Source: Mangrovibacterium lignilyticum (lineage in GTDB: Bacteria > Bacteroidota > Bacteroidia > Bacteroidales > Prolixibacteraceae). From it: a stretch of DNA of 64,000 nucleotides. Positions 1 through 64,000 of the stretch are shown in pieces. Below the pieces are notes generated by a model that was given only the letters and a program-made list of their open reading frames with translations, was not told the origin of the DNA and did no database searches. The DNA lies in the NCBI RefSeq assembly GCF_010882175.1, contig NZ_WKLH01000004.1, forward strand, positions 197,425 to 261,424, written 5' to 3'. The position numbers and the translations under genes were made by a program. How positions within the stretch are numbered: the stretch's first letter is position 1; every line of letters begins with the position of its first letter.

Positions 1-237
1 AGGGAACGAATTTCTGTTTTTTGGAGGTATCATAATTCTCAATCTGTGAATTTGTTATTAAAACAGAATTCCAGATGACAGTTTGATTAATTTCGGAAAC
101 GAGCTGATTTCGATACTTTTTGATAAAATGGAAAGCGGCGATCAAGAAAGAATTAATTTTTAGTTGATAAAACTTGCTTGCTTTTAAAGCATCGATTTTT
201 AATTTCGAGCTTTGTAATTTTAAATAGATAGACAATT
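1..237. other. left edge, no supported gene
   Basis: No start codon, family motif or consensus promoter is convincing here. One minus-strand frame stays open from about position 235 through the left edge, but it has no ATG and an unremarkable composition, so it may be chance in AT-rich DNA or the tail of something outside the window. Confidence 0.3.
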
Positions 238-651
238 ATGGGAAAAAGAATGCTGGGCTCACGATCAAATGAGTTTGTTGAGAATTTGTGGCTGCTGCTG
301 TTGCGGGTTGGTTCGGGCGCGTTTCTGTTAACGCACGGAATTCCGAAGCTCTTGAAATTAATATCGGGCGACACTGCCTTTGCCGATCCCTTCGGAATCG
401 GGCAATTGCCTTCATTTATACTGGTTGTTTTTGCCGAATTCTTCTGTTCGGTCCTGGTCATTTTGGGAATTATGACCCGCTTGGCAACAATCCCGATTAT
501 TATTACCATGCTTGTCGCTGCTTTTATGATCCATGCCGGACAAGGATTTGGTAAGCAGGAAATGGCTTTGTTGTACCTGTTGCTGTTCGCAACAATCCTC
601 GTGTTCGGAAGCGGACGTTTTGCATTGGGTAACCTCATTCGCGGAAACTAA
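238..651 (+). CDS. DoxX family membrane protein
   Basis: A 137-residue integral membrane protein of the DoxX family. The N-terminal helix carries the family's 'LLLLRVGSGAFLLTHGIPKL' type pattern (around residues 18-37), followed by three more hydrophobic segments, giving four predicted membrane helices, which is the usual DoxX size. The glycine- and histidine-containing first helix is typical. DoxX proteins are membrane subunits of unclear role that have been linked to quinone or thiol redox reactions and oxidative stress; the exact substrate cannot be read from the sequence. It stands alone, with a strong hairpin terminator directly downstream. Family assignment is firm, function is not. Confidence 0.85.
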   Translation: MGKRMLGSRSNEFVENLWLLLLRVGSGAFLLTHGIPKLLKLISGDTAFADPFGIGQLPSFILVVFAEFFCSVLVILGIMTRLATIPIIITMLVAAFMIHAGQGFGKQEMALLYLLLFATILVFGSGRFALGNLIRGN

Positions 652-680
652 GACGCTCGATACCACAAGTGATATTATTG

Positions 681-726
681 AAATGACTAATTATTCGTTA
701 TTGATGACGAGTAATTAGTCATTTTT
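681..726 (+). terminator. intrinsic terminator after DoxX gene
   Basis: A 16-base stem (682-697 pairs with 708-723, one G-T pair) with a 10-base loop is followed by a T tract at 722-726. It lies 30 bases after the DoxX stop codon and probably ends that transcript. Confidence 0.8.
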
Positions 727-1025
727 GTTTGGTATTTACTTGTTGTTAGCGAATAAGTAGTCATTGCTTGTCAAAAAGTAGTCATTGTTTTGTTGTAAGT
801 GAATCTTGCATGCTAATAAGTAGTTATTTAGGGTGCTGAAATAGCTATTGTTGTCAGTTTAGTAGTTATTGTTTGTCAGAAAGTAGGCGTTTTTTGTTTA
901 TATTTAGAAATTGCTTAGCAATTAGTAGTTGTTATTGGCTAATATTTAGATGTTTATTATTGGTTTTTAGTTGAAAACCATGTAGCTTATTGCATCTTTA
1001 AGTATTCATCAATTAACGAACTACA
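727..1025. repeat. AT-rich gap with degenerate direct repeats
   Basis: No gene is visible. Two 37-38 base segments at 756-793 and 861-897 match closely (both AGTAGTyATTGyTTGTCAr, then AAGTAG and a T/G-rich tail), and shorter TAGTTATT or TAGTCATT pieces occur between and after them. They are 105 bases apart. They could be decayed tandem repeats or protein binding sites upstream of the HTH regulator gene at 1026. Confidence 0.4.
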
Positions 1026-1370
1026 ATGGAACATCTACCGGTTATTCAAATGGTCAAGCGCGAGGCTGAAAAGCGTCGGATGACGACCCGCGATTTGGCC
1101 AAACCCCTTGGTTTAAGTTATTCTGCCGCCCGAACTCTTTTCGATCGGTCCACCATGCAAGTGCAACGTCTGGCTGAATTGTCGGACTTGTTTCAGTATA
1201 ATTTTTTCCGCGAGTTGGCGCAAGCGCTGCCTTACCCCGAACCTGAATGTAAAACATCCGGCGGAACTGAGGTCAAGGATGAAATTGAAAAGCTGAAAGC
1301 CCGGATCTTTGAGCTGGAAATTGAAAACCGCACCTTGAAAGAAGCTTTTTGCGGAGCAATGGTGCGCTGA
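1026..1370 (+). CDS. small HTH regulator with C-terminal coiled coil
   Basis: A 114-residue protein. Residues about 8-50 look like an XRE/Cro-type helix-turn-helix ('TTRDLAKPLGLSYSAARTLF' region at about 20-39, then a third helix ending in a hydrophobic LAELSDLFQYNFF segment). Residues about 78-108 form a heptad-like EIEKLKARIFELEIENRTLKEAF segment, i.e. a short coiled coil for dimerisation. The same architecture is common in small Bacteroidota DNA-binding proteins of unknown target. The following gene begins 21 bases downstream on the same strand, so the two are probably co-transcribed. The target is unknown; autoregulation through the repeats upstream is only a guess. Confidence 0.7.
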   Translation: MEHLPVIQMVKREAEKRRMTTRDLAKPLGLSYSAARTLFDRSTMQVQRLAELSDLFQYNFFRELAQALPYPEPECKTSGGTEVKDEIEKLKARIFELEIENRTLKEAFCGAMVR

Positions 1371-1391
1371 CACGAACAACATCGCAGCGAT

Positions 1392-1928
1392 ATGAATTCA
1401 GAAGTTCCCAAGCCTTTTCGGTTCAATGCCTTTAAGCATCATCGGGCTTACTTGTTGTCGGTCCTGAAAAATGTGTCGGCCGAGCTGGTGGACGAGCAAT
1501 TGTTGCCGGTTTGCAATAACTATGTCGATGTATATACCGGGAATTTAACGATCACAGAGATCTGCCGGGAGCTTGAGGCTTTGCTGCGGAAAGGGAACAC
1601 GTTTGAAGCGTCTGCTTTTCAGGTCTGGGTGAAAACGCCGCGTGGATACCGCGATCTTTTACTTTCTGATGGTTCCGTTTGGATTATTCGCGAAGGAGGG
1701 GATTCGGATCGTTACATTCATTTGCATCCGGCGCGCACGGGGCCGCATGTTGTTCGCTATCGGGGATCGACGCTGAAAACCGTTTTCATGTTGAAGCTGG
1801 ACGGAAACGAAGAGCCCGGGCTGGCCGATTTAAATCGCTTGCGGCAGCAAATTGGCTTGTCGCCGGTTCGAAAGTTGGAGCCTCAAAAAGGAATTCTGAA
1901 ATGCTACCGGGAATTTTTCAGGGAATAA
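1392..1928 (+). CDS. conserved-looking hypothetical protein
   Basis: A 178-residue soluble protein that I do not recognise. It has no signal peptide or membrane segment. The N-terminal third looks helical (FKHHRAYLLSVLKNVSAELVDEQL), and the middle has short strand-like stretches rich in aromatic and charged residues (FQVWVKTPRGYRDLLLSDGSVWIIREGG). Its codon use and strong coding character match neighbouring genes. It follows the HTH regulator by 21 bases, so a shared transcript and related role are likely, but nothing in the sequence points to a reaction. Confidence 0.6.
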   Translation: MNSEVPKPFRFNAFKHHRAYLLSVLKNVSAELVDEQLLPVCNNYVDVYTGNLTITEICRELEALLRKGNTFEASAFQVWVKTPRGYRDLLLSDGSVWIIREGGDSDRYIHLHPARTGPHVVRYRGSTLKTVFMLKLDGNEEPGLADLNRLRQQIGLSPVRKLEPQKGILKCYREFFRE

Positions 1929-1955
1929 CTGCGAACCATTCAAGGTGATGTAACT

Positions 1956-2987
1956 TTAGTTCCGGATTACCAGAACTTTTGCGCCCCGTATTTTTCGCTG
2001 CTTAATTTCCAGGATGGCTTCATTCGCCCGATCAAAAGCATAGGTTTCCACTTCCGGTTTAAACGGCATCTCTGCCGCCATCCGAATAAATTCCCGCACA
2101 TCGGTACTGGTGACATTGGCCACGCTTTTAATTTCTTTTTCCAGCCACAAATGCTTCGGGTAATCCAGCTGCAGCAAATATTCCTGGTCGATACTTTCTT
2201 TGCGAATGGCATTAATCACCAGTCGTCCTCCCGGCTTTAAACATTCCAGCGCATGAATCACCGGTTTCCACACCGGGGTGGTGTCAATAATGCAGTCGAG
2301 TAATTCGGGCGGAGTGTCGGTGGTGTTACCTGCCCAAACGGCAGCCAGTTGCCGGGCAAATTCCTGTTCTTTTTCGCTGCGGGCAAAAACACAGACTTCA
2401 GCGTCCGGGTATTGATAAAGAAGCATTTTCAACACCAGGTGAGCTGATGCTCCAAAACCAGTCAATCCAATTCGTTTACCCCGGGCCATCCGGGTCAGGG
2501 CCACCGAGCGGTAGCCAATAGCGCCGGCACAAAGCAGAGGAGCAGCCTCCGCATCGGTAAAGATGTCCGGAATGGGGTAGGCGAAGCGTTCGGGAACAAC
2601 CATGTATTCGGCATAGCCACCATCGACGTCGCGGCCGGTGGCTTTGAAAGCGGCACAGAGATTTTCGGCTCCGCTTCGGCAGTATTCGCAATGTCCGCAC
2701 GCAGAGTAGATCCATGCCACACCGACCCGGTCGCCGATCTTAATCCTGCCTTCAGTCTCGTTGCTTTCTTCCACAATCCCCACCACCTGGTGCCCCGGAA
2801 CAACCGGGAAATTGGGCGGAGGTGTTCGTCCTTCAATCTCGTCAATTTCGGTATGGCAAATACCGCAGGTGCTGATCCGAACCAACAGGTCTCCTTTTGC
2901 CGGAATCGGTTTCGGAAGTTCAACCTGCTTTAGTGGCTGGTTTTCATGGTTTAAATCGCAGATTTTGTCAATAATCCATGCTTTCAT
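1956..2987 (-). CDS. zinc-dependent alcohol dehydrogenase
   Basis: A 343-residue medium-chain dehydrogenase/reductase. It shows the catalytic zinc region CGICHTEIDEIEG near residues 40-52, the GHQVVG motif with the second zinc ligand near residues 66-71, and the four-cysteine structural zinc lobe CGHCEYCRSGAENLC near residues 96-110. A Rossmann segment follows near 170-200, although the usual GxGxxG reads GLTGFGASAHL. Members oxidise primary or secondary alcohols, or reduce aldehydes, with NAD(P). The closest named relatives are the AdhA-type zinc-binding alcohol dehydrogenases. The gene is single and monocistronic in appearance. Substrate and cofactor preference cannot be deduced. Confidence 0.85.
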   Translation of the reverse strand: MKAWIIDKICDLNHENQPLKQVELPKPIPAKGDLLVRISTCGICHTEIDEIEGRTPPPNFPVVPGHQVVGIVEESNETEGRIKIGDRVGVAWIYSACGHCEYCRSGAENLCAAFKATGRDVDGGYAEYMVVPERFAYPIPDIFTDAEAAPLLCAGAIGYRSVALTRMARGKRIGLTGFGASAHLVLKMLLYQYPDAEVCVFARSEKEQEFARQLAAVWAGNTTDTPPELLDCIIDTTPVWKPVIHALECLKPGGRLVINAIRKESIDQEYLLQLDYPKHLWLEKEIKSVANVTSTDVREFIRMAAEMPFKPEVETYAFDRANEAILEIKQRKIRGAKVLVIRN

Positions 2988-3039
2988 CTGTTAAAGTTAC
3001 GATCTATTTTCATCCGGGGCAAGATGAATCTTGCGGGCA

Positions 3040-3183
3040 ATGAAATACGTAAACGAGCAATATGGGTATGAATTAGCCACCGTATTCAATGGATACTTTC
3101 TATTTGAAATTGAATGTTTAACAGGTGAAACAGAACTGGAACTGAAAACTAAACGCGATGTACCAAATTCCGATAAAAGTTGA
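3040..3183 (+). CDS. possible 47-residue small protein
   Basis: A short open frame from ATG at 3040 encodes 47 residues with a protein-like, mixed composition (aromatic and acidic residues, no low complexity). It overlaps the next gene by 26 bases in a different frame, an arrangement compatible with translational coupling. No family is recognised and there is no visible ribosome binding site, so it may also be chance. Confidence 0.28.
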   Translation: MKYVNEQYGYELATVFNGYFLFEIECLTGETELELKTKRDVPNSDKS

Positions 3184-3445
3184 AAGTCATTCCGGCAATC
3201 AGACGGGAGAATATCCTGTGGAGTTTTTTTGGAATAAGTTACGTTTCGTTATAATCAAGATTACGGATCGATGGTATCAGATGGATGTAGGGGGGAAGGA
3301 ATCGGTGGCTAATTACTTTAAAATATGCACCAAAAGCGGCCTGTATTTCATCATGAAACATGACACCAGAACAAGACGCTGGTATTTGATCGCCCCCGAG
3401 GACAAGAACGGCTTGCTAACCTTGCCTTATGACCGTTTAAACTGA
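3158..3445 (+). CDS. small hypothetical protein, DUF6504-like pattern
   Basis: A 95-residue soluble protein. It has the spacing of aromatic and basic residues (FFWNKLRFVIIKITDRWYQMD, then YFKICTKSGLYFIMKHD, then RRWYLIAPED) seen in small beta-barrel-like proteins of the DUF6504 or 'cytoplasmic protein' kind, which have no established role. That resemblance is by eye only. It lies between a divergent dehydrogenase and a convergent peptidase gene, so it is not in an obvious operon except possibly with the preceding 47-residue frame. Confidence 0.5.
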   Translation: MYQIPIKVESHSGNQTGEYPVEFFWNKLRFVIIKITDRWYQMDVGGKESVANYFKICTKSGLYFIMKHDTRTRRWYLIAPEDKNGLLTLPYDRLN

Positions 3446-3489
3446 AAGCGCACTTCACCCTTTCTGGAATTACCATGTTTGTACCTGGT

Positions 3490-4947
3490 CTATTGATTCT
3501 CAATTTTCACAAGCAATTTCTCAATCGTTTTTATTGCCTGGCTTTGGCTGCACGAGAAGTTATTTAAAAGAATGGCAAACAAAACATCCCGCTTGCTTTG
3601 TGTTTTCAGTTCGCCCGCAAAAGACCGGACACGGGTCATGCTTCCGCTTTTGGCACGCAAGGCCTTTTTCGGAAAATAGGAGTGATTGAAATACCACAAG
3701 GTCCCATTGGGGACGACTGGCAGGCTGTCGAAAAAAGCGTCGCTGTTAGAGCTTTTGTTTTTCATGTAGTTTAAAACGAAGACCATTTGTTTGGGCGTAA
3801 TGGCATTGAAACGCGACAGGCCGCTCCCGTCTTCCATAAACAAGGGTTTGATGTCCATGCCCTGCTGTTCCCAAAATTCCAGAACCAGCTCGATACCAGC
3901 TTCGGTCGTTCCCAGGCCGGTTGTTTCGTAAGCGATTTGCTTCAGAATGTGCTCGGCAAACAGGTTGACACTTTCGTGGTTGGTTACGCTGATGATTTCG
4001 GCCAGTGTCGGTGATTTGATCACCGATATGGTTGTCATGTCTTCCGTTTTATCACCGCCCCCACACTGGATGGTGCCCGACAGTTCAATATTTAGTAAGC
4101 CGAGTTCCTGCTCCAACTGTGTTCCCACTAAATAAGGGGGATTGGGAATTGAAGCTTTCACAACAAAGTCAGTTCGGTCTTTGGGGATGGTTCCGCGAAT
4201 GATTCTTTTGTGATCCAGCGGGCTACCAAATACGAAGGCTTTATCGCTGTTTTCGCTCGATGAAAGCACCCGGTTGTCGAACTCAACATCCGGCAGAACC
4301 GGTAAGGTGTAAAGCAATTGGGTTGGTTTTTCGGGAGCCGTCGGCGAAGAAAGATGCAGCTCGTACAAGTTGTCATACGCGCTCAGGGCAAAGACTCCGG
4401 CTCCGTAATAGTTTCCCATATCTTCCCAAATCCAGGTGGCAGGAATGCTTTGGTCGTCGTATACCGATGTGTCGATAATCAGGTTCCCTGTAATGTGTTT
4501 GATATGTTGCTTTTTGATTGCCTCAGCCCACTTCCCGACGAAGTTTTGGTACGGTTGATAATCTTTGAAGTACTTCGAACCAAGTGCCGGATCGCCGCCG
4601 GCTATAAGAATGATATCGCCGAAAAGGGTATCGTTTTTCAGAACGCCGTTATAGGCAAGTTTAGTTTCAAAACGATAATCGGTGCCCAGCAACTCAAGTC
4701 CCGTACTGGTGGTGAGTAGTTTCAAAATAGATGCCGGAACCAGACTTTGCTGGGGCGTTGAGGCCGCCAGTAATTCGCCGGTTTTGGCATCAACCGCGTA
4801 AAAACCAACCGATGCATTTTCCAGAATTTCCTGCCGGCTCCAATCGTTGTAAATATGTTGTATCCCTTCTTTTTCCTGAGCTTCAACAACTGTTAAAGTC
4901 AAACAAAAGAGCACAAAAAGCAGTGTAATTCGGAGGTAATGTTTCAT
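3490..4947 (-). CDS. dacB: D-alanyl-D-alanine carboxypeptidase/endopeptidase (PBP4 type)
   Basis: A 485-residue periplasmic protein of peptidase family S13. It begins with a signal peptide (hydrophobic residues about 6-22, cleavage after VEAQ). The three penicillin-binding motifs are visible: S73-I-L-K76 (SxxK nucleophile), SVN near residue 328 (SxN) and KSGS near residue 430 (KTG equivalent). The long insert between SxxK and SxN is characteristic of DacB/PBP4. It removes the terminal D-Ala or cleaves peptide cross-links of peptidoglycan. A consensus -7 box lies at 4970-4977, placing a transcript start about 16 bases before the ATG, which supports this start. Confidence 0.92.
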   Translation of the reverse strand: MKHYLRITLLFVLFCLTLTVVEAQEKEGIQHIYNDWSRQEILENASVGFYAVDAKTGELLAASTPQQSLVPASILKLLTTSTGLELLGTDYRFETKLAYNGVLKNDTLFGDIILIAGGDPALGSKYFKDYQPYQNFVGKWAEAIKKQHIKHITGNLIIDTSVYDDQSIPATWIWEDMGNYYGAGVFALSAYDNLYELHLSSPTAPEKPTQLLYTLPVLPDVEFDNRVLSSSENSDKAFVFGSPLDHKRIIRGTIPKDRTDFVVKASIPNPPYLVGTQLEQELGLLNIELSGTIQCGGGDKTEDMTTISVIKSPTLAEIISVTNHESVNLFAEHILKQIAYETTGLGTTEAGIELVLEFWEQQGMDIKPLFMEDGSGLSRFNAITPKQMVFVLNYMKNKSSNSDAFFDSLPVVPNGTLWYFNHSYFPKKALRAKSGSMTRVRSFAGELKTQSKRDVLFAILLNNFSCSQSQAIKTIEKLLVKIENQ

Positions 4948-4969
4948 AGTTTTCCTTGTTTCTGTTGGT

Positions 4970-4977
4970 CAAAAATA
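4970..4977 (-). promoter_or_regulatory. -7 box of dacB promoter
   Basis: On the minus strand this reads TATTTTTG, a perfect match to the Bacteroidota -7 consensus TAnnTTTG, 23 bases upstream of the dacB ATG. No TTTG is obvious at the -33 position. Confidence 0.6.
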
Positions 4978-5250
4978 ATGGAATGACTGAAACCTACTCC
5001 ATTTCTGTGGGTGAGAATTCGTGGTGTTCGATGATTTTGTAGAGAATATCTACATCAATAATGTAGAGTCCACATCATTTTGAGAATTCAAAGTACCCGT
5101 GCCAAATAGTTGTGGTTGTTTTTAAGTTGCTGTTTTTAAGTGTTTAGTGTTGTGCCGGGAGTTGGTTCTTTGGTTTTGGCATACTTTTCCAATAGAAGAC
5201 TACCAGCGAACGATAAACAAACAATTTTTAAACATTTAAAATTAATAGTC
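4978..5250. other. intergenic region with short hairpin
   Basis: Contains no gene. A small perfect hairpin with 6-base stem lies at 5050-5066 (CTACAT, loop, ATGTAG). A weak -7-like TACTTTTC occurs at about 5181-5188 upstream of the PepSY-like gene. The open frame that enters the next gene from 5140 is unlikely to be translated because the signal peptide begins at 5251. Confidence 0.4.
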
Positions 5251-5580
5251 ATGAAGAAGACAGTATTATTTTCAGTAGCAGCGGTAACAATTGGTTTAAT
5301 GGTTCCTCAATTTGTTGGGGCAAGTCCACTTGCAAAAGCAAATACAAACATGGAGATCATGGCTCAGGAAGTCAGTTTCGAAGAGATTGAAACCAGTGCT
5401 TTGCCTGAGGCAGTAAGCACAGCGTTGTCGGCTGATTATTCGGGTTACACACTCGACAAAGCTTTCAAAGGAAGCGACGGATCATTTAAAGTTAGCGTTA
5501 GCAGCGGTGAAATGAAATATGATCTATTTTATACAGCAGCAGGAGAGTTGACAAAAGTTGAAGCACCAACAGCCGAGTAA
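5251..5580 (+). CDS. secreted PepSY-like domain protein
   Basis: A 109-residue protein with a signal peptide (MKKTVLFSVAAVTIGLM..., cleavage near GAS at about residue 25) and a single PepSY-like beta domain of the kind often repeated in Bacteroidota periplasmic proteins. The core runs from LPEAVSTALSADYSGYTLDKA through the FKVSVSSGEMKYDLFYTAAG hairpin to KVE. The in-frame upstream extension to 5140 would put 37 residues before the signal peptide, so the ATG at 5251 is chosen. PepSY domains are thought to inhibit proteases or bind ligands in the envelope; no target is evident here. Confidence 0.75.
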   Translation: MKKTVLFSVAAVTIGLMVPQFVGASPLAKANTNMEIMAQEVSFEEIETSALPEAVSTALSADYSGYTLDKAFKGSDGSFKVSVSSGEMKYDLFYTAAGELTKVEAPTAE

Positions 5581-5659
5581 TGATTCGCCACGCATGAAAC
5601 TCACAAGGGAAACAAGCAATTTGTTTGCTTTCAGAGCATGAGTTTTCAGCAAACAGGAC

Positions 5660-5693
5660 AACCTCTGCCAGCGCTATTTAGCCTGCAGAGGTT
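5660..5693 (+). terminator. perfect hairpin downstream of PepSY-like gene
   Basis: AACCTCTGC at 5660-5668 pairs perfectly with GCAGAGGTT at 5685-5693 across a 16-base loop. The following sequence is only moderately T-rich, so termination is likely but not certain. Confidence 0.45.
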
Positions 5694-5778
5694 CTGTGCG
5701 TTTGTATTGTTTGTCGCACGGGATTGATGCTAAAGCCAATAAAACGAGAGCCGAGAAATTTTCTTAATTGAAAAATGT

Positions 5779-7134
5779 ATGAATAAAATTTTGATTGTTG
5801 ATGATGATTTAGCCTTCGGGCAGATGTTGAAGAATTACCTGACCCGAAACCATTTTAACGTAAAAATTCTGCACTCCCCCAACGAAGTTCAGAAGCACAT
5901 TCGCCAGAATATTTACGACTTGGTGCTCACTGATCTTCGGATGCCTGATTTTAGCGGAATGGACATTATCCGACTGATCCGAAAGGAGTCGATGAAGACG
6001 AAAGTCATTATGATGACGGGGTATGCCGATATTACCACGGCGATTCAGTCGATCAAGCAGGGTGCTTTCAATTATATTCCCAAGCCTTTTCAGCCCCAGG
6101 AGTTATTGAATATGATTCGCGAGGCGCTGTCGCAAATGCCAAAAGGAGAGACGAAGGCCGAACCGAATAGGAAAGCTCCCACCGCTGAGTTTTTCGAAGG
6201 AAAGAGCAACCCTTCGAAACGGTTGGCCAAACATATTGAATTGGTTGCGCCAACGCCGATGTCGGTTTTAATTTTGGGTGAAAGCGGAACCGGAAAAGAA
6301 TATGTTGCCCGGTCTATCCATCAGAAAAGTAAACGAGTCCATCAGCCTTTTGTAGCGGTCGATTGCGGCGCCATTCCGAAAGAACTTGTTGCCAGCGAAT
6401 TTTTTGGTCATGTCAAAGGATCTTTTACCGGAGCGGCCAACGACAAAACGGGTTATTTTGAAGCTGCCAATGGCGGAACAATTTTTCTGGATGAAGTTGG
6501 GAATCTGTCCTACAGTACACAAATCCAATTGTTGCGGGTTTTGCAGGAGCGAAAGGTGAAACCGGTCGGTAGCAGCAAAGAAATCTCGGTTGATATTCGA
6601 ATTATTGCCGCAACCAACGAAAACCTGAAATCAGCTCAGGCCGATGGACGTTTCCGGGAAGATTTGTATCATCGGTTGAATGAGTTTCAAATTGATGTCC
6701 CATCGCTCCACGAACGGAAGAATGATGTGATGGAGTTCGCGCAATTTTTTCTGCACCAGGCAAACGAATATTTATCGCGCGATGTTGCCGGTTTTGCGCT
6801 GGAAGTACAATCAGCTTTTGAAAACTATGCCTGGCCGGGCAACCTTCGGGAAATGAAAAATGTAATTAAGCGTGCCGTTTTGTTGGTGCCGGGACAGGAG
6901 ATCTCGCTCCAGGAAATTCCGGATGCACTCTATCAACCCGAGCCGAAAGAAGATAAATTGACGCTGTTTAATGAAGGCAATGAAATACAATTGATACAAA
7001 AAGCATTAGAGACAGCCGATTACAATAAAAGTAAAGCAGCTCGTTTACTTCAGATCGATCGAAAAACATTATATAATAAATTGAAACAATATCAGATTGA
7101 ATTACCGGAAAAGGAAAATCATCGTTTGAACTGA
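5779..7134 (+). CDS. sigma-54-dependent response regulator, NtrC family
   Basis: A 451-residue regulator with three domains. The receiver (residues 1-115) has the acidic pocket at D8-D10, phospho-acceptor D52 and K102. The AAA+ domain (about 140-365) has Walker A GESGTGKE at 167-174, the sigma-54 contact loop as GSFTGA at 214-219 (GAFTGA is usual), Walker B GTIFLDE near 233-239 and the R-finger region. A Fis-type helix-turn-helix is at the C terminus (NKSKAARLLQIDRKTLYNKL). When phosphorylated, such proteins hydrolyse ATP to open promoters bound by RpoN-containing polymerase. No histidine kinase or rpoN is adjacent; a convergent HPt gene follows after 17 bases. Confidence 0.93.
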   Translation: MNKILIVDDDLAFGQMLKNYLTRNHFNVKILHSPNEVQKHIRQNIYDLVLTDLRMPDFSGMDIIRLIRKESMKTKVIMMTGYADITTAIQSIKQGAFNYIPKPFQPQELLNMIREALSQMPKGETKAEPNRKAPTAEFFEGKSNPSKRLAKHIELVAPTPMSVLILGESGTGKEYVARSIHQKSKRVHQPFVAVDCGAIPKELVASEFFGHVKGSFTGAANDKTGYFEAANGGTIFLDEVGNLSYSTQIQLLRVLQERKVKPVGSSKEISVDIRIIAATNENLKSAQADGRFREDLYHRLNEFQIDVPSLHERKNDVMEFAQFFLHQANEYLSRDVAGFALEVQSAFENYAWPGNLREMKNVIKRAVLLVPGQEISLQEIPDALYQPEPKEDKLTLFNEGNEIQLIQKALETADYNKSKAARLLQIDRKTLYNKLKQYQIELPEKENHRLN

Positions 7135-7151
7135 GTGGTTGTTGGGCTTGA

Positions 7152-7511
7152 TTAAAAGTGACGCAATTTGATGTCATTTAATACAAGCTCAATCTGAATT
7201 AGAACTGTTTTGGCAATCGCAAAAAATTGTTCGTCCGGGAGAAGTTCGTTCCCTACTTGTTCCAGTTGCTCCAGCGATGGGGTTATTTTAGTTGCTTGCA
7301 GTTGTTTGAAGAGCGTCAGCATTTTATGAGCTAATTCGCAAGCATTTGCCCGGTTTTGCAGAGTAATCTCGTTTCTGAAGGCAGCGACGTTGAGGCCGGC
7401 GGAGTCGACCAGCAACTGAATGAGTTCTTTTTGTTCCTCCAAACTGGGGCCTGCAAAAGCAAGCACTTGATTCAGTGAATATTCCGGTGACTCTGTGTTG
7501 GTGGTTTCCAT
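7152..7511 (-). CDS. HPt (histidine phosphotransfer) protein
   Basis: A 119-residue, mainly helical soluble protein. The central ELAHKMLTLFKQL segment matches the HPt motif, with H62 as the likely phosphorylated histidine and K63 beside it. It has no kinase or receiver domain. HPt proteins carry phosphoryl groups between hybrid kinases and response regulators. It is convergent with the NtrC-type regulator gene (17-base gap), suggesting, but not proving, that the two belong to one phosphorelay whose kinase is encoded elsewhere. Confidence 0.8.
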   Translation of the reverse strand: METTNTESPEYSLNQVLAFAGPSLEEQKELIQLLVDSAGLNVAAFRNEITLQNRANACELAHKMLTLFKQLQATKITPSLEQLEQVGNELLPDEQFFAIAKTVLIQIELVLNDIKLRHF

Positions 7512-7775
7512 GCAACAGTTTGTTTGTTATTTTGATTATAACGATAAGCTGGTTAGATAGTTTTCGCGTTCCCGTCATGCCGAATATCTTACACATGTTC
7601 AACATGATAACTTCTTGAAAAGCACATAAGATTGAATGTTGCAAGGCTTTTGTCTTAACGGTCTGTAAAATAGTTACTTCTATTAAGGTTTTTTAATAAA
7701 AAATTTAAACAAAACGACCTGAAAAGAAGTAGTAATTTAAGAGAGACTAAAGTATCAATTTTAAAATATGAAGTT

Positions 7776-8141
7776 ATGAAAGGCATTACAAGTTTATTAA
7801 AGATTTATGTTTCGGCTTCAGATATGGTCGGAAAGACCCCTTTATACGAAGAAATTGTTCGCGAAGCCAGAGATTTTGGCTTAGGAGGTGCGACCGTTTT
7901 TCGTGGGGTATTATCTTTTGGTGCGAGTCATTCTATCCACAGTGTTAAAATGGTATTTACAACAAATCAGGTTCCTGTAACAATTGAAATTGTCGATGAA
8001 AGATCCAAAATCGAGTCCTTCAAAAACGTCGTGAAAAAGCTGATTGATGTTTCGGAAAAAGGTGCTTTGGTGATTGTTCAAGATGTTGAGGTCTTGGAAT
8101 ATAAACGCGGCAAGAAATACAACCAGTTTGCTAATTTTTAA
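7776..8141 (+). CDS. DUF190 family protein (PII-like fold)
   Basis: A 121-residue protein of the DUF190 family. Visible features are LLKIYVSASDMVGKTPLYEE near residues 8-27, a GLGGATVFRGVLSFG loop near 36-50, and the PVTIEIVDE strand near 70-78, which match the PII-like ferredoxin fold of this family. Members often sit beside crcB/fluc fluoride channel genes and enolase; here enolase follows 163 bases downstream and no fluoride channel gene is present in the window. A signalling or ion-homeostasis role is inferred from that recurring context only. Confidence 0.85.
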   Translation: MKGITSLLKIYVSASDMVGKTPLYEEIVREARDFGLGGATVFRGVLSFGASHSIHSVKMVFTTNQVPVTIEIVDERSKIESFKNVVKKLIDVSEKGALVIVQDVEVLEYKRGKKYNQFANF

Positions 8142-8221
8142 AGGATGAACAGGTTCATTAATTCGGGTTAAATTTAAGTTATTCCTTCGGAGCCAAGACA
8201 GGGAAAGTGTAGCGGATTTAT

Positions 8222-8229
8222 TATATTTG
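8222..8229 (+). promoter_or_regulatory. -7 box of enolase promoter
   Basis: TATATTTG is a perfect match to TAnnTTTG and lies 75 bases upstream of the enolase ATG, implying a leader of about 68 bases that contains a small hairpin (GCTTTT...AAAAGC near 8236-8250). Enolase can therefore be transcribed independently of the DUF190 gene. Confidence 0.65.
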
Positions 8230-8301
8230 TTGCGGCTTTTAAAAAAGCTGACTTAAAACAGTCTTGTAAGGTTATATATTAAGTTTAATTCAAAACCATA
8301 A

Positions 8302-9606
<1,305 letters not shown>

Positions 9607-9628
9607 TTCTGAGTACTCCAGATATATG

Positions 9629-9662
9629 AAAGCCGCTTTCCGAAAGGAGAGCGGCTTTTTTT
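9629..9662 (+). terminator. intrinsic terminator of enolase
   Basis: AAAGCCGCTTTCC, a GAAA loop and GGAGAGCGGCTTT form a strong stem (one bulge region) followed by seven T residues, 25 bases after the enolase stop. Confidence 0.88.
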
Positions 9663-9706
9663 GCATGGAGGGTTTCACCCGAAGTCAGTTCTTTTATCTT
9701 TTCAGC

Positions 9707-11989
9707 TTACAGGAAATTAAACACCAAGCTGAAATAGAAGCTTCTTCCCGGTGAATACAATGGACGGCTGGAACCGGTCATATTCCGGCTCAGGTGCTCG
9801 TAGTAAGCTTCATCCAGCAAATTGTTGACCCCGGTATTTACGCTAATAGCCGATGTAATCAGGTAATTGGCCTTTAGGTCGACAACATTGAAAGCGGGCG
9901 TTTCATTTTCACCATAGCTGGTTGCTATTCTATCTTGCTTAAATGAATGCCTGAAGCTGATTTCTGCCTGTAACTTTTGCCGAATAAAAGAACCTACTAT
10001 TCGGTAGCGAAATTCCATAGGTGGAATTTCCGGCAAGGCTTCACCACTGTCTTTATTTTTGCCATAAGTGTAGGCCAACTCAGCAATCTGGTACAAATGT
10101 TCTCCATATTGCTGTTTCCAACTCAATTCAAAACCAGCGTGTAATGCCTGGTCAATATTGATGTATTGCCGAACGCCGGGAGCACTTGTCATCCTTGGAA
10201 TTAAATCATCCCTGATTTCAGATGAAATGTAATTGCCGATAAAAGCTGAAAAAGCATTCAGGTTGATGTTTGTCTGTTTCGACTTCCACGACAAAACGAG
10301 GTCGATTTGCTTGTTTGTTTCAGCTTTCAGATTCGGGTTTCCAACCAGTTCGTACGGATCAAGACCGATTGGGAAATAGTTGATGTAGCGTTCGGCCAGC
10401 CCCGGACTGCGTTGTGTCAGTCCCAACCAAAGCCCGGCTGAAAACCGATTCGTCAATATCTTCGTTCCCCCCAAACTAAAAGCCGGATTAACCAAATCTG
10501 ATGTCAAGTCACCTTCGTAAAGGTCGGAAAAGGCAGCATCCGGATTTTGAGTCTCTGCATGATTTAGCTCTAGTCGGCCCGAAAATACCAGCTGATAGCT
10601 TTCGCCCGGTAAATGATATTCAGCAAAAACACCATTCTTCCGAATTTGAGCATCCTGCCATACATTGTCATACACGGTCATTCCGGCCATGGGCCCCATC
10701 AGCATGGTTCGCTGACGTTCTCCTTCGGCCTTTTCAACACGCATGTCGGTACCCGCAAACAGGTAAGATTTTTCAAAGTCGAAGTGCATTTCTGTTCGCC
10801 CGCCGAAATTTTGTGTTTTAGCAAATGTGATCGCATCCACCATTCTTGGATTTATCAGCTTGTCGTAATTATCCATGGTATGATTCACCTTGGTTGCGTA
10901 CAGGCTTGTTTCCCAATTTGTGAGGTTGCTCTTGCTAAAATGTGCGGCATGTCCGAGATTAAATAACCAGGTATCATCTTTCCGCAAATCCATAGGGAGG
11001 GTGGGAAAGTCAACGTTTTCGGCGTAGTTGTTGGCAAGCATTGCACTCAATTCTTGTGAGTCGGTGAGCTTGATTCCCAATTTTCCTCCCAGGTTACGGC
11101 GATTGAAACTGGCCGGAACAGTCATGCCATCCCCGTCTTTATAGTCATCGCCTGTAGCATAGGCTCCAAATAATTTCAAGTCAGAAAAGCGATTCGTGTA
11201 ATTGGCGAGCCCTTCGGTTCTCGAAATATTACCGTTGGTTTCGTAACTGCTGCTTAGGCGACCGCCGAGCTTTCCTGCTTCTGAGAAATCAAGGCCGGCA
11301 CTTTTAAAATTCACCGTTCCGCCAAAAGCATTCCCGTAACGAAGACTGTAGGGGCCTTTGACTATTTCAACCTGGTTAATCATGTTCATCGGAACCTGGC
11401 TCGATGAGGGATCCATTCGGTTGGGACATCCGGCTGTGGCACCCTGGACGCCGTCGATCACCAGGTTTACCTGGTCGTATTTAAAGCCCCGGATGACCGG
11501 ATCGAAACCGTAGCTGCCACTTTTTCGGATGCTTGAAATGGCCATAAACCGATCGAGTAGATTCCCGGCATCGTGCTCCAACATTTCTGCCGACTGGAAA
11601 TTCATACTTTCTTTTTCGCCTGCTGTCGGGTGTATCTGGAAATAGACGACCGGTTGCAGCAGGTGAGATTGAGGATTAATTTTCAGCTCACCGGTTTGAG
11701 CCGCCAATGCAACTTCTTTTGGCGAAAACTCTTGCTTGCCAAATTGAAGATGACTGATAAATAAGGAGCTGGATTGATCCTGTTCCAGCTGGATTATTCC
11801 GTTGTCACCGGAGTTGCCGGCTTGTTTTCCATATTGAAAGTTGGCCTGTCTGATTAGTTCCCCGTTTTCGGGATTAATTAGGCGGAAAGTTACGGACTGC
11901 GCCCATACTGACTGACTGCTAAGCAGCAACAGCACACATAGGAACAGCACATATTTCAGCCCTTTCCGCTGAAAAGGCATATGCTTCAT
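9707..11989 (-). CDS. TonB-dependent receptor, OprC/NosA-like (copper)
   Basis: A 760-residue outer membrane receptor. It has a signal peptide (to about SVWAQ, residue 31), a short carboxypeptidase-like N-terminal domain, the plug domain (VIRGFKYDQVNLVIDGV near 165-181; VEIVKGPYSLRYG near 207-219) and a C-terminal beta-barrel ending in FYFSLVFNF. The plug has C188-x3-M192 within GCPNRMDP, and the barrel has H370-x-M372. This reproduces both halves and the approximately 180-residue spacing of the CxxxM...HxM copper site of OprC. It likely imports copper using TonB energy. The adjacent upstream gene is a small Cys-rich protein, consistent with metal handling. Confidence 0.88.
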   Translation of the reverse strand: MKHMPFQRKGLKYVLFLCVLLLLSSQSVWAQSVTFRLINPENGELIRQANFQYGKQAGNSGDNGIIQLEQDQSSSLFISHLQFGKQEFSPKEVALAAQTGELKINPQSHLLQPVVYFQIHPTAGEKESMNFQSAEMLEHDAGNLLDRFMAISSIRKSGSYGFDPVIRGFKYDQVNLVIDGVQGATAGCPNRMDPSSSQVPMNMINQVEIVKGPYSLRYGNAFGGTVNFKSAGLDFSEAGKLGGRLSSSYETNGNISRTEGLANYTNRFSDLKLFGAYATGDDYKDGDGMTVPASFNRRNLGGKLGIKLTDSQELSAMLANNYAENVDFPTLPMDLRKDDTWLFNLGHAAHFSKSNLTNWETSLYATKVNHTMDNYDKLINPRMVDAITFAKTQNFGGRTEMHFDFEKSYLFAGTDMRVEKAEGERQRTMLMGPMAGMTVYDNVWQDAQIRKNGVFAEYHLPGESYQLVFSGRLELNHAETQNPDAAFSDLYEGDLTSDLVNPAFSLGGTKILTNRFSAGLWLGLTQRSPGLAERYINYFPIGLDPYELVGNPNLKAETNKQIDLVLSWKSKQTNINLNAFSAFIGNYISSEIRDDLIPRMTSAPGVRQYINIDQALHAGFELSWKQQYGEHLYQIAELAYTYGKNKDSGEALPEIPPMEFRYRIVGSFIRQKLQAEISFRHSFKQDRIATSYGENETPAFNVVDLKANYLITSAISVNTGVNNLLDEAYYEHLSRNMTGSSRPLYSPGRSFYFSLVFNFL

Positions 11990-12040
11990 GTTTATTTGGT
12001 GTTTCTTTAGTTAATGATGTGGGAAGGAATTTCCCTTTTT

Positions 12041-12433
12041 TCAACTTAAAACGAATGAAAGCAGATGCTTTTTAGGTGGGTGAAAAATCTCGTTTCCTCC
12101 AAAGGGATGAAGGACAACGTTGCGTTGTGATTTTTGCTTTTCAACGTGAAGAGGTAAAAGACTGATGTCTTTAGATGAAATTGGGAAGTATTGAATTTCA
12201 ATCTTTTTGACTTGATTGTCCGGCATTTCTGATTTCGTTTCGTGCTGCTCCTGCAATTCTTTTTTCAGCTGACAGCAGCCATGACACGCTGACTCCGGAT
12301 TATCCCGGTTCACACACAAATACTTTTCAATGTAATCCTGATTGATTTTGAAAGACAGGTAAACAGCAGCTTCCGCAAGAATATGCCATGCGATTGATGA
12401 AATAATAAGAATGGCCAGAAGCTGCTTACCCAT
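12041..12433 (-). CDS. small Cys-rich membrane-anchored protein paired with copper receptor
   Basis: A 130-residue protein with one N-terminal hydrophobic helix (LLAILIISSIAWHILAEAAVYL) followed by a conserved-looking segment with cysteines spaced C-x10-C-x2-CC (LCVNRDNPESACHGCCQ) and a charged tail. Small proteins of this kind often precede TonB-dependent metal receptors in Bacteroidota. The ATG at 12433 is preferred over upstream starts because a perfect -7 box lies at 12466-12473, between it and those alternatives. It is 51 bases upstream of the receptor gene and presumably co-transcribed. A metal-binding or chaperone role is inferred. Confidence 0.65.
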   Translation of the reverse strand: MGKQLLAILIISSIAWHILAEAAVYLSFKINQDYIEKYLCVNRDNPESACHGCCQLKKELQEQHETKSEMPDNQVKKIEIQYFPISSKDISLLPLHVEKQKSQRNVVLHPFGGNEIFHPPKKHLLSFVLS

Positions 12434-12465
12434 GAATTTTTGATCAGTTGATTTAACAGCATAGA

Positions 12466-12473
12466 CAAAATTA
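12466..12473 (-). promoter_or_regulatory. -7 box for Cys-rich protein and copper receptor
   Basis: Minus strand reads TAATTTTG, a perfect TAnnTTTG match 32 bases before the chosen ATG at 12433. Confidence 0.6.
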
Positions 12474-12546
12474 GCGGTCATTTGTTCAGCATTTTGGCTG
12501 TTGTTGCAAGAGATCGTTTGCATTTTTATTCTTCGAACGACTTGAC

Positions 12547-12554
12547 TACTTTTG
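12547..12554 (+). promoter_or_regulatory. -7 box for DUF4268 gene
   Basis: TACTTTTG is a perfect TAnnTTTG match, 17 bases before the ATG at 12572. It rules against the longer frame that starts at 12482. Confidence 0.62.
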
Positions 12555-12571
12555 CAGACCAATATAAAAGC

Positions 12572-13036
12572 ATGTATACACGAGAAGAAGCCAAGCAACT
12601 ACGGAAAAAATTTTGGACCACTTTTGGCAAGCGCTGCGAAATTGTTCCTGAACTGCTACACCGCAAAAAGAAGTGGATCCTGTACGACACTAAAATCGGC
12701 GGGTTAGATCTGAAGTTCGATATCGATCGGTTTGAAGCTTGGGTGATGATTGAGGTGAATGCCAAGACAGAGGACCGTCGCCTGCAAATTTTTGAGTTGC
12801 TTGAAAAGTATAAGTCGATTTTGGAAGATGGCTTCGAAAATGGCATGGAATGGGAACTTTGCTACACCCGTGAAAGCGGCGCGGAGGTTTGTCGAATTTT
12901 TGTGATGGATGATGGTTTCGATATTCACCGTGAAAACCAGTGGCCCGACATTTACAACTTCTTCATCGATAATATGCTCCTCATGGAACACAATTTTCTG
13001 GAAATTCGCGATTTACTGCAAGAGGAATTAGGATGA
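12572..13036 (+). CDS. DUF4268 domain protein
   Basis: A 154-residue cytoplasmic protein that matches the DUF4268 family: MYTREEAKQLRKKFWTTFG at the N terminus, KWILYDTKIGGLDLKFDIDR in the middle, then WVMIEVNAKTEDRRLQ and an acidic C terminus. The domain is sometimes found fused to nuclease-like modules but here stands alone and its biochemical function is not known. The start at 12572 is supported by a consensus -7 box 17 bases upstream. It is divergent from the copper receptor operon. Confidence 0.78.
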   Translation: MYTREEAKQLRKKFWTTFGKRCEIVPELLHRKKKWILYDTKIGGLDLKFDIDRFEAWVMIEVNAKTEDRRLQIFELLEKYKSILEDGFENGMEWELCYTRESGAEVCRIFVMDDGFDIHRENQWPDIYNFFIDNMLLMEHNFLEIRDLLQEELG

Positions 13037-13114
13037 AACAATGCCCTCTCTGACAGTCATTCCTGCGAAAAATTGAAGCTGTCAAAAATCATCAATTAGG
13101 ACGAGAAACTCTTC

Positions 13115-13122
13115 TACTTTTG
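13115..13122 (+). promoter_or_regulatory. -7 box for cysteine desulfidase family gene
   Basis: TACTTTTG matches TAnnTTTG perfectly; a start near 13129 would give a leader of about 87 bases to the ATG at 13216. Confidence 0.5.
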
Positions 13123-13215
13123 AGAATTCGTAAAATAAATGCCAAAGCGGTGTAACGATTCGGCATTTTGGCGACTTATGCCACTGTTGAATCATTATTT
13201 AAGAAAATTCCTGAC

Positions 13216-14499
13216 ATGAAGAGAGAAGAGATTGATGCAATATTGTGTTTGATCAAGCGTGAAGTCGTTCCGGCTATTGGTTGTACCGAACCGGTTGCTG
13301 TTGCCCTGACTGTTGCTAAAGCAAAAGAAGTTTTGGGTGAGAAAGCTGTCCGTTCGGAATTGTTTCTTAGCCGCAATATCCTGAAAAATTCATTGGGTGT
13401 CGGTATTCCGGGAACCGGAATGATTGGTTTGCCTATCGCAATTGCGTTGGGAATGGTTATTGGTAAATCAGCGTACGGGTTGGAAGTCTTGAAAGATATG
13501 AATCCCGAGGCTTTGGAAGAGGCCAAAATAATCGTCGATGAAAAACGTACTTCTGTCGAGCTAAAGGAAGATGCCCCTGATAAATTGTACATCGAAGCCC
13601 GTTGTTATGGAGAGAAAGGGGAGTCGAAAGCCATTATTTGCGGAAGCCACAACAACATCGTTTATGTGGAATCGAACGGCGAAGTTATTCACGACGAATT
13701 TACCAACGGAACGTTTAAGCAGCTCGAGTCCAATGATATCGAATTGGATTTCAATACGATTTATGATTTCGCCATGGAAACGTCCGTGGAGGAAATCCAC
13801 TTTATGCTCGAAGCGGCCCGGTTGAACAAACTGGCAGCAGAGGAATCGAAGAAAGGTTCTTTTGGCCACTCGGTGGCGCGGGTTATCGAAAGCGATTCAT
13901 TCAAACATGTCATGGGCAATAGTATTTATAACCGGCTGGTTGCGGTAACCGCTTCGGCTTGCGATGTGCGGATGGCTGGCGCGATGATTCCTGTGATGAG
14001 TAACTCAGGCAGCGGAAACCAGGGAATTACCTGTACTTTGCCGGTGGTTGTTTTTGCTGAAGAGATGGAAAAGCCGGAAGATGATTTAGTCCGCGCTTTG
14101 GTATTGAGCCACCTGATGGTAATCTACATTAAACGACGTTTGGGGCGTTTGTCGGCACTTTGTGGCGTAACGGTTGCGGGTATTGGTGCGGCGTGCGGAA
14201 TCACTCACCTGATGGGTGGTAATCGCGATCAGGTAGCTTATTCGGTGAAAAACATGATTGGTAACATTGCCGGAATGTTGTGCGATGGAGCCAAACCAAG
14301 TTGTGCATTGAAGGTCTCGAGTTCGGTTTCATCGGCCATGTTTTCGGCCATGATGGCTATGGATAATAAAGTGATTAGTTCGCTCGAAGGAATTGCCGAT
14401 GAAGATGTGGATAAAACCATCAACAATTTGAGTGATATTGGTTCTGAAGGCATGAGCGAGGTCGATAAGATGGTACTCAACATCATGCTGAAGAAATAG
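13216..14499 (+). CDS. L-cysteine desulfidase family protein (UPF0597/CyuA)
   Basis: A 427-residue protein of the UPF0597 / YhaM (CyuA) family. Landmarks are PAIGCTEPVAVAL near residue 18-30, GIPGTGMIGLPIAIALG near 72-88, the central MSNSGSGNQGITCTLPV near 260-276 and a cysteine pair region GVTVAGIGAACGIT near 313-326, with DGAKPSCALKVS later. The conserved cysteines are expected to hold an iron-sulfur cluster, as in serine dehydratase-like cysteine desulfidases, which release sulfide, ammonia and pyruvate from cysteine. A TTG at 13168 would add 16 residues, but ATG 13216 fits the family length better. Confidence 0.88.
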   Translation: MKREEIDAILCLIKREVVPAIGCTEPVAVALTVAKAKEVLGEKAVRSELFLSRNILKNSLGVGIPGTGMIGLPIAIALGMVIGKSAYGLEVLKDMNPEALEEAKIIVDEKRTSVELKEDAPDKLYIEARCYGEKGESKAIICGSHNNIVYVESNGEVIHDEFTNGTFKQLESNDIELDFNTIYDFAMETSVEEIHFMLEAARLNKLAAEESKKGSFGHSVARVIESDSFKHVMGNSIYNRLVAVTASACDVRMAGAMIPVMSNSGSGNQGITCTLPVVVFAEEMEKPEDDLVRALVLSHLMVIYIKRRLGRLSALCGVTVAGIGAACGITHLMGGNRDQVAYSVKNMIGNIAGMLCDGAKPSCALKVSSSVSSAMFSAMMAMDNKVISSLEGIADEDVDKTINNLSDIGSEGMSEVDKMVLNIMLKK

Positions 14500-14518
14500 G
14501 TAAATATAATTTTAGGGT

Positions 14519-14553
14519 TAAAAAGGGCCGTTCCTCAGGGGATGGTCTTTTTT
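14519..14553 (+). terminator. probable terminator after cysteine desulfidase gene
   Basis: AAAGGGCC and GGTCTTT flank a short imperfect hairpin followed by eight T residues, 20 bases after the stop codon. The stem has mismatches. Confidence 0.55.
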
Positions 14554-14915
14554 TTCGTATTTCCGCTCGTTGGGAAGGCGAAGTTGCAAACAGATTTTCA
14601 TTTCCCCATGCCGCGACGTCAAAGTTGACAGTCAGGAATGTCTTCGCGGGGCGGGAAAATGAAAGTTGACGATCGGTTTTCATTTCCGCGAGCCGCGAAG
14701 CCCAAATGGACGGCTGGTTTTCATTTCCGCGCACGGCGAAGCCAAAATGAATTGTTGGATTGTTCTTCCCGCAGGCGAAAAATGAAAGTTGACGATCGGT
14801 TTTCATTTCCGCGCGCCGCGAAGACCAAATGGATGGCTGATTTTCATTTCCGCGCGCCGCGAAATGAAAACCAGCCGTCAGGAATGGCTTCCCCGTCCCG
14901 CGAAATGCTATTTTC
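14552..14915 (+). repeat. 41-bp tandem repeat array, about nine units
   Basis: Units begin near 14552, 14593, 14634, 14675, 14716, 14757, 14798, 14839 and 14881. Most contain GRTTTTCATTTCCGCG followed by a CCGCGAAG-type block and then AAATGGACGGCT or AAAGTTGACGATC. Units three, six and nine are a divergent class beginning GGAATG or GGATTG. One 32-base stretch is identical at 14659-14690 and 14782-14813. There are no conserved repeats with unique spacers, so this is not CRISPR. It abuts the 3' end of the hydrogenase operon. A related single copy lies inverted at 23501-23550. Confidence 0.85.
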
Positions 14916-14917
14916 GC

Positions 14918-15421
14918 TTAAGCCGTTTGTGGATTTACGCAAGCTTCCTGGTATTCGGCAATAATTTTAGCCACTTGCTGCGGCGAAACCCGTCCGTAGA
15001 CTTTTTCGCCAACCAATACGACCGGCGCTAATCCGCAGGCACCAACGCAACGCAGGCAACTCAGTGAGAACCTCCCGTCAACCGATGTTTGGCCAACTTC
15101 AATTCCTAACTGGCGTTTGAATTCGTGCAAAACTTTCTCGGCACCCCGCACATAACAAGCTGTTCCCATACAAATTGAAATGGGATGCTGCCCTTGTGGT
15201 AGCATGGTGAAGAATGAATAGAAAGTAACTACCCCATAAACTTTGGCAACCGACATATTCAGTTCCTTGGCAATAACTTCCTGCACTTCCGCAGGTAGGT
15301 AGCCTAATTTGTGTTGAACCTGATGCAGCACATTGATCAGCTCTGATTCCTGGTTATTAAATTGAGCACAGATTCCTTTAATCAGCTCAACCGCTTTATC
15401 TGCTAGTTTTATTTTGGTCAT
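14918..15421 (-). CDS. hydC: NuoE-like subunit of [FeFe] hydrogenase
   Basis: A 167-residue thioredoxin-like [2Fe-2S] protein of the NuoE/HydC family. An N-terminal helical bundle (LINVLHQVQHKLGYLP) precedes the cluster ligands C84 and C89 (CMGTAC) and C125 and C129 (CVGAC). In HydABC-type enzymes this subunit links the flavin subunit to other clusters. It is the last gene of a ten-gene minus-strand operon, 54 bases after hydA. Its stop codon touches the 41-bp repeat array. Confidence 0.93.
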   Translation of the reverse strand: MTKIKLADKAVELIKGICAQFNNQESELINVLHQVQHKLGYLPAEVQEVIAKELNMSVAKVYGVVTFYSFFTMLPQGQHPISICMGTACYVRGAEKVLHEFKRQLGIEVGQTSVDGRFSLSCLRCVGACGLAPVVLVGEKVYGRVSPQQVAKIIAEYQEACVNPQTA

Positions 15422-15475
15422 GATGTTGTCTTTTTTTGTCTAAAGTCTAATATCTATAGTTTCCAAGGTCTAGCC

Positions 15476-17227
15476 TTAGCTACGGTCGAAATACTTTGTG
15501 TGCAACAAATGGTGTGCTTTCTCACTCATAGGTGCACCCAGGAATTCTTCGTAAAGCTTCTGGATATGCGGATTTTCGTGCGACTTGCGCAAGGTTTTGT
15601 TTTTATCTTCTGAGTAGATCGCCTTTTGCCGTTTTTTCAGAATTTCAACATCTCCATGATGATAGGGCTGACCGCCACCGCCAATGCATCCTCCCGGGCA
15701 CGACATGATTTCGATGGCGTGGAATTCGCTTTCCCCGGCTTTGATTTGTTCCAGCAATTGGCGGGCATTTCCCAACCCATGGGCGATTCCGATATTGATC
15801 GGTGTTCCGTCAAAATCGATGGTTGCTTTACGAAGCCCTTCCATGCCACGTAATTCTTCAAAATCGAGGCGGGGGAGTGATTTCCCGGTTTGGATTTCGT
15901 AGGCCGTTCGGACAGCCGCTTCGATTACACCACCTGTTGTTCCGAAAATCACCGCTGCTCCTGTTGATTCACCTAACGGTTGATCGAAATCTTCTTCAGG
16001 CAACGATTTGAAATCGATATTTGAAATGTTGATCAGCGAAGCCAGTTCGCGGGTAGTCAAAGCATAATCCACATCCGGATTACCATTTACGGCAAATTCA
16101 TCGCGGCTGCTTTCGTATTTCTTTGCCACACAAGGCATGATGGAAACCACCACCAGGTTTTCCCGTTTTACTTCTATTTTATCGGCAAAATAGGTCTTGG
16201 CAATAGCACCAAACATTTGCTGCGGCGAACGGGCTGTCGATGGGATATCTTTTAATTCGGGGAACTGATGTTCAAAGAATTTTACCCACGCAGGACAGCA
16301 GGAAGTCAAGATCGGCATCTTCACATTTTTATCGCCTCCAAGGTATTTGCCCAGTCTGTTCAGCAATTCGGTACCTTCCTCCATGATGGTGAGGTCGGCT
16401 GCAAAGTCGGTATCAAAAACATAGTCGAAGCCTAAACGACGAAGGGCTGAAACCATCTTCCCTGTCACCAGTGTTCCAGCTTCCATCTCAAACTCTTCGC
16501 CTAAAGCGGCACGAACGGCCGGAGCGGTTTGCACAATGACTGTTTTTGACGGATCGGAAAGTGCGCGGATAACAGCGCCTGTTTCGTCAACCTCGGTTAA
16601 CGCTCCGGTTGGACAAACAGCCACGCACTGGCCGCAGTAGGTACACACTGAATGGTCGAGATTCATTTCGAAAGCCGGTGAAACAACAGCTTCGAAACCC
16701 CGGTTGATGGTTGAAAGCACACCAACCGACTGCACTTTGTTACACATGGTTTCGCAACGGCGACATAAGATGCATTTGTCGAGTTCGCGAATTATGGCCG
16801 GAGAGGTGTCCTCCCGATAATGAGACTGTGCTCCCTGGTAGTGAATTTCGCGGATTCCCATGTTTTGAGCCATCTCCTGCAAGTCACACTTTCCCGATTT
16901 GGCACAGACCAGACAATCAGAAGGGTGGTCAGACAGAATCAGTTCCAGCACGGTCCGGCGGGCATTTACGGCCCGCATCGAGTGGGTGCTGATTTCCATG
17001 CCTTCAGCCACTTCGGTGCAACATGCAGGAGCCAGGTTGCGTCGGCCTTTTACTTCGACCACACATACCCGGCAACCGCCCGGTTTGTTTTCAATATTCA
17101 TGTCGTGCAGCTTCATGTGGCACAATGTTGGGATGTCGATTCCAACCACAGATGCTGCATCCAGGATCGTCGTCCCCTTAGGAACTTCGAGCGTTTTATT
17201 GTCGATATTTAATTTGATTTTTTTCAT
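15476..17227 (-). CDS. hydA: [FeFe] hydrogenase catalytic subunit
   Basis: A 583-residue group A [FeFe] hydrogenase. From the N terminus it has a plant-type [2Fe-2S] domain (C36, C52, C55, C69 or C70), the His-Cys [4Fe-4S] site (H101, C105, C108, C114), two [4Fe-4S] motifs (C152-C162 and C195-C205) and the H-cluster domain. All three signature motifs are intact: TSCCPAW at 308-314, MPCVAKKYE at 364-372 and MSCPGGCIGGGG with C510 and C514. It catalyses reversible proton reduction. With the NuoE- and NuoF-like partners it forms an HydABC-type complex that can couple NADH and ferredoxin oxidation to H2 formation. The maturation genes hydE, hydF and hydG are not in this window. Confidence 0.96.
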   Translation of the reverse strand: MKKIKLNIDNKTLEVPKGTTILDAASVVGIDIPTLCHMKLHDMNIENKPGGCRVCVVEVKGRRNLAPACCTEVAEGMEISTHSMRAVNARRTVLELILSDHPSDCLVCAKSGKCDLQEMAQNMGIREIHYQGAQSHYREDTSPAIIRELDKCILCRRCETMCNKVQSVGVLSTINRGFEAVVSPAFEMNLDHSVCTYCGQCVAVCPTGALTEVDETGAVIRALSDPSKTVIVQTAPAVRAALGEEFEMEAGTLVTGKMVSALRRLGFDYVFDTDFAADLTIMEEGTELLNRLGKYLGGDKNVKMPILTSCCPAWVKFFEHQFPELKDIPSTARSPQQMFGAIAKTYFADKIEVKRENLVVVSIMPCVAKKYESSRDEFAVNGNPDVDYALTTRELASLINISNIDFKSLPEEDFDQPLGESTGAAVIFGTTGGVIEAAVRTAYEIQTGKSLPRLDFEELRGMEGLRKATIDFDGTPINIGIAHGLGNARQLLEQIKAGESEFHAIEIMSCPGGCIGGGGQPYHHGDVEILKKRQKAIYSEDKNKTLRKSHENPHIQKLYEEFLGAPMSEKAHHLLHTKYFDRS

Positions 17228-17242
17228 GTTTAATCCTCTACC

Positions 17243-19036
17243 TTAAGCAATTTTAATCGCGTCAAACTTACATTTCTCGAAACACACGCCGCACTTAATA
17301 CAAAGCTTTTGGTCGATGTAATGCGGGCTGCGTTTTTCGCCCGAGATTGCACCAACCGGGCAATTGCGGAAGCACAGTGTACAGCCGGTACATTTTTCGT
17401 CTTCAATGACATATTGCATTAAAGCTTTACACTGGCCAGCCGGACAAGATTGATGTTCGACATGTGCTTCATATTCGTGCAGGAAGTTATCCAGAGTCGA
17501 CAAGATTGGGTTGGGAGAGGTTTGGCCTAAACCGCATAAGCTTGTGTCTTTGATCACATGGCTCAACATGCGCAGCTTGTCGATGTCCTCGCTGGTGCCT
17601 TTCCCTTCGGTTATTTTTACCAGTATTTCGTGCAAACGCTTATTGCCGATTCGGCAAGGCGTACATTTTCCGCACGATTCATCCAGCGTAAATTCGAGGT
17701 AGAATTTGGCGATGGACACCATGCAGTCGTCTTCGTCCATCACAATCATACCTCCGGAACCCATCATTGAGCCGGCAGCAATCAGGTTGTCGTAGTCGAT
17801 TGGTGTATCCAGAAAATCTATCGTGAGGCAGCCGCCGGATGGGCCTCCTGTTTGCACAGCTTTGAATTCTTTGCCGTCTTTGATACCACCACCAATGTCG
17901 TAAATCACTTCGCGCAGGGTAATTCCCATAGGCACTTCAATCAAGCCCACATTGTTTATTTTACCGGCTAAAGCGAAAACTTTGGTTCCTTTTGATTTTT
18001 CGGTTCCGATGCTTGCAAACCAATCAGCCCCTTTATTGATGATCGGAGGAATGTTGGCAAAAGTTTCCACATTATTCACGTTGGTTGGTTTGCCCATATA
18101 ACCCGATTCTGAAGGGAATGGCGGTTTGAAAGTCGGTTCGCCGCGTTTACCTTCCATCGAGTGAATCAGGGCTGTTTCTTCACCACAGACGAATGCGCCG
18201 GCACCATAACGAATTTCAATTTCAAAGTTGAAGGCGGAGCCCAGAATTTCCGGCCCCAGTAAGCCATATTCTTTGGCTTGTTCCAACGCTATTTTTAAAC
18301 GTTGAATGGCCAATGGGTATTCGGCCCGAATGTACACCAAGCCTTTTGATGCTCCAATGCAGTACCCGCAAATTGCCATCGCTTCAATGACCGAGTGCGG
18401 ATCGCCTTCTAAGATGGAACGGTCCATGAATGCTCCGGGGTCTCCTTCATCGGCATTACAAACCACAAATTTTTCATCGCCCGCAACGTTGTGCGTAATT
18501 TCCCATTTCAGCCCTGTTGGGAATCCACCGCCACCACGTCCACGCAGTCCGGATTTTTTGATGAGATCAATGACTTCTTTGGGGCTGTAGCTTTCGAGGC
18601 ATTTTCCAAGCGCTGCGTAGCCATCGTTCCCAATGTATTCTTCAATATTTTCGGGATTGATGAAACCGCAGTTTCGCAATGCAATACGGACTTGTTTTTT
18701 GTAGAAGTCCATGTGTTTGCTATCGCCAACTTTCTCCTCCGTTTTTGGATCTTTATAGAGCAGGCGTTCAACTTTTCGCCCTTTCAGAATATGTTCGTCT
18801 ACAATTTCATTGGCGTCTTCCGGTTCTACCGATACATAAAATGTATTGTCGGGTTGAATTTTGACGATCGGCCCTTTTTCGCAAAAACCAAAACAGCCGG
18901 TTTGGAGCACTTGCACCTGTTCGTGCAGGCCATGGTCGATAATGCGTTTCGTTAAATTTGTTTTCAGCAGGTCGGCTTGGCTGGCTTTACAGCCCGTTCC
19001 TCCGCAGACCAAAATATGCGTATTAAATTCTGCCAT
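17243..19036 (-). CDS. hydB: NuoF-like flavin subunit of [FeFe] hydrogenase
   Basis: A 597-residue subunit. An N-terminal thioredoxin-like [2Fe-2S] domain (C11, C16, C48, C52) is followed by the NuoF core with the FMN/NADH-binding glycine-rich loop GLRGRGGGGFPTG at 163-175 and the NADEGDPGAFMD segment, then the CGKCTPCR [4Fe-4S] site, and finally a ferredoxin-like tail with two CxxCxxC[x3]C sites. This order is that of HydB in electron-bifurcating [FeFe] hydrogenases, where the flavin exchanges electrons with NAD(H). The gene is 15 bases upstream of hydA and 14 bases downstream of a separate small ferredoxin gene. Confidence 0.95.
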   Translation of the reverse strand: MAEFNTHILVCGGTGCKASQADLLKTNLTKRIIDHGLHEQVQVLQTGCFGFCEKGPIVKIQPDNTFYVSVEPEDANEIVDEHILKGRKVERLLYKDPKTEEKVGDSKHMDFYKKQVRIALRNCGFINPENIEEYIGNDGYAALGKCLESYSPKEVIDLIKKSGLRGRGGGGFPTGLKWEITHNVAGDEKFVVCNADEGDPGAFMDRSILEGDPHSVIEAMAICGYCIGASKGLVYIRAEYPLAIQRLKIALEQAKEYGLLGPEILGSAFNFEIEIRYGAGAFVCGEETALIHSMEGKRGEPTFKPPFPSESGYMGKPTNVNNVETFANIPPIINKGADWFASIGTEKSKGTKVFALAGKINNVGLIEVPMGITLREVIYDIGGGIKDGKEFKAVQTGGPSGGCLTIDFLDTPIDYDNLIAAGSMMGSGGMIVMDEDDCMVSIAKFYLEFTLDESCGKCTPCRIGNKRLHEILVKITEGKGTSEDIDKLRMLSHVIKDTSLCGLGQTSPNPILSTLDNFLHEYEAHVEHQSCPAGQCKALMQYVIEDEKCTGCTLCFRNCPVGAISGEKRSPHYIDQKLCIKCGVCFEKCKFDAIKIA

Positions 19037-19050
19037 GTTTTTTCGGTTTG

Positions 19051-19446
19051 TTAGTCTTCGAGCGTTTTGTAATTGGCCGGTATTATTCCGTCAACCAGTT
19101 CGTTTAGTTTGATGTGCTTTTCAATAATTTCCTGTGCTTTAACCTTGTCTACGAATCCATAGACAACCGATTCTTTCCCGGGAATTAGAACTTCAATAGT
19201 CGGCTCTGCATAGCAATAGCCCATGCAGCCGGTTTGAGTGACGACAGCATCAATACCTTGGTGGTCTAACTCTTCAACCAGATAGTTCATGGTTTCTTTT
19301 GCGCCTGACGCAATGCCACAGGTGGCCATGGAAACTTTTATGTGAACCAGATTTTCGGGATGATCTCCCTTCTCCCTTAGCTGAATTTTCGACTGAACCT
19401 CGTCTTTCAATTTACGCAGGTCAGCCAGTGATTTGATTTTTGTCAT
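19051..19446 (-). CDS. (2Fe-2S) thioredoxin-like ferredoxin
   Basis: A 131-residue protein with a thioredoxin-like [2Fe-2S] fold: a first cysteine in the VSMATCGIASGA region and a second pair in TQTGCMGYCYAEP, followed by a VYGFVDKVKAQEIIEKHI helix. It resembles the N-terminal domain of HydB/NuoF and probably shuttles electrons to or from the hydrogenase or carries a redox signal. The ATG at 19446 is used; an in-frame extension to 19521 is rich in Lys, His and Asn and looks untranslated. Similar stand-alone ferredoxins accompany HydABC genes in Clostridia. Confidence 0.82.
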   Translation of the reverse strand: MTKIKSLADLRKLKDEVQSKIQLREKGDHPENLVHIKVSMATCGIASGAKETMNYLVEELDHQGIDAVVTQTGCMGYCYAEPTIEVLIPGKESVVYGFVDKVKAQEIIEKHIKLNELVDGIIPANYKTLED

Positions 19447-19527
19447 ATTGATTTTAGGTTTATGAGTATGATTTTTTAGGTTTATTAATTTCGTCTTTCT
19501 TTCATTCAGGTAACAGGTCAAATGTCA

Positions 19528-20076
19528 TTATTCGCTTATTTGTATTTGCTCCAGATTCTCCAGAATCATGCTTTTTAAGAATTGTCTGATTTCTTTCGTT
19601 ACTAAGGGGACTCCACCCAAAATATTTTTGATTTCGCGGGAGTCGAAATTGAATTCGCCCTGTAGCGTTTGATGGCGATACAGGATGTCGGTGTCATTTT
19701 CGTTAGCCAGTAAAATGAGCATTGTCCCGGCTATATCGCCCAGAATGGGTCGATCGATGTGCCGGTAACCAAATGTGGCGACCAATGTTGTTCCACCTCC
19801 GGGAGTTGATTCAATTAGAAAGGAGCCGCCGCATTGCTCTGTATTTTGTTTCAGCATCGGAATACCCAGGCCAACTTTACGGGTGCTGCGGGAGGTAAAA
19901 AAAGGATCGGTGACTTTGTTTAGGGTTTCTTCATCCATCCCGATACCGTTGTCTTTAATTTTCAGTTTGTAACAATCTTTCTCAGGGTTTTCCCGAATGT
20001 AGATTTCAACCAGGCTGGATTTAGCCCGGATCGAGTTTTGAGCGATGTCAAGTATATGTAATGATAGTTCAGTCAT
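19528..20076 (-). CDS. stand-alone HATPase (GHKL) ATP-binding protein
   Basis: A 182-residue protein with a GHKL ATP-binding domain but no dimerisation/phospho-acceptor domain. The N box is LDIAQNSIRAKS near residues 9-20, the G1 box DNGIGMDE near 42-49 and the G2 box KVGLGIPML near 67-75, with GGGTTLVATF at the end of the fold. It is similar in layout to anti-sigma kinases and to the ATPase half of histidine kinases. Its ATG overlaps the stop of the PHP gene by four bases (translational coupling). Its role in the hydrogenase island is presumably regulatory. Target unknown. Confidence 0.82.
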   Translation of the reverse strand: MTELSLHILDIAQNSIRAKSSLVEIYIRENPEKDCYKLKIKDNGIGMDEETLNKVTDPFFTSRSTRKVGLGIPMLKQNTEQCGGSFLIESTPGGGTTLVATFGYRHIDRPILGDIAGTMLILLANENDTDILYRHQTLQGEFNFDSREIKNILGGVPLVTKEIRQFLKSMILENLEQIQISE

Positions 20077-20819
20077 TCTTCAATTTTTACAGATCGCCCT
20101 TTTTTCTGATTCAGGGCCCATCGTATTTCCTCGAACGAAGGTTTTGCCAGTTCGAAGATGGTGCATGCAGTGCCAATATCTTCCGGATAGTGGGCGTCGG
20201 ATGCCTTAATTAATGTAATGTCGGGGTGTATGTCAAATAGTTTGCGAATCTGGCTTTCCTGAGCACGCTTACTGATTTGCATGGCATCGATCTTCAGTTC
20301 GTGGGGGAGAAAACCCAGTTGGCTGAAGAGGCTGTTCATCGGCCGGTCGATGTGTGCCGGAATGAATAGACCATTCAATTGGTGTATGAAATCAGCAATG
20401 GTTTCCAACTCAACTTGTAAGCCGTTTCCCAGATACCAGGGCATTTCTTCAACAATTTGGTTGTCTCTGTCTACCACAACCTGGTAGCCAAAATAATTGG
20501 GTTTATTCGGGATTTGCGGTAAGTAGTGTTCAATGAATGCCTGAAACTCATTCATGCTATGGTCGTCTTCAAACAAACAAAGGGAGTGAACCTCCTCGAG
20601 GCTGTTTACCTCACATCCATTGATAACCACAATTCCCGAATCGGCTGCCATTTCACGCACCACCCGGCACTGTTTGGTGCTGTTGTGGTCGGTTATGGCA
20701 ATAATATCCAGTTGTTTTTGTTGCGCAACGGTAATAATCTCATCAGGGCTCATAGCCAGATCGGCACAGGGCGAAAGTACCGTGTGCAGATGCAGGTCGG
20801 CTCTGAACCGCCGCATCAT
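20073..20819 (-). CDS. PHP domain metal-dependent phosphoesterase
   Basis: A 248-residue PHP-family protein. Metal-binding motifs are visible: HLHTVLSPCADL near residues 10-21, ITDHNS near 41-46, a GCEVN glutamate near 67-71 and the C-terminal ASDAHYPED near 212-220. PHP enzymes hydrolyse phosphate esters, including nucleotide and polynucleotide substrates. In hydrogenase-associated clusters the substrate is not known. Its ends overlap both neighbours by four bases, so it is clearly part of this operon. Confidence 0.85.
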   Translation of the reverse strand: MMRRFRADLHLHTVLSPCADLAMSPDEIITVAQQKQLDIIAITDHNSTKQCRVVREMAADSGIVVINGCEVNSLEEVHSLCLFEDDHSMNEFQAFIEHYLPQIPNKPNYFGYQVVVDRDNQIVEEMPWYLGNGLQVELETIADFIHQLNGLFIPAHIDRPMNSLFSQLGFLPHELKIDAMQISKRAQESQIRKLFDIHPDITLIKASDAHYPEDIGTACTIFELAKPSFEEIRWALNQKKGRSVKIEE

Positions 20820-21154
20820 TTGTCAGCTAATAAAGCGTGCAATTTACCGGCAATATCAAATGTTGAGAGAGAGCTTGACAGAATGGGGATTTGTTCCTCA
20901 TTACTGTGTTGGATCGTATTGGCGTTGGCTTCCAGATCTTTCACCAGTATAACTGCCGCCAAATCTTTCAGGGAGGCAATGGCCATTACATTTTGGTGTA
21001 CTTGCAGGGTGATCCAGATTTGTCCTTCACGGGCGTTTCCCATTACATCGCTTAACAGGTCGGAGACATATGCTCCGCTTATTTCGCGGTCGAGACCTTT
21101 CTCGCCGGCGATTACTTTCAATCCTAGTTGGTCAATTATTTCAGAAACCTTCAT
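20816..21154 (-). CDS. DRTGG domain protein (first copy)
   Basis: A 112-residue stand-alone DRTGG domain protein, related to the N-terminal or linker domain of HprK and phosphotransacetylase-type proteins. It begins MKVSEIIDQLGLKVIAGE and has the YVSDLLSDVM segment near residue 28-37 that is shared with the second copy encoded at 22935-23279. No catalytic motif is present. It overlaps the upstream HydS-like gene by 14 bases and the PHP gene by four. A ligand-sensing or adaptor role is plausible but not shown. Confidence 0.78.
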   Translation of the reverse strand: MKVSEIIDQLGLKVIAGEKGLDREISGAYVSDLLSDVMGNAREGQIWITLQVHQNVMAIASLKDLAAVILVKDLEANANTIQHSNEEQIPILSSSLSTFDIAGKLHALLADK

Positions 21155-22520
21155 TTCGTCTTCCTCTTTTGTTACAATCAGCTTTAAATCTGTCTTTGCC
21201 CCATTTTTTCTCCATATTATTCAGGGCCTTGGAGGTTGATATTTTATTTTCTTCCTGCCATGTTTGTTGCAGGAATACGCAGTCGGACATTTTCGCCTGT
21301 TGGCAAGCCATATCTTCAGCCAGGGCTTGGCAGTTTGGCGCTCCGCATGCACCACAATCTATTCCCGGCAGGAAACAGATAATTCGTTGCATTTTGCTCA
21401 TTTTCTCCAATGCTTTTTCACGGTTTTCATCTAAAATGAAAGCGGGGTTCGCCTTCAGTGGTTCAGATATGAGCTTGCTTTTCAGCACGGGTGCCATCTC
21501 CTGGATGGGATGATCTTTGAACTTTAGCGACGATTTGTAACGTTTTGCACGGTGTTCCAATCGTTCGGCAGTCAGGAAACGGTTGCCCGAAAGCAGGTTG
21601 CCACCAGCACAACTTTGGTCGCATGCTCTTAGCTCCAGAAAGTCAAGATCCGGAACTTCTTCATTTTCGAGACGCTCCAGAAATTTGATCACATTGTGGA
21701 TACCGTCAATGGCCATGCTACGTTCGCCAAAGTGTTTCGCTTCACCACGGGTGAGACTCCACAGAATACCATCGCGTGTGAGGTTTTCCCGTTGGTCGCT
21801 TGTATCGGGTACTTCGGCTGTGCTTATATTTTTTCGTACCCGGTTGTATAGCTCGTTCATATTAATGATGCCATCAACGATGGATTCTTCACCATCGGCC
21901 GGGCTTTTTACAGAGCTCATTTTCGCAATACACGGGGTCACATAAAACAATCCGATTTCTTCGCGTTTGGCTCCTAACTTTTTCATCTGTTCCAACGCAA
22001 AACAGGCTCCCAAATCCTGGGGCGATTTTCGTGGAATCACATTGTCAACCAGCGAAGGATAGCGAATCTGGATGAGTCGGACCACCGATGGGCAGAAGGT
22101 CGAAATATGTGGTTTGTATGTTTTGTCTTTTCGGCAATATTCGCGAATAGAATCCTTCAGAAAGCCGATAGGTTGCTCTACCTCGTAAACATGTGTGAAG
22201 CCAATTTTCAACAATGCTGCATAAATCTGGTCTTCCGTATATTTTTCAGGAAACTGCCCGATCATCACCGACGGAAAAAGCACGACCCGGTATTTGAATG
22301 ATTTGATTTTATCCAAGTCATCCTGCTCGGCATAAATTGCTTTTGCCGGACATTCGCGCATACAGCGTCCACAATCGACGCATCTTTTTTGCTCAATAAC
22401 AGCCAACCCATTACGAATCCGAATTGCTTCGGTAGGGCAAGAGGTCATGCAATGTGTACAACCGATACACTTTTGCGCATCAACCTTGAGGGCGTGATAT
22501 GTTGGTGTGGTTGTACTCAT
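21141..22520 (-). CDS. HydS-like putative sensory [FeFe] hydrogenase
   Basis: A 459-residue protein. Two ferredoxin-type [4Fe-4S] motifs (C18-C28, C47-C57) are followed by an H-cluster-type domain with degenerate motifs: TFC143P replaces TSCCP, TPC197IAK replaces MPCxxK, and C300-x3-C304 in RACDQSCAGG replaces MxCxxGC. The four expected cluster cysteines remain but the proton-relay cysteine is Phe. A C-terminal site C389-x2-C392-x4-C397-x16-C414 matches that of group C sensory hydrogenases (HydS), which usually continue into a PAS domain. Here no PAS is fused; a PAS protein is encoded divergently at 23632. It probably senses H2 or redox state rather than turning over H2 fast. Confidence 0.85.
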   Translation of the reverse strand: MSTTTPTYHALKVDAQKCIGCTHCMTSCPTEAIRIRNGLAVIEQKRCVDCGRCMRECPAKAIYAEQDDLDKIKSFKYRVVLFPSVMIGQFPEKYTEDQIYAALLKIGFTHVYEVEQPIGFLKDSIREYCRKDKTYKPHISTFCPSVVRLIQIRYPSLVDNVIPRKSPQDLGACFALEQMKKLGAKREEIGLFYVTPCIAKMSSVKSPADGEESIVDGIINMNELYNRVRKNISTAEVPDTSDQRENLTRDGILWSLTRGEAKHFGERSMAIDGIHNVIKFLERLENEEVPDLDFLELRACDQSCAGGNLLSGNRFLTAERLEHRAKRYKSSLKFKDHPIQEMAPVLKSKLISEPLKANPAFILDENREKALEKMSKMQRIICFLPGIDCGACGAPNCQALAEDMACQQAKMSDCVFLQQTWQEENKISTSKALNNMEKKWGKDRFKADCNKRGRRNEGF

Positions 22521-22521
22521 C

Positions 22522-22932
22522 TTAAAAATAATTTACCATGCTTACAGTTGTACTCTGCCCAACGACCGAATCAATTTTTAATTCGTCAGTATTTTTTTTG
22601 ATGTTGGGAAGTCCCATTCCGGCTCCAAAACCCATTTCGCGAACCTTTTTGCTGGCCGTGGAAAACCCTTCTGTCATGGCCATCGCAATATCCGGAATAC
22701 CCGGACCTTCATCAGTAATCAGCGTTTGGATTTTGTCTTTGTCAATCTGAATGTGAATTTGTCCCTTGTAGGCATGTGCCACAACGTTCACTTCGGCTTC
22801 GTACAGGGCAATAACAATACTTTTGATACACTTTGCATCAACTCCCAATTGCTTCAACACCTTCTTTACCCGGCTCGACGCTTGTCCGGCCTGGGTAAAA
22901 TCTCCTCCCTCAATTGAAAAGTCAAGTTCCAT
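22522..22932 (-). CDS. RsbW-like anti-sigma/serine kinase ATPase
   Basis: A 136-residue GHKL protein of the RsbW/SpoIIAB kind. The N box is YEAEVNVVAHAY near residues 44-55, G1 is DEGPGIPD near 74-81 and G2 is GFGAGMGLPNI near 101-111. Such proteins bind sigma factors or phosphorylate STAS antagonists. No STAS protein or dedicated sigma factor is encoded nearby, so the partner is unknown. It lies one base before the HydS-like gene and two bases after the second DRTGG gene, and a PP2C/SpoIIE phosphatase is encoded divergently. Confidence 0.87.
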   Translation of the reverse strand: MELDFSIEGGDFTQAGQASSRVKKVLKQLGVDAKCIKSIVIALYEAEVNVVAHAYKGQIHIQIDKDKIQTLITDEGPGIPDIAMAMTEGFSTASKKVREMGFGAGMGLPNIKKNTDELKIDSVVGQSTTVSMVNYF

Positions 22933-22934
22933 AT

Positions 22935-23279
22935 TTAGTATACCGGTTTTAGTCCCTCTTTAAATAATATTCCACTTGCTTTGAACATGGTAAAAGGCGA
23001 TTCCATGATGCAAATACCGTGTTCCTTGGCCAACTCCAGCATTTCGTCGGTCAACTTTTTGTTGCGGACAAAAACGATAAACCGGATATCTGCCATTTCG
23101 GCTGTGCGAATAGTTTGCAGGTTGCACATGCCTGTAATTAACAGCAGGTTGTCTGTGTCGAGTGTCAGAACATCACTCATTAAGTCAGAGCTGTAGCCTT
23201 TTTCGATTTGAACATTGTTCTGCGTTTCTCCGCAAATCACCTTTGCAGCTAGTAATTCGCAGATTTTAGAGATCTTCAT
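22935..23279 (-). CDS. DRTGG domain protein (second copy)
   Basis: A 114-residue paralogue of the protein encoded at 20816-21154. Shared features are the opening MKxSxIxxxLxxKVIxGE, the YxSDLxSDV segment and a C-terminal helix. It is the first gene of the ten-gene minus-strand hydrogenase operon, so the operon promoter should lie between 23280 and about 23400. No catalytic residues are evident. It may act as a phosphorylation substrate, ligand sensor or adaptor for the neighbouring kinase and phosphatase; this is inference. Confidence 0.77.
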   Translation of the reverse strand: MKISKICELLAAKVICGETQNNVQIEKGYSSDLMSDVLTLDTDNLLLITGMCNLQTIRTAEMADIRFIVFVRNKKLTDEMLELAKEHGICIMESPFTMFKASGILFKEGLKPVY

Positions 23280-23631
23280 TCATTCAGGATTTGTTTACAA
23301 ATATGGTTCAAAAGGCTAAAATGAACGATTATTTCAGTCACAATGTGAGTTTTATCAGCTAAATTTAGATTCATTATAAAGTACTGCATTCTCCCGAATT
23401 CGTGGAAGTTAGATTGATGTTCGGAGTTAGTCAGCCTGAATATTAAGCACCTGGTTGTATTTTTGATTTTCTGCAATCGATTGTCTCGTTTGAAAGCTTT
23501 TTCGTGGTGGAAATGAAAATAGGGCTCCCACCGTCCATTTCGGTTTTATAGCTGAAAAGTTGATCTGAATTCTGCTGTATTTTTTGTACTTTTTGAAAGA
23601 AAAATCAACGACTGAATTTAAACCGAAGCTC
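23280..23631. other. divergent control region of the hydrogenase island
   Basis: Separates the minus-strand hydrogenase operon from the plus-strand PAS/phosphatase pair. I find no perfect TAnnTTTG for the operon; the nearest is minus-strand CATATTTG at about 23296-23303. For the plus strand, TATTTTTTG near 23578-23586 is a loose -7 match. The segment 23501-23550 holds an inverted degenerate copy of the 41-bp repeat found at 14552-14915. Confidence 0.5.
23501..23550 (-). repeat. single inverted copy of the 41-bp repeat
   Basis: Read on the minus strand it contains CCGAAATGGACGG followed by ATTTTCATTTCCACCACGAA, matching CCCAAATGGACGGCTGG and TTTTCATTTCCGCG of the array at 14552-14915, with the same order of blocks but a slightly longer gap. 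About one and a quarter units remain. Confidence 0.6.
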
Positions 23632-24564
23632 ATGATCTACGATGAAAATTCTTTTCTTCCCGACGTCCCCGATTCTCAAGGCTTTTCGCAACACTTAATC
23701 GATGCTTTACCTATGCCGGTTTATTTGAAAAGTGAAGGCGGCACAATTCTGATGGGCAACAAAGCATTTTGTTGTTTGCTGAATTGCGGGAATATGGAAT
23801 TGAGAGGAAAAAAAGTGATGGACTTTTTAGAGGAAGATCAAGCGGGGCAGTTCGATCGGTTTGATCAGGATTTGTTGGCAGATGAGGGAACGCAAAACTA
23901 CGAAGCCCGGATCAGGACCGGAAGCGGGGTGTCCTGCGAATATGCTTTCCAAAAGTCTTTGTTGCATGATTCGAAGAATGAGGTGATCGGGATTGTTTGC
24001 TCTATGATTGATTTGAGTGAACAGAAAAAGGCGGAACGACAGATGGAAGAAGCACAGGAAGCCACGGTAATGGCATCGGCCATGTTGCACAAAATTCGGG
24101 CAGGAATTGTGATTGTTGGCAGTGACATGCGGGTAATCGATTCGAATCCGGGTTTTGCCAAATTAATCGGTGGTGATGTTGAGGAATTGGCTGAAACCGT
24201 CCCCGGGCTCTCCGGAGCTGATTTGAAAGAACTGGTTCCCGATGTCCTTTATCGCATGTTTGCCACTTTGATGAGTTCGGGTGAAAATATGGTTGAGCGG
24301 GATCTGCGTTACCAGAATAAGTTGCTGCATGTGTCGGTTATCTCCATTTATAAAAATCGGGTGGTAGGCGCTCTTATTCGCGATATGTCGGCGCCGGCTT
24401 TGGTTCGTGAAGAAATTATCAGCCGCGCACAGCGCGTGAACAAACAGAATATGGAAACGGTGCAGAAAATCGCTTTTCTGCTGGGTGAAAATGCTTCGGT
24501 CATGGAAGAGCTTCTGCATTCAATTATCGAGTCGTACAAATATGGGGAGGATGAGCCATCATGA
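23632..24564 (+). CDS. PAS domain sensor protein
   Basis: A 310-residue cytoplasmic protein with two PAS-type modules and no kinase domain. The first (about residues 18-130) has LIDALPMPVYLKSEGGTILMGN and ends in a PAC-like DSKNEVIGIVCSMIDLSEQKK; the second (about 145-260) has MLHKIRAGIVIVGSDMRVIDSNPGFAKLIG. A helical tail follows. The ATG at 23632 is chosen over TTG at 23584. Its stop overlaps the phosphatase start by four bases, so the two are coupled. In group C hydrogenase sensors a PAS is usually fused to HydS; here it may be supplied separately. Confidence 0.82.
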   Translation: MIYDENSFLPDVPDSQGFSQHLIDALPMPVYLKSEGGTILMGNKAFCCLLNCGNMELRGKKVMDFLEEDQAGQFDRFDQDLLADEGTQNYEARIRTGSGVSCEYAFQKSLLHDSKNEVIGIVCSMIDLSEQKKAERQMEEAQEATVMASAMLHKIRAGIVIVGSDMRVIDSNPGFAKLIGGDVEELAETVPGLSGADLKELVPDVLYRMFATLMSSGENMVERDLRYQNKLLHVSVISIYKNRVVGALIRDMSAPALVREEIISRAQRVNKQNMETVQKIAFLLGENASVMEELLHSIIESYKYGEDEPS

Positions 24565-25742
24565 GTGAATTACACGTTGATGTTGATTTTCAGCAGAAGA
24601 TGGCTCACGGAGAGGTCGTCTGCGGCGATGTTTTCCACTCGCGACGGATTAGTGGTGAGGGCCGTTACATTCTGATTCTATCCGATGGTTTGGGACATGG
24701 TATTCGTGCCAACGTCATGGCAACGCTTACGGCTTCCATGGCGATGAATTACACCTCGTTTCATACTAAACCTGAAATTGCTGCCGATATTTTCATGCGT
24801 GTTTTGCCGCAGCACAGCGAAAGTAAAGAAAGCTATGCCACCTTTACCATTATTGAAATTGACAACGATGAGTTGGTGAGAATCATTAATTACGATAATC
24901 CGCCCAGTCTGATCTTTCGACATGGAAAGCCGTTTGTTCCGCGTGAATTGGAAATTCCGATCCGTGGAGAAGAGAACATCGGGAAGATTCTTCGAATTCG
25001 GGAATTTAAGCCGATCAAAGGTGATCGGATTGTTTTTACCAGCGATGGTGTCACGCAGAGTGGGCTCGGTGGAAAACGTTTTCGCATGGGCTGGGGCAGG
25101 CAGTTGCTTTCCGAATTTATTGAAAATCAGTTGGATCGTGAATCGGAAATGACAGCTACTCGACTGGCACGTAAGATCATGAACCAAACAGCGATGAATG
25201 ATGGTTTCCGGATGAAAGACGATGCCAGTTGTGGTGTGGTCAATTTTAGGAGACCTCGCGAGTTTATGCTGATAACAGGACCACCGTTTTATAAAATAAA
25301 GGATATGGACTTTGTCGATCGGGTGACGAGCTTTCCCGGCAAAAAGATTATTTGCGGTGGAACAACAGGTGAAATTATTGCACGTGAACTGAAACTGGAT
25401 GTAACGATCAAACACCACTATGAAGGAGACGATATTCCTCCCGCTGCGGAGATGGAAGGTTTTGAAATGGTTACTGAAGGCATTTTAACCATGGGGCGGG
25501 TAGAAGAGATGTTGGAAAATTACACGAGCGATACGAGGCTGGAGAATTCGCCACCGGAAGAAGTCGTCAAACTGCTACTGGACCACGATATCATCCACAT
25601 TCTATTGGGTACCCGTATTAATCGGGCGCACCAGGACCCCGAACAACCGTTCGAAGTACAAATCCGCAAGTTTGTTGTGAAACGAATTGTAAAGATTCTG
25701 GAAGAACGCTTTTTCAAAAAAGTCTTTCTGGAGTTTATCTGA
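24561..25742 (+). CDS. SpoIIE/PP2C-type serine phosphatase with C-terminal extension
   Basis: A 393-residue protein. Residues 1-230 form a compact PP2C/SpoIIE phosphatase with metal ligands D23 (CGDVF), D42-G43 (SDGLGHG), D162-G163 (SDGVTQSG) and D220-D221 (KDDASCGVV). Residues about 235-393 form a separate region containing FPGKKIICGGTTGEIIARE and GFEMVTEGILTMGRVEEML, which I do not recognise as a named domain. Such phosphatases reverse phosphorylation by RsbW-type kinases. It is coupled to the PAS gene and faces away from the HydS/RsbW operon. A redox- or H2-responsive partner switch is the likely context. Confidence 0.87.
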   Translation: MSELHVDVDFQQKMAHGEVVCGDVFHSRRISGEGRYILILSDGLGHGIRANVMATLTASMAMNYTSFHTKPEIAADIFMRVLPQHSESKESYATFTIIEIDNDELVRIINYDNPPSLIFRHGKPFVPRELEIPIRGEENIGKILRIREFKPIKGDRIVFTSDGVTQSGLGGKRFRMGWGRQLLSEFIENQLDRESEMTATRLARKIMNQTAMNDGFRMKDDASCGVVNFRRPREFMLITGPPFYKIKDMDFVDRVTSFPGKKIICGGTTGEIIARELKLDVTIKHHYEGDDIPPAAEMEGFEMVTEGILTMGRVEEMLENYTSDTRLENSPPEEVVKLLLDHDIIHILLGTRINRAHQDPEQPFEVQIRKFVVKRIVKILEERFFKKVFLEFI

Positions 25743-25810
25743 GTTGAAAAACAGAAATTCAGAATTTAAAGTTATTTTGCCTCTGTGGAACGAATGATGA
25801 CCATTTTTTT

Positions 25811-26269
25811 ATGAAAGACCAAACGATAAAAGAACAGCTCCTGCACAAACTGAATCAGCTATTGGATGAACGCATTGTCGCAGCCGATAAATCCATTCAA
25901 TCGGCTAAAGAATCGCGCGACAATGATACCAAAAGCAGCGCCGGCGATAAGTACGAAACCGGGCGCGAGATGATTCAACAGGAAATGGATAAACTGCAGG
26001 CTCAACTGGCAAAGGCGCAAAGCATGAAAAATGATCTGCTGCAAATCAATCCGAACAAAGAATATACACAGGCTGAATTTGGAAGCTTGGTTTGTTGTAA
26101 CCAAGGGAACTATTTCTTCTCGGTGGCTTTAGGTAAAATTGAGTTGGACGGTACTCCCTACTTTTGTTTGTCAATGGTATCGCCTATCGGTCAGGCTTTG
26201 ATGCAAAAAAGGGTAGGAGACGAGCTTACTTTTAATGGAACCCGAATTGTCATTCAGAAAATTTATTGA
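25811..26269 (+). CDS. GreA/GreB-like elongation factor family protein
   Basis: A 152-residue protein often mislabelled as 3-oxoacyl-ACP synthase in Bacteroidota. The N-terminal half is a coiled coil (KSSAGDKYETGREMIQQEMD, then KLQAQLAKAQSM), and the C-terminal half (about 92-150) is an FKBP-like fold similar to the C-terminal domain of GreA/B (FFSVALGKIELDG, then MVSPIGQALMQKRVGDEL). It may bind RNA polymerase, but whether it has transcript-cleavage activity cannot be judged. Single gene. Confidence 0.75.
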   Translation: MKDQTIKEQLLHKLNQLLDERIVAADKSIQSAKESRDNDTKSSAGDKYETGREMIQQEMDKLQAQLAKAQSMKNDLLQINPNKEYTQAEFGSLVCCNQGNYFFSVALGKIELDGTPYFCLSMVSPIGQALMQKRVGDELTFNGTRIVIQKIY

Positions 26270-26319
26270 CCGAAAAATGGTTCAATGATGATCGATGAAT
26301 TAAATATGTATATATTTAC

Positions 26320-26580
26320 ATGTTTAAAATAAATGAGATGGAATTTAAGAAATTAGAACTTAAGCCTCAGGGCAATTGGTTTCAACGAAATATTTGGACA
26401 CAACATGGCAAGAAAACGATATTGTACATGGTTGCTGGTGCTGTGTTGAGTTTGGTTTTTTCGCTTATAACAGGAGATATTGAAAAACTAACATTTGGTG
26501 AGAATGCCTATAGTTTGCTGATTGGAGCCTTCTTCGGTTTTTTAATTACCAATAGCCCATGTGCACGAGGTAAATGCTAA
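26320..26580 (+). CDS. small two-helix membrane protein
   Basis: An 86-residue protein with a basic N-terminal segment and two hydrophobic helices (about residues 34-52 and 64-80), ending in a short Cys-containing tail. I do not recognise a family. It follows the Gre-like gene by 50 bases on the same strand and may share its transcript. An internal ATG at 26338 is an alternative start. Confidence 0.5.
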   Translation: MFKINEMEFKKLELKPQGNWFQRNIWTQHGKKTILYMVAGAVLSLVFSLITGDIEKLTFGENAYSLLIGAFFGFLITNSPCARGKC

Positions 26581-26624
26581 TGCTTTCGCTGCCTTTACAT
26601 GGAGGTTGATTGATTTCGTACAGG

Positions 26625-27587
26625 TTACTTCCAACCTTTTACCCACGTCTGTTGCTCTTTTTTCGAAAGAAAAGTCCAGGCCACTATGCGACTGATTTTA
26701 TTTCCCTGTCCCATGTTGATCGTTTTTATGTCTATTGCTTCGACCTGTTTTAAGGTTTGGTAGATTCGCGGCAGACGTTCGCTTTTTGATACCAAACTGG
26801 TGAACCACAGGCAGGACTTTTCAAATTGTTTACTTTGGTGAATCATGCGTTGCAGGAACATTTCTTCACCACCGTCGCACCAAAGTTCGTTGCTTTGACC
26901 ACCAAAGTTGAGGCTTGGTTTCATGGCTGCCTTTTGCTTCAGGTTTCTGTTTTTACGCTGGGTTCCGGCTTGCGCTTCAGCAGCTGAAGCATGAAAGGGC
27001 GGGTTGCAGATGGTCAGGTCAAATTTCTCGTTGGCTTCAATGATGCCCTCAAAGATATTCGTTGCCTTGTTTTGTTGGCGAAGTTTGATCTTTCCCGATA
27101 AAATGGAATTTTGATTGACAATTTTGTTCGCCGATTCAATCGCGATGGGATCAATGTCAGCACCCACAAAAGACCAACCATATTCCATCGTTCCAATAAT
27201 CGGATAAATGCAGTTGGCCCCGACGCCAATATCCAGGCAGTTGATTGCTGATCCTGTCGGTAATTGCCCACCGTGTGAGTTGGCCAGTAAATCAGCTGCA
27301 TGATGAATGTAATCGGCTCGTCCCGGAATCGGCGGGCACAAATAATTATCGGGAATGTCCCAGTAATTTAAGCTATAATTCGCCGACAGAATCGCTTTGT
27401 TGAGAATTTTAACAGCTTTGGGATTCCCAAAATCAATCGATTCATCACCATAGGGATTCAATTTCACGAACGACTTCAGTTCCGGACAAACTGCAATGAG
27501 TTGCCCAAAATTGTAGCGCTCCCTGTTTTTATTACGTGGGTGCAATTTCGATTTTATGGTTGGATGAATCTTTTTCTTTTCGGCCAT
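26625..27587 (-). CDS. rlmF: 23S rRNA (adenine-N6)-methyltransferase
   Basis: A 320-residue class I SAM-dependent methyltransferase of the RlmF family. It opens with basic residues (KSKLHPRNKNRERYNF), has the SAM motif LDIGVGANCIYPIIG near residues 108-122 and the N6-adenine catalytic motif NPPFHAS near residue 192. RlmF methylates one adenine in 23S rRNA (A1618 in E. coli numbering). The ATG at 27587 is preferred to TTG at 27611 because the latter lies inside a perfect promoter -7 box at 27609-27616. Confidence 0.92.
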   Translation of the reverse strand: MAEKKKIHPTIKSKLHPRNKNRERYNFGQLIAVCPELKSFVKLNPYGDESIDFGNPKAVKILNKAILSANYSLNYWDIPDNYLCPPIPGRADYIHHAADLLANSHGGQLPTGSAINCLDIGVGANCIYPIIGTMEYGWSFVGADIDPIAIESANKIVNQNSILSGKIKLRQQNKATNIFEGIIEANEKFDLTICNPPFHASAAEAQAGTQRKNRNLKQKAAMKPSLNFGGQSNELWCDGGEEMFLQRMIHQSKQFEKSCLWFTSLVSKSERLPRIYQTLKQVEAIDIKTINMGQGNKISRIVAWTFLSKKEQQTWVKGWK

Positions 27588-27608
27588 GGAACTTATTTTC
27601 TGAGTCTG

Positions 27609-27638
27609 CAAATTTAGCCTTTATCGGGCAGAAACAAA
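27609..27638 (-). promoter_or_regulatory. promoter of rlmF
   Basis: Minus strand shows TAAATTTG at 27609-27616 and TTTG at 27635-27638, spacing 18. Predicted start is about 15 bases before the rlmF ATG. It overlaps the back of the helicase promoter. Confidence 0.68.
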
Positions 27639-27644
27639 TTCCCT

Positions 27645-27652
27645 TATCTTTG
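27645..27652 (+). promoter_or_regulatory. -7 box of helicase gene, near-leaderless
   Basis: TATCTTTG matches TAnnTTTG and ends only four bases before the helicase ATG at 27657, so the transcript should begin at or within a few bases of the start codon. Confidence 0.7.
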
Positions 27653-27656
27653 CGCC

Positions 27657-28970
27657 ATGTCGAAGTCAATTAAAAATCAGAAAAATATACTGGCCAAACT
27701 GAATATTGCACAGCTGAATCCGATGCAGGAGGAAGCTCAGTTGGCCATTCATTCCAACGCAGAGGTCGTTTTGCTTTCACCAACAGGATCGGGTAAAACA
27801 CTGGCGTTTATGCTACCGCTGGTTGCCGGGTTGGATCGCGAGTGTGCAGAAGTGCAGGCGATGGTGATCGTTCCGACAAGGGAGCTGGCCATCCAAATCG
27901 AACAGGTTACTCGAGAAATGGGCGCTGGCTTTAAAACCAACGCGGTTTATGGGGGGCAGTCATTCTCGAAAGATAAGCTGAACCTGAAAACGACACCGGC
28001 AATACTGATTGGAACACCTGGTCGTATTGCCGATCATTTACGTCGCGAAACTTTTGTAACAGACCATGTGCAGACACTTGTACTCGACGAGTTTGACAAA
28101 TCACTGGAGGTTGGTTTCGAGCTTGAAATGAGCGAAATAATCACCTTCCTTCCGAATTTGAAAAAGAAGGTGTTGACTTCAGCCACCATGCATGCGTCTG
28201 TTCCGACTTTTGTGGGACTGAAAAAACCGGCTGTGCTGGACTTCCTGGAAGAAGGCGAGTCTCAACTGACGATCAAAACAATCATCTCACCATTGAAAGA
28301 TAAGTTGCAAACCTTGGTTGAGGCGCTGTGTCACATCGGGAACGAGCCCGGCATTATTTTCTGCAATTACAAAGAGAGTATTGAGCGGGTTAGCAACTTC
28401 CTGGCAGAAAAAGGAATTACACATGGTTGTTTTCATGGGGGCATGGAACAGATTGACCGGGAAAGAGCGTTGATCAAATTCCGCAATGGGACGCATCAAT
28501 TGTTGTTAGCGACAGACCTGGCAGCACGAGGGATTGATATTCCTGAAATTCGGTTTATCATTCATTACCAACTTCCCGGACGAAGCCATGAATTTACGCA
28601 CCGGAACGGGCGTACGGCTCGTATGTTCAGCGATGGTACAGCTTATATTTTACAATGGGAAGAGGATCAGTTACCCGATTTCATTAGTGAGGTGGAAGTT
28701 GAAGAGCTCAAGACTGCTCCAGTTCCTGAAGCGTCAATCTGGACGACCTTGTTTATCTCCGGTGGCCGAAAAGATAAAATTTCAAAAGGTGACCTGGCAG
28801 GATTATTTTTCAAGCAAGGAAAATTGGGAAAGGATCAGTTAGGTATGATAGAGCTGAAACAGGACTGTGCGTTTGCAGCGGTTCATTCAGTAAAAGTGAA
28901 ACAATTGCTTCAATTGGTTGATAACAGTAAATTGAAGAATAAAAAAGTCCGCGTCTCAATTGTAGAGTAA
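27657..28970 (+). CDS. DEAD-box RNA helicase, DbpA-like
   Basis: A 437-residue ATP-dependent RNA helicase. Q motif-like LNPMQEEAQ near residues 20-28, Walker A SPTGSGKT at 41-48, motif Ib TPGR, motif II as DEFD (DEAD is standard) near 143-146, motif III SAT, motif V ATDLAARGID and motif VI HRNGRTAR are visible. Residues about 362-437 form a DbpA-type RNA-binding domain (LFISGGRKDKISKGDLAGL), which in E. coli targets helix 92 of 23S rRNA. It therefore probably acts in large-subunit assembly, fitting the adjacent divergent rRNA methylase gene. DEFD is common in this subgroup and should still coordinate Mg-ATP. Confidence 0.9.
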   Translation: MSKSIKNQKNILAKLNIAQLNPMQEEAQLAIHSNAEVVLLSPTGSGKTLAFMLPLVAGLDRECAEVQAMVIVPTRELAIQIEQVTREMGAGFKTNAVYGGQSFSKDKLNLKTTPAILIGTPGRIADHLRRETFVTDHVQTLVLDEFDKSLEVGFELEMSEIITFLPNLKKKVLTSATMHASVPTFVGLKKPAVLDFLEEGESQLTIKTIISPLKDKLQTLVEALCHIGNEPGIIFCNYKESIERVSNFLAEKGITHGCFHGGMEQIDRERALIKFRNGTHQLLLATDLAARGIDIPEIRFIIHYQLPGRSHEFTHRNGRTARMFSDGTAYILQWEEDQLPDFISEVEVEELKTAPVPEASIWTTLFISGGRKDKISKGDLAGLFFKQGKLGKDQLGMIELKQDCAFAAVHSVKVKQLLQLVDNSKLKNKKVRVSIVE

Positions 28971-29011
28971 AGATTTCAATCACGAATATTCAAAAAAAGG
29001 GAAATAGCATC

Positions 29012-29890
29012 ATTCCTCAAGAAACCCATAGTGTCCCGCAGCTGAGTTCTCCTATTCGCCTTCAGGAATATGGCGTCGGTATTTTCACCCTTGCATCAAC
29101 AAAGTCTGCCTTGAAAAAGGCCATCAAGAAAGAGTTTGTGACGGTGAATGGTGAGCTGGCTTCAACAGCAACATTTATCAGGGGCGGTGAAACCATTTGT
29201 TTGGCTATTTCGAAAGAGATCCTTTCCCAAAAGAAACTCATTTTACCGCTTGATGTTTTGTTCGAAGATGAATACTTAGCTGTCATTCATAAACCGGCGG
29301 GTATTTTGGTCAGCGGCAATCGGTTTAAAACAATTGCTAATGCCCTGCCCCAAAATTTAAGACCGAGTAAACTTCTCGATGCGACGATCCCGAAGCCGGT
29401 TCATCGGCTGGATTATGGTACTACCGGCGTTCTGTTGGTTGGAAAAGCGAGCAGTAGTATTCAGGCATTGAATCAGCTATTCGCTGACAAAGTAATTGAG
29501 AAAACTTATTATGCTGTTACAATTGGTGAAATGAAGGAGAGGGGAGAGATTACCTCGGACATTGAGGGCAAGGAAGCACGATCGCATTATCGTTTAATCG
29601 ATTCGGTGCCGTCTCCGAAATTCGGACAATTGAATCTGCTCGAGCTAAAACCGCAAACCGGAAGAAGGCACCAGTTGAGAATTCACTTGTCTGCAAATGG
29701 TAATCCAATATTGGGTGATAAAACATACGGAACAGAAGGCTTAATTTTAAACGGTCAGGGATTGTACTTACATGCCTGGTCGTTGAGTTTTGTCCATCCG
29801 TTTACCGGAGAGAAGGTTTGTTTTATAGATGAATTACCACAACGGTTTAGAAATATATTTCCTGATTTTTCAGCTGTCGTAAAAAAATGA
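29012..29890 (+). CDS. RluA-family pseudouridine synthase, unusual start
   Basis: An RluA-type synthase of about 292 residues. The catalytic motif is HRLDYGTTGVLL (aspartate in RLD) near residues 130-141, preceded by DEYLAVIHKPAGILVSG and followed by LKPQTGRRHQLRIHLS. The S4-like N-terminal homology (ETHSVPQL, SPIRLQEYGVGIFT, KSALKKAIKKEFVTVNG) extends well upstream of the first TTG at 29111, yet no ATG, GTG or TTG occurs in frame back to the stop at 28940. ATT at 29012 or ATC at 29009, nine or six bases after an AAAGGGA sequence, is the best candidate start. It modifies uridine in rRNA or tRNA; site unknown. Confidence 0.8.
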   Translation: MPQETHSVPQLSSPIRLQEYGVGIFTLASTKSALKKAIKKEFVTVNGELASTATFIRGGETICLAISKEILSQKKLILPLDVLFEDEYLAVIHKPAGILVSGNRFKTIANALPQNLRPSKLLDATIPKPVHRLDYGTTGVLLVGKASSSIQALNQLFADKVIEKTYYAVTIGEMKERGEITSDIEGKEARSHYRLIDSVPSPKFGQLNLLELKPQTGRRHQLRIHLSANGNPILGDKTYGTEGLILNGQGLYLHAWSLSFVHPFTGEKVCFIDELPQRFRNIFPDFSAVVKK

Positions 29891-29938
29891 TTTGGCCGGT
29901 ATCAGTGGGCAAACAATTCATTTTATTTGGTTCATGGC

Positions 29939-29966
29939 AAAAAAAAGCTCCTGATTCAGGAGCTTC
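29939..29966 (-). terminator. terminator of dihydroorotate dehydrogenase-like gene
   Basis: On the minus strand a perfect AAGCTCCTGA/TCAGGAGCTT hairpin with no large loop is followed by eight T residues, about 22 bases after the stop at 29988. Confidence 0.85.
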
Positions 29967-29987
29967 GTATGATGAATTAAGTCGATT

Positions 29988-31001
29988 TTAAACCATTGGA
30001 TGTGTCTTGAAAATTTCTTCCGATTTCATCAGGATGTCAACATACTGTGCACGTTGATAAGTAAACGGATCTTTCAGATTTTTGCGAGATAGTTTGCCTC
30101 GGAAATCACTAATCTTTTTATAGCCTTTGTTGTCCATCCATTCATTTAGTTCTGTGATTAAAGTGGCTGCATAAGAAGGTTGGTTTCTGTAGAAAGCTGA
30201 AACCATTTGAACAACATCGGCACCGGCAAGTAACATTTTGATGACATCGGCAGAGTTGGAAATACCGCGGCTGGCACAAATGCTGGCATCAATGTTTCCA
30301 TGTAACAGGCCGGCATAACGCAATGCCAATTGATGGTCGCGCTCGTGTGTCAAATCCCAGGGGTAGTAAAATTTTTCGGTATCAATATCAATTTCCGGTT
30401 GGAAGAAACGGTTGAATAAAATGTATCCGTCAGCACCTGCTTCATCTAGTTTTTTTATAAAATTCAGGGTGTTGGAGTAAAATGGGCTCAGTTTCACACT
30501 CACCGGAATTTTAACGGCTTTCTTCACGCTTTTCACAACTTGAATTTGCTTTTCTTCCAGCTTTTCACCCTCAATTTCGAAATAACCGGGAACAGCGTAT
30601 AAGTTAATTTCAAGTGCATCAACTCCGGTTTGTTCCAATTCCTTGGCGTAGTCAACCCAAGTTGTCTCGTAAATGGCATTCAGACTGGCAATGACAGGAA
30701 CGTTGACTTTTTTCTTAAGAGTCTTGACATTCAATAAATGTTCTTTTGGACCGGCATGCTCCATATCAGGAAAGAGCTTGGTCATTTCGGCATTTCGCTC
30801 TTCGTATTCATGTAAGTCTTCATCCAATTGGATGGATTCCAATTGAATTTGTTCTTCGAATAGCGATTTATAAACGATTGCGCCGATTCCTGCTTCTTCA
30901 ATTTGTTCTATTGATTCAGGCTTTGTAACCAAATTGCTGGCGCCTAAGATAATTGGGTTCTTTAATTTTAAACCCATGTAGCTGGTGGATAAGTCTGCCA
31001 T
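29988..31001 (-). CDS. dihydroorotate dehydrogenase-like flavoprotein
   Basis: A 337-residue TIM-barrel flavoprotein in the PyrD class 1-like group. It has LKNPIILGASNLVTKPE near the N terminus, the substrate-binding VKLSPFYSN near 194-202 and flavin phosphate-binding SRGISNSADVIKMLLAGADVVQMVSAF near 248-274. The group is abundant in Bacteroidota as a second copy besides true PyrD and usually annotated only as dihydroorotate dehydrogenase-like. Whether it makes orotate or acts on another ring is open, since no other pyrimidine gene is near. Confidence 0.82.
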   Translation of the reverse strand: MADLSTSYMGLKLKNPIILGASNLVTKPESIEQIEEAGIGAIVYKSLFEEQIQLESIQLDEDLHEYEERNAEMTKLFPDMEHAGPKEHLLNVKTLKKKVNVPVIASLNAIYETTWVDYAKELEQTGVDALEINLYAVPGYFEIEGEKLEEKQIQVVKSVKKAVKIPVSVKLSPFYSNTLNFIKKLDEAGADGYILFNRFFQPEIDIDTEKFYYPWDLTHERDHQLALRYAGLLHGNIDASICASRGISNSADVIKMLLAGADVVQMVSAFYRNQPSYAATLITELNEWMDNKGYKKISDFRGKLSRKNLKDPFTYQRAQYVDILMKSEEIFKTHPMV

Positions 31002-31176
31002 AATATTGATTTTTTTTGGATTGTTGTCTGCTAGTTAAACTGTCTTAATCAATCTTTTGTTCATGGTTTAAAAACAAATAACTGATTGTAGCAAAACGAT
31101 TTCTAATCGCTTATTAAAATAGCAAGAATTTAGCTGAAATTAAAGTTTCAGGCCGGTTAATATTTGGGGAGAATAG

Positions 31177-31207
31177 AAAAAAACCTGCAAGCCAGGCCTG
31201 CAGGTTC
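31177..31207 (-). terminator. terminator of pyrophosphatase gene
   Basis: On the minus strand AACCTGCA and TGCAGGTT pair around a nine-base loop and are followed by seven T residues, about 25 bases after the hppA stop. Confidence 0.85.
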
Positions 31208-31231
31208 TCAAAATCCAAGTATTCGGGTTGT

Positions 31232-33523
31232 TTACATTAGAGACAGTGTTACAGTCAAACCAGCCATTACAACTGAAACCATCGTCATCAATTTGATGAG
31301 GATATTCAGAGAAGGACCGGAGGTATCTTTAAAAGGGTCGCCAACGGTGTCGCCAACCACACTTGCTTTGTGGGTCTCACTACCTTTTCCACCGTAGTTT
31401 CCTTTTTCAACAAATTTCTTCGCGTTGTCCCAGGCACCACCGGAATTATTCAACATAACGGCCAATGTAAATCCGGATGTCAGACCACCGGCGAGCAGAC
31501 CAACGACACCTGCAACGCCCATTATAGCGCCAACGGCAACCGGAACGATAATCGCGATGAGTGATGGCAGCAACATCTCGCGTTGAGCGCCTTTAGTTGA
31601 AATTTCAACACACTTGGCATATTCCGGAGTGGCTTTACCTTCCATAATTCCGGCAATTTCGCGGAACTGACGACGAACTTCTTCAACCATCGCTCCTGCA
31701 GCACGACCAACTGCTTTCATGGTCATCGCGCAGAAAACAAAAGCCATCATGGATCCAATAAAAAGTCCACCCAAAAACAGCGGGTTGAAGAGTGTGATAT
31801 CGTAAGCAGCCGAGAAGTCCTTGACAGAAGCTGCAGAAATTTGAACTGTTTTCATTCCTTCTTCGATGGCTGGTTTTACCGAAGTGTAGAAGATATAGTC
31901 GCCTTTGGTGACAAATCCATCCGGACCGGCTATTTTTCCAAACCACAGTCGAATTTCTTCCATATAAGCCGAAATCAGCGCCATGGCAGTCAACGCTGCT
32001 GAACCGATCGCAAATCCTTTTCCGGTGGCGGCGGTTGTATTTCCCAGCATGTCAAGTGCGTCTGTACGTTCACGAACTTCTTTGGGTAATTCAGCCATTT
32101 CTGCATTACCACCGGCGTTGTCGGCAATAGGGCCAAAAGCATCTGTTGCCAATGTAATTCCTAAGGTTGACAGCATCCCTACTGCGGCGAAACCAATACC
32201 ATATACGCCCATGGCAAAGTCGGTAGCACCACCTGCAGACCAAAATGAACCGATAATGCCAAGTACAATTGTTATGACGGGAATCCAGGTCGAATACATA
32301 CCAACAGCAATACCGTCGATAATCGTTGTGGCAGGACCCTGCAGAGCTTGTTTGGCGATCCCCTTGGTTGGACCGTATTCATCGGACGTGAAATATTCAG
32401 TCGCCTGACCAATAATAACACCGGCAGCCAGTCCGATCACTACTGATCCGAATACACCGTAAGTAATCCAACCCATGTAGGCCATCCCAAGCATGGCTAG
32501 TAATATCATGACAGAAGATCCACCGGTACCGAGCAACAAAGCGTTCAGCAGGTTTTTCTGAGTGGCAGATTCCTTGGTGCGAACCATGAAGATACCGAGA
32601 ATGGAAAAGATGATTCCTACGGCAGCAACGATCATTGGCGCAATAACCGCCATCTCGGTTTCCATACCGGATTTTTGGAGCGAAAGGGCAGGTAGTGCAG
32701 CGCCCAGGGCAGCGGTTGCCAAAATCGATCCGCAGTACGATTCGTACAAGTCGGCACCCATACCGGCAACATCACCAACATTGTCACCCACGTTATCGGC
32801 AATTGTAGCCGGGTTGCGAGGGTCGTCTTCCGGAATTCCGGCTTCAACTTTACCAACAAGGTCTGCACCAACGTCGGCAGCTTTGGTGTAAATTCCACCA
32901 CCGACACGGGCAAATAGTGCTTGGGTTGAAGCACCCATTCCGAAGGTTAACATGGTTGTGGTGATCTCAATTAATTTTTGATGGTCAGTGGTTCCGGCAT
33001 GAACCAATTTTAGTCCGATCAGATGGAGACCGTTGGCCATATGTTCCGGCGTGAAGATCACTTTATTCAGGAATAGGTACCAGGCTGCGATATCTAAGAG
33101 GCCAAAGCCAACGACAACCAATCCCATAACAGCTCCACTCCGAAAGGCAACTTTCAACCCTTGGTTCAAGGATTTTGAAGCTCCATGCGCAGTCCGTGCA
33201 GACGCGTATGTGGCTGTTTTCATTCCCAGGAATCCGCAAAGACCGGAAAAGAAACCTCCGGTAAGGAAAGCCACCGGAACAAATGGGTTTTGTACACCCA
33301 GGTATGCGAGCAGCAATAAAATAAGTAATAAAATAACGAAGACGATGCCAACAACTTTGTATTGGCGGTAAAGGTAGGCCATGGCCCCTTCGCGCACGTA
33401 CTGTGCAATTTCAATCATTCGGGGTGTACCTTCCGAATTTTTCATCATGGACTTAAAAAAGAACCATGCGAAAATCAGGGCCACTATAGAACAGAGTGGT
33501 ACAAGCCAGAAAATAGCATTCAT
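31232..33523 (-). CDS. hppA: membrane H+/Na+-translocating pyrophosphatase
   Basis: A 763-residue integral membrane pump with about 16 helices. The PPi-binding motif [22 protein letters not shown] (acidic residues and lysines near 213-233) and the DNVGDNVGD and [12 protein letters not shown] motifs are intact. The residue after GNTT is Ala ([10 protein letters not shown]), the signature of potassium-dependent enzymes (Lys in potassium-independent ones). It hydrolyses pyrophosphate and exports H+ or Na+, conserving energy, which suits a fermentative anaerobe. Ion choice cannot be settled by eye. Monocistronic with its own terminator. Confidence 0.95.
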
Positions 33524-33800
33524 AAGGTTTTGTTTTTATGCAACATGGTTGCGGTTAGATGTTTGTTTTAGCGAAATACACCTATGAATTTAGCAATAAT
33601 CGGGTGGCAGGATTCCTGTGATTTAATGTTTTTAGGCAGAAGTAAATCAGATAGTTAAAAAAAGACGGAGTCTAACTGTCTGATATCAAGGGACTGAAAT
33701 TAATTATGCGTTGTGTTAATTTGAAATCAATCTAAAGAAGTAAGTTAACTTTTGAAGCGAATTCAAGCGAAAAAGTATTGAATTGAACTCGATGTAGCCC
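33524..33800. other. intergenic region between hppA and MATE gene
   Basis: No gene, hairpin terminator or perfect promoter consensus is seen; it presumably carries the hppA promoter and the 3' end of nothing else, since both flanking genes run on the minus strand. Confidence 0.35.
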
Positions 33801-35150
33801 TTATCTGGTGTTCGATGAGTCTTTTATCACGACCTTTCCTTTCCACCTACCTGTGAAATAATAGACGATTAAGATGATCATTCCAATGAGCCAGGCCGCC
33901 GGTTCGGCCCACCAAATCCCGTTTACTCCAATCAAGTCGGATAGCCAATAGGCCAAGGGAATTCTGACCAGATATAAAGAGGTGAGGGTGGTCAGCATGG
34001 GAATTAATGTTGCTCCGGCACCTCTCAAAAAACCAGTGAAAGCGAACATGACAGATAAAAGCAGGTAGAAAGATGAGACAATAACCAGGTAATCCTGACC
34101 AATGGAGATAACAGCCTCGTCAGGAGTAAATATTCGAATAATGTATTTTCCGAAAACGATAATGATTAACGATATGATGACCGAATAGGTTAACGAAAAG
34201 ACGATGGTCATTTTTAGTCCGCGACGTGCTCTTTTTTCCTGAAAAGCTCCCAGGTTTTGTCCCACAAATGACGATAAAGCTGAACTGAAGGTCAGTGCAG
34301 GCATTTTTGCAAAGGAGTCGACCCGCATCGCAGCGGTGTATGCCGCAACTGCATTGGTTCCGAAGGTATTTACAATACCCATAATTGCCATCATACCAAA
34401 AGCGATAAACGATTGTTGAAACCCGGTTGGCAACCCGATTCTAACACAACTCTTGAAAATCGATTTGTCAAAAAAGTATTTGCGAAATGATAGATTAATG
34501 ATGGGGTGTTTCTTGTTTAAATACCAGGTTGCTGAGAAAAAAGCCAATGCTTGAGAAACAACAGTTGCCAGCGCAACACCCTCAATTCCCCACTTGAATA
34601 CGACAACGAAAAGCAGGTCGAAAACAATGTTGTTGACTGTGGATAAGATCATGAAACGAAGGGGCGTTTTGGCGTCACCCATTCCCCTTAGAATTGAGCT
34701 AATTCCAGCAAATCCAAAGAAAAAGAACATTCCCGAAAGGTAAATATTCAGGTACGTGATGGCCTCCGGAAGCATTTCTTCAGGCAGCTGAAGTAAAACG
34801 AAAATCGATCGACTGAAGACTATTCCGATTGATGTGACGAGTATTGAAGAGAAGAGGAAGAAAATGAAAATTGTATCGATTGTTCGGCGTACCTGGTCCA
34901 GTTGCTTGGCTCCGAAGTATTGCGATATGACAGTAGATGCACCAGACCCGATGCCAATCACCATTGATATTAATGTGAAGATGATAGGGAAGGATGCTCC
35001 AACGGCTCCCAAAGCTTCTTTTCCTAAAAAATTGCCGACAATAACACTGTCCACAATGTTGTATAAATTTTGGAAGATATTTCCAAGTACAAGCGGAATA
35101 GAAAATTGCAGAATTAGACGCGCCTCACTCCCTTCGGTAAAGTCTTTCAT
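33801..35150 (-). CDS. MATE family efflux transporter
   Basis: A 449-residue transporter with about 12 hydrophobic helices in two similar halves (LVLGNIFQNLYNIVDSVIVG near residues 20-39 and the matching GLPTGFQQSFIAFGMMAIMG near 238-257). MATE proteins export cationic drugs, metabolites or other solutes using Na+ or H+ gradients. The NorM/DinF-like group is likely. No neighbouring gene indicates the substrate. Confidence 0.9.
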   Translation of the reverse strand: MKDFTEGSEARLILQFSIPLVLGNIFQNLYNIVDSVIVGNFLGKEALGAVGASFPIIFTLISMVIGIGSGASTVISQYFGAKQLDQVRRTIDTIFIFFLFSSILVTSIGIVFSRSIFVLLQLPEEMLPEAITYLNIYLSGMFFFFGFAGISSILRGMGDAKTPLRFMILSTVNNIVFDLLFVVVFKWGIEGVALATVVSQALAFFSATWYLNKKHPIINLSFRKYFFDKSIFKSCVRIGLPTGFQQSFIAFGMMAIMGIVNTFGTNAVAAYTAAMRVDSFAKMPALTFSSALSSFVGQNLGAFQEKRARRGLKMTIVFSLTYSVIISLIIIVFGKYIIRIFTPDEAVISIGQDYLVIVSSFYLLLSVMFAFTGFLRGAGATLIPMLTTLTSLYLVRIPLAYWLSDLIGVNGIWWAEPAAWLIGMIILIVYYFTGRWKGKVVIKDSSNTR

Positions 35151-35266
35151 ATATCAAAATAAAGTGACCAAATCTCTCTAAATTTAAGTGAAATTCAAAA
35201 TAAAGTGCTGAAAGTTAATGTTGGGTTAAGTTTTTGTTGTTCTGTTTCAAGGAATAAGGAAAGCAC

Positions 35267-35274
35267 TAATTTTG
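35267..35274 (+). promoter_or_regulatory. -7 box upstream of tyrosine phosphatase gene
   Basis: TAATTTTG is a perfect TAnnTTTG match, 80 bases before the ATG at 35355. Confidence 0.5.
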
Positions 35275-35354
35275 TTTGGTGGGTCTCTGCGATGCGGAGT
35301 GGAACTTATGTTGATCTTAAATCAGATTGACCATGAATTTGAATTGTTTACATT

Positions 35355-35825
35355 ATGAAGAAAAGAGTATTATTTGTCTGTCTTGGTAACATTTGTCGGT
35401 CACCGAGTGCAGAGGCGGTCTTTAATGGTCTGGTAAAAAAAGCCGGGCTTACTGATATGATTGAATGTGATTCAGCTGGAACCGCGGCTTACCATGAAGG
35501 TGAAACCGCGGATCAGCGTATGCAGAGCCATGCGATTCGACGGGGGTATCGTTTGACTTCGATTGCGCGAAAATTTGATCCTTCTGTTGATTTTGATCAG
35601 TTCGATTATATTATTGGGATGGATGACGATAATGTAAATGATTTACAGGACCTGTCTTCGTCGATTGAAGATATGGGCAAGATTTTTAAAATGACCGATT
35701 TTTGTAGCCATGGTGGACATTATTCCGTACCAGATCCTTATTACGGAGGAGCCGATGGTTTTGAATTGGTACTGGATATCCTGGAAGACGCTTGTGAAGG
35801 CTTATTGAATGAGGTCCGTGGATAG
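35355..35825 (+). CDS. low molecular weight protein tyrosine phosphatase
   Basis: A 156-residue LMW-PTP. The P-loop CLGNICRS (nucleophile C9, R15) is at the N terminus and the general acid aspartate is in VPDPYYGG near residues 127-134. These cytoplasmic enzymes dephosphorylate tyrosine kinases, often those for exopolysaccharide export, or arsenate-type substrates; here nothing points to either. The next gene follows after 72 bases on the same strand. Confidence 0.92.
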   Translation: MKKRVLFVCLGNICRSPSAEAVFNGLVKKAGLTDMIECDSAGTAAYHEGETADQRMQSHAIRRGYRLTSIARKFDPSVDFDQFDYIIGMDDDNVNDLQDLSSSIEDMGKIFKMTDFCSHGGHYSVPDPYYGGADGFELVLDILEDACEGLLNEVRG

Positions 35826-35897
35826 CTTTTGGGGGATCTCAAGGGGCAAAACTTTCTGTTTGTTGGGCTGTTTTAATAGAGTGGAGGACGAAAACTA

Positions 35898-36635
35898 ATG
35901 GGGCAGGAAGCATTTTATAGTTCTATTGCAAGCTATTACGAGCATATTTTCCCGTTAAACAATCAGCAGATCAGATTTATTCAATCAGAATTTAGCTCGT
36001 TGGAGGAATTCACTTTTATGGACATCGGTTGTTCAACCGGGCAGGTGGCTGGTGCTTTGTGCCAACTTGGAGGGCTGGGAATCGGTATTGACCTGAATGA
36101 AGATATGATCAAAAGAGCAGTGGCTGAAAATGGCTCTGTTGATCTATCGTTCAAGACGATGGATATGATGACCATTACTTCCCATTTTCCGAATCACTAC
36201 TTTGATGCGCTTATCTGTTTTGGCAACACGCTCGTTCATTTGGAGTCGGTAACCCAGATCCGTAATTTTTTTCAGCAGTGTTCTCAGTTGCTGAAACCCA
36301 ATGGGAAGCTTTTGTTTCAAATCTTGAATTATCAACACATTCTTAGTAAACAGATCACTAGTCTGCCTTTAATCGAGAATGATTTTGTGCGTTTCGAACG
36401 GAATTATAGGCTGCCGGATCCAAATCAACCTAAAATTGACTTTATTACGCGATTGGAAGTCAAGCAGGAGAATGTTGTTTTGGAGAATTCGGCTAAGTTG
36501 ATTCCTGTTCAAAAGAATGAACTGGAGAAGTTGTTGCTGTTGGCTGGCTTCTCTAAGCTTATTTTTTACAGCGGATTCGATAGAAAGCCATTTGGGGAAG
36601 ACCTTTTGCCCTTGGTTGTTGTTGCTCAGATTTAG
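35898..36635 (+). CDS. class I SAM-dependent methyltransferase
   Basis: A 245-residue methyltransferase. Motif I is DIGCSTGQVAGALCQLG at about residues 42-58, followed by the acidic end of strand 2 (IGIDLNEDMIKRA), motif II-like DALICFGNTLVHLE and the LKPNGKLLFQILN segment. The group includes small-molecule and protein methylases and cannot be narrowed. Possibly co-transcribed with the phosphatase gene upstream. Confidence 0.8.
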   Translation: MGQEAFYSSIASYYEHIFPLNNQQIRFIQSEFSSLEEFTFMDIGCSTGQVAGALCQLGGLGIGIDLNEDMIKRAVAENGSVDLSFKTMDMMTITSHFPNHYFDALICFGNTLVHLESVTQIRNFFQQCSQLLKPNGKLLFQILNYQHILSKQITSLPLIENDFVRFERNYRLPDPNQPKIDFITRLEVKQENVVLENSAKLIPVQKNELEKLLLLAGFSKLIFYSGFDRKPFGEDLLPLVVVAQI

Positions 36636-36660
36636 CCATTCAAGAATAGTTCCGGAGATT

Positions 36661-37125
36661 TTATTCTTGTTGAGATTTTACTGCCTGAAAGTCGATTAGT
36701 TCGTATGTTCCTTGTTTTTGGTCGCAACGGTAAGTTAACTTACAGTTTGACGGTTCGTATTTCCAGTTTTGCAGCAAATCATCCTTTTGTTCCTTGATCT
36801 TTGCAAATACAAATAACCGGTCCATATCCAGAACAAATTTGTTAATTCTAATCCAAACAAATTGATCAAACTTCTTTTGCACCTTGTATTTCGATGTTTT
36901 TGATATTTCGATGCCTGAGAAAGAATCCGGAATCCGTCGAAGGATAAATTGATCTGCTGAGACGACAATGGCATTGTTGCCATCTTGCCCAATAACAAAG
37001 GAAACCAATGTGTCCACAACGTTACTGTACAGATTTCCTTCATTCTCTGGTTCTCCTTTTAGTTTCTGTGCGTGCGAAACGGAGTAGCAAAAAACAAGAA
37101 TGAATAGCAGCAAAATTTTTCTCAT
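36661..37125 (-). CDS. secreted hypothetical protein
   Basis: A 154-residue protein with a clear signal peptide (KILLLFILVFCYSVSHAQ) and no lipobox. The mature part is rich in charged and aromatic residues with alternating strand-like pattern (YKVQKKFDQFVWIRINKFVLDMDRLFVFAKI). I do not recognise the family. Location should be periplasmic. Confidence 0.6.
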   Translation of the reverse strand: MRKILLLFILVFCYSVSHAQKLKGEPENEGNLYSNVVDTLVSFVIGQDGNNAIVVSADQFILRRIPDSFSGIEISKTSKYKVQKKFDQFVWIRINKFVLDMDRLFVFAKIKEQKDDLLQNWKYEPSNCKLTYRCDQKQGTYELIDFQAVKSQQE

Positions 37126-37676
37126 AACACCAGGTTTTGACGAGGAAGCACCTCTTGTTTATTTTAGAATGTTTCTAAATATACCAAATTGAAAGTAACT
37201 TGTGACTGAATAGGATGTTGAGCGCTGAAAATTAATTCAGCAATAACCTCAACTTAATTCTGAGTTTAAGTTCGTTGTTGCAGTTGGGGAAAGCTTCTCA
37301 GTATTCTAGTTTAGATGTATATCGATTAGAGTTTTGATATTGGCCAATACGATATCTTTTTTAGCATCAATTCTTATGCGACTCCTTTCTGCATAAACTG
37401 TTTTCCGCTTCCAAATTCGTGACAATTTTGTTTGATGCATTACTTTGAGAATATAGTCAACGTTTTGTTGTCAATAACAAGTCCAAGTTGAAAATAAGTC
37501 TAGTAGGTTATGAAGTAGCAAATAGCTTTGCCGGTATTTTCTTTAAAGCTCCTGTGATATTTCTGTCCTGGAGGGATTCTTGATCCCGGTACAACCTTGC
37601 AATTTACTTTCGGGTGGTTGATCTGATTTAGTTCTGAAGGTACCGATTTAGTTTTGTCGAATGCGAAGTTTTGAGC
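37126..37676. other. 550-base gap without a gene
   Basis: I see no open frame of useful length, no tRNA-like fold by eye, no perfect promoter box and no repeat. The region is AT-rich. It could hold a small RNA or a decayed gene, but nothing in the sequence shows it. Confidence 0.3.
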
Positions 37677-37704
37677 AAAAAAAACCGCCGTAAAAGGCGG
37701 TTAA
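37677..37704 (-). terminator. terminator of rpoD
   Basis: On the minus strand AACCGCC, a six-base loop and GGCGGTT are followed by eight T residues, 16 bases after the sigma factor stop. Confidence 0.87.
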
Positions 37705-37719
37705 AAAGTTTTTTCTTTA

Positions 37720-38580
37720 CTATCCAAGATATGATTTTAGCAATTTACTTCTGGATGTATGCCGCAATCTGCGGATGGCTTTTTCTTTAATTTGGCGTAC
37801 CCTTTCGCGGGTTAAGCCGAATCGTTCTCCAATTTCTTCCAGGGTCATCTCCTGGCAACCAATTCCAAAGAACATCCTAATGATGTCACTTTCTCGTTCC
37901 GTAAGGGTTGCAAGGGCGCGTTCAATTTCTCTTGCAAGTGATTCCATGATCAATGCACGGTCGGCATTGGGGGAATCGTTGTTGACAAGGACGTCGAGGA
38001 GGCTGTTGTCTTCACCTTCCACAAAAGGAGCATCAACTGAAATATGGCGTCCCGATACCCGTAAGGTGTCAGCAACCTTTTCAGCAGGCAACTCCAAGGT
38101 TTCCGCTAATTCTTCCGGAGACGGCTTTCGCTCGTTCTCTTGTTCGAACTTTGAATACGCTTTGTTGATTTTATTCAACGAACCGACTTGGTTTAGCGGT
38201 AAACGAACAATACGAGATTGCTCGGCCAAAGCCTGAAGAATTGACTGGCGAATCCACCATACTGCGTAGGAAATAAACTTGAACCCACGCGTTTCATCAA
38301 ACTTCTCAGCAGCCTTTATAAGTCCCAGGTTTCCTTCATTGATTAAGTCAGGAAGACTCAACCCTTGGTTCTGGTACTGTTTTGCTACAGAAACAACGAA
38401 ACGTAAGTTAGCACGGGTCAGCTTTTCCAAAGCAGCTTGGTCGCCTTTTTTAATGCGTTGTGCTAATTCAACTTCCTCTTCAACAGTGATAAGTTCTTCT
38501 TTGCCAATCTCTTGCAAATACTTGTCCAAAGACGCGCTCTCACGGTTGGTAATAGATTTTGTAATCTTTAATTGTCTCAT
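37720..38580 (-). CDS. rpoD: primary sigma factor RpoD/SigA
   Basis: A 286-residue sigma-70 of the short Bacteroidota type, lacking region 1.1. Region 1.2 is at residues about 10-45, region 2 contains [31 protein letters not shown] and the -10-binding [15 protein letters not shown], region 3 follows, and region 4 has the [29 protein letters not shown] helix-turn-helix. It directs housekeeping transcription at the TTTG/TAnnTTTG promoters seen throughout the window. Its own promoter is a near-ideal example. Confidence 0.96.
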
Positions 38581-38600
38581 ACCCTTTAAAAAAAATCGTG

Positions 38601-38632
38601 CAAATATAGACTTTGTAAGTCAATTATTCAAA
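38601..38632 (-). promoter_or_regulatory. rpoD promoter, full consensus
   Basis: Minus strand reads TTTG (38629-38632), 20 bases, then TATATTTG (38601-38608), matching both Bacteroidota elements. Transcription should start about 14 bases before the rpoD ATG. Confidence 0.8.
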
Positions 38633-38686
38633 TTAAAAAGCAACTTAGGGTAAACAGTATTGAAATGTTAATATACCGATATCTAT

Positions 38687-40132
38687 CTATTCTTCTGTTG
38701 AAAAGACAAAATATGCCCGTTCTCCGTTCGGGTATACACCTTCAATAAAAATGCCTCCTTTAGCCCTTTTTACAATCGCTCGCATATCATTAACCCCGCT
38801 CACCTCTTGCTTGTTCACATGGGTAATGATGAATCCTTCTCTCAGACCGGCATCCTTTAATTTACCTCGACTTAATTCTGTAATTTTTATTCCTTGGTTT
38901 ATGCGCAGTTTGTACTTCTCGTTTTCTGTAACATTGTCAAATTTGGCTCCAAGAAATTCATTAACGTCAGCGGTAAGAATTTCCGTATCTCCGTGCATGT
39001 TACGGAGGGTAACGGTGTAGGGTTTCGATTTATTATCTCTTTTTATCAAAACTTTTACGCTGTCGCCAGGCCTGTGTTTGCCGACTTGTTCCTGTAATTG
39101 TGCGACAGAATTGACTGAAACGCCATCAACTGATAGAATCACGTCATTTTCTTTGATTCCGGCTTCTTCGGCGGCACCACCCGGACTTACACTTCCTACA
39201 AAAACGCCTTCAATTTTAGCCAAATCAAATTTTTCAGCGACACTCGCATTGATATCGGAGATTCCGACCCCTAAAAGTGCTCTTTGTACCTGTCCGTATT
39301 GTTTTAAATCGCCAATTACTTTTTGGACTATTGCTGAAGGAATAGCAAAGGAATAACCGGAGTATGATCCCGTTTGCGATGCAATTGCTGTGTTAATTCC
39401 AACTAATTCTGAATTCATATTGACCAACGCTCCTCCACTATTTCCGGGATTAACGGCTGCATCGGTTTGAATAAAAGATTCGATACTCATATCTGCACGG
39501 TTGATCCCGATATTTCGCCCCTTTGCACTGACGATCCCTGCCGTAACAGTCGATGTGAGGTTGAAGGGGTTGCCAACCGCCAAAACCCACTCTCCAAGTT
39601 TTAAGGCATCCGAGTTGCCAAATTTCAATGCAGTCAATTGTTCTGCTTCGATTTTTAGAAGTGCGATGTCGGTCGTTTCATCTCGTCCAACCAGCTTGGC
39701 TTCAAATTCTCGCTTGTCGTTTAATACAACTTTTATGTCATCTGCCTGGTCGATGACATGGTTGTTTGTAACAATGTAGCCATCCGATGAAATGATTACA
39801 CCAGAGCCGGAGCCTTCTCTAACGCGGGGCTGTTGTCTTTGATAACGATCACCGTAAAACCAATCGTAGAATGGATTACTGTAGGTTGTGACATCCTCTT
39901 TCGAAGTAACTTTGACGTGAACGACTGCATGAACCGAATTTTCTGCAGCGTAAGTTAAGTCCGGAGCTTCACCTTGCGGGGCTGAAGGCAAATTTGCATA
40001 TTGCATAGCTTGTTTTTCTTCAACCCGAACAACCTGCGGTTCTTCAAAAAATTGGGTGTAAGCCCACAGGGTCACAAATGCACTTCCAAAAGCGATAATC
40101 AGCGTTAAACCTAAATTTTTAACATTCTTCAT
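38687..40132 (-). CDS. Do/DegQ family periplasmic serine protease
   Basis: A 481-residue HtrA-family protease. An N-terminal membrane anchor or signal (residues about 7-25) is followed by the trypsin-like domain with H125 (NNHVID), D155 (TTDIALLK) and S232 (NPGNSGGAL), then two PDZ domains (about 282-375 and 385-475). It degrades or refolds misfolded envelope proteins. It sits upstream of rpoD in the same direction with a 106-base gap, but rpoD has its own promoter. Confidence 0.94.
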   Translation of the reverse strand: MKNVKNLGLTLIIAFGSAFVTLWAYTQFFEEPQVVRVEEKQAMQYANLPSAPQGEAPDLTYAAENSVHAVVHVKVTSKEDVTTYSNPFYDWFYGDRYQRQQPRVREGSGSGVIISSDGYIVTNNHVIDQADDIKVVLNDKREFEAKLVGRDETTDIALLKIEAEQLTALKFGNSDALKLGEWVLAVGNPFNLTSTVTAGIVSAKGRNIGINRADMSIESFIQTDAAVNPGNSGGALVNMNSELVGINTAIASQTGSYSGYSFAIPSAIVQKVIGDLKQYGQVQRALLGVGISDINASVAEKFDLAKIEGVFVGSVSPGGAAEEAGIKENDVILSVDGVSVNSVAQLQEQVGKHRPGDSVKVLIKRDNKSKPYTVTLRNMHGDTEILTADVNEFLGAKFDNVTENEKYKLRINQGIKITELSRGKLKDAGLREGFIITHVNKQEVSGVNDMRAIVKRAKGGIFIEGVYPNGERAYFVFSTEE

Positions 40133-40432
40133 AGCATTCAGTATTTTTTATTCACCATATAAAATCGTTTGAATTGCGTGTAAATTTAACGCATAAAGAG
40201 TGCCAGTGTTTTTGTCTTTTTATTTTGTTCAAAATGTTTAACATGTTTTAACAGCGGAAAATAACGATGGTCGCTCGTCTTCAGCTCTTTAAGTGCAAAT
40301 ATTAAGGTGTATTTTCAAATTGGACACTTCCATCGGTATTTTGTAACTATTTTGAAGAAACACTGACATTATTTCATTATTTAGATAATTTAGGGTCGGA
40401 TTTCAGATTAACTATTCAAACCTTAAAGATTA
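40133..40432. other. divergent intergenic region degQ/histidine kinase
   Basis: Must hold both promoters; no perfect TAnnTTTG is present on either strand. Near matches such as TATTTTG at about 40337-40343 (plus) are one base short. No gene is seen. Confidence 0.35.
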
Positions 40433-42454
40433 ATGGGAAAGAATATAGTTGCACCACGAATACCTGAGTACATTAGGAAGATTGTCATTCTCTCAACGGT
40501 TTTGATAACAGTGGGTGTAGGCTTTACATTTACAATCCAGCAATTTGTTTTCTACCAAAGGACGAGTAAACAAATGCGGGAGGATGTTATTGAAAAACAC
40601 AAGCAGTTTATCAAGGATTTGGTGGCTATAGAGGTTGAATATATTGCTAACCAGAAAAAGGAATTTGACAACCGAATAGCTGATGAGTTGAAAGAAAGCG
40701 TCATTAAAGCCAGTCAAGTTGCAGAGGTCCTTTATTCGAATTATCATAATTCGATGGCGGAGGGGGAATTACAAAAACTGATTATTACAGCTGTTTCTTC
40801 ATTGAGAAGTTTCTCTCCATACTCACATGTTTTCATTAATCATTTAGATGGAAGAGGTATCTATTATCAAGGGAATCCTGAGTTTAGCGGAAAGGATCTG
40901 TTGGATATGGAAGATCGCCATGGTAATTTGGTTGTTCAATCCGAGATTGAACTTATTCATGAAAAGGGAGAAGGTTTTCTAAATTATAAACTTGGCTCAT
41001 TTGGAGAGCATGATGAGTTGACAGCAAAGGTTTGTTTTGTAAAGAAGTTGCCGCATTATAATTGGTACTTGGGATCAAAGTGCTATTTAGATGATTATTA
41101 TGGTGATTTTAAGTTGGAGATTGCCCGAAAAATCAGTTCCGAACGTTTTCGCCTTGGTGGTTATGTTTTTATGAATGAACTAGATGGTCATCCTGTTGTG
41201 TTGGATGGAGAAGTTTACAAGGGGGATTTCAATTTTAATGATGGGACCGATACACATCGGCAACAAGTATTCAAAGAGCAAGTAGAAGCGGCAACAAGTA
41301 GTGCTGAAGGTGGATATTTTAGTTATAAGTGGAATAAAATAGGTGAAGAGGAGAATTCGGAAAAGATTTCGTATGCCAGTTTTTTTAAACCTTGCGGTTG
41401 GATTATTGGAGCCGGCTTCTATGTTGAAGATATTGAGTCTGAAATTCAAAATCAGAATGCCGAGTTGAAGAAGGGGCTTCTTTGGAATATCATCCAAATT
41501 TTGTTGATTCTTGCTATTGCAGTGGTGCTTGAACTGTATTTACTGTACCGTTTTAAGAAAAACTTTCAGGCAGATTTTTATCATTTTACGCGGTTTTTCC
41601 GGGTAGGAAAAGGGCGATACCAACGAATTAATTTGGACAAGATTCATTTTCGGGAATTTCGAAATATGGGGAAGGTGGCAAACGAAATGATAAAGGAGCG
41701 TGCCCGGGTTCATGAACAATTGGTGGAAGAACAATATCGGGCGCAAGAATCGGATCGGCTGAAAACAGCCTTTTTGGCCAATATGTCACATGAGATTCGA
41801 ACACCGATGAATGCTATACTTGGGTTCTCTGAGTTATTGAACGATGAAGAGATTGCTCCGGAGGTTCGGAAGGATTTTGTGCGCTTAATTCTCCAAAATG
41901 GCGAGATGCTTATGACTTTGATTAATGATATCATTGATATTGCTAAAATTGAGTCGGGGCAAATCGCAATAAATCAGGCTGAGTTTAATTTGAATGAATT
42001 GCTGGACGATTTATACCGACATTTTGAGGGAGTTATTGAGAAGGATCCGAATAAGGATATCACCATTGAAATGCAGAACAGGGTTTCGGAAACTTTCGTG
42101 TGTAATTCAGATGAATTCAGGTTGAAACAGGTTTTATACAATTTGATCGGTAATGCCATTAAGTTTACGACTACCGGTTCTGTTCGGGTGGAGGTCGAAC
42201 TGAAGGACGGTCGCCTCTATTTTAAGATTATCGATACAGGTATTGGCATCTCAAAAGAGGATCTCAAAAGTATTTTTGAGCGTTTTATGCAAGCGGGTAA
42301 TCATTTGTCGAAACATTTTGGCGGAACCGGTTTGGGACTGGCAATATCCAAGAATATTGTCAACTTATTGGGGGGCGAAATCTGGGTCGAGTCGGTGGAA
42401 AATCAAGGCTCTGAATTCCAGTTTTATATTCCGGCCGCTATTGTAACTGATTAA
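40433..42454 (+). CDS. sensor histidine kinase with extracytoplasmic cache domain
   Basis: A 673-residue membrane kinase. Helix 1 is at about residues 15-35, then a periplasmic region of about 310 residues containing two cache-like repeats (each with a WYLGSKCYLDDYYGDF or WIIGAGFYVEDIESEI type ending), helix 2 near 350-370, a HAMP-like linker, the HisKA domain with SHEIRTP (H453), and a HATPase with N box NLIGNAIKF, G1 DTGIGI and G2 GGTGLGLAI. It probably senses a small organic ligand outside the cell. No receiver is fused and no cognate regulator is adjacent. Its last four bases overlap the convergent kinase gene. Confidence 0.93.
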   Translation: MGKNIVAPRIPEYIRKIVILSTVLITVGVGFTFTIQQFVFYQRTSKQMREDVIEKHKQFIKDLVAIEVEYIANQKKEFDNRIADELKESVIKASQVAEVLYSNYHNSMAEGELQKLIITAVSSLRSFSPYSHVFINHLDGRGIYYQGNPEFSGKDLLDMEDRHGNLVVQSEIELIHEKGEGFLNYKLGSFGEHDELTAKVCFVKKLPHYNWYLGSKCYLDDYYGDFKLEIARKISSERFRLGGYVFMNELDGHPVVLDGEVYKGDFNFNDGTDTHRQQVFKEQVEAATSSAEGGYFSYKWNKIGEEENSEKISYASFFKPCGWIIGAGFYVEDIESEIQNQNAELKKGLLWNIIQILLILAIAVVLELYLLYRFKKNFQADFYHFTRFFRVGKGRYQRINLDKIHFREFRNMGKVANEMIKERARVHEQLVEEQYRAQESDRLKTAFLANMSHEIRTPMNAILGFSELLNDEEIAPEVRKDFVRLILQNGEMLMTLINDIIDIAKIESGQIAINQAEFNLNELLDDLYRHFEGVIEKDPNKDITIEMQNRVSETFVCNSDEFRLKQVLYNLIGNAIKFTTTGSVRVEVELKDGRLYFKIIDTGIGISKEDLKSIFERFMQAGNHLSKHFGGTGLGLAISKNIVNLLGGEIWVESVENQGSEFQFYIPAAIVTD

Positions 42455-43806
42455 GCGCTAAGGGGAAGGTAAATAAAGAATCGGCTGCCTTGGTTTGGTG
42501 AACTTTCAATGCCAAGTTTCCCTTTATTTTTCTGCAGAAAGTCTTTACAAATCTTCAGTCCTATTCCGCGATCTTTTTCGTAATTGGCTTCGTTGTATCC
42601 AATGGCGATCGGATCATCTTCCATGATTTCGTCAATCATATCCCGAGACATGCCAACTCCCGTATCAGCAACAGTCAACAATAGCCGATCCTTTGCAACT
42701 TGCGAGTAGAGTGATATTTTTCCGGAAGTGCGAGTGAATTTTACGGAGTTTGAAATAATATTTCGAATTACGATGTTGATCATTTCCATATCGGCATAAG
42801 CGTAATGATTATCATCGACATGGTTTTCAATCGTGAAGTTTTTGTGCTTGATCGAGCTAGTGAATAGCATCAGGTTTTCTTTGACTAAACTACCGATGCT
42901 TATTTTTTGTGGATTGACAGACAGGTTGCCGGTTTGGCTTTTCGACCAGTTCAACAGGTTTTCAAGCAGGTTGAATGAGCTGTCTACGACCTCTCTCGAT
43001 TCATTTAAGATACTTTTCAGCTCTTTCGGATCATCCATGTCTTGTTCCACAATCAAATCGAAAATGCCTTTCACGCTTCCAATGGGGCCGCGAAGGCCAT
43101 GACTGATCAATGAGAACATGCGATCTTTTTGCTCGTTCAAGCGCAGGAAATATCGTTTTACCTGCAAATGTTTTTGCACTGCAATAATCAGGGCAATGGC
43201 GACAAGCACCAAAAGTCCGATAGCTGTGATCAGAAAAATGTCATTGGCTTTTTGCTTTTCTTGCTGAACAGCGATCAACCTGTTCTCAGTGTTCGAAATT
43301 TCTTCTTCAAATTGGTTTTTTAAGCCGGCGATTTGGGTTTTCTGGCTGGCAGTAGTCAGGCTGTCCTTTAGATTTTGGTAGTCTTGCAGGTGGGCTAAAG
43401 ACCTTTGGAAATTTCCTGATTGCATTAAAATGTCGGATACCTTTTTATGCAGACGAAGTGAATTTTCTTTGTCACCCAGTTTTTCATTCAGGCGTATGGC
43501 TTCCTCGTAACATTCAATTGCTTTTGGTTTGTTGTCGAAGCCAAAGTAATTTTTGGCGAGATTTTCGTTTGCCAAAGCTGCTTCGCCCAGAAGACCATAT
43601 TTTTGGGACAGATCCAATGCAGTTTGGCTCAGTTGCATGCTGGTCATGAAATTTTCATTATCAGCTTCCATGCCGGCAAGCTCATTCAACGCATTGATTT
43701 TTTCGCGGATATTTTCAAGCCCGTTTTCATTGGCAGCAAAAAGCAGCGGAGTCCAAAACAGACTCACAGCAATGAAAAGTAAAAATGTTTTTAAGCTTCG
43801 GGCCAT
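42451..43806 (-). CDS. TPR-type sensor histidine kinase with atypical H box
   Basis: A 451-residue protein: signal peptide or first helix (about residues 5-24), tetratricopeptide-like helices (about 30-145), a coiled region, one membrane helix (about 191-211), HisKA and HATPase domains. The H box reads SHGLRGP (H236), with Gly where the usual acidic residue follows the histidine and Gly again at +4. The ATPase boxes look intact (NIISNSVKF; DTGVGM; DRGIGLKI). The periplasmic TPR-plus-kinase layout is typical of Bacteroidota. It is followed by, and 5 bases from, the thioredoxin-like gene upstream. Confidence 0.88.
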   Translation of the reverse strand: MARSLKTFLLFIAVSLFWTPLLFAANENGLENIREKINALNELAGMEADNENFMTSMQLSQTALDLSQKYGLLGEAALANENLAKNYFGFDNKPKAIECYEEAIRLNEKLGDKENSLRLHKKVSDILMQSGNFQRSLAHLQDYQNLKDSLTTASQKTQIAGLKNQFEEEISNTENRLIAVQQEKQKANDIFLITAIGLLVLVAIALIIAVQKHLQVKRYFLRLNEQKDRMFSLISHGLRGPIGSVKGIFDLIVEQDMDDPKELKSILNESREVVDSSFNLLENLLNWSKSQTGNLSVNPQKISIGSLVKENLMLFTSSIKHKNFTIENHVDDNHYAYADMEMINIVIRNIISNSVKFTRTSGKISLYSQVAKDRLLLTVADTGVGMSRDMIDEIMEDDPIAIGYNEANYEKDRGIGLKICKDFLQKNKGKLGIESSPNQGSRFFIYLPLSA

Positions 43807-43810
43807 TATC

Positions 43811-44332
43811 TCAATTTAATTGATCTTCTATTGTTTCTTTCAATTTAGCAAATTCATTCTCATCGAAGCCAATCGAACTGTAAATTATTTCTCCATTTGC
43901 ATCAATTAAAAAATTGCGTGGAATAAATTGGGTGGCAAATTTAGAATAAATTTCTCGTTTGGGGTCTGCTATGATGTTGAAATTGAATGCTTTTTTGTCT
44001 TTGAATGCTTTCATTTCCTGTTGGCTATGTTCACGGCCAATAGTCAATAGAACGAAATTGGGGTTGTTGCTATATTTATCGAAAATTTCTTTTTGAACAT
44101 GTGGTAATTCTTGCATACAGGGGCCGCACCAAGTAGCGAAAAAATTAACAAGGACGACTTTTCCCCTTAAATCCTGAAGTTGATGGGTTGCTCCGTTTTC
44201 GTCAATGAATGAAAAATCGGGGCACTGTTGGCTAACAGCTACCAGTGTCGATGAATCTGATCCCTCCTGAGCTTTCAGATTAATAGTTAGGAAGTTAAAT
44301 GCAACCAAAAATAGAAGAAACCACGCTTTCAT
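43811..44332 (-). CDS. TlpA-like thiol-disulfide oxidoreductase
   Basis: A 173-residue exported thioredoxin-fold protein with a signal peptide (to about LKAQ, residue 22) and the active site ATWCGPC (C69, C72), the TlpA/ResA form. The fold continues with the cis-proline IPRNF region and DANGEIIYS. It reduces or oxidises periplasmic thiols. Only four bases separate it from the TPR kinase gene downstream, suggesting an operon in which envelope redox state may be linked to the kinase, although that is inference. Confidence 0.88.
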   Translation of the reverse strand: MKAWFLLFLVAFNFLTINLKAQEGSDSSTLVAVSQQCPDFSFIDENGATHQLQDLRGKVVLVNFFATWCGPCMQELPHVQKEIFDKYSNNPNFVLLTIGREHSQQEMKAFKDKKAFNFNIIADPKREIYSKFATQFIPRNFLIDANGEIIYSSIGFDENEFAKLKETIEDQLN

Positions 44333-44416
44333 TTCGATTGGAATGGATTTGTGAAAGCAATATAGAAATTATTCGCAAGAATGCTGTTGCATATTGTTTA
44401 ATTATCGGGGGAGTTA

Positions 44417-44454
44417 TTAACTTCCGGCTGTTAATTGCCGGAAGTTAATTTTTT
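44417..44454. terminator. perfect 12-bp hairpin between purC and tlpA-like gene
   Basis: TTAACTTCCGGC at 44417-44428 pairs perfectly with GCCGGAAGTTAA at 44437-44448. The T run follows on the plus strand (44449-44454), although the genes here run on the minus strand, where an A tract precedes the stem. It probably still ends the purC message. Confidence 0.55.
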
Positions 44455-44479
44455 GTCAATGAGGTACTGACGACGCAGC

Positions 44480-45427
44480 TTAAATTGTTTCCAGAAATTT
44501 GCTCACGTTCGTCTCAATCCGGGACTGAATTTGCTCGATATCCGATTTCACAAATTCGTCACCGGTAATGTTTTCAAACAGCTCAATGTAGCGGTCGGTT
44601 ACCGATGTTACAAACGCTTCGTCCATGTTTGGGATCGTTTGTCCTTCTTTTCCCTGGAAGCCGTTTTCGATTAACCATTGGCGAACGAATTCCTTCGATA
44701 ATTGCTTTTGTTGTTCTCCTTTTGCCAAACGTTGTTCGTAGCCTTCGGCATAGAAATAACGAGATGAGTCGGGCGTGTTGATCTCATCAATCAGGTAGAT
44801 TTTTCCATCTTTTTTACCAAATTCGTATTTGGTATCTACCAGAATCAATCCTTTCTCAGCTGCCATTTGTGTTCCGCGTTCGAATAACTTCCGGGTGTAG
44901 TCTTCCAGCATTTCGTAATCTTCTTTACTGACCAAACCGGTGCTGATAATTGCCTCGCGCGAGATATCTTCGTCGTGACCTTCGTCCTCTTTGGTTGTCG
45001 GAGTCAGGATCGGCTCAGCGAACTTTTGGTTTTCAATCATTCCTTCAGGAAGTGGAATGCCGCAAAGGCTGCGTTTGCCGCTTTTGTATTCGCGCCATGC
45101 ATGGCCGGTCAGGTAGCCGCGAATCACCATCTCAACTTTGAAAGGTTCGCAGGCATGGCCTACCGTTACATTGGGATCGGGAGTTGCAATTTTCCAGTTG
45201 GGAACAATGTCTGAAGTCGCGTCCAAAAATTTAGCGGCAATTTGGTTCAACACCTGTCCTTTGTAAGGAATTCCTTCGGGCAGGATAACGTCGAATGCTG
45301 AAATACGGTCGCTGACAACCATTACCAGGTATTCGTCATCGATGTTGTACACATCGCGTACTTTACCGTGGTAAACACTTTTTTGTTTCGGAAAATTAAA
45401 ATCCGTTCTGGTCAATGCTTTAGTCAT
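44480..45427 (-). CDS. purC: SAICAR synthetase
   Basis: A 315-residue phosphoribosylaminoimidazole-succinocarboxamide synthase of the long (eukaryote/Bacteroidota-like) form. Landmarks are [28 protein letters not shown] near the N terminus, [24 protein letters not shown] near 100-123 and [12 protein letters not shown] near 215-226. It joins CAIR and aspartate with ATP in purine synthesis. Its start overlaps the end of phoH by eight bases, so the two are translationally coupled. Confidence 0.96.
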
Positions 45428-46424
45428 TTTCTTCTAATTTATTTTGTGATTTTCGTTCTTCTCTTTTGGCCATCTGCAAGTGGTAGTCCTTGTCGTAGGC
45501 ATCAACAATGTCACGAACCAAGCGGTGACGGACGATGTCATTTGTGTTGAATTGAACAAAGGAAATACCCTCAATGTTTCGCAGAATTTTCTTCGCCTGC
45601 AGCAGTCCTGACTGGCTGACTGAAGGCAAATCAATCTGGGTTTCGTCGCCGGTGATAATGAACTTGGCATTCATCCCCATTCGGGTTAAAAACATCTTTA
45701 ATTGGTTGAGGGTGGTGTTTTGCGCTTCATCCAAAATAACAAAGGCGTCGCTCAGTGTTCGTCCCCGCATGAAAGCCAGGGGTGCAATCTGAATGATGCC
45801 GTCTTTTATAAATTCTTCCAGCTTTTTGGCGGGAATCATATCCTGCAATGCATCGTACAACGGCTGCAAATATGGGTCAATTTTTTCTTTTAAGTCACCG
45901 GGAAGGAAGCCCAATCGCTCACCGGCTTCAACTGCTGGGCGGCTGAGAATGATGCGCCGTATTTCACGGTTTTTCAAAGCGCGAACAGCCAATGCAATCG
46001 CCGTGTAAGTTTTTCCTGTTCCGGCCGGGCCAATCGCGAAAATCAAATCGGCCTTGCGGCTCTCATCGACCAAAATCCGTTGGTTGGGGGTCTTCGCCCG
46101 AATGGGTTTCCCACTGTTTCCGTGGAGCAACACATCGCCCGGAGCAACATTCAGCGACTCCAATGCCGTCAGATCATTGTTTAAGATCTGGCGAATAGTG
46201 TCTTCCGGTAAAATATTGAATTGATGATAGTGGTCGAGCAGGAGTTGCAACTTTTGCTCAAAGGATGCACTTTCCTTTTTGTCGCCATGGACAATCAGCT
46301 GGTTTCCGCGGCTAATAATTTTTAGTTTGGGGAAGAATGCTTTGATGAGGTCAATCTTGGCATTGTTTACACCATAAAATTCAAGAGGATCAACCCCTTC
46401 GAGCAAGATAAGCTTTTCAAACAT
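45420..46424 (-). CDS. PhoH family ATPase
   Basis: A 334-residue PhoH-like protein. An N-terminal domain of about 115 residues precedes the ATPase with Walker A GPAGTGKT at 132-139, [19 protein letters not shown], and Walker [11 protein letters not shown] near 227-236, then [11 protein letters not shown]. It resembles the helicase-type superfamily 1 core; PhoH proteins are implicated in RNA handling and in the PhoH-YbeZ/YbeY ribosome maturation system. YbeY is not adjacent here. Confidence 0.93.
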
Positions 46425-46455
46425 AAATTTGTTTTCCGGTACTTTTTTGTGTTCA

Positions 46456-46463
46456 CAAAAGTA
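46456..46463 (-). promoter_or_regulatory. -7 box of phoH-purC operon
   Basis: Minus strand reads TACTTTTG, a perfect TAnnTTTG match, 32 bases before the phoH ATG. Confidence 0.6.
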
Positions 46464-46647
46464 AGAAAAAATGTTTGGACTATTCCGGATGATTTGGTCT
46501 GTTATCGAATCTTTTTACAGTGGCGATTTTGGTAGATGCTGGGCTAAGTGATGTTGATTTTCCTACCGTGTTCTCGGTTTTCTTCACTTTTCGACAATGA
46601 ACCTCTCGGATTTCGGGTGTATCACTTGAAAACAAATTTTCCAAGTC

Positions 46648-49623
46648 ATGACATTCAGCAAAAAGAATCTTCTGTGGGGCTGGCTGATTTTCGCCCTGGC
46701 CCTAATCGTTTACGTGTTAACCCTGGAGCCGACCATGAGTTTGTGGGACTGTGGTGAGTTTATGGTTTCGGCTACGAAGTTGGAGATTTCGCATGCCCCG
46801 GGTGCACCGCTTTTCATGCTGATCGGAAGGGTCTTTTCGCTTTTGAGCTTTGGTGTGCCCGAACGGCAGGCGGTCATGGTCAACCTGGTTTCGGCATTGT
46901 CAAGCGCCGGAACGGCCATGTTGCTGTTTTGGACGTCGGTGTGGCTAATGCGTAAACTGGCGACAGACAAACCCTGGTTGGTTTGGTTAGCTTCGGGCAT
47001 CGGAGCGCTGAGCTTTGCTTTTACCGATTCGTTTTGGTTTTCGGCTGTCGAAGCTGAAGTGTACGCTATGTCGTCGTTGTTTATGGCTTTGGCATTGTGG
47101 GCAGCCACCCGTTGGGACGAAGAGGCTGGCGAGCCGGGGGCGAACCGTTGGATGTTACTGATCTTCTTTTTAACCGGTTTGTCCATCGGTGTGCATTTGC
47201 TCAATTTGTTGGTGATCCCTTCGATTGCACTGGTCGTCTATTTTCGGACGTATCAATTCTCCTGGAAAGGAATCATGCTTGTCGTGTGTGGATCGATGGG
47301 GCTGATCTTTTTCATCACTTCGGTTTATATTCCGGGCGTATTTTCGCTGGCTGGTCCTTTGGAGTTGTTTGGTGTCAACTCGCTTCACCTGCCGTTCAAC
47401 TCCGGTTTTTATATTTACCTGGTTTTGTTAATCGCTGCTTTTACTTCAGCGCTGCTTTTTACGCACCGCCGCGACAAAAAACTGTTGAATCTGGTTGTTT
47501 TGTGTGGCCTGTTTCTGACTTTGGGATACACCTCTTACCTGGCGGTTTTTATCCGGTCATCGGCTAACCCTCCGGTCGACCAGGGGAACCCCGAAACGAC
47601 TTTCGAGTTGATTAACTACCTGAAACGGGAGAACTATGGCACACGACCAATCTTATATGGCGAAAATTTTGGTTCCGTTGCGAGATCCTACCACGATCGA
47701 ATCAGCTATGTTGCCGAGGGGGACCACTATGTGCCGGTGAAACTGAATCCGGAAGTCGAATATGAATCGGAAACCATTGGCTTTTTCCCACGGATGCACA
47801 GCAAGGACGGGAATCATCAGAAAGCTTATGCCGCCTGGGTTGATTTGAAGGGAAGGACGGTAAACTATCGGAATTCACAGGGGCAGCAGGAAGAAACAAC
47901 CATCCCGACTTTCGGCGAGAGTCTGCAATTTTTCCTTCGATACCAGTTTGTGCAGATGTATTGGCGCTACTTTATGTGGAATTTTGCGGGCAAGCAGGAT
48001 GATGTTCAGGGGCTGGGCGGGCCGGCGCATGGCAACTGGGAATCGGGCATTCCGTTCATTGACGAAGCTCGCTTGGGACCGCAGCACAATTTGCCCGACG
48101 AGCGAGAAAATAACAAGGGGCGAAATCACTATTTCTTTTTACCGCTCATTTTGGGCTTGATTGGACTCTTTTTTCACTACAAGAAGGACCTGAAAACATT
48201 TGGCGCACTTGCGCTGCTGTTTGCAATTATGAGTGTCGGGCTTGTGGTTTATCTGAATGAAGTTCCGCAAACGCCCCGCGAACGCGATTATGTGTATGTG
48301 GGGTCCTTTTATGTGTTTGCCCTTTGGGTTGGTGTTGGCGCTTTGGCAACGCTCGTATTTTTACAGCAACGGCTGAAAAACAGGTTGGCAACGGGCATTG
48401 GCGGAGCTTTTCTGTTGGCTGCCGGACCGGGGATTTTGCTGGCTCAAAACTACGAGGATCACGACCGGTCGGGGCGCTATACCGGGCGCGATTTAGCCCG
48501 CAATTACTTGGGAAGTTGCGAGCCCAATGCCATTTTGTTTACCCACGCCGACAATGACACGTACCCGTTGTGGTATTGCCAGGAGGTTGAAGGAATTCGG
48601 CGGGATGTGCGGGTTGTGGTGATGCCCTATTTGAATGCCGGCTGGTACTTGCGGCAAATAAACCGGAAGGTATACACGAACGAGGGGCTTCATCTTGCTG
48701 TCCCGCTTGCGAAATATGAAACAGGCAAAGTCGATTATGTGCCGGTTATTTCGCGTATTCAGACCGAGCAAGCAATGGCGAAGGTGCTCGATTTTGTGGC
48801 CAATGACTCCTCTCAAACCAAAGTGGAGCTGCAAAGCGGTGAGCGTATCGATTATGTTCCATTGACGAAAATCAGGATTCCGGTTGGTACAGATAGTTTG
48901 TCCGTCAACCTAAACAAAAAGTATATGCAGCGAAATGAGCTGGCGTTTTGGGATATCATCGCGTCGAATGCGGGCGAGCGGCCGGTTTATTTTACCTCGT
49001 GGGCCGACCCGCAGGATTTTGGTCTGGCGAATAATTTGCGGTTCGATGGGATGGTGTACAAACTGGTTGCTATCGAAAAGTCATCCGAATCGGATACAGA
49101 CATGGGCCGTATTGACACGGCGGTATTGTACGACAAGCTGATGAACCGGTGCAATTGGGAAAACCTCATGGATGAGTCGGTCTATTTTGACTGGCACCAC
49201 CGGCGAATGTTTGCCGTGATGAATATTCGGGCTGCGTTTTATCGTTTGGCAGATGCGTTGATTACTGAAGGGGATTCGACCAAGGCATTCGAAGTAATCA
49301 AAAAGGGGGAGGCTATTTTGCCCTTCCGGCTGTGGCCGGTCGACTATTGGTCGTGCCTGGCTAATGCGCAGTATTTTGAGATTGGACAACAGGAGGCAGG
49401 TATGAAACGGCTGAAGGAGCAAGCTCGCCAGTTGGAGCAATGGATCGGTTATTTCAGTCAGTTCGATCAAAATCAACAGTCGGCTATTGCTGAAGAACGA
49501 AACTCAAAACTCTATCTCTATCGGGAATTGTTTCAACTCGCCGTTCGCTACGATTCGGAAACAGCAGATCGGATGATAGCTAATTTTGAGCACTATTTGG
49601 CGGTATTTTCCTTCGATGAATAG
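46648..49623 (+). CDS. DUF2723 family large membrane protein
   Basis: A 991-residue protein of the DUF2723 family, one of the widely conserved large membrane proteins of Bacteroidota. The first 35 residues contain a helix followed by the LTLEPTMSLWDCGEFMVSATKLEISH loop, which resembles the acidic first loop of GT-C glycosyltransferases. About 12 hydrophobic helices occupy residues 10-580, then a large hydrophilic, probably extracytoplasmic C-terminal domain (about 600-991). It is proposed to transfer sugars, e.g. in protein O-glycosylation, but the donor and acceptor are not known. Confidence 0.88.
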   Translation: MTFSKKNLLWGWLIFALALIVYVLTLEPTMSLWDCGEFMVSATKLEISHAPGAPLFMLIGRVFSLLSFGVPERQAVMVNLVSALSSAGTAMLLFWTSVWLMRKLATDKPWLVWLASGIGALSFAFTDSFWFSAVEAEVYAMSSLFMALALWAATRWDEEAGEPGANRWMLLIFFLTGLSIGVHLLNLLVIPSIALVVYFRTYQFSWKGIMLVVCGSMGLIFFITSVYIPGVFSLAGPLELFGVNSLHLPFNSGFYIYLVLLIAAFTSALLFTHRRDKKLLNLVVLCGLFLTLGYTSYLAVFIRSSANPPVDQGNPETTFELINYLKRENYGTRPILYGENFGSVARSYHDRISYVAEGDHYVPVKLNPEVEYESETIGFFPRMHSKDGNHQKAYAAWVDLKGRTVNYRNSQGQQEETTIPTFGESLQFFLRYQFVQMYWRYFMWNFAGKQDDVQGLGGPAHGNWESGIPFIDEARLGPQHNLPDERENNKGRNHYFFLPLILGLIGLFFHYKKDLKTFGALALLFAIMSVGLVVYLNEVPQTPRERDYVYVGSFYVFALWVGVGALATLVFLQQRLKNRLATGIGGAFLLAAGPGILLAQNYEDHDRSGRYTGRDLARNYLGSCEPNAILFTHADNDTYPLWYCQEVEGIRRDVRVVVMPYLNAGWYLRQINRKVYTNEGLHLAVPLAKYETGKVDYVPVISRIQTEQAMAKVLDFVANDSSQTKVELQSGERIDYVPLTKIRIPVGTDSLSVNLNKKYMQRNELAFWDIIASNAGERPVYFTSWADPQDFGLANNLRFDGMVYKLVAIEKSSESDTDMGRIDTAVLYDKLMNRCNWENLMDESVYFDWHHRRMFAVMNIRAAFYRLADALITEGDSTKAFEVIKKGEAILPFRLWPVDYWSCLANAQYFEIGQQEAGMKRLKEQARQLEQWIGYFSQFDQNQQSAIAEERNSKLYLYRELFQLAVRYDSETADRMIANFEHYLAVFSFDE

Positions 49624-49720
49624 TTTGTTTTTTCTTCCCAAAGCTGGCCCTGGTCTTGAACTTTCAAGACCACATAAGGGTTATAGAGGTAAAATTCAGA
49701 AAAAACCAAGCCTTACAGAG

Positions 49721-50182
49721 ATGGACTTTAAGATAACACCGATGCCTTTTGGATTGAGGCTCAATAAATACCAGCCCGACAACGAGCTGTATACGATTTT
49801 AGGCGAAGAAGGAATTCGCCAAATGGTGAGTGATCATTACGATCTGCTGGCCGCCAGTAAAATCAAACATTTATTTCCGGATGATGAAAAAGGATTGGAA
49901 GGCGCCAAGCAACGCTCGGCCGACTTTTTTATCCAGCGTCTCGGTGGACCTGATTACTTCAATCAGCGCCGTGGTTCACCGCAATTGGCATCGCGCCATT
50001 TACCGTTCCGTATCAATGCCGAGGCCCGAATGATTTGGTTGCAAAGCTATGCCAAAGTGTTGGGAAAACTGGAAAATGTTCCCGAGCCGGTTATTGAAGC
50101 GTTTTGGAACTATATCCACGATTTCTCGAACTGGATGGTGAATACACCCGATCGACCTTCAATATTATTTGCTAAGAAGTAG
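49721..50182 (+). CDS. group II truncated haemoglobin-like globin
   Basis: A 153-residue globin. The proximal histidine is H93 in SRHLPFRINA, in the E/F pattern LASRHLPF typical of GlbO-like truncated haemoglobins, preceded by FFIQRLGGPDYF and followed by the WLQSYAKVL G helix. The ATG at 49721 is used; the longer frame from 49586 overlaps the end of the DUF2723 gene and adds 45 low-quality residues. Such globins bind O2 or NO and help in oxygen scavenging or nitrosative stress. Confidence 0.87.
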   Translation: MDFKITPMPFGLRLNKYQPDNELYTILGEEGIRQMVSDHYDLLAASKIKHLFPDDEKGLEGAKQRSADFFIQRLGGPDYFNQRRGSPQLASRHLPFRINAEARMIWLQSYAKVLGKLENVPEPVIEAFWNYIHDFSNWMVNTPDRPSILFAKK

Positions 50183-50227
50183 TGGGCTATTTTGCCCCAC
50201 CGATAATCCTGTGCTTTTTGCTCCCAG

Positions 50228-50575
50228 TTAAAACTTTTGTTCGCCGGTGGTATCGCCGGGGAGGATGAGTAGAGCGGAGTCGAGAACCCGCGATTGATCG
50301 ACCCGGGTGCTATCGGCCGTAACCGGGAGTTGTGGGCTGAAATTGAAATTGGGGCGGATCGCGAGGAATGCCAGTAAAATACTGGCAAAAGCTAATTTGG
50401 TTGCCAGTTGGCGGGTACTGAAAATCCAGCCGAAGAAATCTGAAAATGAATTCTGACGAACATGGTAAGCTGCCGAACGTGCCATGAAAGCTTGTTGCAA
50501 ACGAGCTTCGGTTGCCGGATTGGCTACCCCCACGTAATCCTGTTGAATCAGCTCTTTAATCGATTTTGTTTTCAT
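50228..50575 (-). CDS. small membrane protein of ECF sigma module (possible anti-sigma)
   Basis: A 115-residue protein with a soluble N-terminal part of about 55 residues, one hydrophobic helix (about 61-78) and a short extracytoplasmic tail. The layout is that of a minimal anti-sigma factor, although there is no zinc-binding HxxxCxxC motif. It starts 13 bases after the ECF sigma stop. The ATG at 50575 is preferred over the frame start at 50599. Function as anti-sigma is inferred from position and topology. Confidence 0.6.
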   Translation of the reverse strand: MKTKSIKELIQQDYVGVANPATEARLQQAFMARSAAYHVRQNSFSDFFGWIFSTRQLATKLAFASILLAFLAIRPNFNFSPQLPVTADSTRVDQSRVLDSALLILPGDTTGEQKF

Positions 50576-50588
50576 TGTTGATCGTCCT

Positions 50589-51155
50589 TTAAAATTCAAT
50601 TTCGTCTTTTAAATACTGAAACTTATCCGCTAAAAACTTGCGGGTGTTGAACAAGCGCGATTTAACGGTGCCCGGCGCAATGTCGAGTATTGCTGCAATA
50701 TCTTTTACCGGAAAGCCTTCCCTGTAATGCATCAGGAAGACCGAACGGTGTTCGTTGCTCAGTTCGTCGAGGCTGGCAAACATGCGGCTTAGCAATTCCT
50801 CCTGGCTAATGGATTCAGGCAGAACCGGAGGCAGTTCGTGTTCGGTGAGCGGTTTGCCGTTCCGAACTTCCCGTCGCCGGTATTCGTTTTTGCACAGGTT
50901 GTGGGCCACCGAAAAAATCCAGGTTTTAAACGAATAATCCGGGTTGAAACGTTCCGGTTTCTCAATAACTTTCAGAAAAACCTCTTGCAGGAAATCGTTG
51001 GCCAGCTCATCGGAATTACCCAGCATGCGAAAGAAATAATAGTACAGCCGTTGCTGATAGCGCCGGTACAGCTCGGTGAAAGCCTGCTGGTCGCCGGATG
51101 CTATGAATTGCATCAGTTCTTCGTCGCTGTATGTTGTTATTTTTCTTCCGAACAT
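50589..51155 (-). CDS. ECF-type RNA polymerase sigma factor
   Basis: A 188-residue sigma-70 family ECF factor. Region 2 runs from FTELYRRYQQRLYYYFFRMLGNSDELANDFLQEVFLKV (about residues 21-58) and YSFKTWIFSVAHNLCKNEYRRR; region 4 contains SVFLMHYREGFPVKDIAAILDIAPGTVKSRLFNTRKFL (about 137-174). It would direct polymerase to a special set of promoters under control of a membrane partner. It overlaps the upstream DUF3098 gene by 19 bases and is followed by the small membrane protein gene. Confidence 0.92.
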   Translation of the reverse strand: MFGRKITTYSDEELMQFIASGDQQAFTELYRRYQQRLYYYFFRMLGNSDELANDFLQEVFLKVIEKPERFNPDYSFKTWIFSVAHNLCKNEYRRREVRNGKPLTEHELPPVLPESISQEELLSRMFASLDELSNEHRSVFLMHYREGFPVKDIAAILDIAPGTVKSRLFNTRKFLADKFQYLKDEIEF

Positions 51156-51367
51156 GAAGCTTTCGGTTTCCTCATTATTACATAAATTATTGCTGCGTAG
51201 CCAATCAAAATAATCATCGGAGCCAAGGTGATTCGGCGAAAGCTGAAAATTGCCGGATCAAACTCATTGGCCGGATGTTTGGCGGGGCCGCTCATCAATG
51301 CAAAGCCTAAAATTAATAAAAGCAGGATGAAAACCAGCTGAATATATTTCTTACGACTAAATAACAT
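51137..51367 (-). CDS. DUF3098-like two-helix membrane protein
   Basis: A 76-residue protein with two hydrophobic helices (about residues 9-25 and 50-65) separated by a short loop containing FDPAIFSFRRITLAP, the pattern of the DUF3098 family. Its 3' end overlaps the sigma factor gene by 19 bases. The function of the family is unknown; in other Bacteroidota it often lies next to cell division ftsX-like or ECF genes. Confidence 0.7.
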   Translation of the reverse strand: MLFSRKKYIQLVFILLLLILGFALMSGPAKHPANEFDPAIFSFRRITLAPMIILIGYAAIIYVIMRKPKASCSEEK

Positions 51368-51517
51368 GCGTGTGTTTTAAGATTCAGTACACGCGAAATC
51401 GGGGAGGTTCATTTTTTCAGGTATAAAATTTATTGTTCCTGGTTGTCATGTTTTTTATCGACCGGGTTTTGTTAATTAATTTGTTGAGGCTAGCTGATTC
51501 GGATTCGTTTTAAGATG

Positions 51518-51525
51518 TAGTTTTG
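51518..51525 (+). promoter_or_regulatory. -7 box of nuclease gene
   Basis: TAGTTTTG, a perfect TAnnTTTG match 25 bases before the ATG at 51551. Confidence 0.6.
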
Positions 51526-51550
51526 GCGCTATTCGAACGATTCTAAAAGC

Positions 51551-52417
51551 ATGAAAAGACTACTGTTGACCGCTGTTTTATTGTGTTGGGCTGCTATTCT
51601 GTTTGGGCAGAAGTATTTGCCTTCTTCCCATGGAGAGCTTGTTGAACACACTTATATCACGCTTTCCTATAGTGAAGCAAACGAACAGGCCGAGTGGGTT
51701 TACTATGAATTGACCCCGAAGTTTGTTGCCGGAAACATCAAACGGTCAGATAATTTTCGTCCGGATCCGAAAGTGTCAACAGTCTCGGCACAACTTGCAG
51801 ACTACGCCGGCTCAGGTTACGATCGCGGACATCTTTGTCCGGCTGGTTCAATGACGCTAAATGCCACGGCCATGTCGGAGAGTTTTTACCTATCAAATAT
51901 GTCGCCTCAGCTCCCGGAGTTTAACCGCGGAGGATGGAAGAAGTTGGAGAGCTTGGTTCGGGAATGGGCTGTTGAATACGATCGGCTATATGTGATTACG
52001 GGCCCTGTTTTAAAAGGTACTAACCGTCATATTGGTCTGGACAAGGTAACCGTTCCTAATTTTTACTACAAGGTTATTTATGCGCCGAACCAAGGAATGA
52101 TGATTGCTTTTGTGATGCCGAACGCAAAGATCGATCATGAGTTGAATGAATATGTAGTGGATGTCGATGAAGTGGAACGGGTAACCGGTATTGATTTTTT
52201 TGAGGCGATGGATGATCAATTGGAGAATCAATTAGAGTCGAATGTTACGGCGTCCCGATGGGATTTTGACGGTACACAGGCAAGACCGAAAATGGTTGAG
52301 AAAGCCAAAGGCGAAACCTCAGGCGGACAGTGCCAGGGCATAACGGCCAGCGGTAGCCGGTGCAAACGGAAAGCCAAAGCAGGCAGCAAGTATTGTTTTC
52401 AGCACGAAAATTTGTAG
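51551..52417 (+). CDS. secreted DNA/RNA non-specific endonuclease with Cys/His tail
   Basis: A 288-residue exported nuclease of the NUC1/EndoG family. A signal peptide (to about LFGQ, residue 20) precedes the beta-beta-metal core with the catalytic DRGHLCPAG (H near residue 97) and the downstream Asn-containing YLSNMSPQLPEFNRGGW metal-binding helix. Residues about 259-286 form a compact CxxxxxxxxxC, CxxxxxxxxxxC, CxxH pattern (QCQGITASGSRC, then KYCFQH) that resembles a small zinc or DNA-binding knuckle. It probably degrades extracellular or periplasmic nucleic acid. Confidence 0.9.
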   Translation: MKRLLLTAVLLCWAAILFGQKYLPSSHGELVEHTYITLSYSEANEQAEWVYYELTPKFVAGNIKRSDNFRPDPKVSTVSAQLADYAGSGYDRGHLCPAGSMTLNATAMSESFYLSNMSPQLPEFNRGGWKKLESLVREWAVEYDRLYVITGPVLKGTNRHIGLDKVTVPNFYYKVIYAPNQGMMIAFVMPNAKIDHELNEYVVDVDEVERVTGIDFFEAMDDQLENQLESNVTASRWDFDGTQARPKMVEKAKGETSGGQCQGITASGSRCKRKAKAGSKYCFQHENL

Positions 52418-52436
52418 GACTTAAAAGCCAAATTTA

Positions 52437-53120
52437 TTACCAGATATTGGAAAGCGATTCAAAAAACTCGGACGAGTCAGCATCTTCTGTCGAATGAATT
52501 GTGATCCCCAATGTGATGCTAAACGTTTGGAATGTGGCGGTCGTTAACTCGTAGTCTGCATTGTTGGATGGAAGGAGCAAGTGCATGTTGGGTAGGTAAT
52601 TGTACCGCACTTGCAGCGCTATGGCGTTGACAAAGGTGACTCCTAATCCGGCGGAGAAATTTGGCCCGCGGAATTCGAACCGGTTTTCGGGATCTCGAAT
52701 TTCCGACCGGTCGTGGCTAAATGCCAATCCGATCCCGGCTTCGGCAAACGGCTTGAAATTCATGTCCCGATTCGGTTCAAAATGGTTTAGTAAGTTGAAG
52801 GTGAAATAGCCCGACCACAAACTTGTGGTTTCACCATCGTATTCGTTTTCTTCGCTGCCCGAGGCGGTGTATTCAAATTGAGGTCCAAGCGACCAGTACG
52901 GTGCCCGGCGGAGTGGATGCATCCGGTAGTCGATATTTACACCTAAGAATCCGTCGTGGGTGAGTTCATTCTTTAATTCGCTTTGTGGAATTGTGATAAA
53001 AACATTGGCCGACATTACTGAGCCTTTTCGTTCGGGGAGCTCGCTCTGGTTTTTCTGAGCAGCTAGCAGCAAGGGGAGTAGTGTGGTCATAAGGATGACC
53101 AGGATTTTGGTTTTTTTCAT
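52437..53120 (-). CDS. outer membrane beta-barrel protein
   Basis: A 227-residue protein with a signal peptide (MKKTKILVILMTTLLPLLLAAQ) and alternating hydrophobic/polar strands typical of an eight-stranded porin-like barrel (LWSGYFTFNLLNHF; FKPFAEAGIGLAFSH; FSAGLGVTFVNAIALQVRYNYL). The start at 53120 is the first codon of the signal peptide; the frame extends further to 53195 without evidence of translation. Role unknown, likely structural or pore. Confidence 0.75.
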   Translation of the reverse strand: MKKTKILVILMTTLLPLLLAAQKNQSELPERKGSVMSANVFITIPQSELKNELTHDGFLGVNIDYRMHPLRRAPYWSLGPQFEYTASGSEENEYDGETTSLWSGYFTFNLLNHFEPNRDMNFKPFAEAGIGLAFSHDRSEIRDPENRFEFRGPNFSAGLGVTFVNAIALQVRYNYLPNMHLLLPSNNADYELTTATFQTFSITLGITIHSTEDADSSEFFESLSNIW

Positions 53121-53423
53121 GACAGTCGGAGGAATACGACTTTGGTGCGATGTACTCTGGCTTTTTCTACGGGAAACGGGATTAAAAGTGACCATCTTCT
53201 TTCATTAATTAGTCAACCTAGGCGGGGGATCGTGAGCATTCGTTTTTAAGTCGAAGTTTCCGTATCGGAAAAGAGAATGACTTGCGTAAATCGGTGGGGA
53301 AAGAATCAGACTTCAACGAAAAATCCCGGACGAACAGCTTGTAACGACTGAATAACCGGGATTTTAGTTTATGCGAATTGAAGCTTGGCGCTTTTCATTT
53401 TGACGACCGATACATACGGCTGG

Positions 53424-53591
53424 CTATGGCTTATCCACTTTTCGAATAAGCTCGCGCAGCAATTCGTTTTGTTCTTTGCGTACGTCGACCGAGCGGTTCA
53501 CCCAGGTGTTAATCAGGTAAAGGATGCCCGCGACGATTAGTAGGTATAATACGGGGAACAGAAAAGCAACAAGCGGAAAGAAAGACATCAT
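53424..53591 (-). CDS. 55-residue membrane protein, paralogue A
   Basis: A small protein with one hydrophobic N-terminal helix (about residues 4-26) and a charged amphipathic tail ending RKEQNELLRELIRKVDKP. The tail closely matches that of the 53-residue protein encoded 68 bases upstream in transcription order (53660-53821), so these are tandem paralogues. Too short for routine gene finding, but conservation between the two copies supports translation. Confidence 0.65.
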   Translation of the reverse strand: MMSFFPLVAFLFPVLYLLIVAGILYLINTWVNRSVDVRKEQNELLRELIRKVDKP

Positions 53592-53659
53592 GTTTTGAAT
53601 ATTTAGTTTGTTATTTACTTGGTGTTAATGGCTGAATTTGTGGGTTTGATATCGTGGAT

Positions 53660-53821
53660 TTACGGTTCCATCTTTTTAATAATTTCACGCAACAAGTCGT
53701 TTTGTTCTTTCTGATACTTAAAATGTTTTCGAATCAGGTAAATGATGCCCAAAACGGCGGCAGCCAATAGGGCCAGATTCAGTAAGATCCAATGTGAAGC
53801 GGCGAGAGATACAAATTCCAT
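53660..53821 (-). CDS. 53-residue membrane protein, paralogue B
   Basis: One N-terminal hydrophobic helix (about residues 11-30), then RKHFKYQKEQNDLLREIIKKMEP, sharing KEQNxLLRExIxK with paralogue A. The ATG is three bases downstream of the stop of the 130-residue membrane protein gene, so all three are probably co-transcribed. Single helix plus coiled tail suggests an adaptor or subunit of a membrane complex; unknown. Confidence 0.65.
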   Translation of the reverse strand: MEFVSLAASHWILLNLALLAAAVLGIIYLIRKHFKYQKEQNDLLREIIKKMEP

Positions 53822-53824
53822 GTT

Positions 53825-54217
53825 TTATGCTTTTTTTAATTGTTGTAAGCCGGCGTTCAACCCCTTTCCGACAAAAATTAAGATGACACCAAATAAAAGG
53901 TAGTCCCAATTTCCGGCAGTCAGTTGAGGCCGGTTGTGCATGGCAGAATGGGTGATTGCACCCAGAATTGTGTGGAGCACGTTGCCGATAATAAAACCCC
54001 AGCCACCAATTGTAAACAACTTGTGCAGGATGGTGAAGAGACCTGTGATCTCCTCTTTTTTTGGTTCTGTTGCCGGGCTGATAAACTTATCGCGAATCAG
54101 GTTGAAAAGCATGACCGCCAGGTAAGCAATAACAAGGAGTAAGACGAGCTTGACAAATAATGCAGCGTAATTACTGAAGAGGCTTGAGCTGAGGTTGAAT
54201 GATTGTGCTTGGTTCAT
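53825..54217 (-). CDS. three-helix membrane protein, unknown
   Basis: A 130-residue protein with hydrophobic segments at about residues 19-40, 66-88 and 104-119, separated by polar loops. I do not recognise a family. It starts the small-protein cluster whose two following genes encode single-helix paralogues, so a joint membrane complex is possible. Confidence 0.6.
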   Translation of the reverse strand: MNQAQSFNLSSSLFSNYAALFVKLVLLLVIAYLAVMLFNLIRDKFISPATEPKKEEITGLFTILHKLFTIGGWGFIIGNVLHTILGAITHSAMHNRPQLTAGNWDYLLFGVILIFVGKGLNAGLQQLKKA

Positions 54218-54257
54218 TTTTGTAGTGCTATGGGATGATTGTTATTATCGTTGTCGG

Positions 54258-54668
54258 TTATTTTGCTTGGTTTAATTCGACGGGGGCGACTTCGATCTCA
54301 GTTTGTTTTTGTCCGTTCAGATATGTTGTTCTTCTGATAAGTTGGCCTTTTTCGTCGTATGAAAAGTAGTCGCCGTTTTTGAGATTGACAGTGTAAGTGG
54401 TTAGTTCTTTTAACTTACCGTTCGGATAAAAGCTTTTCGATTCGCCTTCCAGTTGGGCATTCAGGTAGCTGCGTTCTTCCCGAACTGTTCCATTTTCGAA
54501 GAAGCTGTAGCATTTTCCGGTGAAGGGCTCGCTGCCTAAATAAGCAGAACGACCGTCTTTGCCCTTCCAGTTTATTTGATCACAGTTGCACGAATCAACG
54601 TTGGCTTCCTGGCAGTGTGCAGCCATTGAGATGACAAAGCAGGCGAAGAATAAATAAAGTGTTTTCAT
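54258..54668 (-). CDS. secreted MORN/YwqK-like repeat protein
   Basis: A 136-residue exported protein (signal peptide MKTLYLFFACFVISMAAHCQ). The mature region has three YwqK/MORN-type repeats, each with a G/N-x-x-x-x-E or K pattern: ENGTVREERSYLNAQLEGES, PNGKLKELTTYTVNLKNGDY and EKGQLIRRTTYLNGQKQ. Such repeats form beta sheets that bind proteins or lipids; many copies are annotated as antitoxin YwqK but no toxin gene is adjacent. Confidence 0.7.
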   Translation of the reverse strand: MKTLYLFFACFVISMAAHCQEANVDSCNCDQINWKGKDGRSAYLGSEPFTGKCYSFFENGTVREERSYLNAQLEGESKSFYPNGKLKELTTYTVNLKNGDYFSYDEKGQLIRRTTYLNGQKQTEIEVAPVELNQAK

Positions 54669-54707
54669 GTTTTCGGGGTTTGTTATGTTGAACTGTTTTC
54701 GAAACGA

Positions 54708-55136
54708 TTATTCCTGGTAGAGTTCGGGCGTGATCGAAATCTTGGTGATGAAAATGCCGTTCCGGTCTTTGTAGTTATAATCCATAATGATGTGGTTGTC
54801 GCGGAAGGACGCCATGTCGGGATGGGTTTTCACGTTGTTCACCAAAATGGGTTGTAAGTAATCGGTGAACGATTCAATATCAATCGAATCTTTATCGGTG
54901 TTAATCAGCGTGTAGTTGTATTCGAGTCTCTTGCCGGGAGCGGCCACTGCATTGTCGAGACGGGTTTCGGCGTCGACCATAAACGGGCAGTTTTTATTCA
55001 TTTCCTGCGCGGTCTGCATCAGCACTTTGTCAAAACCAGGCGCTTTAAATACAGTTTGCTGTAAAACCACCATAACGATTACGGCAACGGCTGTGCCGAC
55101 GATTTGGCTAATTCTTTTTTTCTTTTCGGGTGTCAT
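54708..55136 (-). CDS. single-pass membrane protein, unknown
   Basis: A 142-residue protein with an N-terminal cytoplasmic basic stretch, one helix (about residues 12-27) and an extracytoplasmic domain. The segment MNKNCPFMVDAETRLDNAVAAPGKRLEYNYTL (about 46-77) has a pattern I have seen in small conserved hypothetical proteins of several phyla. No enzymatic motif. Confidence 0.6.
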   Translation of the reverse strand: MTPEKKKRISQIVGTAVAVIVMVVLQQTVFKAPGFDKVLMQTAQEMNKNCPFMVDAETRLDNAVAAPGKRLEYNYTLINTDKDSIDIESFTDYLQPILVNNVKTHPDMASFRDNHIIMDYNYKDRNGIFITKISITPELYQE

Positions 55137-55388
55137 ATCAGGTTATTTAAAGTTTAGTCGGTTTGTTTCTGCGGTAACGATTTATTGGCAGTCCTTTCGA
55201 TCCCCCTAAATTACGAAACTTATCAGAATAATTCATTCGGTTAGGTATCATAATTTAGATCGCTTAAATCCAGGTGCTTTTTTTAAAATTGTTTGTGTAT
55301 TGGTTATGTTCTGAATATCCGCGGGGGAATAGCACGAGTACACTTCAACAACGCGAACCGCAGCCTCCCCGGGGACGGTATTGTCGAC
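55137..55388. other. AT-rich stretch before the 42-bp array
   Basis: No gene supported. It probably holds the promoter of the 142-residue membrane protein, but no perfect TAnnTTTG occurs on the minus strand. Confidence 0.3.
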
Positions 55389-55546
55389 CTGCAAAAGCTT
55401 GTTGCGTTGCGTCGGCAGGTTTTTGTACTGCTGCAAGAGCTTCCCCACGGTGTCGGCAACAGTTTGCGGGCATGCAAAAGCTTGTCGTAGGGTGTCGGCA
55501 ACAGTTTGCAGGCTTGCAAAAGCTTGCCGACGCAAGCAAGTGGCAC
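55389..55546 (+). repeat. 42-bp tandem repeat array, about 3.7 units
   Basis: Units start at 55389, 55431, 55473 and 55515. The core is TGCAAAAGCTTGTCG, a variable six bases, then TGTCGGCAACAGTTTGCAGGC. The last two full units are nearly identical; the first is more divergent. Since 42 is a multiple of three, several frames stay open across the array and read as 14-residue repeats, but codon composition and lack of a start or homologues argue against a real protein. Each unit contains the palindrome CAAAAGCTTG/AAGCTT. Confidence 0.8.
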
Positions 55547-55789
55547 TTCAGTAATTATCGAAACGGGGCGTCTCGTTCTGGGTTGAGGAATTGATGTTGT
55601 CGTTGTTTTTGCTTGATTTGTACGGTGTATTTGCTTGAATATCTTTTTTGTGTAGCTATTATAATATAATTAAATTTTTAAAAGACAGACGTTTTTGTTT
55701 AATGATTATAAACATATTTTAAAGTATTGACTTTTATTTCAGAAGGGGATAATTTGCACAAAAGTTTCAATCAATAAATCATTAGCCCC
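55547..55789. other. intergenic region upstream of DUF6261 gene
   Basis: No gene seen. ATAATTTG at about 55749-55756 is one base off the -7 consensus and TTGACTTTT precedes it, so a promoter for the DUF6261 gene is possible. Confidence 0.35.
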
Positions 55790-56530
55790 ATGCCTAAAAT
55801 CGAATCGATTAGTTTGAGCCGTCTTCAAAATAATGAGCATTTTCAATTTATGACCGACCTCGATGCCCTTTTTGTGAAGTACAATGTCGAAATGTTAGGA
55901 ATCAATAACCTTTATCCCGACTTTCAAACTGCCTTGGCAAAAGAAGATGCCTGTATGAAAACAGAATTGGGTAGTCTTAAGTCGAAGTCGCTTTCGGAAA
56001 TCGATTGTTTACGCGATCAAACCTGGTCGGCCATTCGTGGTCGGGTCGATGCCACCTTGTCGAGCCCCTTTGAGGTTGAGCGGGAAAGTGCCCGTGCTTT
56101 AATGCGACTGATCGTTCTGTATGGCAATGTGCGAAAAATGACCTACAATTCGGAAAGCGCAGCTCTTAGTAACCTGGTTTCAGATATGCAAAGAGTGGTA
56201 AATGCGGGTTATTTAATGAGTGTCGGCGTTGGACCTTGGGTTGAAGAGCTGGGGAAGCAAAACGAGGCATTCGTGCAGCTAATGAACGACCGCAATGCCG
56301 AATATTCGGAACGTGGAAGCGGCGATATGCGTAACGTGCGGGTATTGATTGATCCGATCGTTGAGCAGATTATTGAACGCATCAATGCTTCTTTGGTACT
56401 CGATATTGCCGCAGCCGAAGTGACCCCTTTTACCTTGGAACTGAATGAGAAGATTAAATATTACGAAAAAATAGTTCAAGCCCGTTCCGGTAAGAACCAA
56501 CAAAATGAGATGGCGTCGGAGGAATCCTGA
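55790..56530 (+). CDS. DUF6261 family protein
   Basis: A 246-residue, mostly helical protein opening with MPKIESISLSRLQNNEHFQFMTDL, the signature start of the DUF6261 family common in Bacteroidales. There is no signal peptide or membrane segment. Long amphipathic helices (e.g. DPIVEQIIERINASLVLDIAAAEV) suggest a bundle. The function is unknown. Confidence 0.78.
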   Translation: MPKIESISLSRLQNNEHFQFMTDLDALFVKYNVEMLGINNLYPDFQTALAKEDACMKTELGSLKSKSLSEIDCLRDQTWSAIRGRVDATLSSPFEVERESARALMRLIVLYGNVRKMTYNSESAALSNLVSDMQRVVNAGYLMSVGVGPWVEELGKQNEAFVQLMNDRNAEYSERGSGDMRNVRVLIDPIVEQIIERINASLVLDIAAAEVTPFTLELNEKIKYYEKIVQARSGKNQQNEMASEES

Positions 56531-56560
56531 TGCTTACGCTGGGAAGGATACTAATCTCCC

Positions 56561-56592
56561 GGCCTCCCGTTCCCCGCGGGAGGCTTTTTTTG
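56561..56592 (+). terminator. terminator of DUF6261 gene
   Basis: GCCTCCCG, a five-base loop and CGCGGGAGGC form a GC-rich hairpin followed by seven T residues, about 30 bases after the stop. It may also serve the convergent gene poorly because no T run follows on that strand. Confidence 0.85.
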
Positions 56593-56595
56593 TGT

Positions 56596-57306
56596 TTAAC
56601 GCGTGGCCATGGCTTGTGCTTTCAGCTCTTTGGGCATTTTCTCAATGGCATAGCGCAAAGCCGTTCGCGGCATGATGGCCTTTTTGCTGATTACATAATT
56701 GAAAACTTCCTGTTGGTGCGCGTCGGCGGCCACTTTCAGCATCCAGCCGTAACCTTTTTGTACCAGATCATCGCTGTCGGTTAGCAGCAGGTCGGCAATT
56801 TCGAAGATGTCGGAAAGAAATTTACCGCGGCGGGCCGGAATAATCAGGCTGACCGCTGCTGCTCGCTTCACCCAGCGGTTTTCGGATTGGGTGAAGGCTT
56901 TCAAGTTTGAAACTAACTGCGGATAAAGCATCACCAGATCGCCAACCGGGTGATTGCAGAGTGTGTCGCATTGGGCCCAATTACTGACATCGTTTTTGAT
57001 CCACTTTTCAAACACCGCAAAATCGGCAATGGTGTAACTCTTGCGTAGCTCGTAAGCCCAGAGGCAGGCAATGATCGCTTCTTCGTGGTAGCCCGATTGC
57101 CAAAGCTGGTCACACAAGCCAAATATTTCCGATTTCGGAAGACCTTTGATTGCTTTATAGCTCGTTTTGCTGAGCGTACGAATCGAGGCAGCTTTTAGAC
57201 CGTAAAGTTTGATGGGCTCTTTGAAAAAACGTTGACTGCTTTCGGCGGTTGCCGGGTCAGCCAGCTGTTGTAACTCGGCGCGAATGTCGTGGATAATTGT
57301 GTGCAT
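56596..57306 (-). CDS. DNA alkylation repair protein (AlkD-like)
   Basis: A 236-residue all-helical HEAT-like repeat protein of the AlkD family (PF08713). It has the expected repeating helices, WQSGYHEEAIIACLWAYELRKSY near residues 68-90, CDTLCNHPVGDLV near 113-125 and RWVKRAAAVSLIIPARRGKF near 143-162. AlkD removes positively charged alkylated bases without base flipping. The catalytic details (Trp, Asp, Arg) cannot all be verified by eye. Monocistronic. Confidence 0.88.
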   Translation of the reverse strand: MHTIIHDIRAELQQLADPATAESSQRFFKEPIKLYGLKAASIRTLSKTSYKAIKGLPKSEIFGLCDQLWQSGYHEEAIIACLWAYELRKSYTIADFAVFEKWIKNDVSNWAQCDTLCNHPVGDLVMLYPQLVSNLKAFTQSENRWVKRAAAVSLIIPARRGKFLSDIFEIADLLLTDSDDLVQKGYGWMLKVAADAHQQEVFNYVISKKAIMPRTALRYAIEKMPKELKAQAMATR

Positions 57307-57361
57307 GTTTGTTTTTGTGTAAAGTTACGGCGATTGAAACAAAACAGCCGGGATTCGGCAC

Positions 57362-57391
57362 AAAAAAAGGATGACCAATTGGCCATCCTCT
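57362..57391 (-). terminator. terminator of class IIB aldolase gene
   Basis: On the minus strand AGGATGGCCAATTGGTCATCCT (one G-T pair) is followed by seven T residues, about 25 bases after the stop. Confidence 0.85.
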
Positions 57392-57414
57392 TTGAAAATA
57401 TAGTGCGTGTTTGT

Positions 57415-58410
57415 TTACGCTTGTTGTGCAGAACCCAAAACTTCCATGTTTTTGTGCATGTACAATTTTTTCAATTCGTCGCGAGCAGGTCCGAGGAATT
57501 TACGAGGGTCGAATTCACCTGGTTTTTCGATGAACACTTTGCGAACAGCAGCAGTCATGGCCAAACGACCATCAGAGTCGATGTTGATTTTACAAACAGC
57601 TGATTTCGCAGCTTTACGCAATTGCTCTTCAGGGATACCAACTGCAGCAGCCAATGTACCACCGTTAGCGTTGATTTCGTCAACATATTTCAATGGAACA
57701 GAAGACGCACCGTGCAATACGATTGGGAAACCAGGAATGCGTTTTTCAATTTCTTCCAGGATTTCGAATTTCAATGGTGGTGGAACCAATACGCCGTCAG
57801 CGTTTTTAGTACACTGAGCAGGAGTAAATTTGTGAGCACCGTGAGAAGTACCGATAGAAATAGCCAGTGAGTCAACACCAGTACGTTTTACGAAATCTTC
57901 TACTTCTTCAGGTTTTGTATAAGTTGAGTGTTCAGCAACTACGTCGTCTTCAACACCGGCCAATACACCTAATTCACCTTCAACTGTTACACCGTGAGCG
58001 TGAGCGTATTCAACTACTTTTTTAGTCAACGCGATGTTTTCTTCGTATGAATGGTGTGAACCGTCGATCATAACTGAAGAGAAACCATTGTCGATACAGT
58101 CTTTACACAATTCGAATGTATCACCGTGGTCTAAGTGAAGTACAACCGGGATTTTGCAACCCAATTCTTCGGCATACTCAACAGCACCACGAGCCATGTT
58201 ACGCAACAAAGTAGCGTTGGCATATTTACGTGCGCCGGAAGAAACCTGAAGGATTACAGGAGATTTTGTGTCTACACAAGCTTGAATGATTGCCTGAAGT
58301 TGTTCCAGGTTATTGAAATTGTATGCAGGAATTGCATAACCGCCGTCAACCGCTTTTTTGAACAGTTCTTTCGTGTTAACGAGCCCTAAGTCTTTGTAAC
58401 TTACTGCCAT
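57415..58410 (-). CDS. fba: class II fructose-bisphosphate aldolase, subclass B-like
   Basis: A 331-residue zinc-dependent aldolase. It has YAIPAYNFNNLEQLQAII near the N terminus, the zinc-binding VVLHLDHGDTFELC near residues 89-102, SVMIDGSHHSYEEN near 113-126, the catalytic VEGELGVLAGVEDD near 142-155 and late HGASSVP and NIDSDGR motifs. This form resembles IIB enzymes (also tagatose or methylglyoxal-related aldolases in the family). It cleaves fructose-1,6-bisphosphate. It is divergently paired with a IIA enzyme gene. Codon bias (CGT, GGT, GTT) indicates high expression. Confidence 0.92.
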   Translation of the reverse strand: MAVSYKDLGLVNTKELFKKAVDGGYAIPAYNFNNLEQLQAIIQACVDTKSPVILQVSSGARKYANATLLRNMARGAVEYAEELGCKIPVVLHLDHGDTFELCKDCIDNGFSSVMIDGSHHSYEENIALTKKVVEYAHAHGVTVEGELGVLAGVEDDVVAEHSTYTKPEEVEDFVKRTGVDSLAISIGTSHGAHKFTPAQCTKNADGVLVPPPLKFEILEEIEKRIPGFPIVLHGASSVPLKYVDEINANGGTLAAAVGIPEEQLRKAAKSAVCKINIDSDGRLAMTAAVRKVFIEKPGEFDPRKFLGPARDELKKLYMHKNMEVLGSAQQA

Positions 58411-58628
58411 TTTGATGATAAATTAGTTGATAAAAATTACTTTTTTCTTTGGTTTTTCCGGTTTCGAAAGAAACAATTCTTCAACTCCAATTGAGCGTTG
58501 TCTCTCTGTTTTTTCAAAACCGCAACAAGTTTAGTAAATATTTAAGCATTTGAGGGGGTAAAAACCAGTGGAGCTTTTTGATTTTAAACTAAGCTTAACA
58601 CATTTTAGTGAACATTTCTGTAACTTCG

Positions 58629-58636
58629 TAGTTTTG
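58629..58636 (+). promoter_or_regulatory. -7 box of class IIA aldolase gene
   Basis: TAGTTTTG, a perfect TAnnTTTG match, 32 bases before the ATG at 58669. Confidence 0.6.
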
Positions 58637-58668
58637 GGTTTAGTTGTTTATTAAAATTCATTTTAACA

Positions 58669-59748
58669 ATGGGAAAAATTTCTGATCACATTAAGCCTGG
58701 AGTTGTGACCGGCTCTGATTTACAGTTACTTTTCAAATTGGCTAAAGAAGGTCAGTTTGCAATGCCAGCTGTAAACGTTGTAAGCTCAAGTTCTGTGAAC
58801 GCTATATTGGAAGCTGCTAAAGTTGTTGACTCTCCGGTGATGATTCAATTTTCAAACGGAGGTGCACAGTTTTATGCCGGTAAAGGTTTAAAACTTGACG
58901 GGCAAGGTGCTCAAATCGCCGGTGCTATCGCCGGAGCTAAATACATTCATGAAGTTGCTGAATTGTATGGCGTCCGTGTTGTTTTGCACACCGACCATGC
59001 TGCAAAAAAATTATTACCTTGGATTGACGGTCTGCTGGATGCGGGAGAAAAATTCTATGCAGAAACCGGAAAACCATTGTTCTCCTCTCACATGATTGAC
59101 TTGTCAGAAGAGCCATTGGCAGAAAATATCGAGATCTGTAAAACATATCTTGAGCGTATGAGCAAAATCGAAATGACACTTGAGATTGAATTGGGTGTTA
59201 CCGGTGGAGAAGAAGATGGTGTGGACAACACTGAGGTTGACAATGCCTTGTTGTACACGCAGCCAGAAGAAGTATCTTTTGCCTACGAAGAATTGCTGAA
59301 AATCAGCCCGAACTTCACGATTGCTGCTTCGTTTGGTAACGTGCATGGTGTTTATAAGCCAGGTAACGTTAAGTTGACTCCGAAAATTCTGGATGCTTCA
59401 CAGAAGTATATCGTTAAGAAATTTGGTTTGACAGATGAAAAACCGGTGAACTTTGTATTCCACGGTGGTTCAGGTTCAACTCGTGAAGAGATCCGCGAAG
59501 CAATTACTTACGGTGTTATCAAAATGAACATTGATACGGATACTCAATGGTCATACTGGGATGGTGTGCGTGCTTACGAAGCTGCGAACCACGATTACCT
59601 GCAAGGTCAAATCGGTAACCCAGGTGGCGATGATAAGCCAAACAAAAAGTACTATGATCCACGCGTATGGATTCGTAAAGGTGAAGAAGCAACAATCGAG
59701 CGATTGAAAGTTGCATTCGAAGATTTGAACTGTATCGGTCGTAACTAA
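58669..59748 (+). CDS. fbaA: class II fructose-bisphosphate aldolase, subclass A
   Basis: A 359-residue IIA-type aldolase (E. coli FbaA-like length). Motifs include FAMPAVNVVSSSSVNAIL near residues 30-47, zinc-binding VVLHTDHAAKKLLPW near 104-118, SSHMIDLSEEPLAEN near 139-153, LEIELGVTGGEEDGVDN near 168-184 and FHGGSGSTREEI near 264-275. It catalyses the glycolytic/gluconeogenic aldol step. Two aldolases from separate subclasses are back to back here, which suggests either distinct substrates or different control. A terminator follows. Confidence 0.96.
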   Translation: MGKISDHIKPGVVTGSDLQLLFKLAKEGQFAMPAVNVVSSSSVNAILEAAKVVDSPVMIQFSNGGAQFYAGKGLKLDGQGAQIAGAIAGAKYIHEVAELYGVRVVLHTDHAAKKLLPWIDGLLDAGEKFYAETGKPLFSSHMIDLSEEPLAENIEICKTYLERMSKIEMTLEIELGVTGGEEDGVDNTEVDNALLYTQPEEVSFAYEELLKISPNFTIAASFGNVHGVYKPGNVKLTPKILDASQKYIVKKFGLTDEKPVNFVFHGGSGSTREEIREAITYGVIKMNIDTDTQWSYWDGVRAYEAANHDYLQGQIGNPGGDDKPNKKYYDPRVWIRKGEEATIERLKVAFEDLNCIGRN

Positions 59749-59772
59749 TTATCCGGTATAAAATATTTATTA

Positions 59773-59804
59773 AAGCTCTCCGAGGTTCGGGGAGCTTTTT
59801 TTAT
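59773..59804 (+). terminator. terminator of class IIA aldolase gene
   Basis: AAGCTCTCCGA, a four-base loop and a mostly complementary CGGGGAGCTT are followed by seven T residues, about 25 bases after the stop. Confidence 0.87.
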
Positions 59805-59822
59805 TTTTTTGTTCAAAGTGAA

Positions 59823-59830
59823 TAATTTTG
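59823..59830 (+). promoter_or_regulatory. -7 box of sodium-dependent transporter gene
   Basis: TAATTTTG, a perfect TAnnTTTG match, 62 bases before the ATG at 59893. Confidence 0.6.
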
Positions 59831-59892
59831 CACTTTTAGCGACAAATTGCAACAAAATAACCGAAAGAAATTTCAAATTAAAATCCTGAAGA

Positions 59893-61257
59893 ATGACAGA
59901 GAAGCGAAAAGGTGGGAGAGCAGAGTTTTCCAGTAAATTTGGTGTTATTGCGGCTGCGGCCGGTTCGGCTGTAGGGCTGGGAAATATTTGGAAGTTTCCT
60001 TACATCACCGGAGTTTACGGTGGAGCAGCGTTTCTCTTTGTGTATTTGGGGTTCATTGCGGCAATAGGTTTGCCGGTGATGCTTTCCGAATTGTTAATTG
60101 GCCGGAAAGCGCGACGCAATGCCTTTGGTTCGTTTAAAAAATTGGCTCCCAATTCGCCCTGGAAATTAGTCGGAATGCTTGGCGTAGGCGCCGCATTTAT
60201 GATTTTGGCGTTTTACGGAGTGGTTGCCGGTTGGAGTGTCGAGTATGTTGTTGTTTCGGTGCTAAACGGCTTTAAATCGCAGACCCCGGAACAGTTGAGC
60301 AACATGTTTGGCGAATTTATCGCAGCGCCTTACCGACCGGTTCTGTATCAGTTGTTCTTCATGTTCCTTACCGGCTTGATCGTAATGCTCGGGATTAAAG
60401 ACGGGATTGAGAAGAATGTGAAAATCATGATGCCACTGTTGGTTGTGATTATTGTCGTACTTGATATTCGAGCGGTAACATTGCCAGGCGCTGGCGAAGG
60501 CTTGCGGTTTTTGTTTCATCCTGATTTTTCAAAATTAAGTGGTGAGGGTATCTTGAGCGCTTTGGGGCATGCTTTCTTCTCGTTGAGCTTGGGGATGGGG
60601 ACATTAATTACTTATGGATCTTATATTGATAAAAAGAATAACCTGATAAATACCGCAATTAATGTGACTGTAGCCGATACGCTTATCGCGATTTTAGCGG
60701 GTGTGGCTATATTCCCCGCCGTATTTGCGTTTGGTATCGAAGCAAGCAGCGGTCCCGGGTTGGTGTTTATTACGCTACCCAATGTGTTTCAGCAAATGCC
60801 GGGTGGTTATATTTTCTCTATTCTGTTTTTCTTGTTGTTAACAGTTGCAGCACTAACGTCTTCCATCTCAATCTTGGAGGTTGTTGTCGCTTATTTTCAC
60901 GAAGAACTTAAGTTGAAGCGGAAGGTGGCAACCGTTTTTGCAACGACAATTATCGCACTGCTTGGTGTTATTTGTTCCCTTTCTATGGGCATTTTCGACC
61001 AGTATACATTCTTTGGGTTGAACTTCTTCGATTGTTTGGATTGGATTTCAGCGAACTTGCTTCTGCCATTGGGCGGTCTGTTTATCTCCCTGTTTATTGG
61101 GTGGAAATTTGGACGTAAAAAGGTTCGTGCTGAAATTGAAAATGGTGGAAGTATTTCTGAAATGCTCCTTTCTGTTTTCATGTTTCTGGTTCGCATTGTG
61201 GCTCCGATAGCCATAGCCATTGTCTTTCTGAAGGGTATTGGGTTGTTGAATATTTAA
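59893..61257 (+). CDS. sodium-dependent transporter, NSS/SNF family
   Basis: A 454-residue neurotransmitter:sodium symporter family protein with about 11-12 hydrophobic helices. The first helix has the Na+/substrate motif AAAGSAVGLGNIWKFPY (residues about 21-37), and helix 6 has the unwound FFSLSLGMGTLITYGSY segment (about 234-250). Bacterial members import amino acids. Substrate cannot be inferred. Confidence 0.92.
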   Translation: MTEKRKGGRAEFSSKFGVIAAAAGSAVGLGNIWKFPYITGVYGGAAFLFVYLGFIAAIGLPVMLSELLIGRKARRNAFGSFKKLAPNSPWKLVGMLGVGAAFMILAFYGVVAGWSVEYVVVSVLNGFKSQTPEQLSNMFGEFIAAPYRPVLYQLFFMFLTGLIVMLGIKDGIEKNVKIMMPLLVVIIVVLDIRAVTLPGAGEGLRFLFHPDFSKLSGEGILSALGHAFFSLSLGMGTLITYGSYIDKKNNLINTAINVTVADTLIAILAGVAIFPAVFAFGIEASSGPGLVFITLPNVFQQMPGGYIFSILFFLLLTVAALTSSISILEVVVAYFHEELKLKRKVATVFATTIIALLGVICSLSMGIFDQYTFFGLNFFDCLDWISANLLLPLGGLFISLFIGWKFGRKKVRAEIENGGSISEMLLSVFMFLVRIVAPIAIAIVFLKGIGLLNI

Positions 61258-61384
61258 CTTAGTCTGTTTTTCGGTGATTACTCATTAACAGTTGCTTGTT
61301 GATGAGCAGATTTGAACGCACGCTTGTTTCGTGTTTTTGTAAAGTCCCGAATTTTACGTAATTTGAGTGGGAACCATCGATCCC

Positions 61385-62305
61385 ATGAAACTGCGACAAA
61401 TCATACAGGAGTACTTTTCCTTTACCAGGGGTGAGCGAATTGGACTAATCGTTTTGATTGTCCTGATCCTCTTACTGCTCGTTGTTAATAAGGTCTTTTT
61501 TTATTTTGAAGAACCGACTCCAGCTGATGTGAAAGCTTTTAATGACTTGTTAAGGCAAGTGGAAGAGTTGGAGAAAGAAAAGGAAGCTAATCAGCTTCGT
61601 TTATTTACATTCGATCCTAATCGGATAGATTCAGTTGGTTTGGCGCGGCTTGACTTGCCCGGCTATGTGAAACGGAATATTCTGAGCTATCGAAATGCAG
61701 GAGGCAAGTTCAGGAGCCGCAAAGATCTACGTCGGATTTACGGCATGAATGATTCTATTTTCAACCGCGTTGAAGCTTATATCGAAATAGAAGTTCTTGA
61801 GCAAAGGAGCAGGAATACTGCACCCCTAAAAATGGGAATTGGAAGCTCTTTTAAGAGCGATAAAACTTCAGCTCGGACAACCGAGATTAAGAAGGAACCA
61901 ACCATAAATAAGTTTGTTATCGAGTTGAACAATGCTACTGTTGAGGAATTAGAGCAGCTAAGGGGGATTGGTCCGGTTCTTTCAAAACGAATTGTGAGTT
62001 ATCGCAATTTGATCGGTGGCTATGTGTCCGTTGATCAGTTGTTTGAAGTTTATGGGCTCAAGCCGGAAGTGGTTCAGGAAAACAAGACCAAGTTGAAAGT
62101 TGATACTGCCGGCATTCGAAAGCTTGATTTGAACTTCATGACAGCGAAAGAATTGGCCGCTCATCCGTATATTAATTTCAAAGATGCGCAACGAATTGTT
62201 GATTTCCGAAGTAAAAACGGTTATATTAGCAACAACAACATTCTCGTAACGGATTCGATTATTGGAATCGAGCAATTTCAAAAACTTGTATTCTACCTAA
62301 AGTGA
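61385..62305 (+). CDS. helix-hairpin-helix (ComEA-like) membrane-anchored protein
   Basis: A 306-residue protein with one N-terminal membrane helix (about residues 19-37) and then three helix-hairpin-helix segments: LARLDLPGYVKRNILSYRNAGG, QLRGIGPVLSKRIVSYRNLIGG and LAAHPYINFKDAQRIVDFR. HhH motifs bind DNA in a non-specific way, and ComEA-like proteins take up DNA in competence. A DNA-uptake role here is only suggested. ATG at 61385 is chosen; an upstream GTG at 61367 is an alternative. Confidence 0.8.
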   Translation: MKLRQIIQEYFSFTRGERIGLIVLIVLILLLLVVNKVFFYFEEPTPADVKAFNDLLRQVEELEKEKEANQLRLFTFDPNRIDSVGLARLDLPGYVKRNILSYRNAGGKFRSRKDLRRIYGMNDSIFNRVEAYIEIEVLEQRSRNTAPLKMGIGSSFKSDKTSARTTEIKKEPTINKFVIELNNATVEELEQLRGIGPVLSKRIVSYRNLIGGYVSVDQLFEVYGLKPEVVQENKTKLKVDTAGIRKLDLNFMTAKELAAHPYINFKDAQRIVDFRSKNGYISNNNILVTDSIIGIEQFQKLVFYLK

Positions 62306-62507
62306 AGATGCATGAATAAAATTAATCATTTGAGCCAGGAAAGGCGAAAGAAATCCGGCTGCCTTTCAAGGAGAGATTTTAAGTATAAAGGGTTGGAGAA
62401 GGACTACAAACGATGTAGTCTTGGAGGTTTTACGAAATAAGTTGGCAGGTCTTTCATTGCGAATCCAGTATCATTAAGCTTTTTATTTTTAATTTTTTCA
62501 AGATAAG

Positions 62508-62538
62508 TTTGATAAGTATCTAAGAATTTCTAAATTTG
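62508..62538 (+). promoter_or_regulatory. promoter of rpsU, full consensus
   Basis: TTTG at 62508-62511, 19 bases, then TAAATTTG at 62531-62538. Start of transcription is expected near 62545, about 29 bases before the rpsU ATG. Confidence 0.78.
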
Positions 62539-62573
62539 CGGCTCGAAAAAATAAACAAATTAAATTTATAAAT

Positions 62574-62765
62574 ATGATCGTTATTCCTGTTAAAGAAGGC
62601 GAAAATATCGAAAGAGCCCTGAAAAGATTCAAAAGAAAGTTTGAAAAAACTGGCGTAATCAAAGAGTTACGTGAAAGACAAGCTTTTACTAAACCTTCGG
62701 TGACAAGAAGAGCTGAGGTTAAAAAAGCGATCTATATTGAGAACATGCAACGTCAGGACGACTAA
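62574..62765 (+). CDS. rpsU: 30S ribosomal protein S21
   Basis: A 63-residue basic protein with the S21 signature (VKEGENIERALKRFKRKF, then KELRERQAFTKPSVTRR). It binds the 3' end of 16S rRNA; in Bacteroidota S21 (with S18 and S6) helps hide the anti-Shine-Dalgarno sequence, which agrees with the scarcity of Shine-Dalgarno sites in this window. It leads an operon-like series with the recombinase and hibernation factor genes. Confidence 0.96.
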   Translation: MIVIPVKEGENIERALKRFKRKFEKTGVIKELRERQAFTKPSVTRRAEVKKAIYIENMQRQDD

Positions 62766-62804
62766 GATATAAGCTTGGTTCCTGGTTGCTGAAATTTAGA
62801 TTTT

Positions 62805-63689
62805 ATGTCCCATCAGGAATCTTTTCTGAAGTATTTGAGATTCGAAAAAAGATGTTCGAATCACACAGTTGTTGCTTATAAGAAAGACCTCGATCAGTTT
62901 GAAGAGTTTTTATTCAAAACGGTCGGGGATTTTAACGTTTTAGAAGTAGATAGTAAGATGGTCCGACTATGGATTGTTGAGTTGATGGATAAAGGAATGA
63001 CTCCTAAAACCGTGAACAGAAAGATCACTTCGTTGAAATCGTTTTATAAGTACTTGCTGAGGCAAGAGTTGATTGAGATTTCTCCGATGAACTCGGTAAT
63101 CTCACCCAAGATGCCTAAGAAGCTACCTTATTTTGTCGATGAGAATAGTATGCATCGCTTGCTTGATAACGGGTATTTCAGAAACGATTTTGAAGGCGTT
63201 CGGGATAAACTTATTGTGAGTCTTTTTTATGGCACCGGGATGAGACTTTCGGAGTTGGTGAATTTGAAAGATTCAGATATCTATCAAAGCGAAACTTTGA
63301 TTCGCGTTTTAGGTAAAAACAATAAAGAACGAATTGTTCCTTATCCGCGAAGTATAAACAACCTGATAGGCGAATATCTGATGATGAGAGAGGCTGAGTA
63401 TTCAATCGATTTTGCAAGCTTTTTTATTACTGCCAAAGGGAAGCCGGTATATCATAAATTGGTTTACCGGGTTGTTCACAATCATTTAGCATTAGTAACA
63501 CCGCTTGAAAAGAAAAGTCCACACGTCTTAAGACACTCGTATGCAACTCATTTGTTGAATCGTGGTGCGGATTTAAACGCAGTTAAAGAATTGCTGGGGC
63601 ATAGCAACCTGGCGGCAACGCAAGTTTATACGCACACGACAACGGAAAAACTACAAAGTATTTACAAACAAGCTCACCCCAGAGCTTAA
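62805..63689 (+). CDS. xerC: tyrosine recombinase XerC/XerD
   Basis: A 294-residue tyrosine recombinase. The N-terminal SAM-like domain (residues 1-90) precedes the catalytic domain with R147 (TGMRLSE), K171 (LGKNNKER), H240 and R243 (HVLRHSYATHLL), H266 (LLGHSNL) and nucleophile Y275 (TQVYTHT). It resolves chromosome dimers at dif with a partner recombinase. Location between rpsU and hpf is the usual Bacteroidota context, where it is called XerC; the XerC/XerD distinction is not certain. Confidence 0.88.
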   Translation: MSHQESFLKYLRFEKRCSNHTVVAYKKDLDQFEEFLFKTVGDFNVLEVDSKMVRLWIVELMDKGMTPKTVNRKITSLKSFYKYLLRQELIEISPMNSVISPKMPKKLPYFVDENSMHRLLDNGYFRNDFEGVRDKLIVSLFYGTGMRLSELVNLKDSDIYQSETLIRVLGKNNKERIVPYPRSINNLIGEYLMMREAEYSIDFASFFITAKGKPVYHKLVYRVVHNHLALVTPLEKKSPHVLRHSYATHLLNRGADLNAVKELLGHSNLAATQVYTHTTTEKLQSIYKQAHPRA

Positions 63690-63698
63690 ATTAACAGA

Positions 63699-63703
63699 GG
63701 AGG
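63699..63703 (+). promoter_or_regulatory. strong Shine-Dalgarno site of hpf
   Basis: GAGGAGGAT upstream of the hpf ATG (GGAGG at 63699-63703, seven bases to the start) is one of the few good ribosome binding sites in this window and supports the start at 63711. Confidence 0.7.
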
Positions 63704-63710
63704 ATAATTT

Positions 63711-64000
63711 ATGAATATCAATGTGAATGCCGTTCATTTTACACCGGATCAAAAATTAGTTGATTTTGCGGTTAAAAAAACTTCCAAGCTGGATACATTT
63801 TTTGACGGTATTATTTCTGCTGAAATAATATTGAAAGTAGAGAAGCCTGAGATCGCTAATAATAAGGTTGCTGAGATTAAGATTTCCATTCCTGCCGCTG
63901 GTTATTTGTTTGCTAAAAAGCAAGGAGATTCGTTTGAAGAAGCTATTGATTTATCTAACGATGCCTTGAAAAAACAGCTGACTAAATTCAAGGAAAAACT
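63711..64000 (+). CDS. hpf: ribosome hibernation promoting factor, 3' partial
   Basis: The first 96 residues of an HPF/RaiA family protein (start MNINVNAVHFTPDQKLVDFAV), running off the right edge. The beta-alpha-beta core with KLDTFFDGIISAEIILKVE and ISIPAAGYLFAKKQGDSFEEAID is typical. HPF pairs or silences 70S ribosomes in stationary phase. The short form of about 100 residues seems to end just beyond the window. Confidence 0.92.
   Translation, partial: MNINVNAVHFTPDQKLVDFAVKKTSKLDTFFDGIISAEIILKVEKPEIANNKVAEIKISIPAAGYLFAKKQGDSFEEAIDLSNDALKKQLTKFKEK

Follow-up and report, generated by a model that had tools for sequence, protein, structure and literature searches.

A HydABC-type hydrogenase operon with a hydrogenase-like sensor candidate and a conserved set of kinase- and phosphatase-type genes

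The hydrogenase island

The window (the whole stretch of Mangrovibacterium lignilyticum DNA analysed, 64,000 nucleotides) contains an island of ten minus-strand ORFs and two divergent plus-strand ORFs. The island proteins were annotated with Pfam and NCBIfam profiles:

14918..15421, minus strand: hydC, NuoE-like thioredoxin-fold [2Fe-2S] subunit (PF01257, 173 bits)
15476..17227, minus strand: hydA, catalytic [FeFe] hydrogenase subunit (NCBIfam FeFe_hydrog_A6, 907.6 bits; cut-off 765)
17243..19036, minus strand: hydB, NuoF-like FMN/NADH subunit, with a 2Fe-2S domain at the N-terminus and a 4Fe-4S domain at the C-terminus (PF01512 (Complex1_51K), PF10589, Fer4)
19051..19446, minus strand: Fd2, small thioredoxin-like [2Fe-2S] protein (PF01257, 20.7 bits, below the cut-off of 24.8)
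19528..20076, minus strand: GHKL2, stand-alone HATPase_c ATPase (PF02518, 60 bits)
20073..20819, minus strand: PHP-family metal phosphoesterase (PF02811, 37.6 bits)
20816..21154, minus strand: DRTGG2, with motif SDLLSDVM (PF07085, 29.3 bits, above the gathering score of 25.2)
21141..22520, minus strand: HydS, group D (M2e)-type [FeFe]-hydrogenase-fold sensor candidate (Fe_hyd_lg_C, ferredoxin and FeS domains)
22522..22932, minus strand: RsbW/SpoIIAB-like serine kinase candidate (HATPase_c_2; PF13581, 55.4 bits)
22935..23279, minus strand: DRTGG1, with motif SDLMSDVL, candidate kinase partner (PF07085, 20.4 bits, below 25.2)
23632..24564, plus strand: PAS-PAS protein (PAS domains; C-terminal half homologous to the PAS output region of group C HydS)
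24561..25742, plus strand: SpoIIE/PP2C phosphatase (residues 1–232) with a conserved C-terminal part (SpoIIE domain)

The first-pass annotation of the region had described ten minus-strand genes with a divergent pair, and this is confirmed by the ORF calls and domain matches. The profile matches bear out its description of a HydABC operon that includes a candidate hydrogenase-like sensor and genes of kinase and phosphatase type, and the overlaps of 4–14 bases that it reported between regulator genes were located at four places: 20073–20076 (4 bases), 20816–20819 (4 bases), 21141–21154 (14 bases), and 24561–24564 (4 bases). Two gene starts were reset: that of Fd2 to the ATG at 19446 (the longer ORF, to 19521, begins with TTG), and that of the PAS gene from 23584 to the ATG at 23632, giving a MIYD start common to most aligned relatives. 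Nothing in the window scored above an Rfam gathering score, and alignment of the divergent region from the window and seven chosen loci revealed no conserved promoter or operator block.

HydA scores above its curated cut-off, carries intact H-cluster motifs (TSCCPAW, MPCVAKKYE and EIMSCPGGCIGGGG), and is adjoined by HydB and HydC. By these features the enzyme is an NAD-linked [FeFe] hydrogenase of NCBIfam group A6 (A3 in other schemes), consisting of HydABC and the small [2Fe-2S] protein Fd2. The latter resembles NfnB, HoxF and subunit B of a NiFe hydrogenase in their N-terminal parts, and is a probable extra electron-transfer subunit.

Gene order in other Bacteroidota

Genome contigs were scanned for related loci, with 12 query families sought in each of the best 80 of at least 316 confirmed relatives (hereafter, the best-80 loci). 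Gene-order conservation had been set beforehand as the point on which the proposed gene set could fail. Among the 12 query families, the order DRTGG1-RsbW-HydS-DRTGG2-PHP is intact in 79 of the best-80 loci; in the remaining one, the contig starts inside this series. The order runs on through HydC in 53 of the best-80 loci, while 24 end with less than 1.8 kb left and three break off. Found again in dozens of genomes, this order makes the island more than a chance assembly. The idea that it is unusual, or rare, in Bacteroidota is ruled out: all best-80 loci are from Bacteroidota, and 85 of the 295 genomes sampled from the order carry this HydS. Comparison with Clostridia and Thermotogae draws on published descriptions. 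The gene set is thus common in this order of bacteria, while some of its parts look new. A literature search returned DRTGG and hydrogenase together in one paper, in unrelated contexts; subscription journals lay mostly outside that search, and novelty of the module is not claimed.

The proposed signalling module is a conserved set of six genes: those for DRTGG1, the RsbW-like kinase, HydS, DRTGG2, the PHP phosphoesterase, and the GHKL ATPase. The interval between the last two exceeds 500 bases in 6 of 75 loci, where GHKL2 stays beside Fd2-HydB. In one genome (G447), only DRTGG1-RsbW-HydS was found in the stretch examined, which suggests a core of three. The module also occurs without hydABC nearby (three Parabacteroides loci and four HydF-lacking genomes), or beside hydB and hydC without hydA. 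In two distant genomes, G172 and G180, it lies upstream of an operon of the [NiFe] Hdr/Mvh type. Like the window, these operons encode HydB/HydC-like and small 2Fe-2S proteins; unlike the window, they have [NiFe] subunits in place of HydA, and a HydA-like N-terminus fused to a body without an H-domain (HdrA-like in G172). The retention of the module without hydABC in some genomes means that HydABC need not be its only target.

HydS and its relation to groups C and D

HydS (459 aa) matches the Pfam domain Fe_hyd_lg_C and an N-terminal ferredoxin domain, with no Pfam PAS domain. It has sites for two N-terminal [4Fe-4S] clusters, four H-cluster cysteines, and a C-terminal Cx2Cx4Cx16C motif (C389, C392, C397, C414), the last being found in most group C rows as well and hence not exclusive to group D. 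Across 93 HydS sequences (duplicates kept), the four H-cluster and four C-terminal cysteines and the L2 lysine are invariant, and the catalytic cysteine (CpI Cys299 position) is always replaced by an aromatic residue (Phe in 73, Tyr in 20). At the CpI Met353 position, T195 in the window protein, there is Thr in 90, Ser in two and Ala in one. The HydS proteins of G172 and G180 each lack one N-terminal cluster cysteine. In a tree that did not include TamHydS, and for which the tool flags long branches, HydS branches separately (100/99) from groups A, B and C.

These residues show that HydS carries group D (M2e) features. The first-pass annotation had placed it in sensory group C, an assignment that fails on both the lack of a PAS domain and the separation from the group C rows. 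The H-domain with C-terminal PAS fusion of group C is seen in neither HydS (no PAS) nor the PAS protein (no H-domain), and none of the three Fe_hyd proteins encoded in the window genome is a group C HydS.

The closest comparison is the group D protein TamHydS of Thermoanaerobacter mathranii, which holds an H-cluster and reacts with H2 (PMC8163306, PMC13104023). As described in the accessible text of PMC8163306 and PMC10407848, TamHydS resembles the window HydS in lacking a PAS domain, in the C-terminal Cx2Cx4Cx16C, in a hydroxyl residue at the CpI Met353 position, in a glutamate (which we equate with TamHydS E252), and in being encoded close to a histidine-kinase-like ATPase and to a group A hydrogenase that is trimeric. 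It differs in having Ala, rather than an aromatic residue, at the CpI Cys299 position (PMC10407848). The other neighbour of TamHydS is an AraC-family regulator, and the accessible text gives its operon no PAS domain and makes no mention of DRTGG, PHP or PP2C genes, all of which are present in the window island (PMC8163306, PMC10407848).

Kinase, DRTGG and PAS/PP2C proteins, and a possible relay

RsbW-RsbV-RsbU and SpoIIAB-SpoIIAA-SpoIIE are partner-switching modules. The window likewise encodes an RsbW-type kinase and a SpoIIE-type phosphatase; unlike these systems, its cluster has no STAS protein and no sigma factor, and DRTGG proteins sit at the expected partner place. Pfam and NCBIfam profiles detected no STAS, sigma factor or DNA-binding domain in the cluster proteins. 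The RsbW-like protein has spIIAB and RsbW as its best NCBIfam models, scoring below the cut-offs of both, and the RsbW-type ATP-site motifs of its family are intact: among relatives, N-box YE.E.N is present in 81/81, DxGPGI in 80/81, and GFGAGMGL in 79/81. DRTGG1 and DRTGG2 of the window are 27% identical and have in common an SDLxSDV-type motif, a candidate kinase target. All 80 DRTGG1 and all 81 DRTGG2 sequences have the D[LM]xS serine, while the first serine varies (Ala in 5/80 DRTGG1, Cys in 3/81 DRTGG2). The conserved serine could be structural instead. Eleven of 12 tested DRTGG members match PF07085 at E ≤ 0.001. Against the PDB, the DRTGG profile gave Pizza6 design proteins as top rows (4–5 bits per repeat, judged to be chance), and the matches to HprK and inorganic pyrophosphatase are confined to the part that follows the SDLxSDV-type motif. 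The PHP protein's D.H.H is present in 77/77 relatives; domain profiles found no histidine-phosphotransfer domain in GHKL2.

In the divergent pair, alignment of the PAS protein with the PAS halves of 18 Bacteroidota group C HydS proteins gives 42–50% identity over 153–186 positions. On this similarity, the protein is a group C sensory hydrogenase's output half, with a second PAS domain in place of the H2-binding half, and it is still paired with a SpoIIE/PP2C phosphatase gene. The phosphatase partner is as described for the group C HydS of Ruminococcus albus (PMC6776011) and TmHydS (PMC10055695), whereas the window protein lacks the hydrogenase half and has another PAS domain in that position. 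The PAS-PAS structure model is modest (pLDDT 71, pTM 0.42). The PDB sequences nearest to the N-terminal PAS include BvgS and phytochrome PAS domains; its 14-row alignment contains no invariant Cys or His, so no cofactor is assigned. In the phosphatase, the three PP2C metal motifs are found in 35/35, 34/35 and 34/35 relatives, and structure matches cover mainly residues 2–232, leaving a C-terminal part of about residues 233–393.

The first-pass annotation counted this pair in the set, of which it is not a fixed part. The pair is absent from the locus stretch in 31 of 68 judgeable loci, adjoins the module or lies up to ~6.4 kb off in 19, and in 18 others a group C HydS/PP2C occurs in the same stretch. 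The PP2C family is encoded in 65/85 HydS genomes and 35/210 genomes without HydS (counts that ignore kinship), leaving 20/85 HydS genomes without it at the threshold. The phosphatase is therefore not obligatory.

The proposal of a H2- or redox-responsive switch is plausible, and the gene set probably adjusts the hydrogenase to hydrogen or redox conditions. We tentatively favour a phosphorylation switch that would read H2 or the ferredoxin redox state via iron-sulfur clusters and usually control HydABC; its signal, direction, phosphosite, phosphatase substrate and output we infer as follows. (i) HydS would sense the H2/ferredoxin redox state through its iron-sulfur clusters, perhaps also using the H-cluster where maturases are present. 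(ii) This state would pass via the C-terminal [4Fe-4S] site to the RsbW-like kinase, which (iii) would phosphorylate the motif serine of DRTGG1 and/or DRTGG2. (iv) The PAS-PAS/PP2C pair, which descends from a group C H2 sensor minus its H2-binding half, would be the opposing phosphatase in this lineage. (v) Through protein contact, the DRTGG proteins would then act on the HydABC complex or on the GHKL protein, given that the cluster encodes no STAS protein, sigma factor or DNA-binding protein. The fuller version, in which DRTGG rather than STAS proteins are the kinase substrates, HydS has in this branch turned into an iron-sulfur redox sensor (with its aromatic residue at the catalytic-cysteine position, and retained even where maturases were not found), and the module can be plugged onto HydABC, [NiFe]-Hdr or nothing adjacent, is rather unlikely.

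The same module could lie downstream of a true H2 sensor, with HydS carrying a full H-cluster made by HydE/F/G and binding H2. This is possible, if somewhat doubtful. The window genome encodes HydE, HydF and HydG, all scoring above cut-off, HydF (E ≤ 1e-40) occurs in 75/85 HydS genomes versus 103/210 others—which also rules out a HydS that is always without an H-cluster—and the invariant L2 lysine and the H2 reactivity of TamHydS (PMC8163306, PMC13104023) point the same way. Against it stand the aromatic residue where TamHydS has Ala (PMC10407848), the 10/85 HydS genomes without HydF at this threshold, and G172, which keeps the module with HydS as the sole Fe_hyd protein found and none of HydE/F/G reaching cut-off. 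A full-length HydA is nevertheless encoded in three of the four maturase-negative genomes (G180, G296, G297), whose maturases may therefore have escaped detection, diverged or been lost; the two Parabacteroides HydA proteins retain their H-cluster motifs, and that of G180 has TSCSP for TSCCP. The operon bears on how putative sensory [FeFe] hydrogenases, whose role is called unknown or untested in the accessible text of PMC8163306 and PMC13104023, relay their signal. It offers a short, testable parts list from cultured Bacteroidota (a kinase candidate, two same-motif DRTGG candidates, a phosphatase, and a PAS adaptor) and natural variants (PAS replacing the H-domain, the module on a [NiFe] operon, and the module where maturases were not found), which together make the choice between H2 sensor and redox sensor directly testable.

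The remaining alternatives concern the downstream proteins. A classical partner switch, with RsbW sequestering a sigma factor and an anti-anti-sigma STAS protein encoded elsewhere, fits the best NCBIfam models of the kinase, and elsewhere the window genome does encode a single free STAS protein that contains a DSSGLSS stretch, as well as a stronger HATPase_c_2 match; the RsbW-like protein could thus act outside the cluster. However, the gene for that protein is on a different contig, in a module-free context (STAS genes were not among the 12 families sought in the best-80 loci), and with no sigma factor in the window cluster we consider this reading very improbable. That the DRTGG, GHKL, PHP and HydS proteins are assembly or activity-tuning partners of HydABC, and not a signalling circuit, would suit the tight linkage, the overlapping genes and the place that GHKL2 keeps beside Fd2-HydB where its interval to PHP is long; it is unlikely in view of the hydABC-free Parabacteroides loci and HydF-lacking genomes, and of the RsbW-type kinase and the PP2C co-occurrence, which point to phosphorylation. 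Finally, the PAS/PP2C pair may be an independent signalling unit and a mere neighbour of the operon. Its divergent orientation, its absence from 31 of the judgeable loci, and the PP2C family in genomes without this HydS are consistent with such independence, which nevertheless seems on the unlikely side given the 19 loci with the pair adjoining or nearby, the 18 with group C HydS/PP2C, and the strong genome-wide co-occurrence of PP2C with HydS.

Gene content of the island and assignment of HydS

All ten minus-strand genes and both genes of the divergent plus-strand pair described in the first-pass annotation are present, overlaps included, and its domain naming was matched by domain searches. 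Two gene starts shifted: that of the small 2Fe-2S gene (Fd2) to 19446, and that of the PAS gene to 23632, the start common to most aligned relatives. HydA contains complete H-cluster motifs and scores above the NCBIfam group A6 cut-off. The 5.6 Mb genome encodes three Fe_hyd proteins (HydA, HydS, and one from a 500-residue frame located on a different contig), together with HydE, HydF and HydG, each above its cut-off.

HydS had been placed in sensory group C; it is not a group C protein. A Pfam scan finds no PAS domain, the C-terminal end carries Cx2Cx4Cx16C, Thr precedes the L2 Pro-Cys, and there is a conserved Gly-Glu pair that we equate with E252 of TamHydS, the group D protein of Thermoanaerobacter mathranii. 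All four are group D features according to excerpts of PMC8163306 and PMC10407848. A tree of 36 selected sequences (TamHydS not among them; the tool warned of long branches) places 19 group D-type rows on one side of a branch with support 100/99 and 12 group C-type rows in another group (99/99). The nearest named relatives are from Sunxiuqinia and other Prolixibacteraceae (best 83% among the matches listed).

Across 93 HydS sequences (the window, 80 loci and 12 from further genomes; duplicates retained), there is no variation at the four H-cluster Cys, the L2 Lys or the four C-terminal Cys. The position of Cys299 in the reference hydrogenase CpI carries Phe in 73 sequences and Tyr in the other 20, the usual replacement being Ala (excerpt of PMC10407848). 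The N-terminal cluster residue Cys21 is kept in 90; it is replaced by His in G172 and by Asp in G180, both distant genomes. The non-Ala residues and the loss of Cys21 in these two genomes count against a simple picture.

Conservation of the island in Bacteroidota

In a named-genome scan, the best 80 of at least 316 confirmed relatives were kept, and gene orders were counted over 12 query families only. All 80 of these best loci are from Bacteroidota, going by their record titles, and HydS (E ≤ 1e-50) occurs in 85 of 295 sampled genomes of the order, window genome counted. Far from being unusual in a Bacteroidota context, as had been claimed, the island is ordinary in its order of bacteria. The gene order held up: in the best 80 of at least 316, HydS is immediately preceded by DRTGG1-RsbW in 79 (the remaining locus begins at RsbW) and immediately followed by DRTGG2-PHP in all 80. 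The run GHKL2-Fd2-HydB-HydA-HydC is intact in 53 of these 80; 24 end with <1.8 kb left, and three, all Parabacteroides, break off with >8 kb left. The PHP-GHKL2 interval exceeds 500 bases in 6/75 loci. Loci L048 and L049 have three genes inserted there, by eye including one Sua5-like gene and one XRE/cupin-like regulator.

A phylum sample (n = 296) gave HydS matches (E ≤ 1e-20) in 20. Besides the window, only G172 (E 1e-82) and G180 (4e-72) match strongly; the other 17 are longer frames of 580–710 residues, one of which, judged by eye, resembles group C proteins and ends in a PAS domain.

Module loci apart from hydABC

In G172 and G180, HydC, Fd2 and HydB come after DRTGG1-RsbW-HydS-DRTGG2-PHP-GHKL2, and then a protein that resembles HydA at its N-terminus but lacks an H-domain; in G172, the body of this protein matches HdrA2 (428.6 bits, below the cut-off of 1100). 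[NiFe] small and large subunits come next (best models in G172 VhuG and VhuA, below cut-offs), and HdrB/HdrC-like genes, also below cut-offs, lie on the other side. HypA is above cut-off in G172, and a MvhD/VhuD-like gene is present in G180; HypB in G172 and the other G180 genes were labelled by eye. Apart from HydS, no Fe_hyd protein was found in G172. In both loci (L029, L030), what appears to be an NADH-linked [NiFe]-Hdr operon, including a chimeric HydA-HdrA subunit, lies downstream of the HydS module.

In four of eight genomes scanned (G000, G298, G299, G300), HydE, HydF and HydG all reach their cut-offs, and none of the three does in G172, G180, G296 or G297. This result is to be read with care, because the last two, both Parabacteroides, keep a HydA with intact H-cluster motifs elsewhere than the module (L120, L119). 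HydF (E ≤ 1e-40) was found in 178 of the 295 order genomes; among the 85 that carry HydS, 75 have it. Ten HydS loci come from genomes without HydF: (i) in four, all six module genes are present and hydABC is absent from the stretch examined (G404, G503 and G587, of the same family, and G303), (ii) in G350 (L154, 3643–5971), hydB directly precedes hydC without an intervening HydA match, the regulatory genes being present, (iii) HydA is retained in G371, G343 and G453, cut by the contig end in G453, (iv) only DRTGG1-RsbW-HydS is seen in G447, and (v) in G395, undetermined sequence separates HydS from RsbW, neither DRTGG2 nor PHP follows HydS, and the contig ends at the DRTGG1 position. Completeness is below 95% in G447 and G395 (93% each) and 78% in G453. 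The module loci without HydA point to a module role that outlives HydA.

The PAS/PP2C pair and a possible mechanism

Residues 144–326 of the PAS ORF (numbered from 23584) are 42–50% identical (BLAST E ≤ 2e-43) to the C-terminal part of 18/18 long PAS-bearing proteins that adjoin the module in other Bacteroidota; the one tested by Pfam, from L065, contains an H-domain. The N-terminal half of the window protein is another PAS domain. By pair form, the best 80 of at least 316 loci comprise 19 PAS-PAS (two cut), 18 long and 12 too short, with neither form in 31, each with at least 8.5 kb upstream examined. PP2C proteins of both arrangements are 44–83% identical to that of the window (11 aligned). 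The PP2C tree, whose outgroup was nine rows from six genomes at loci chosen via matches to long group C-like HydS, gives one change per arrangement with weak support (75/55 and 77/44), and so the most economical interpretation, though one without strong support, is that PAS took the place of the H-domain once. Genome-wide, the PP2C family (E ≤ 1e-50) occurs in 65/85 HydS genomes versus 35/210 others (Fisher p 2.5e-22, kinship not corrected). The C-terminal part of the protein (residues about 233–393; gene 24561–25742) is conserved, with GGTT and TEGILT motifs; structural matches of the protein fall mainly within residues 2–232.

The three ATP-site motifs of the RsbW-like kinase candidate are found in 81, 80 and 79 of 81 sequences, the PP2C metal motifs in 35, 34 and 34 of 35, and the GHKL2 search patterns in 72, 74 and 59 of 75. 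PHP has D.H.H and DHN in 77/77, SDAH in 74/77 and E[IVL]H in 71/77. DRTGG1 (79/80; exception SDLMSEVL) and DRTGG2 (81/81) share an SDLxSDV-type motif, outside the DRTGG region matched by HprK and pyrophosphatase structures. Its first S is A in five DRTGG1 and C in three DRTGG2; G172 DRTGG2 reads SDLLSNVI. The second serine would be a candidate phosphoacceptor or docking site. Neither a sigma factor nor a STAS or DNA-binding domain turned up in the Pfam/NCBIfam scan of the cluster proteins, so our preferred proposal would be an output on HydABC by direct protein contact. The module is not a canonical RsbW/STAS switch: no STAS was found among these cluster proteins.

From these elements we infer a whole mechanism in which the island would work like a sensory-hydrogenase phosphoswitch. 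In the published excerpts, the nearest described case comes from R. albus, where a putative phosphatase accompanies a group C hydrogenase (PMC6776011). The nearest gene context is that of TamHydS, which is encoded close to a trimeric hydrogenase and a histidine-kinase-like ATPase (PMC8163306). According to an excerpt of PMC11406978, group C3 genes adjoin A3 hydrogenases in Hydrogenedentota; it also describes group C1 proteins that lack recognisable H-cluster motifs and so parallel sensors that may not bind H2. Several features of the island sharpen an open question.

Two minor observations concern the flanks. Between hydC and its SDH_alpha-like neighbour gene, a GC-rich repeat of 41 bases forms an array that includes inverted repeats (14595–14907); a two-mismatch match to the 14-base core of the repeat in the divergent region (23506–23519) may be chance. 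The gene after the phosphatase (25811–26269) scores weakly against the GreA/GreB C-terminal model (27.8 bits, with a cut-off of 26.9).
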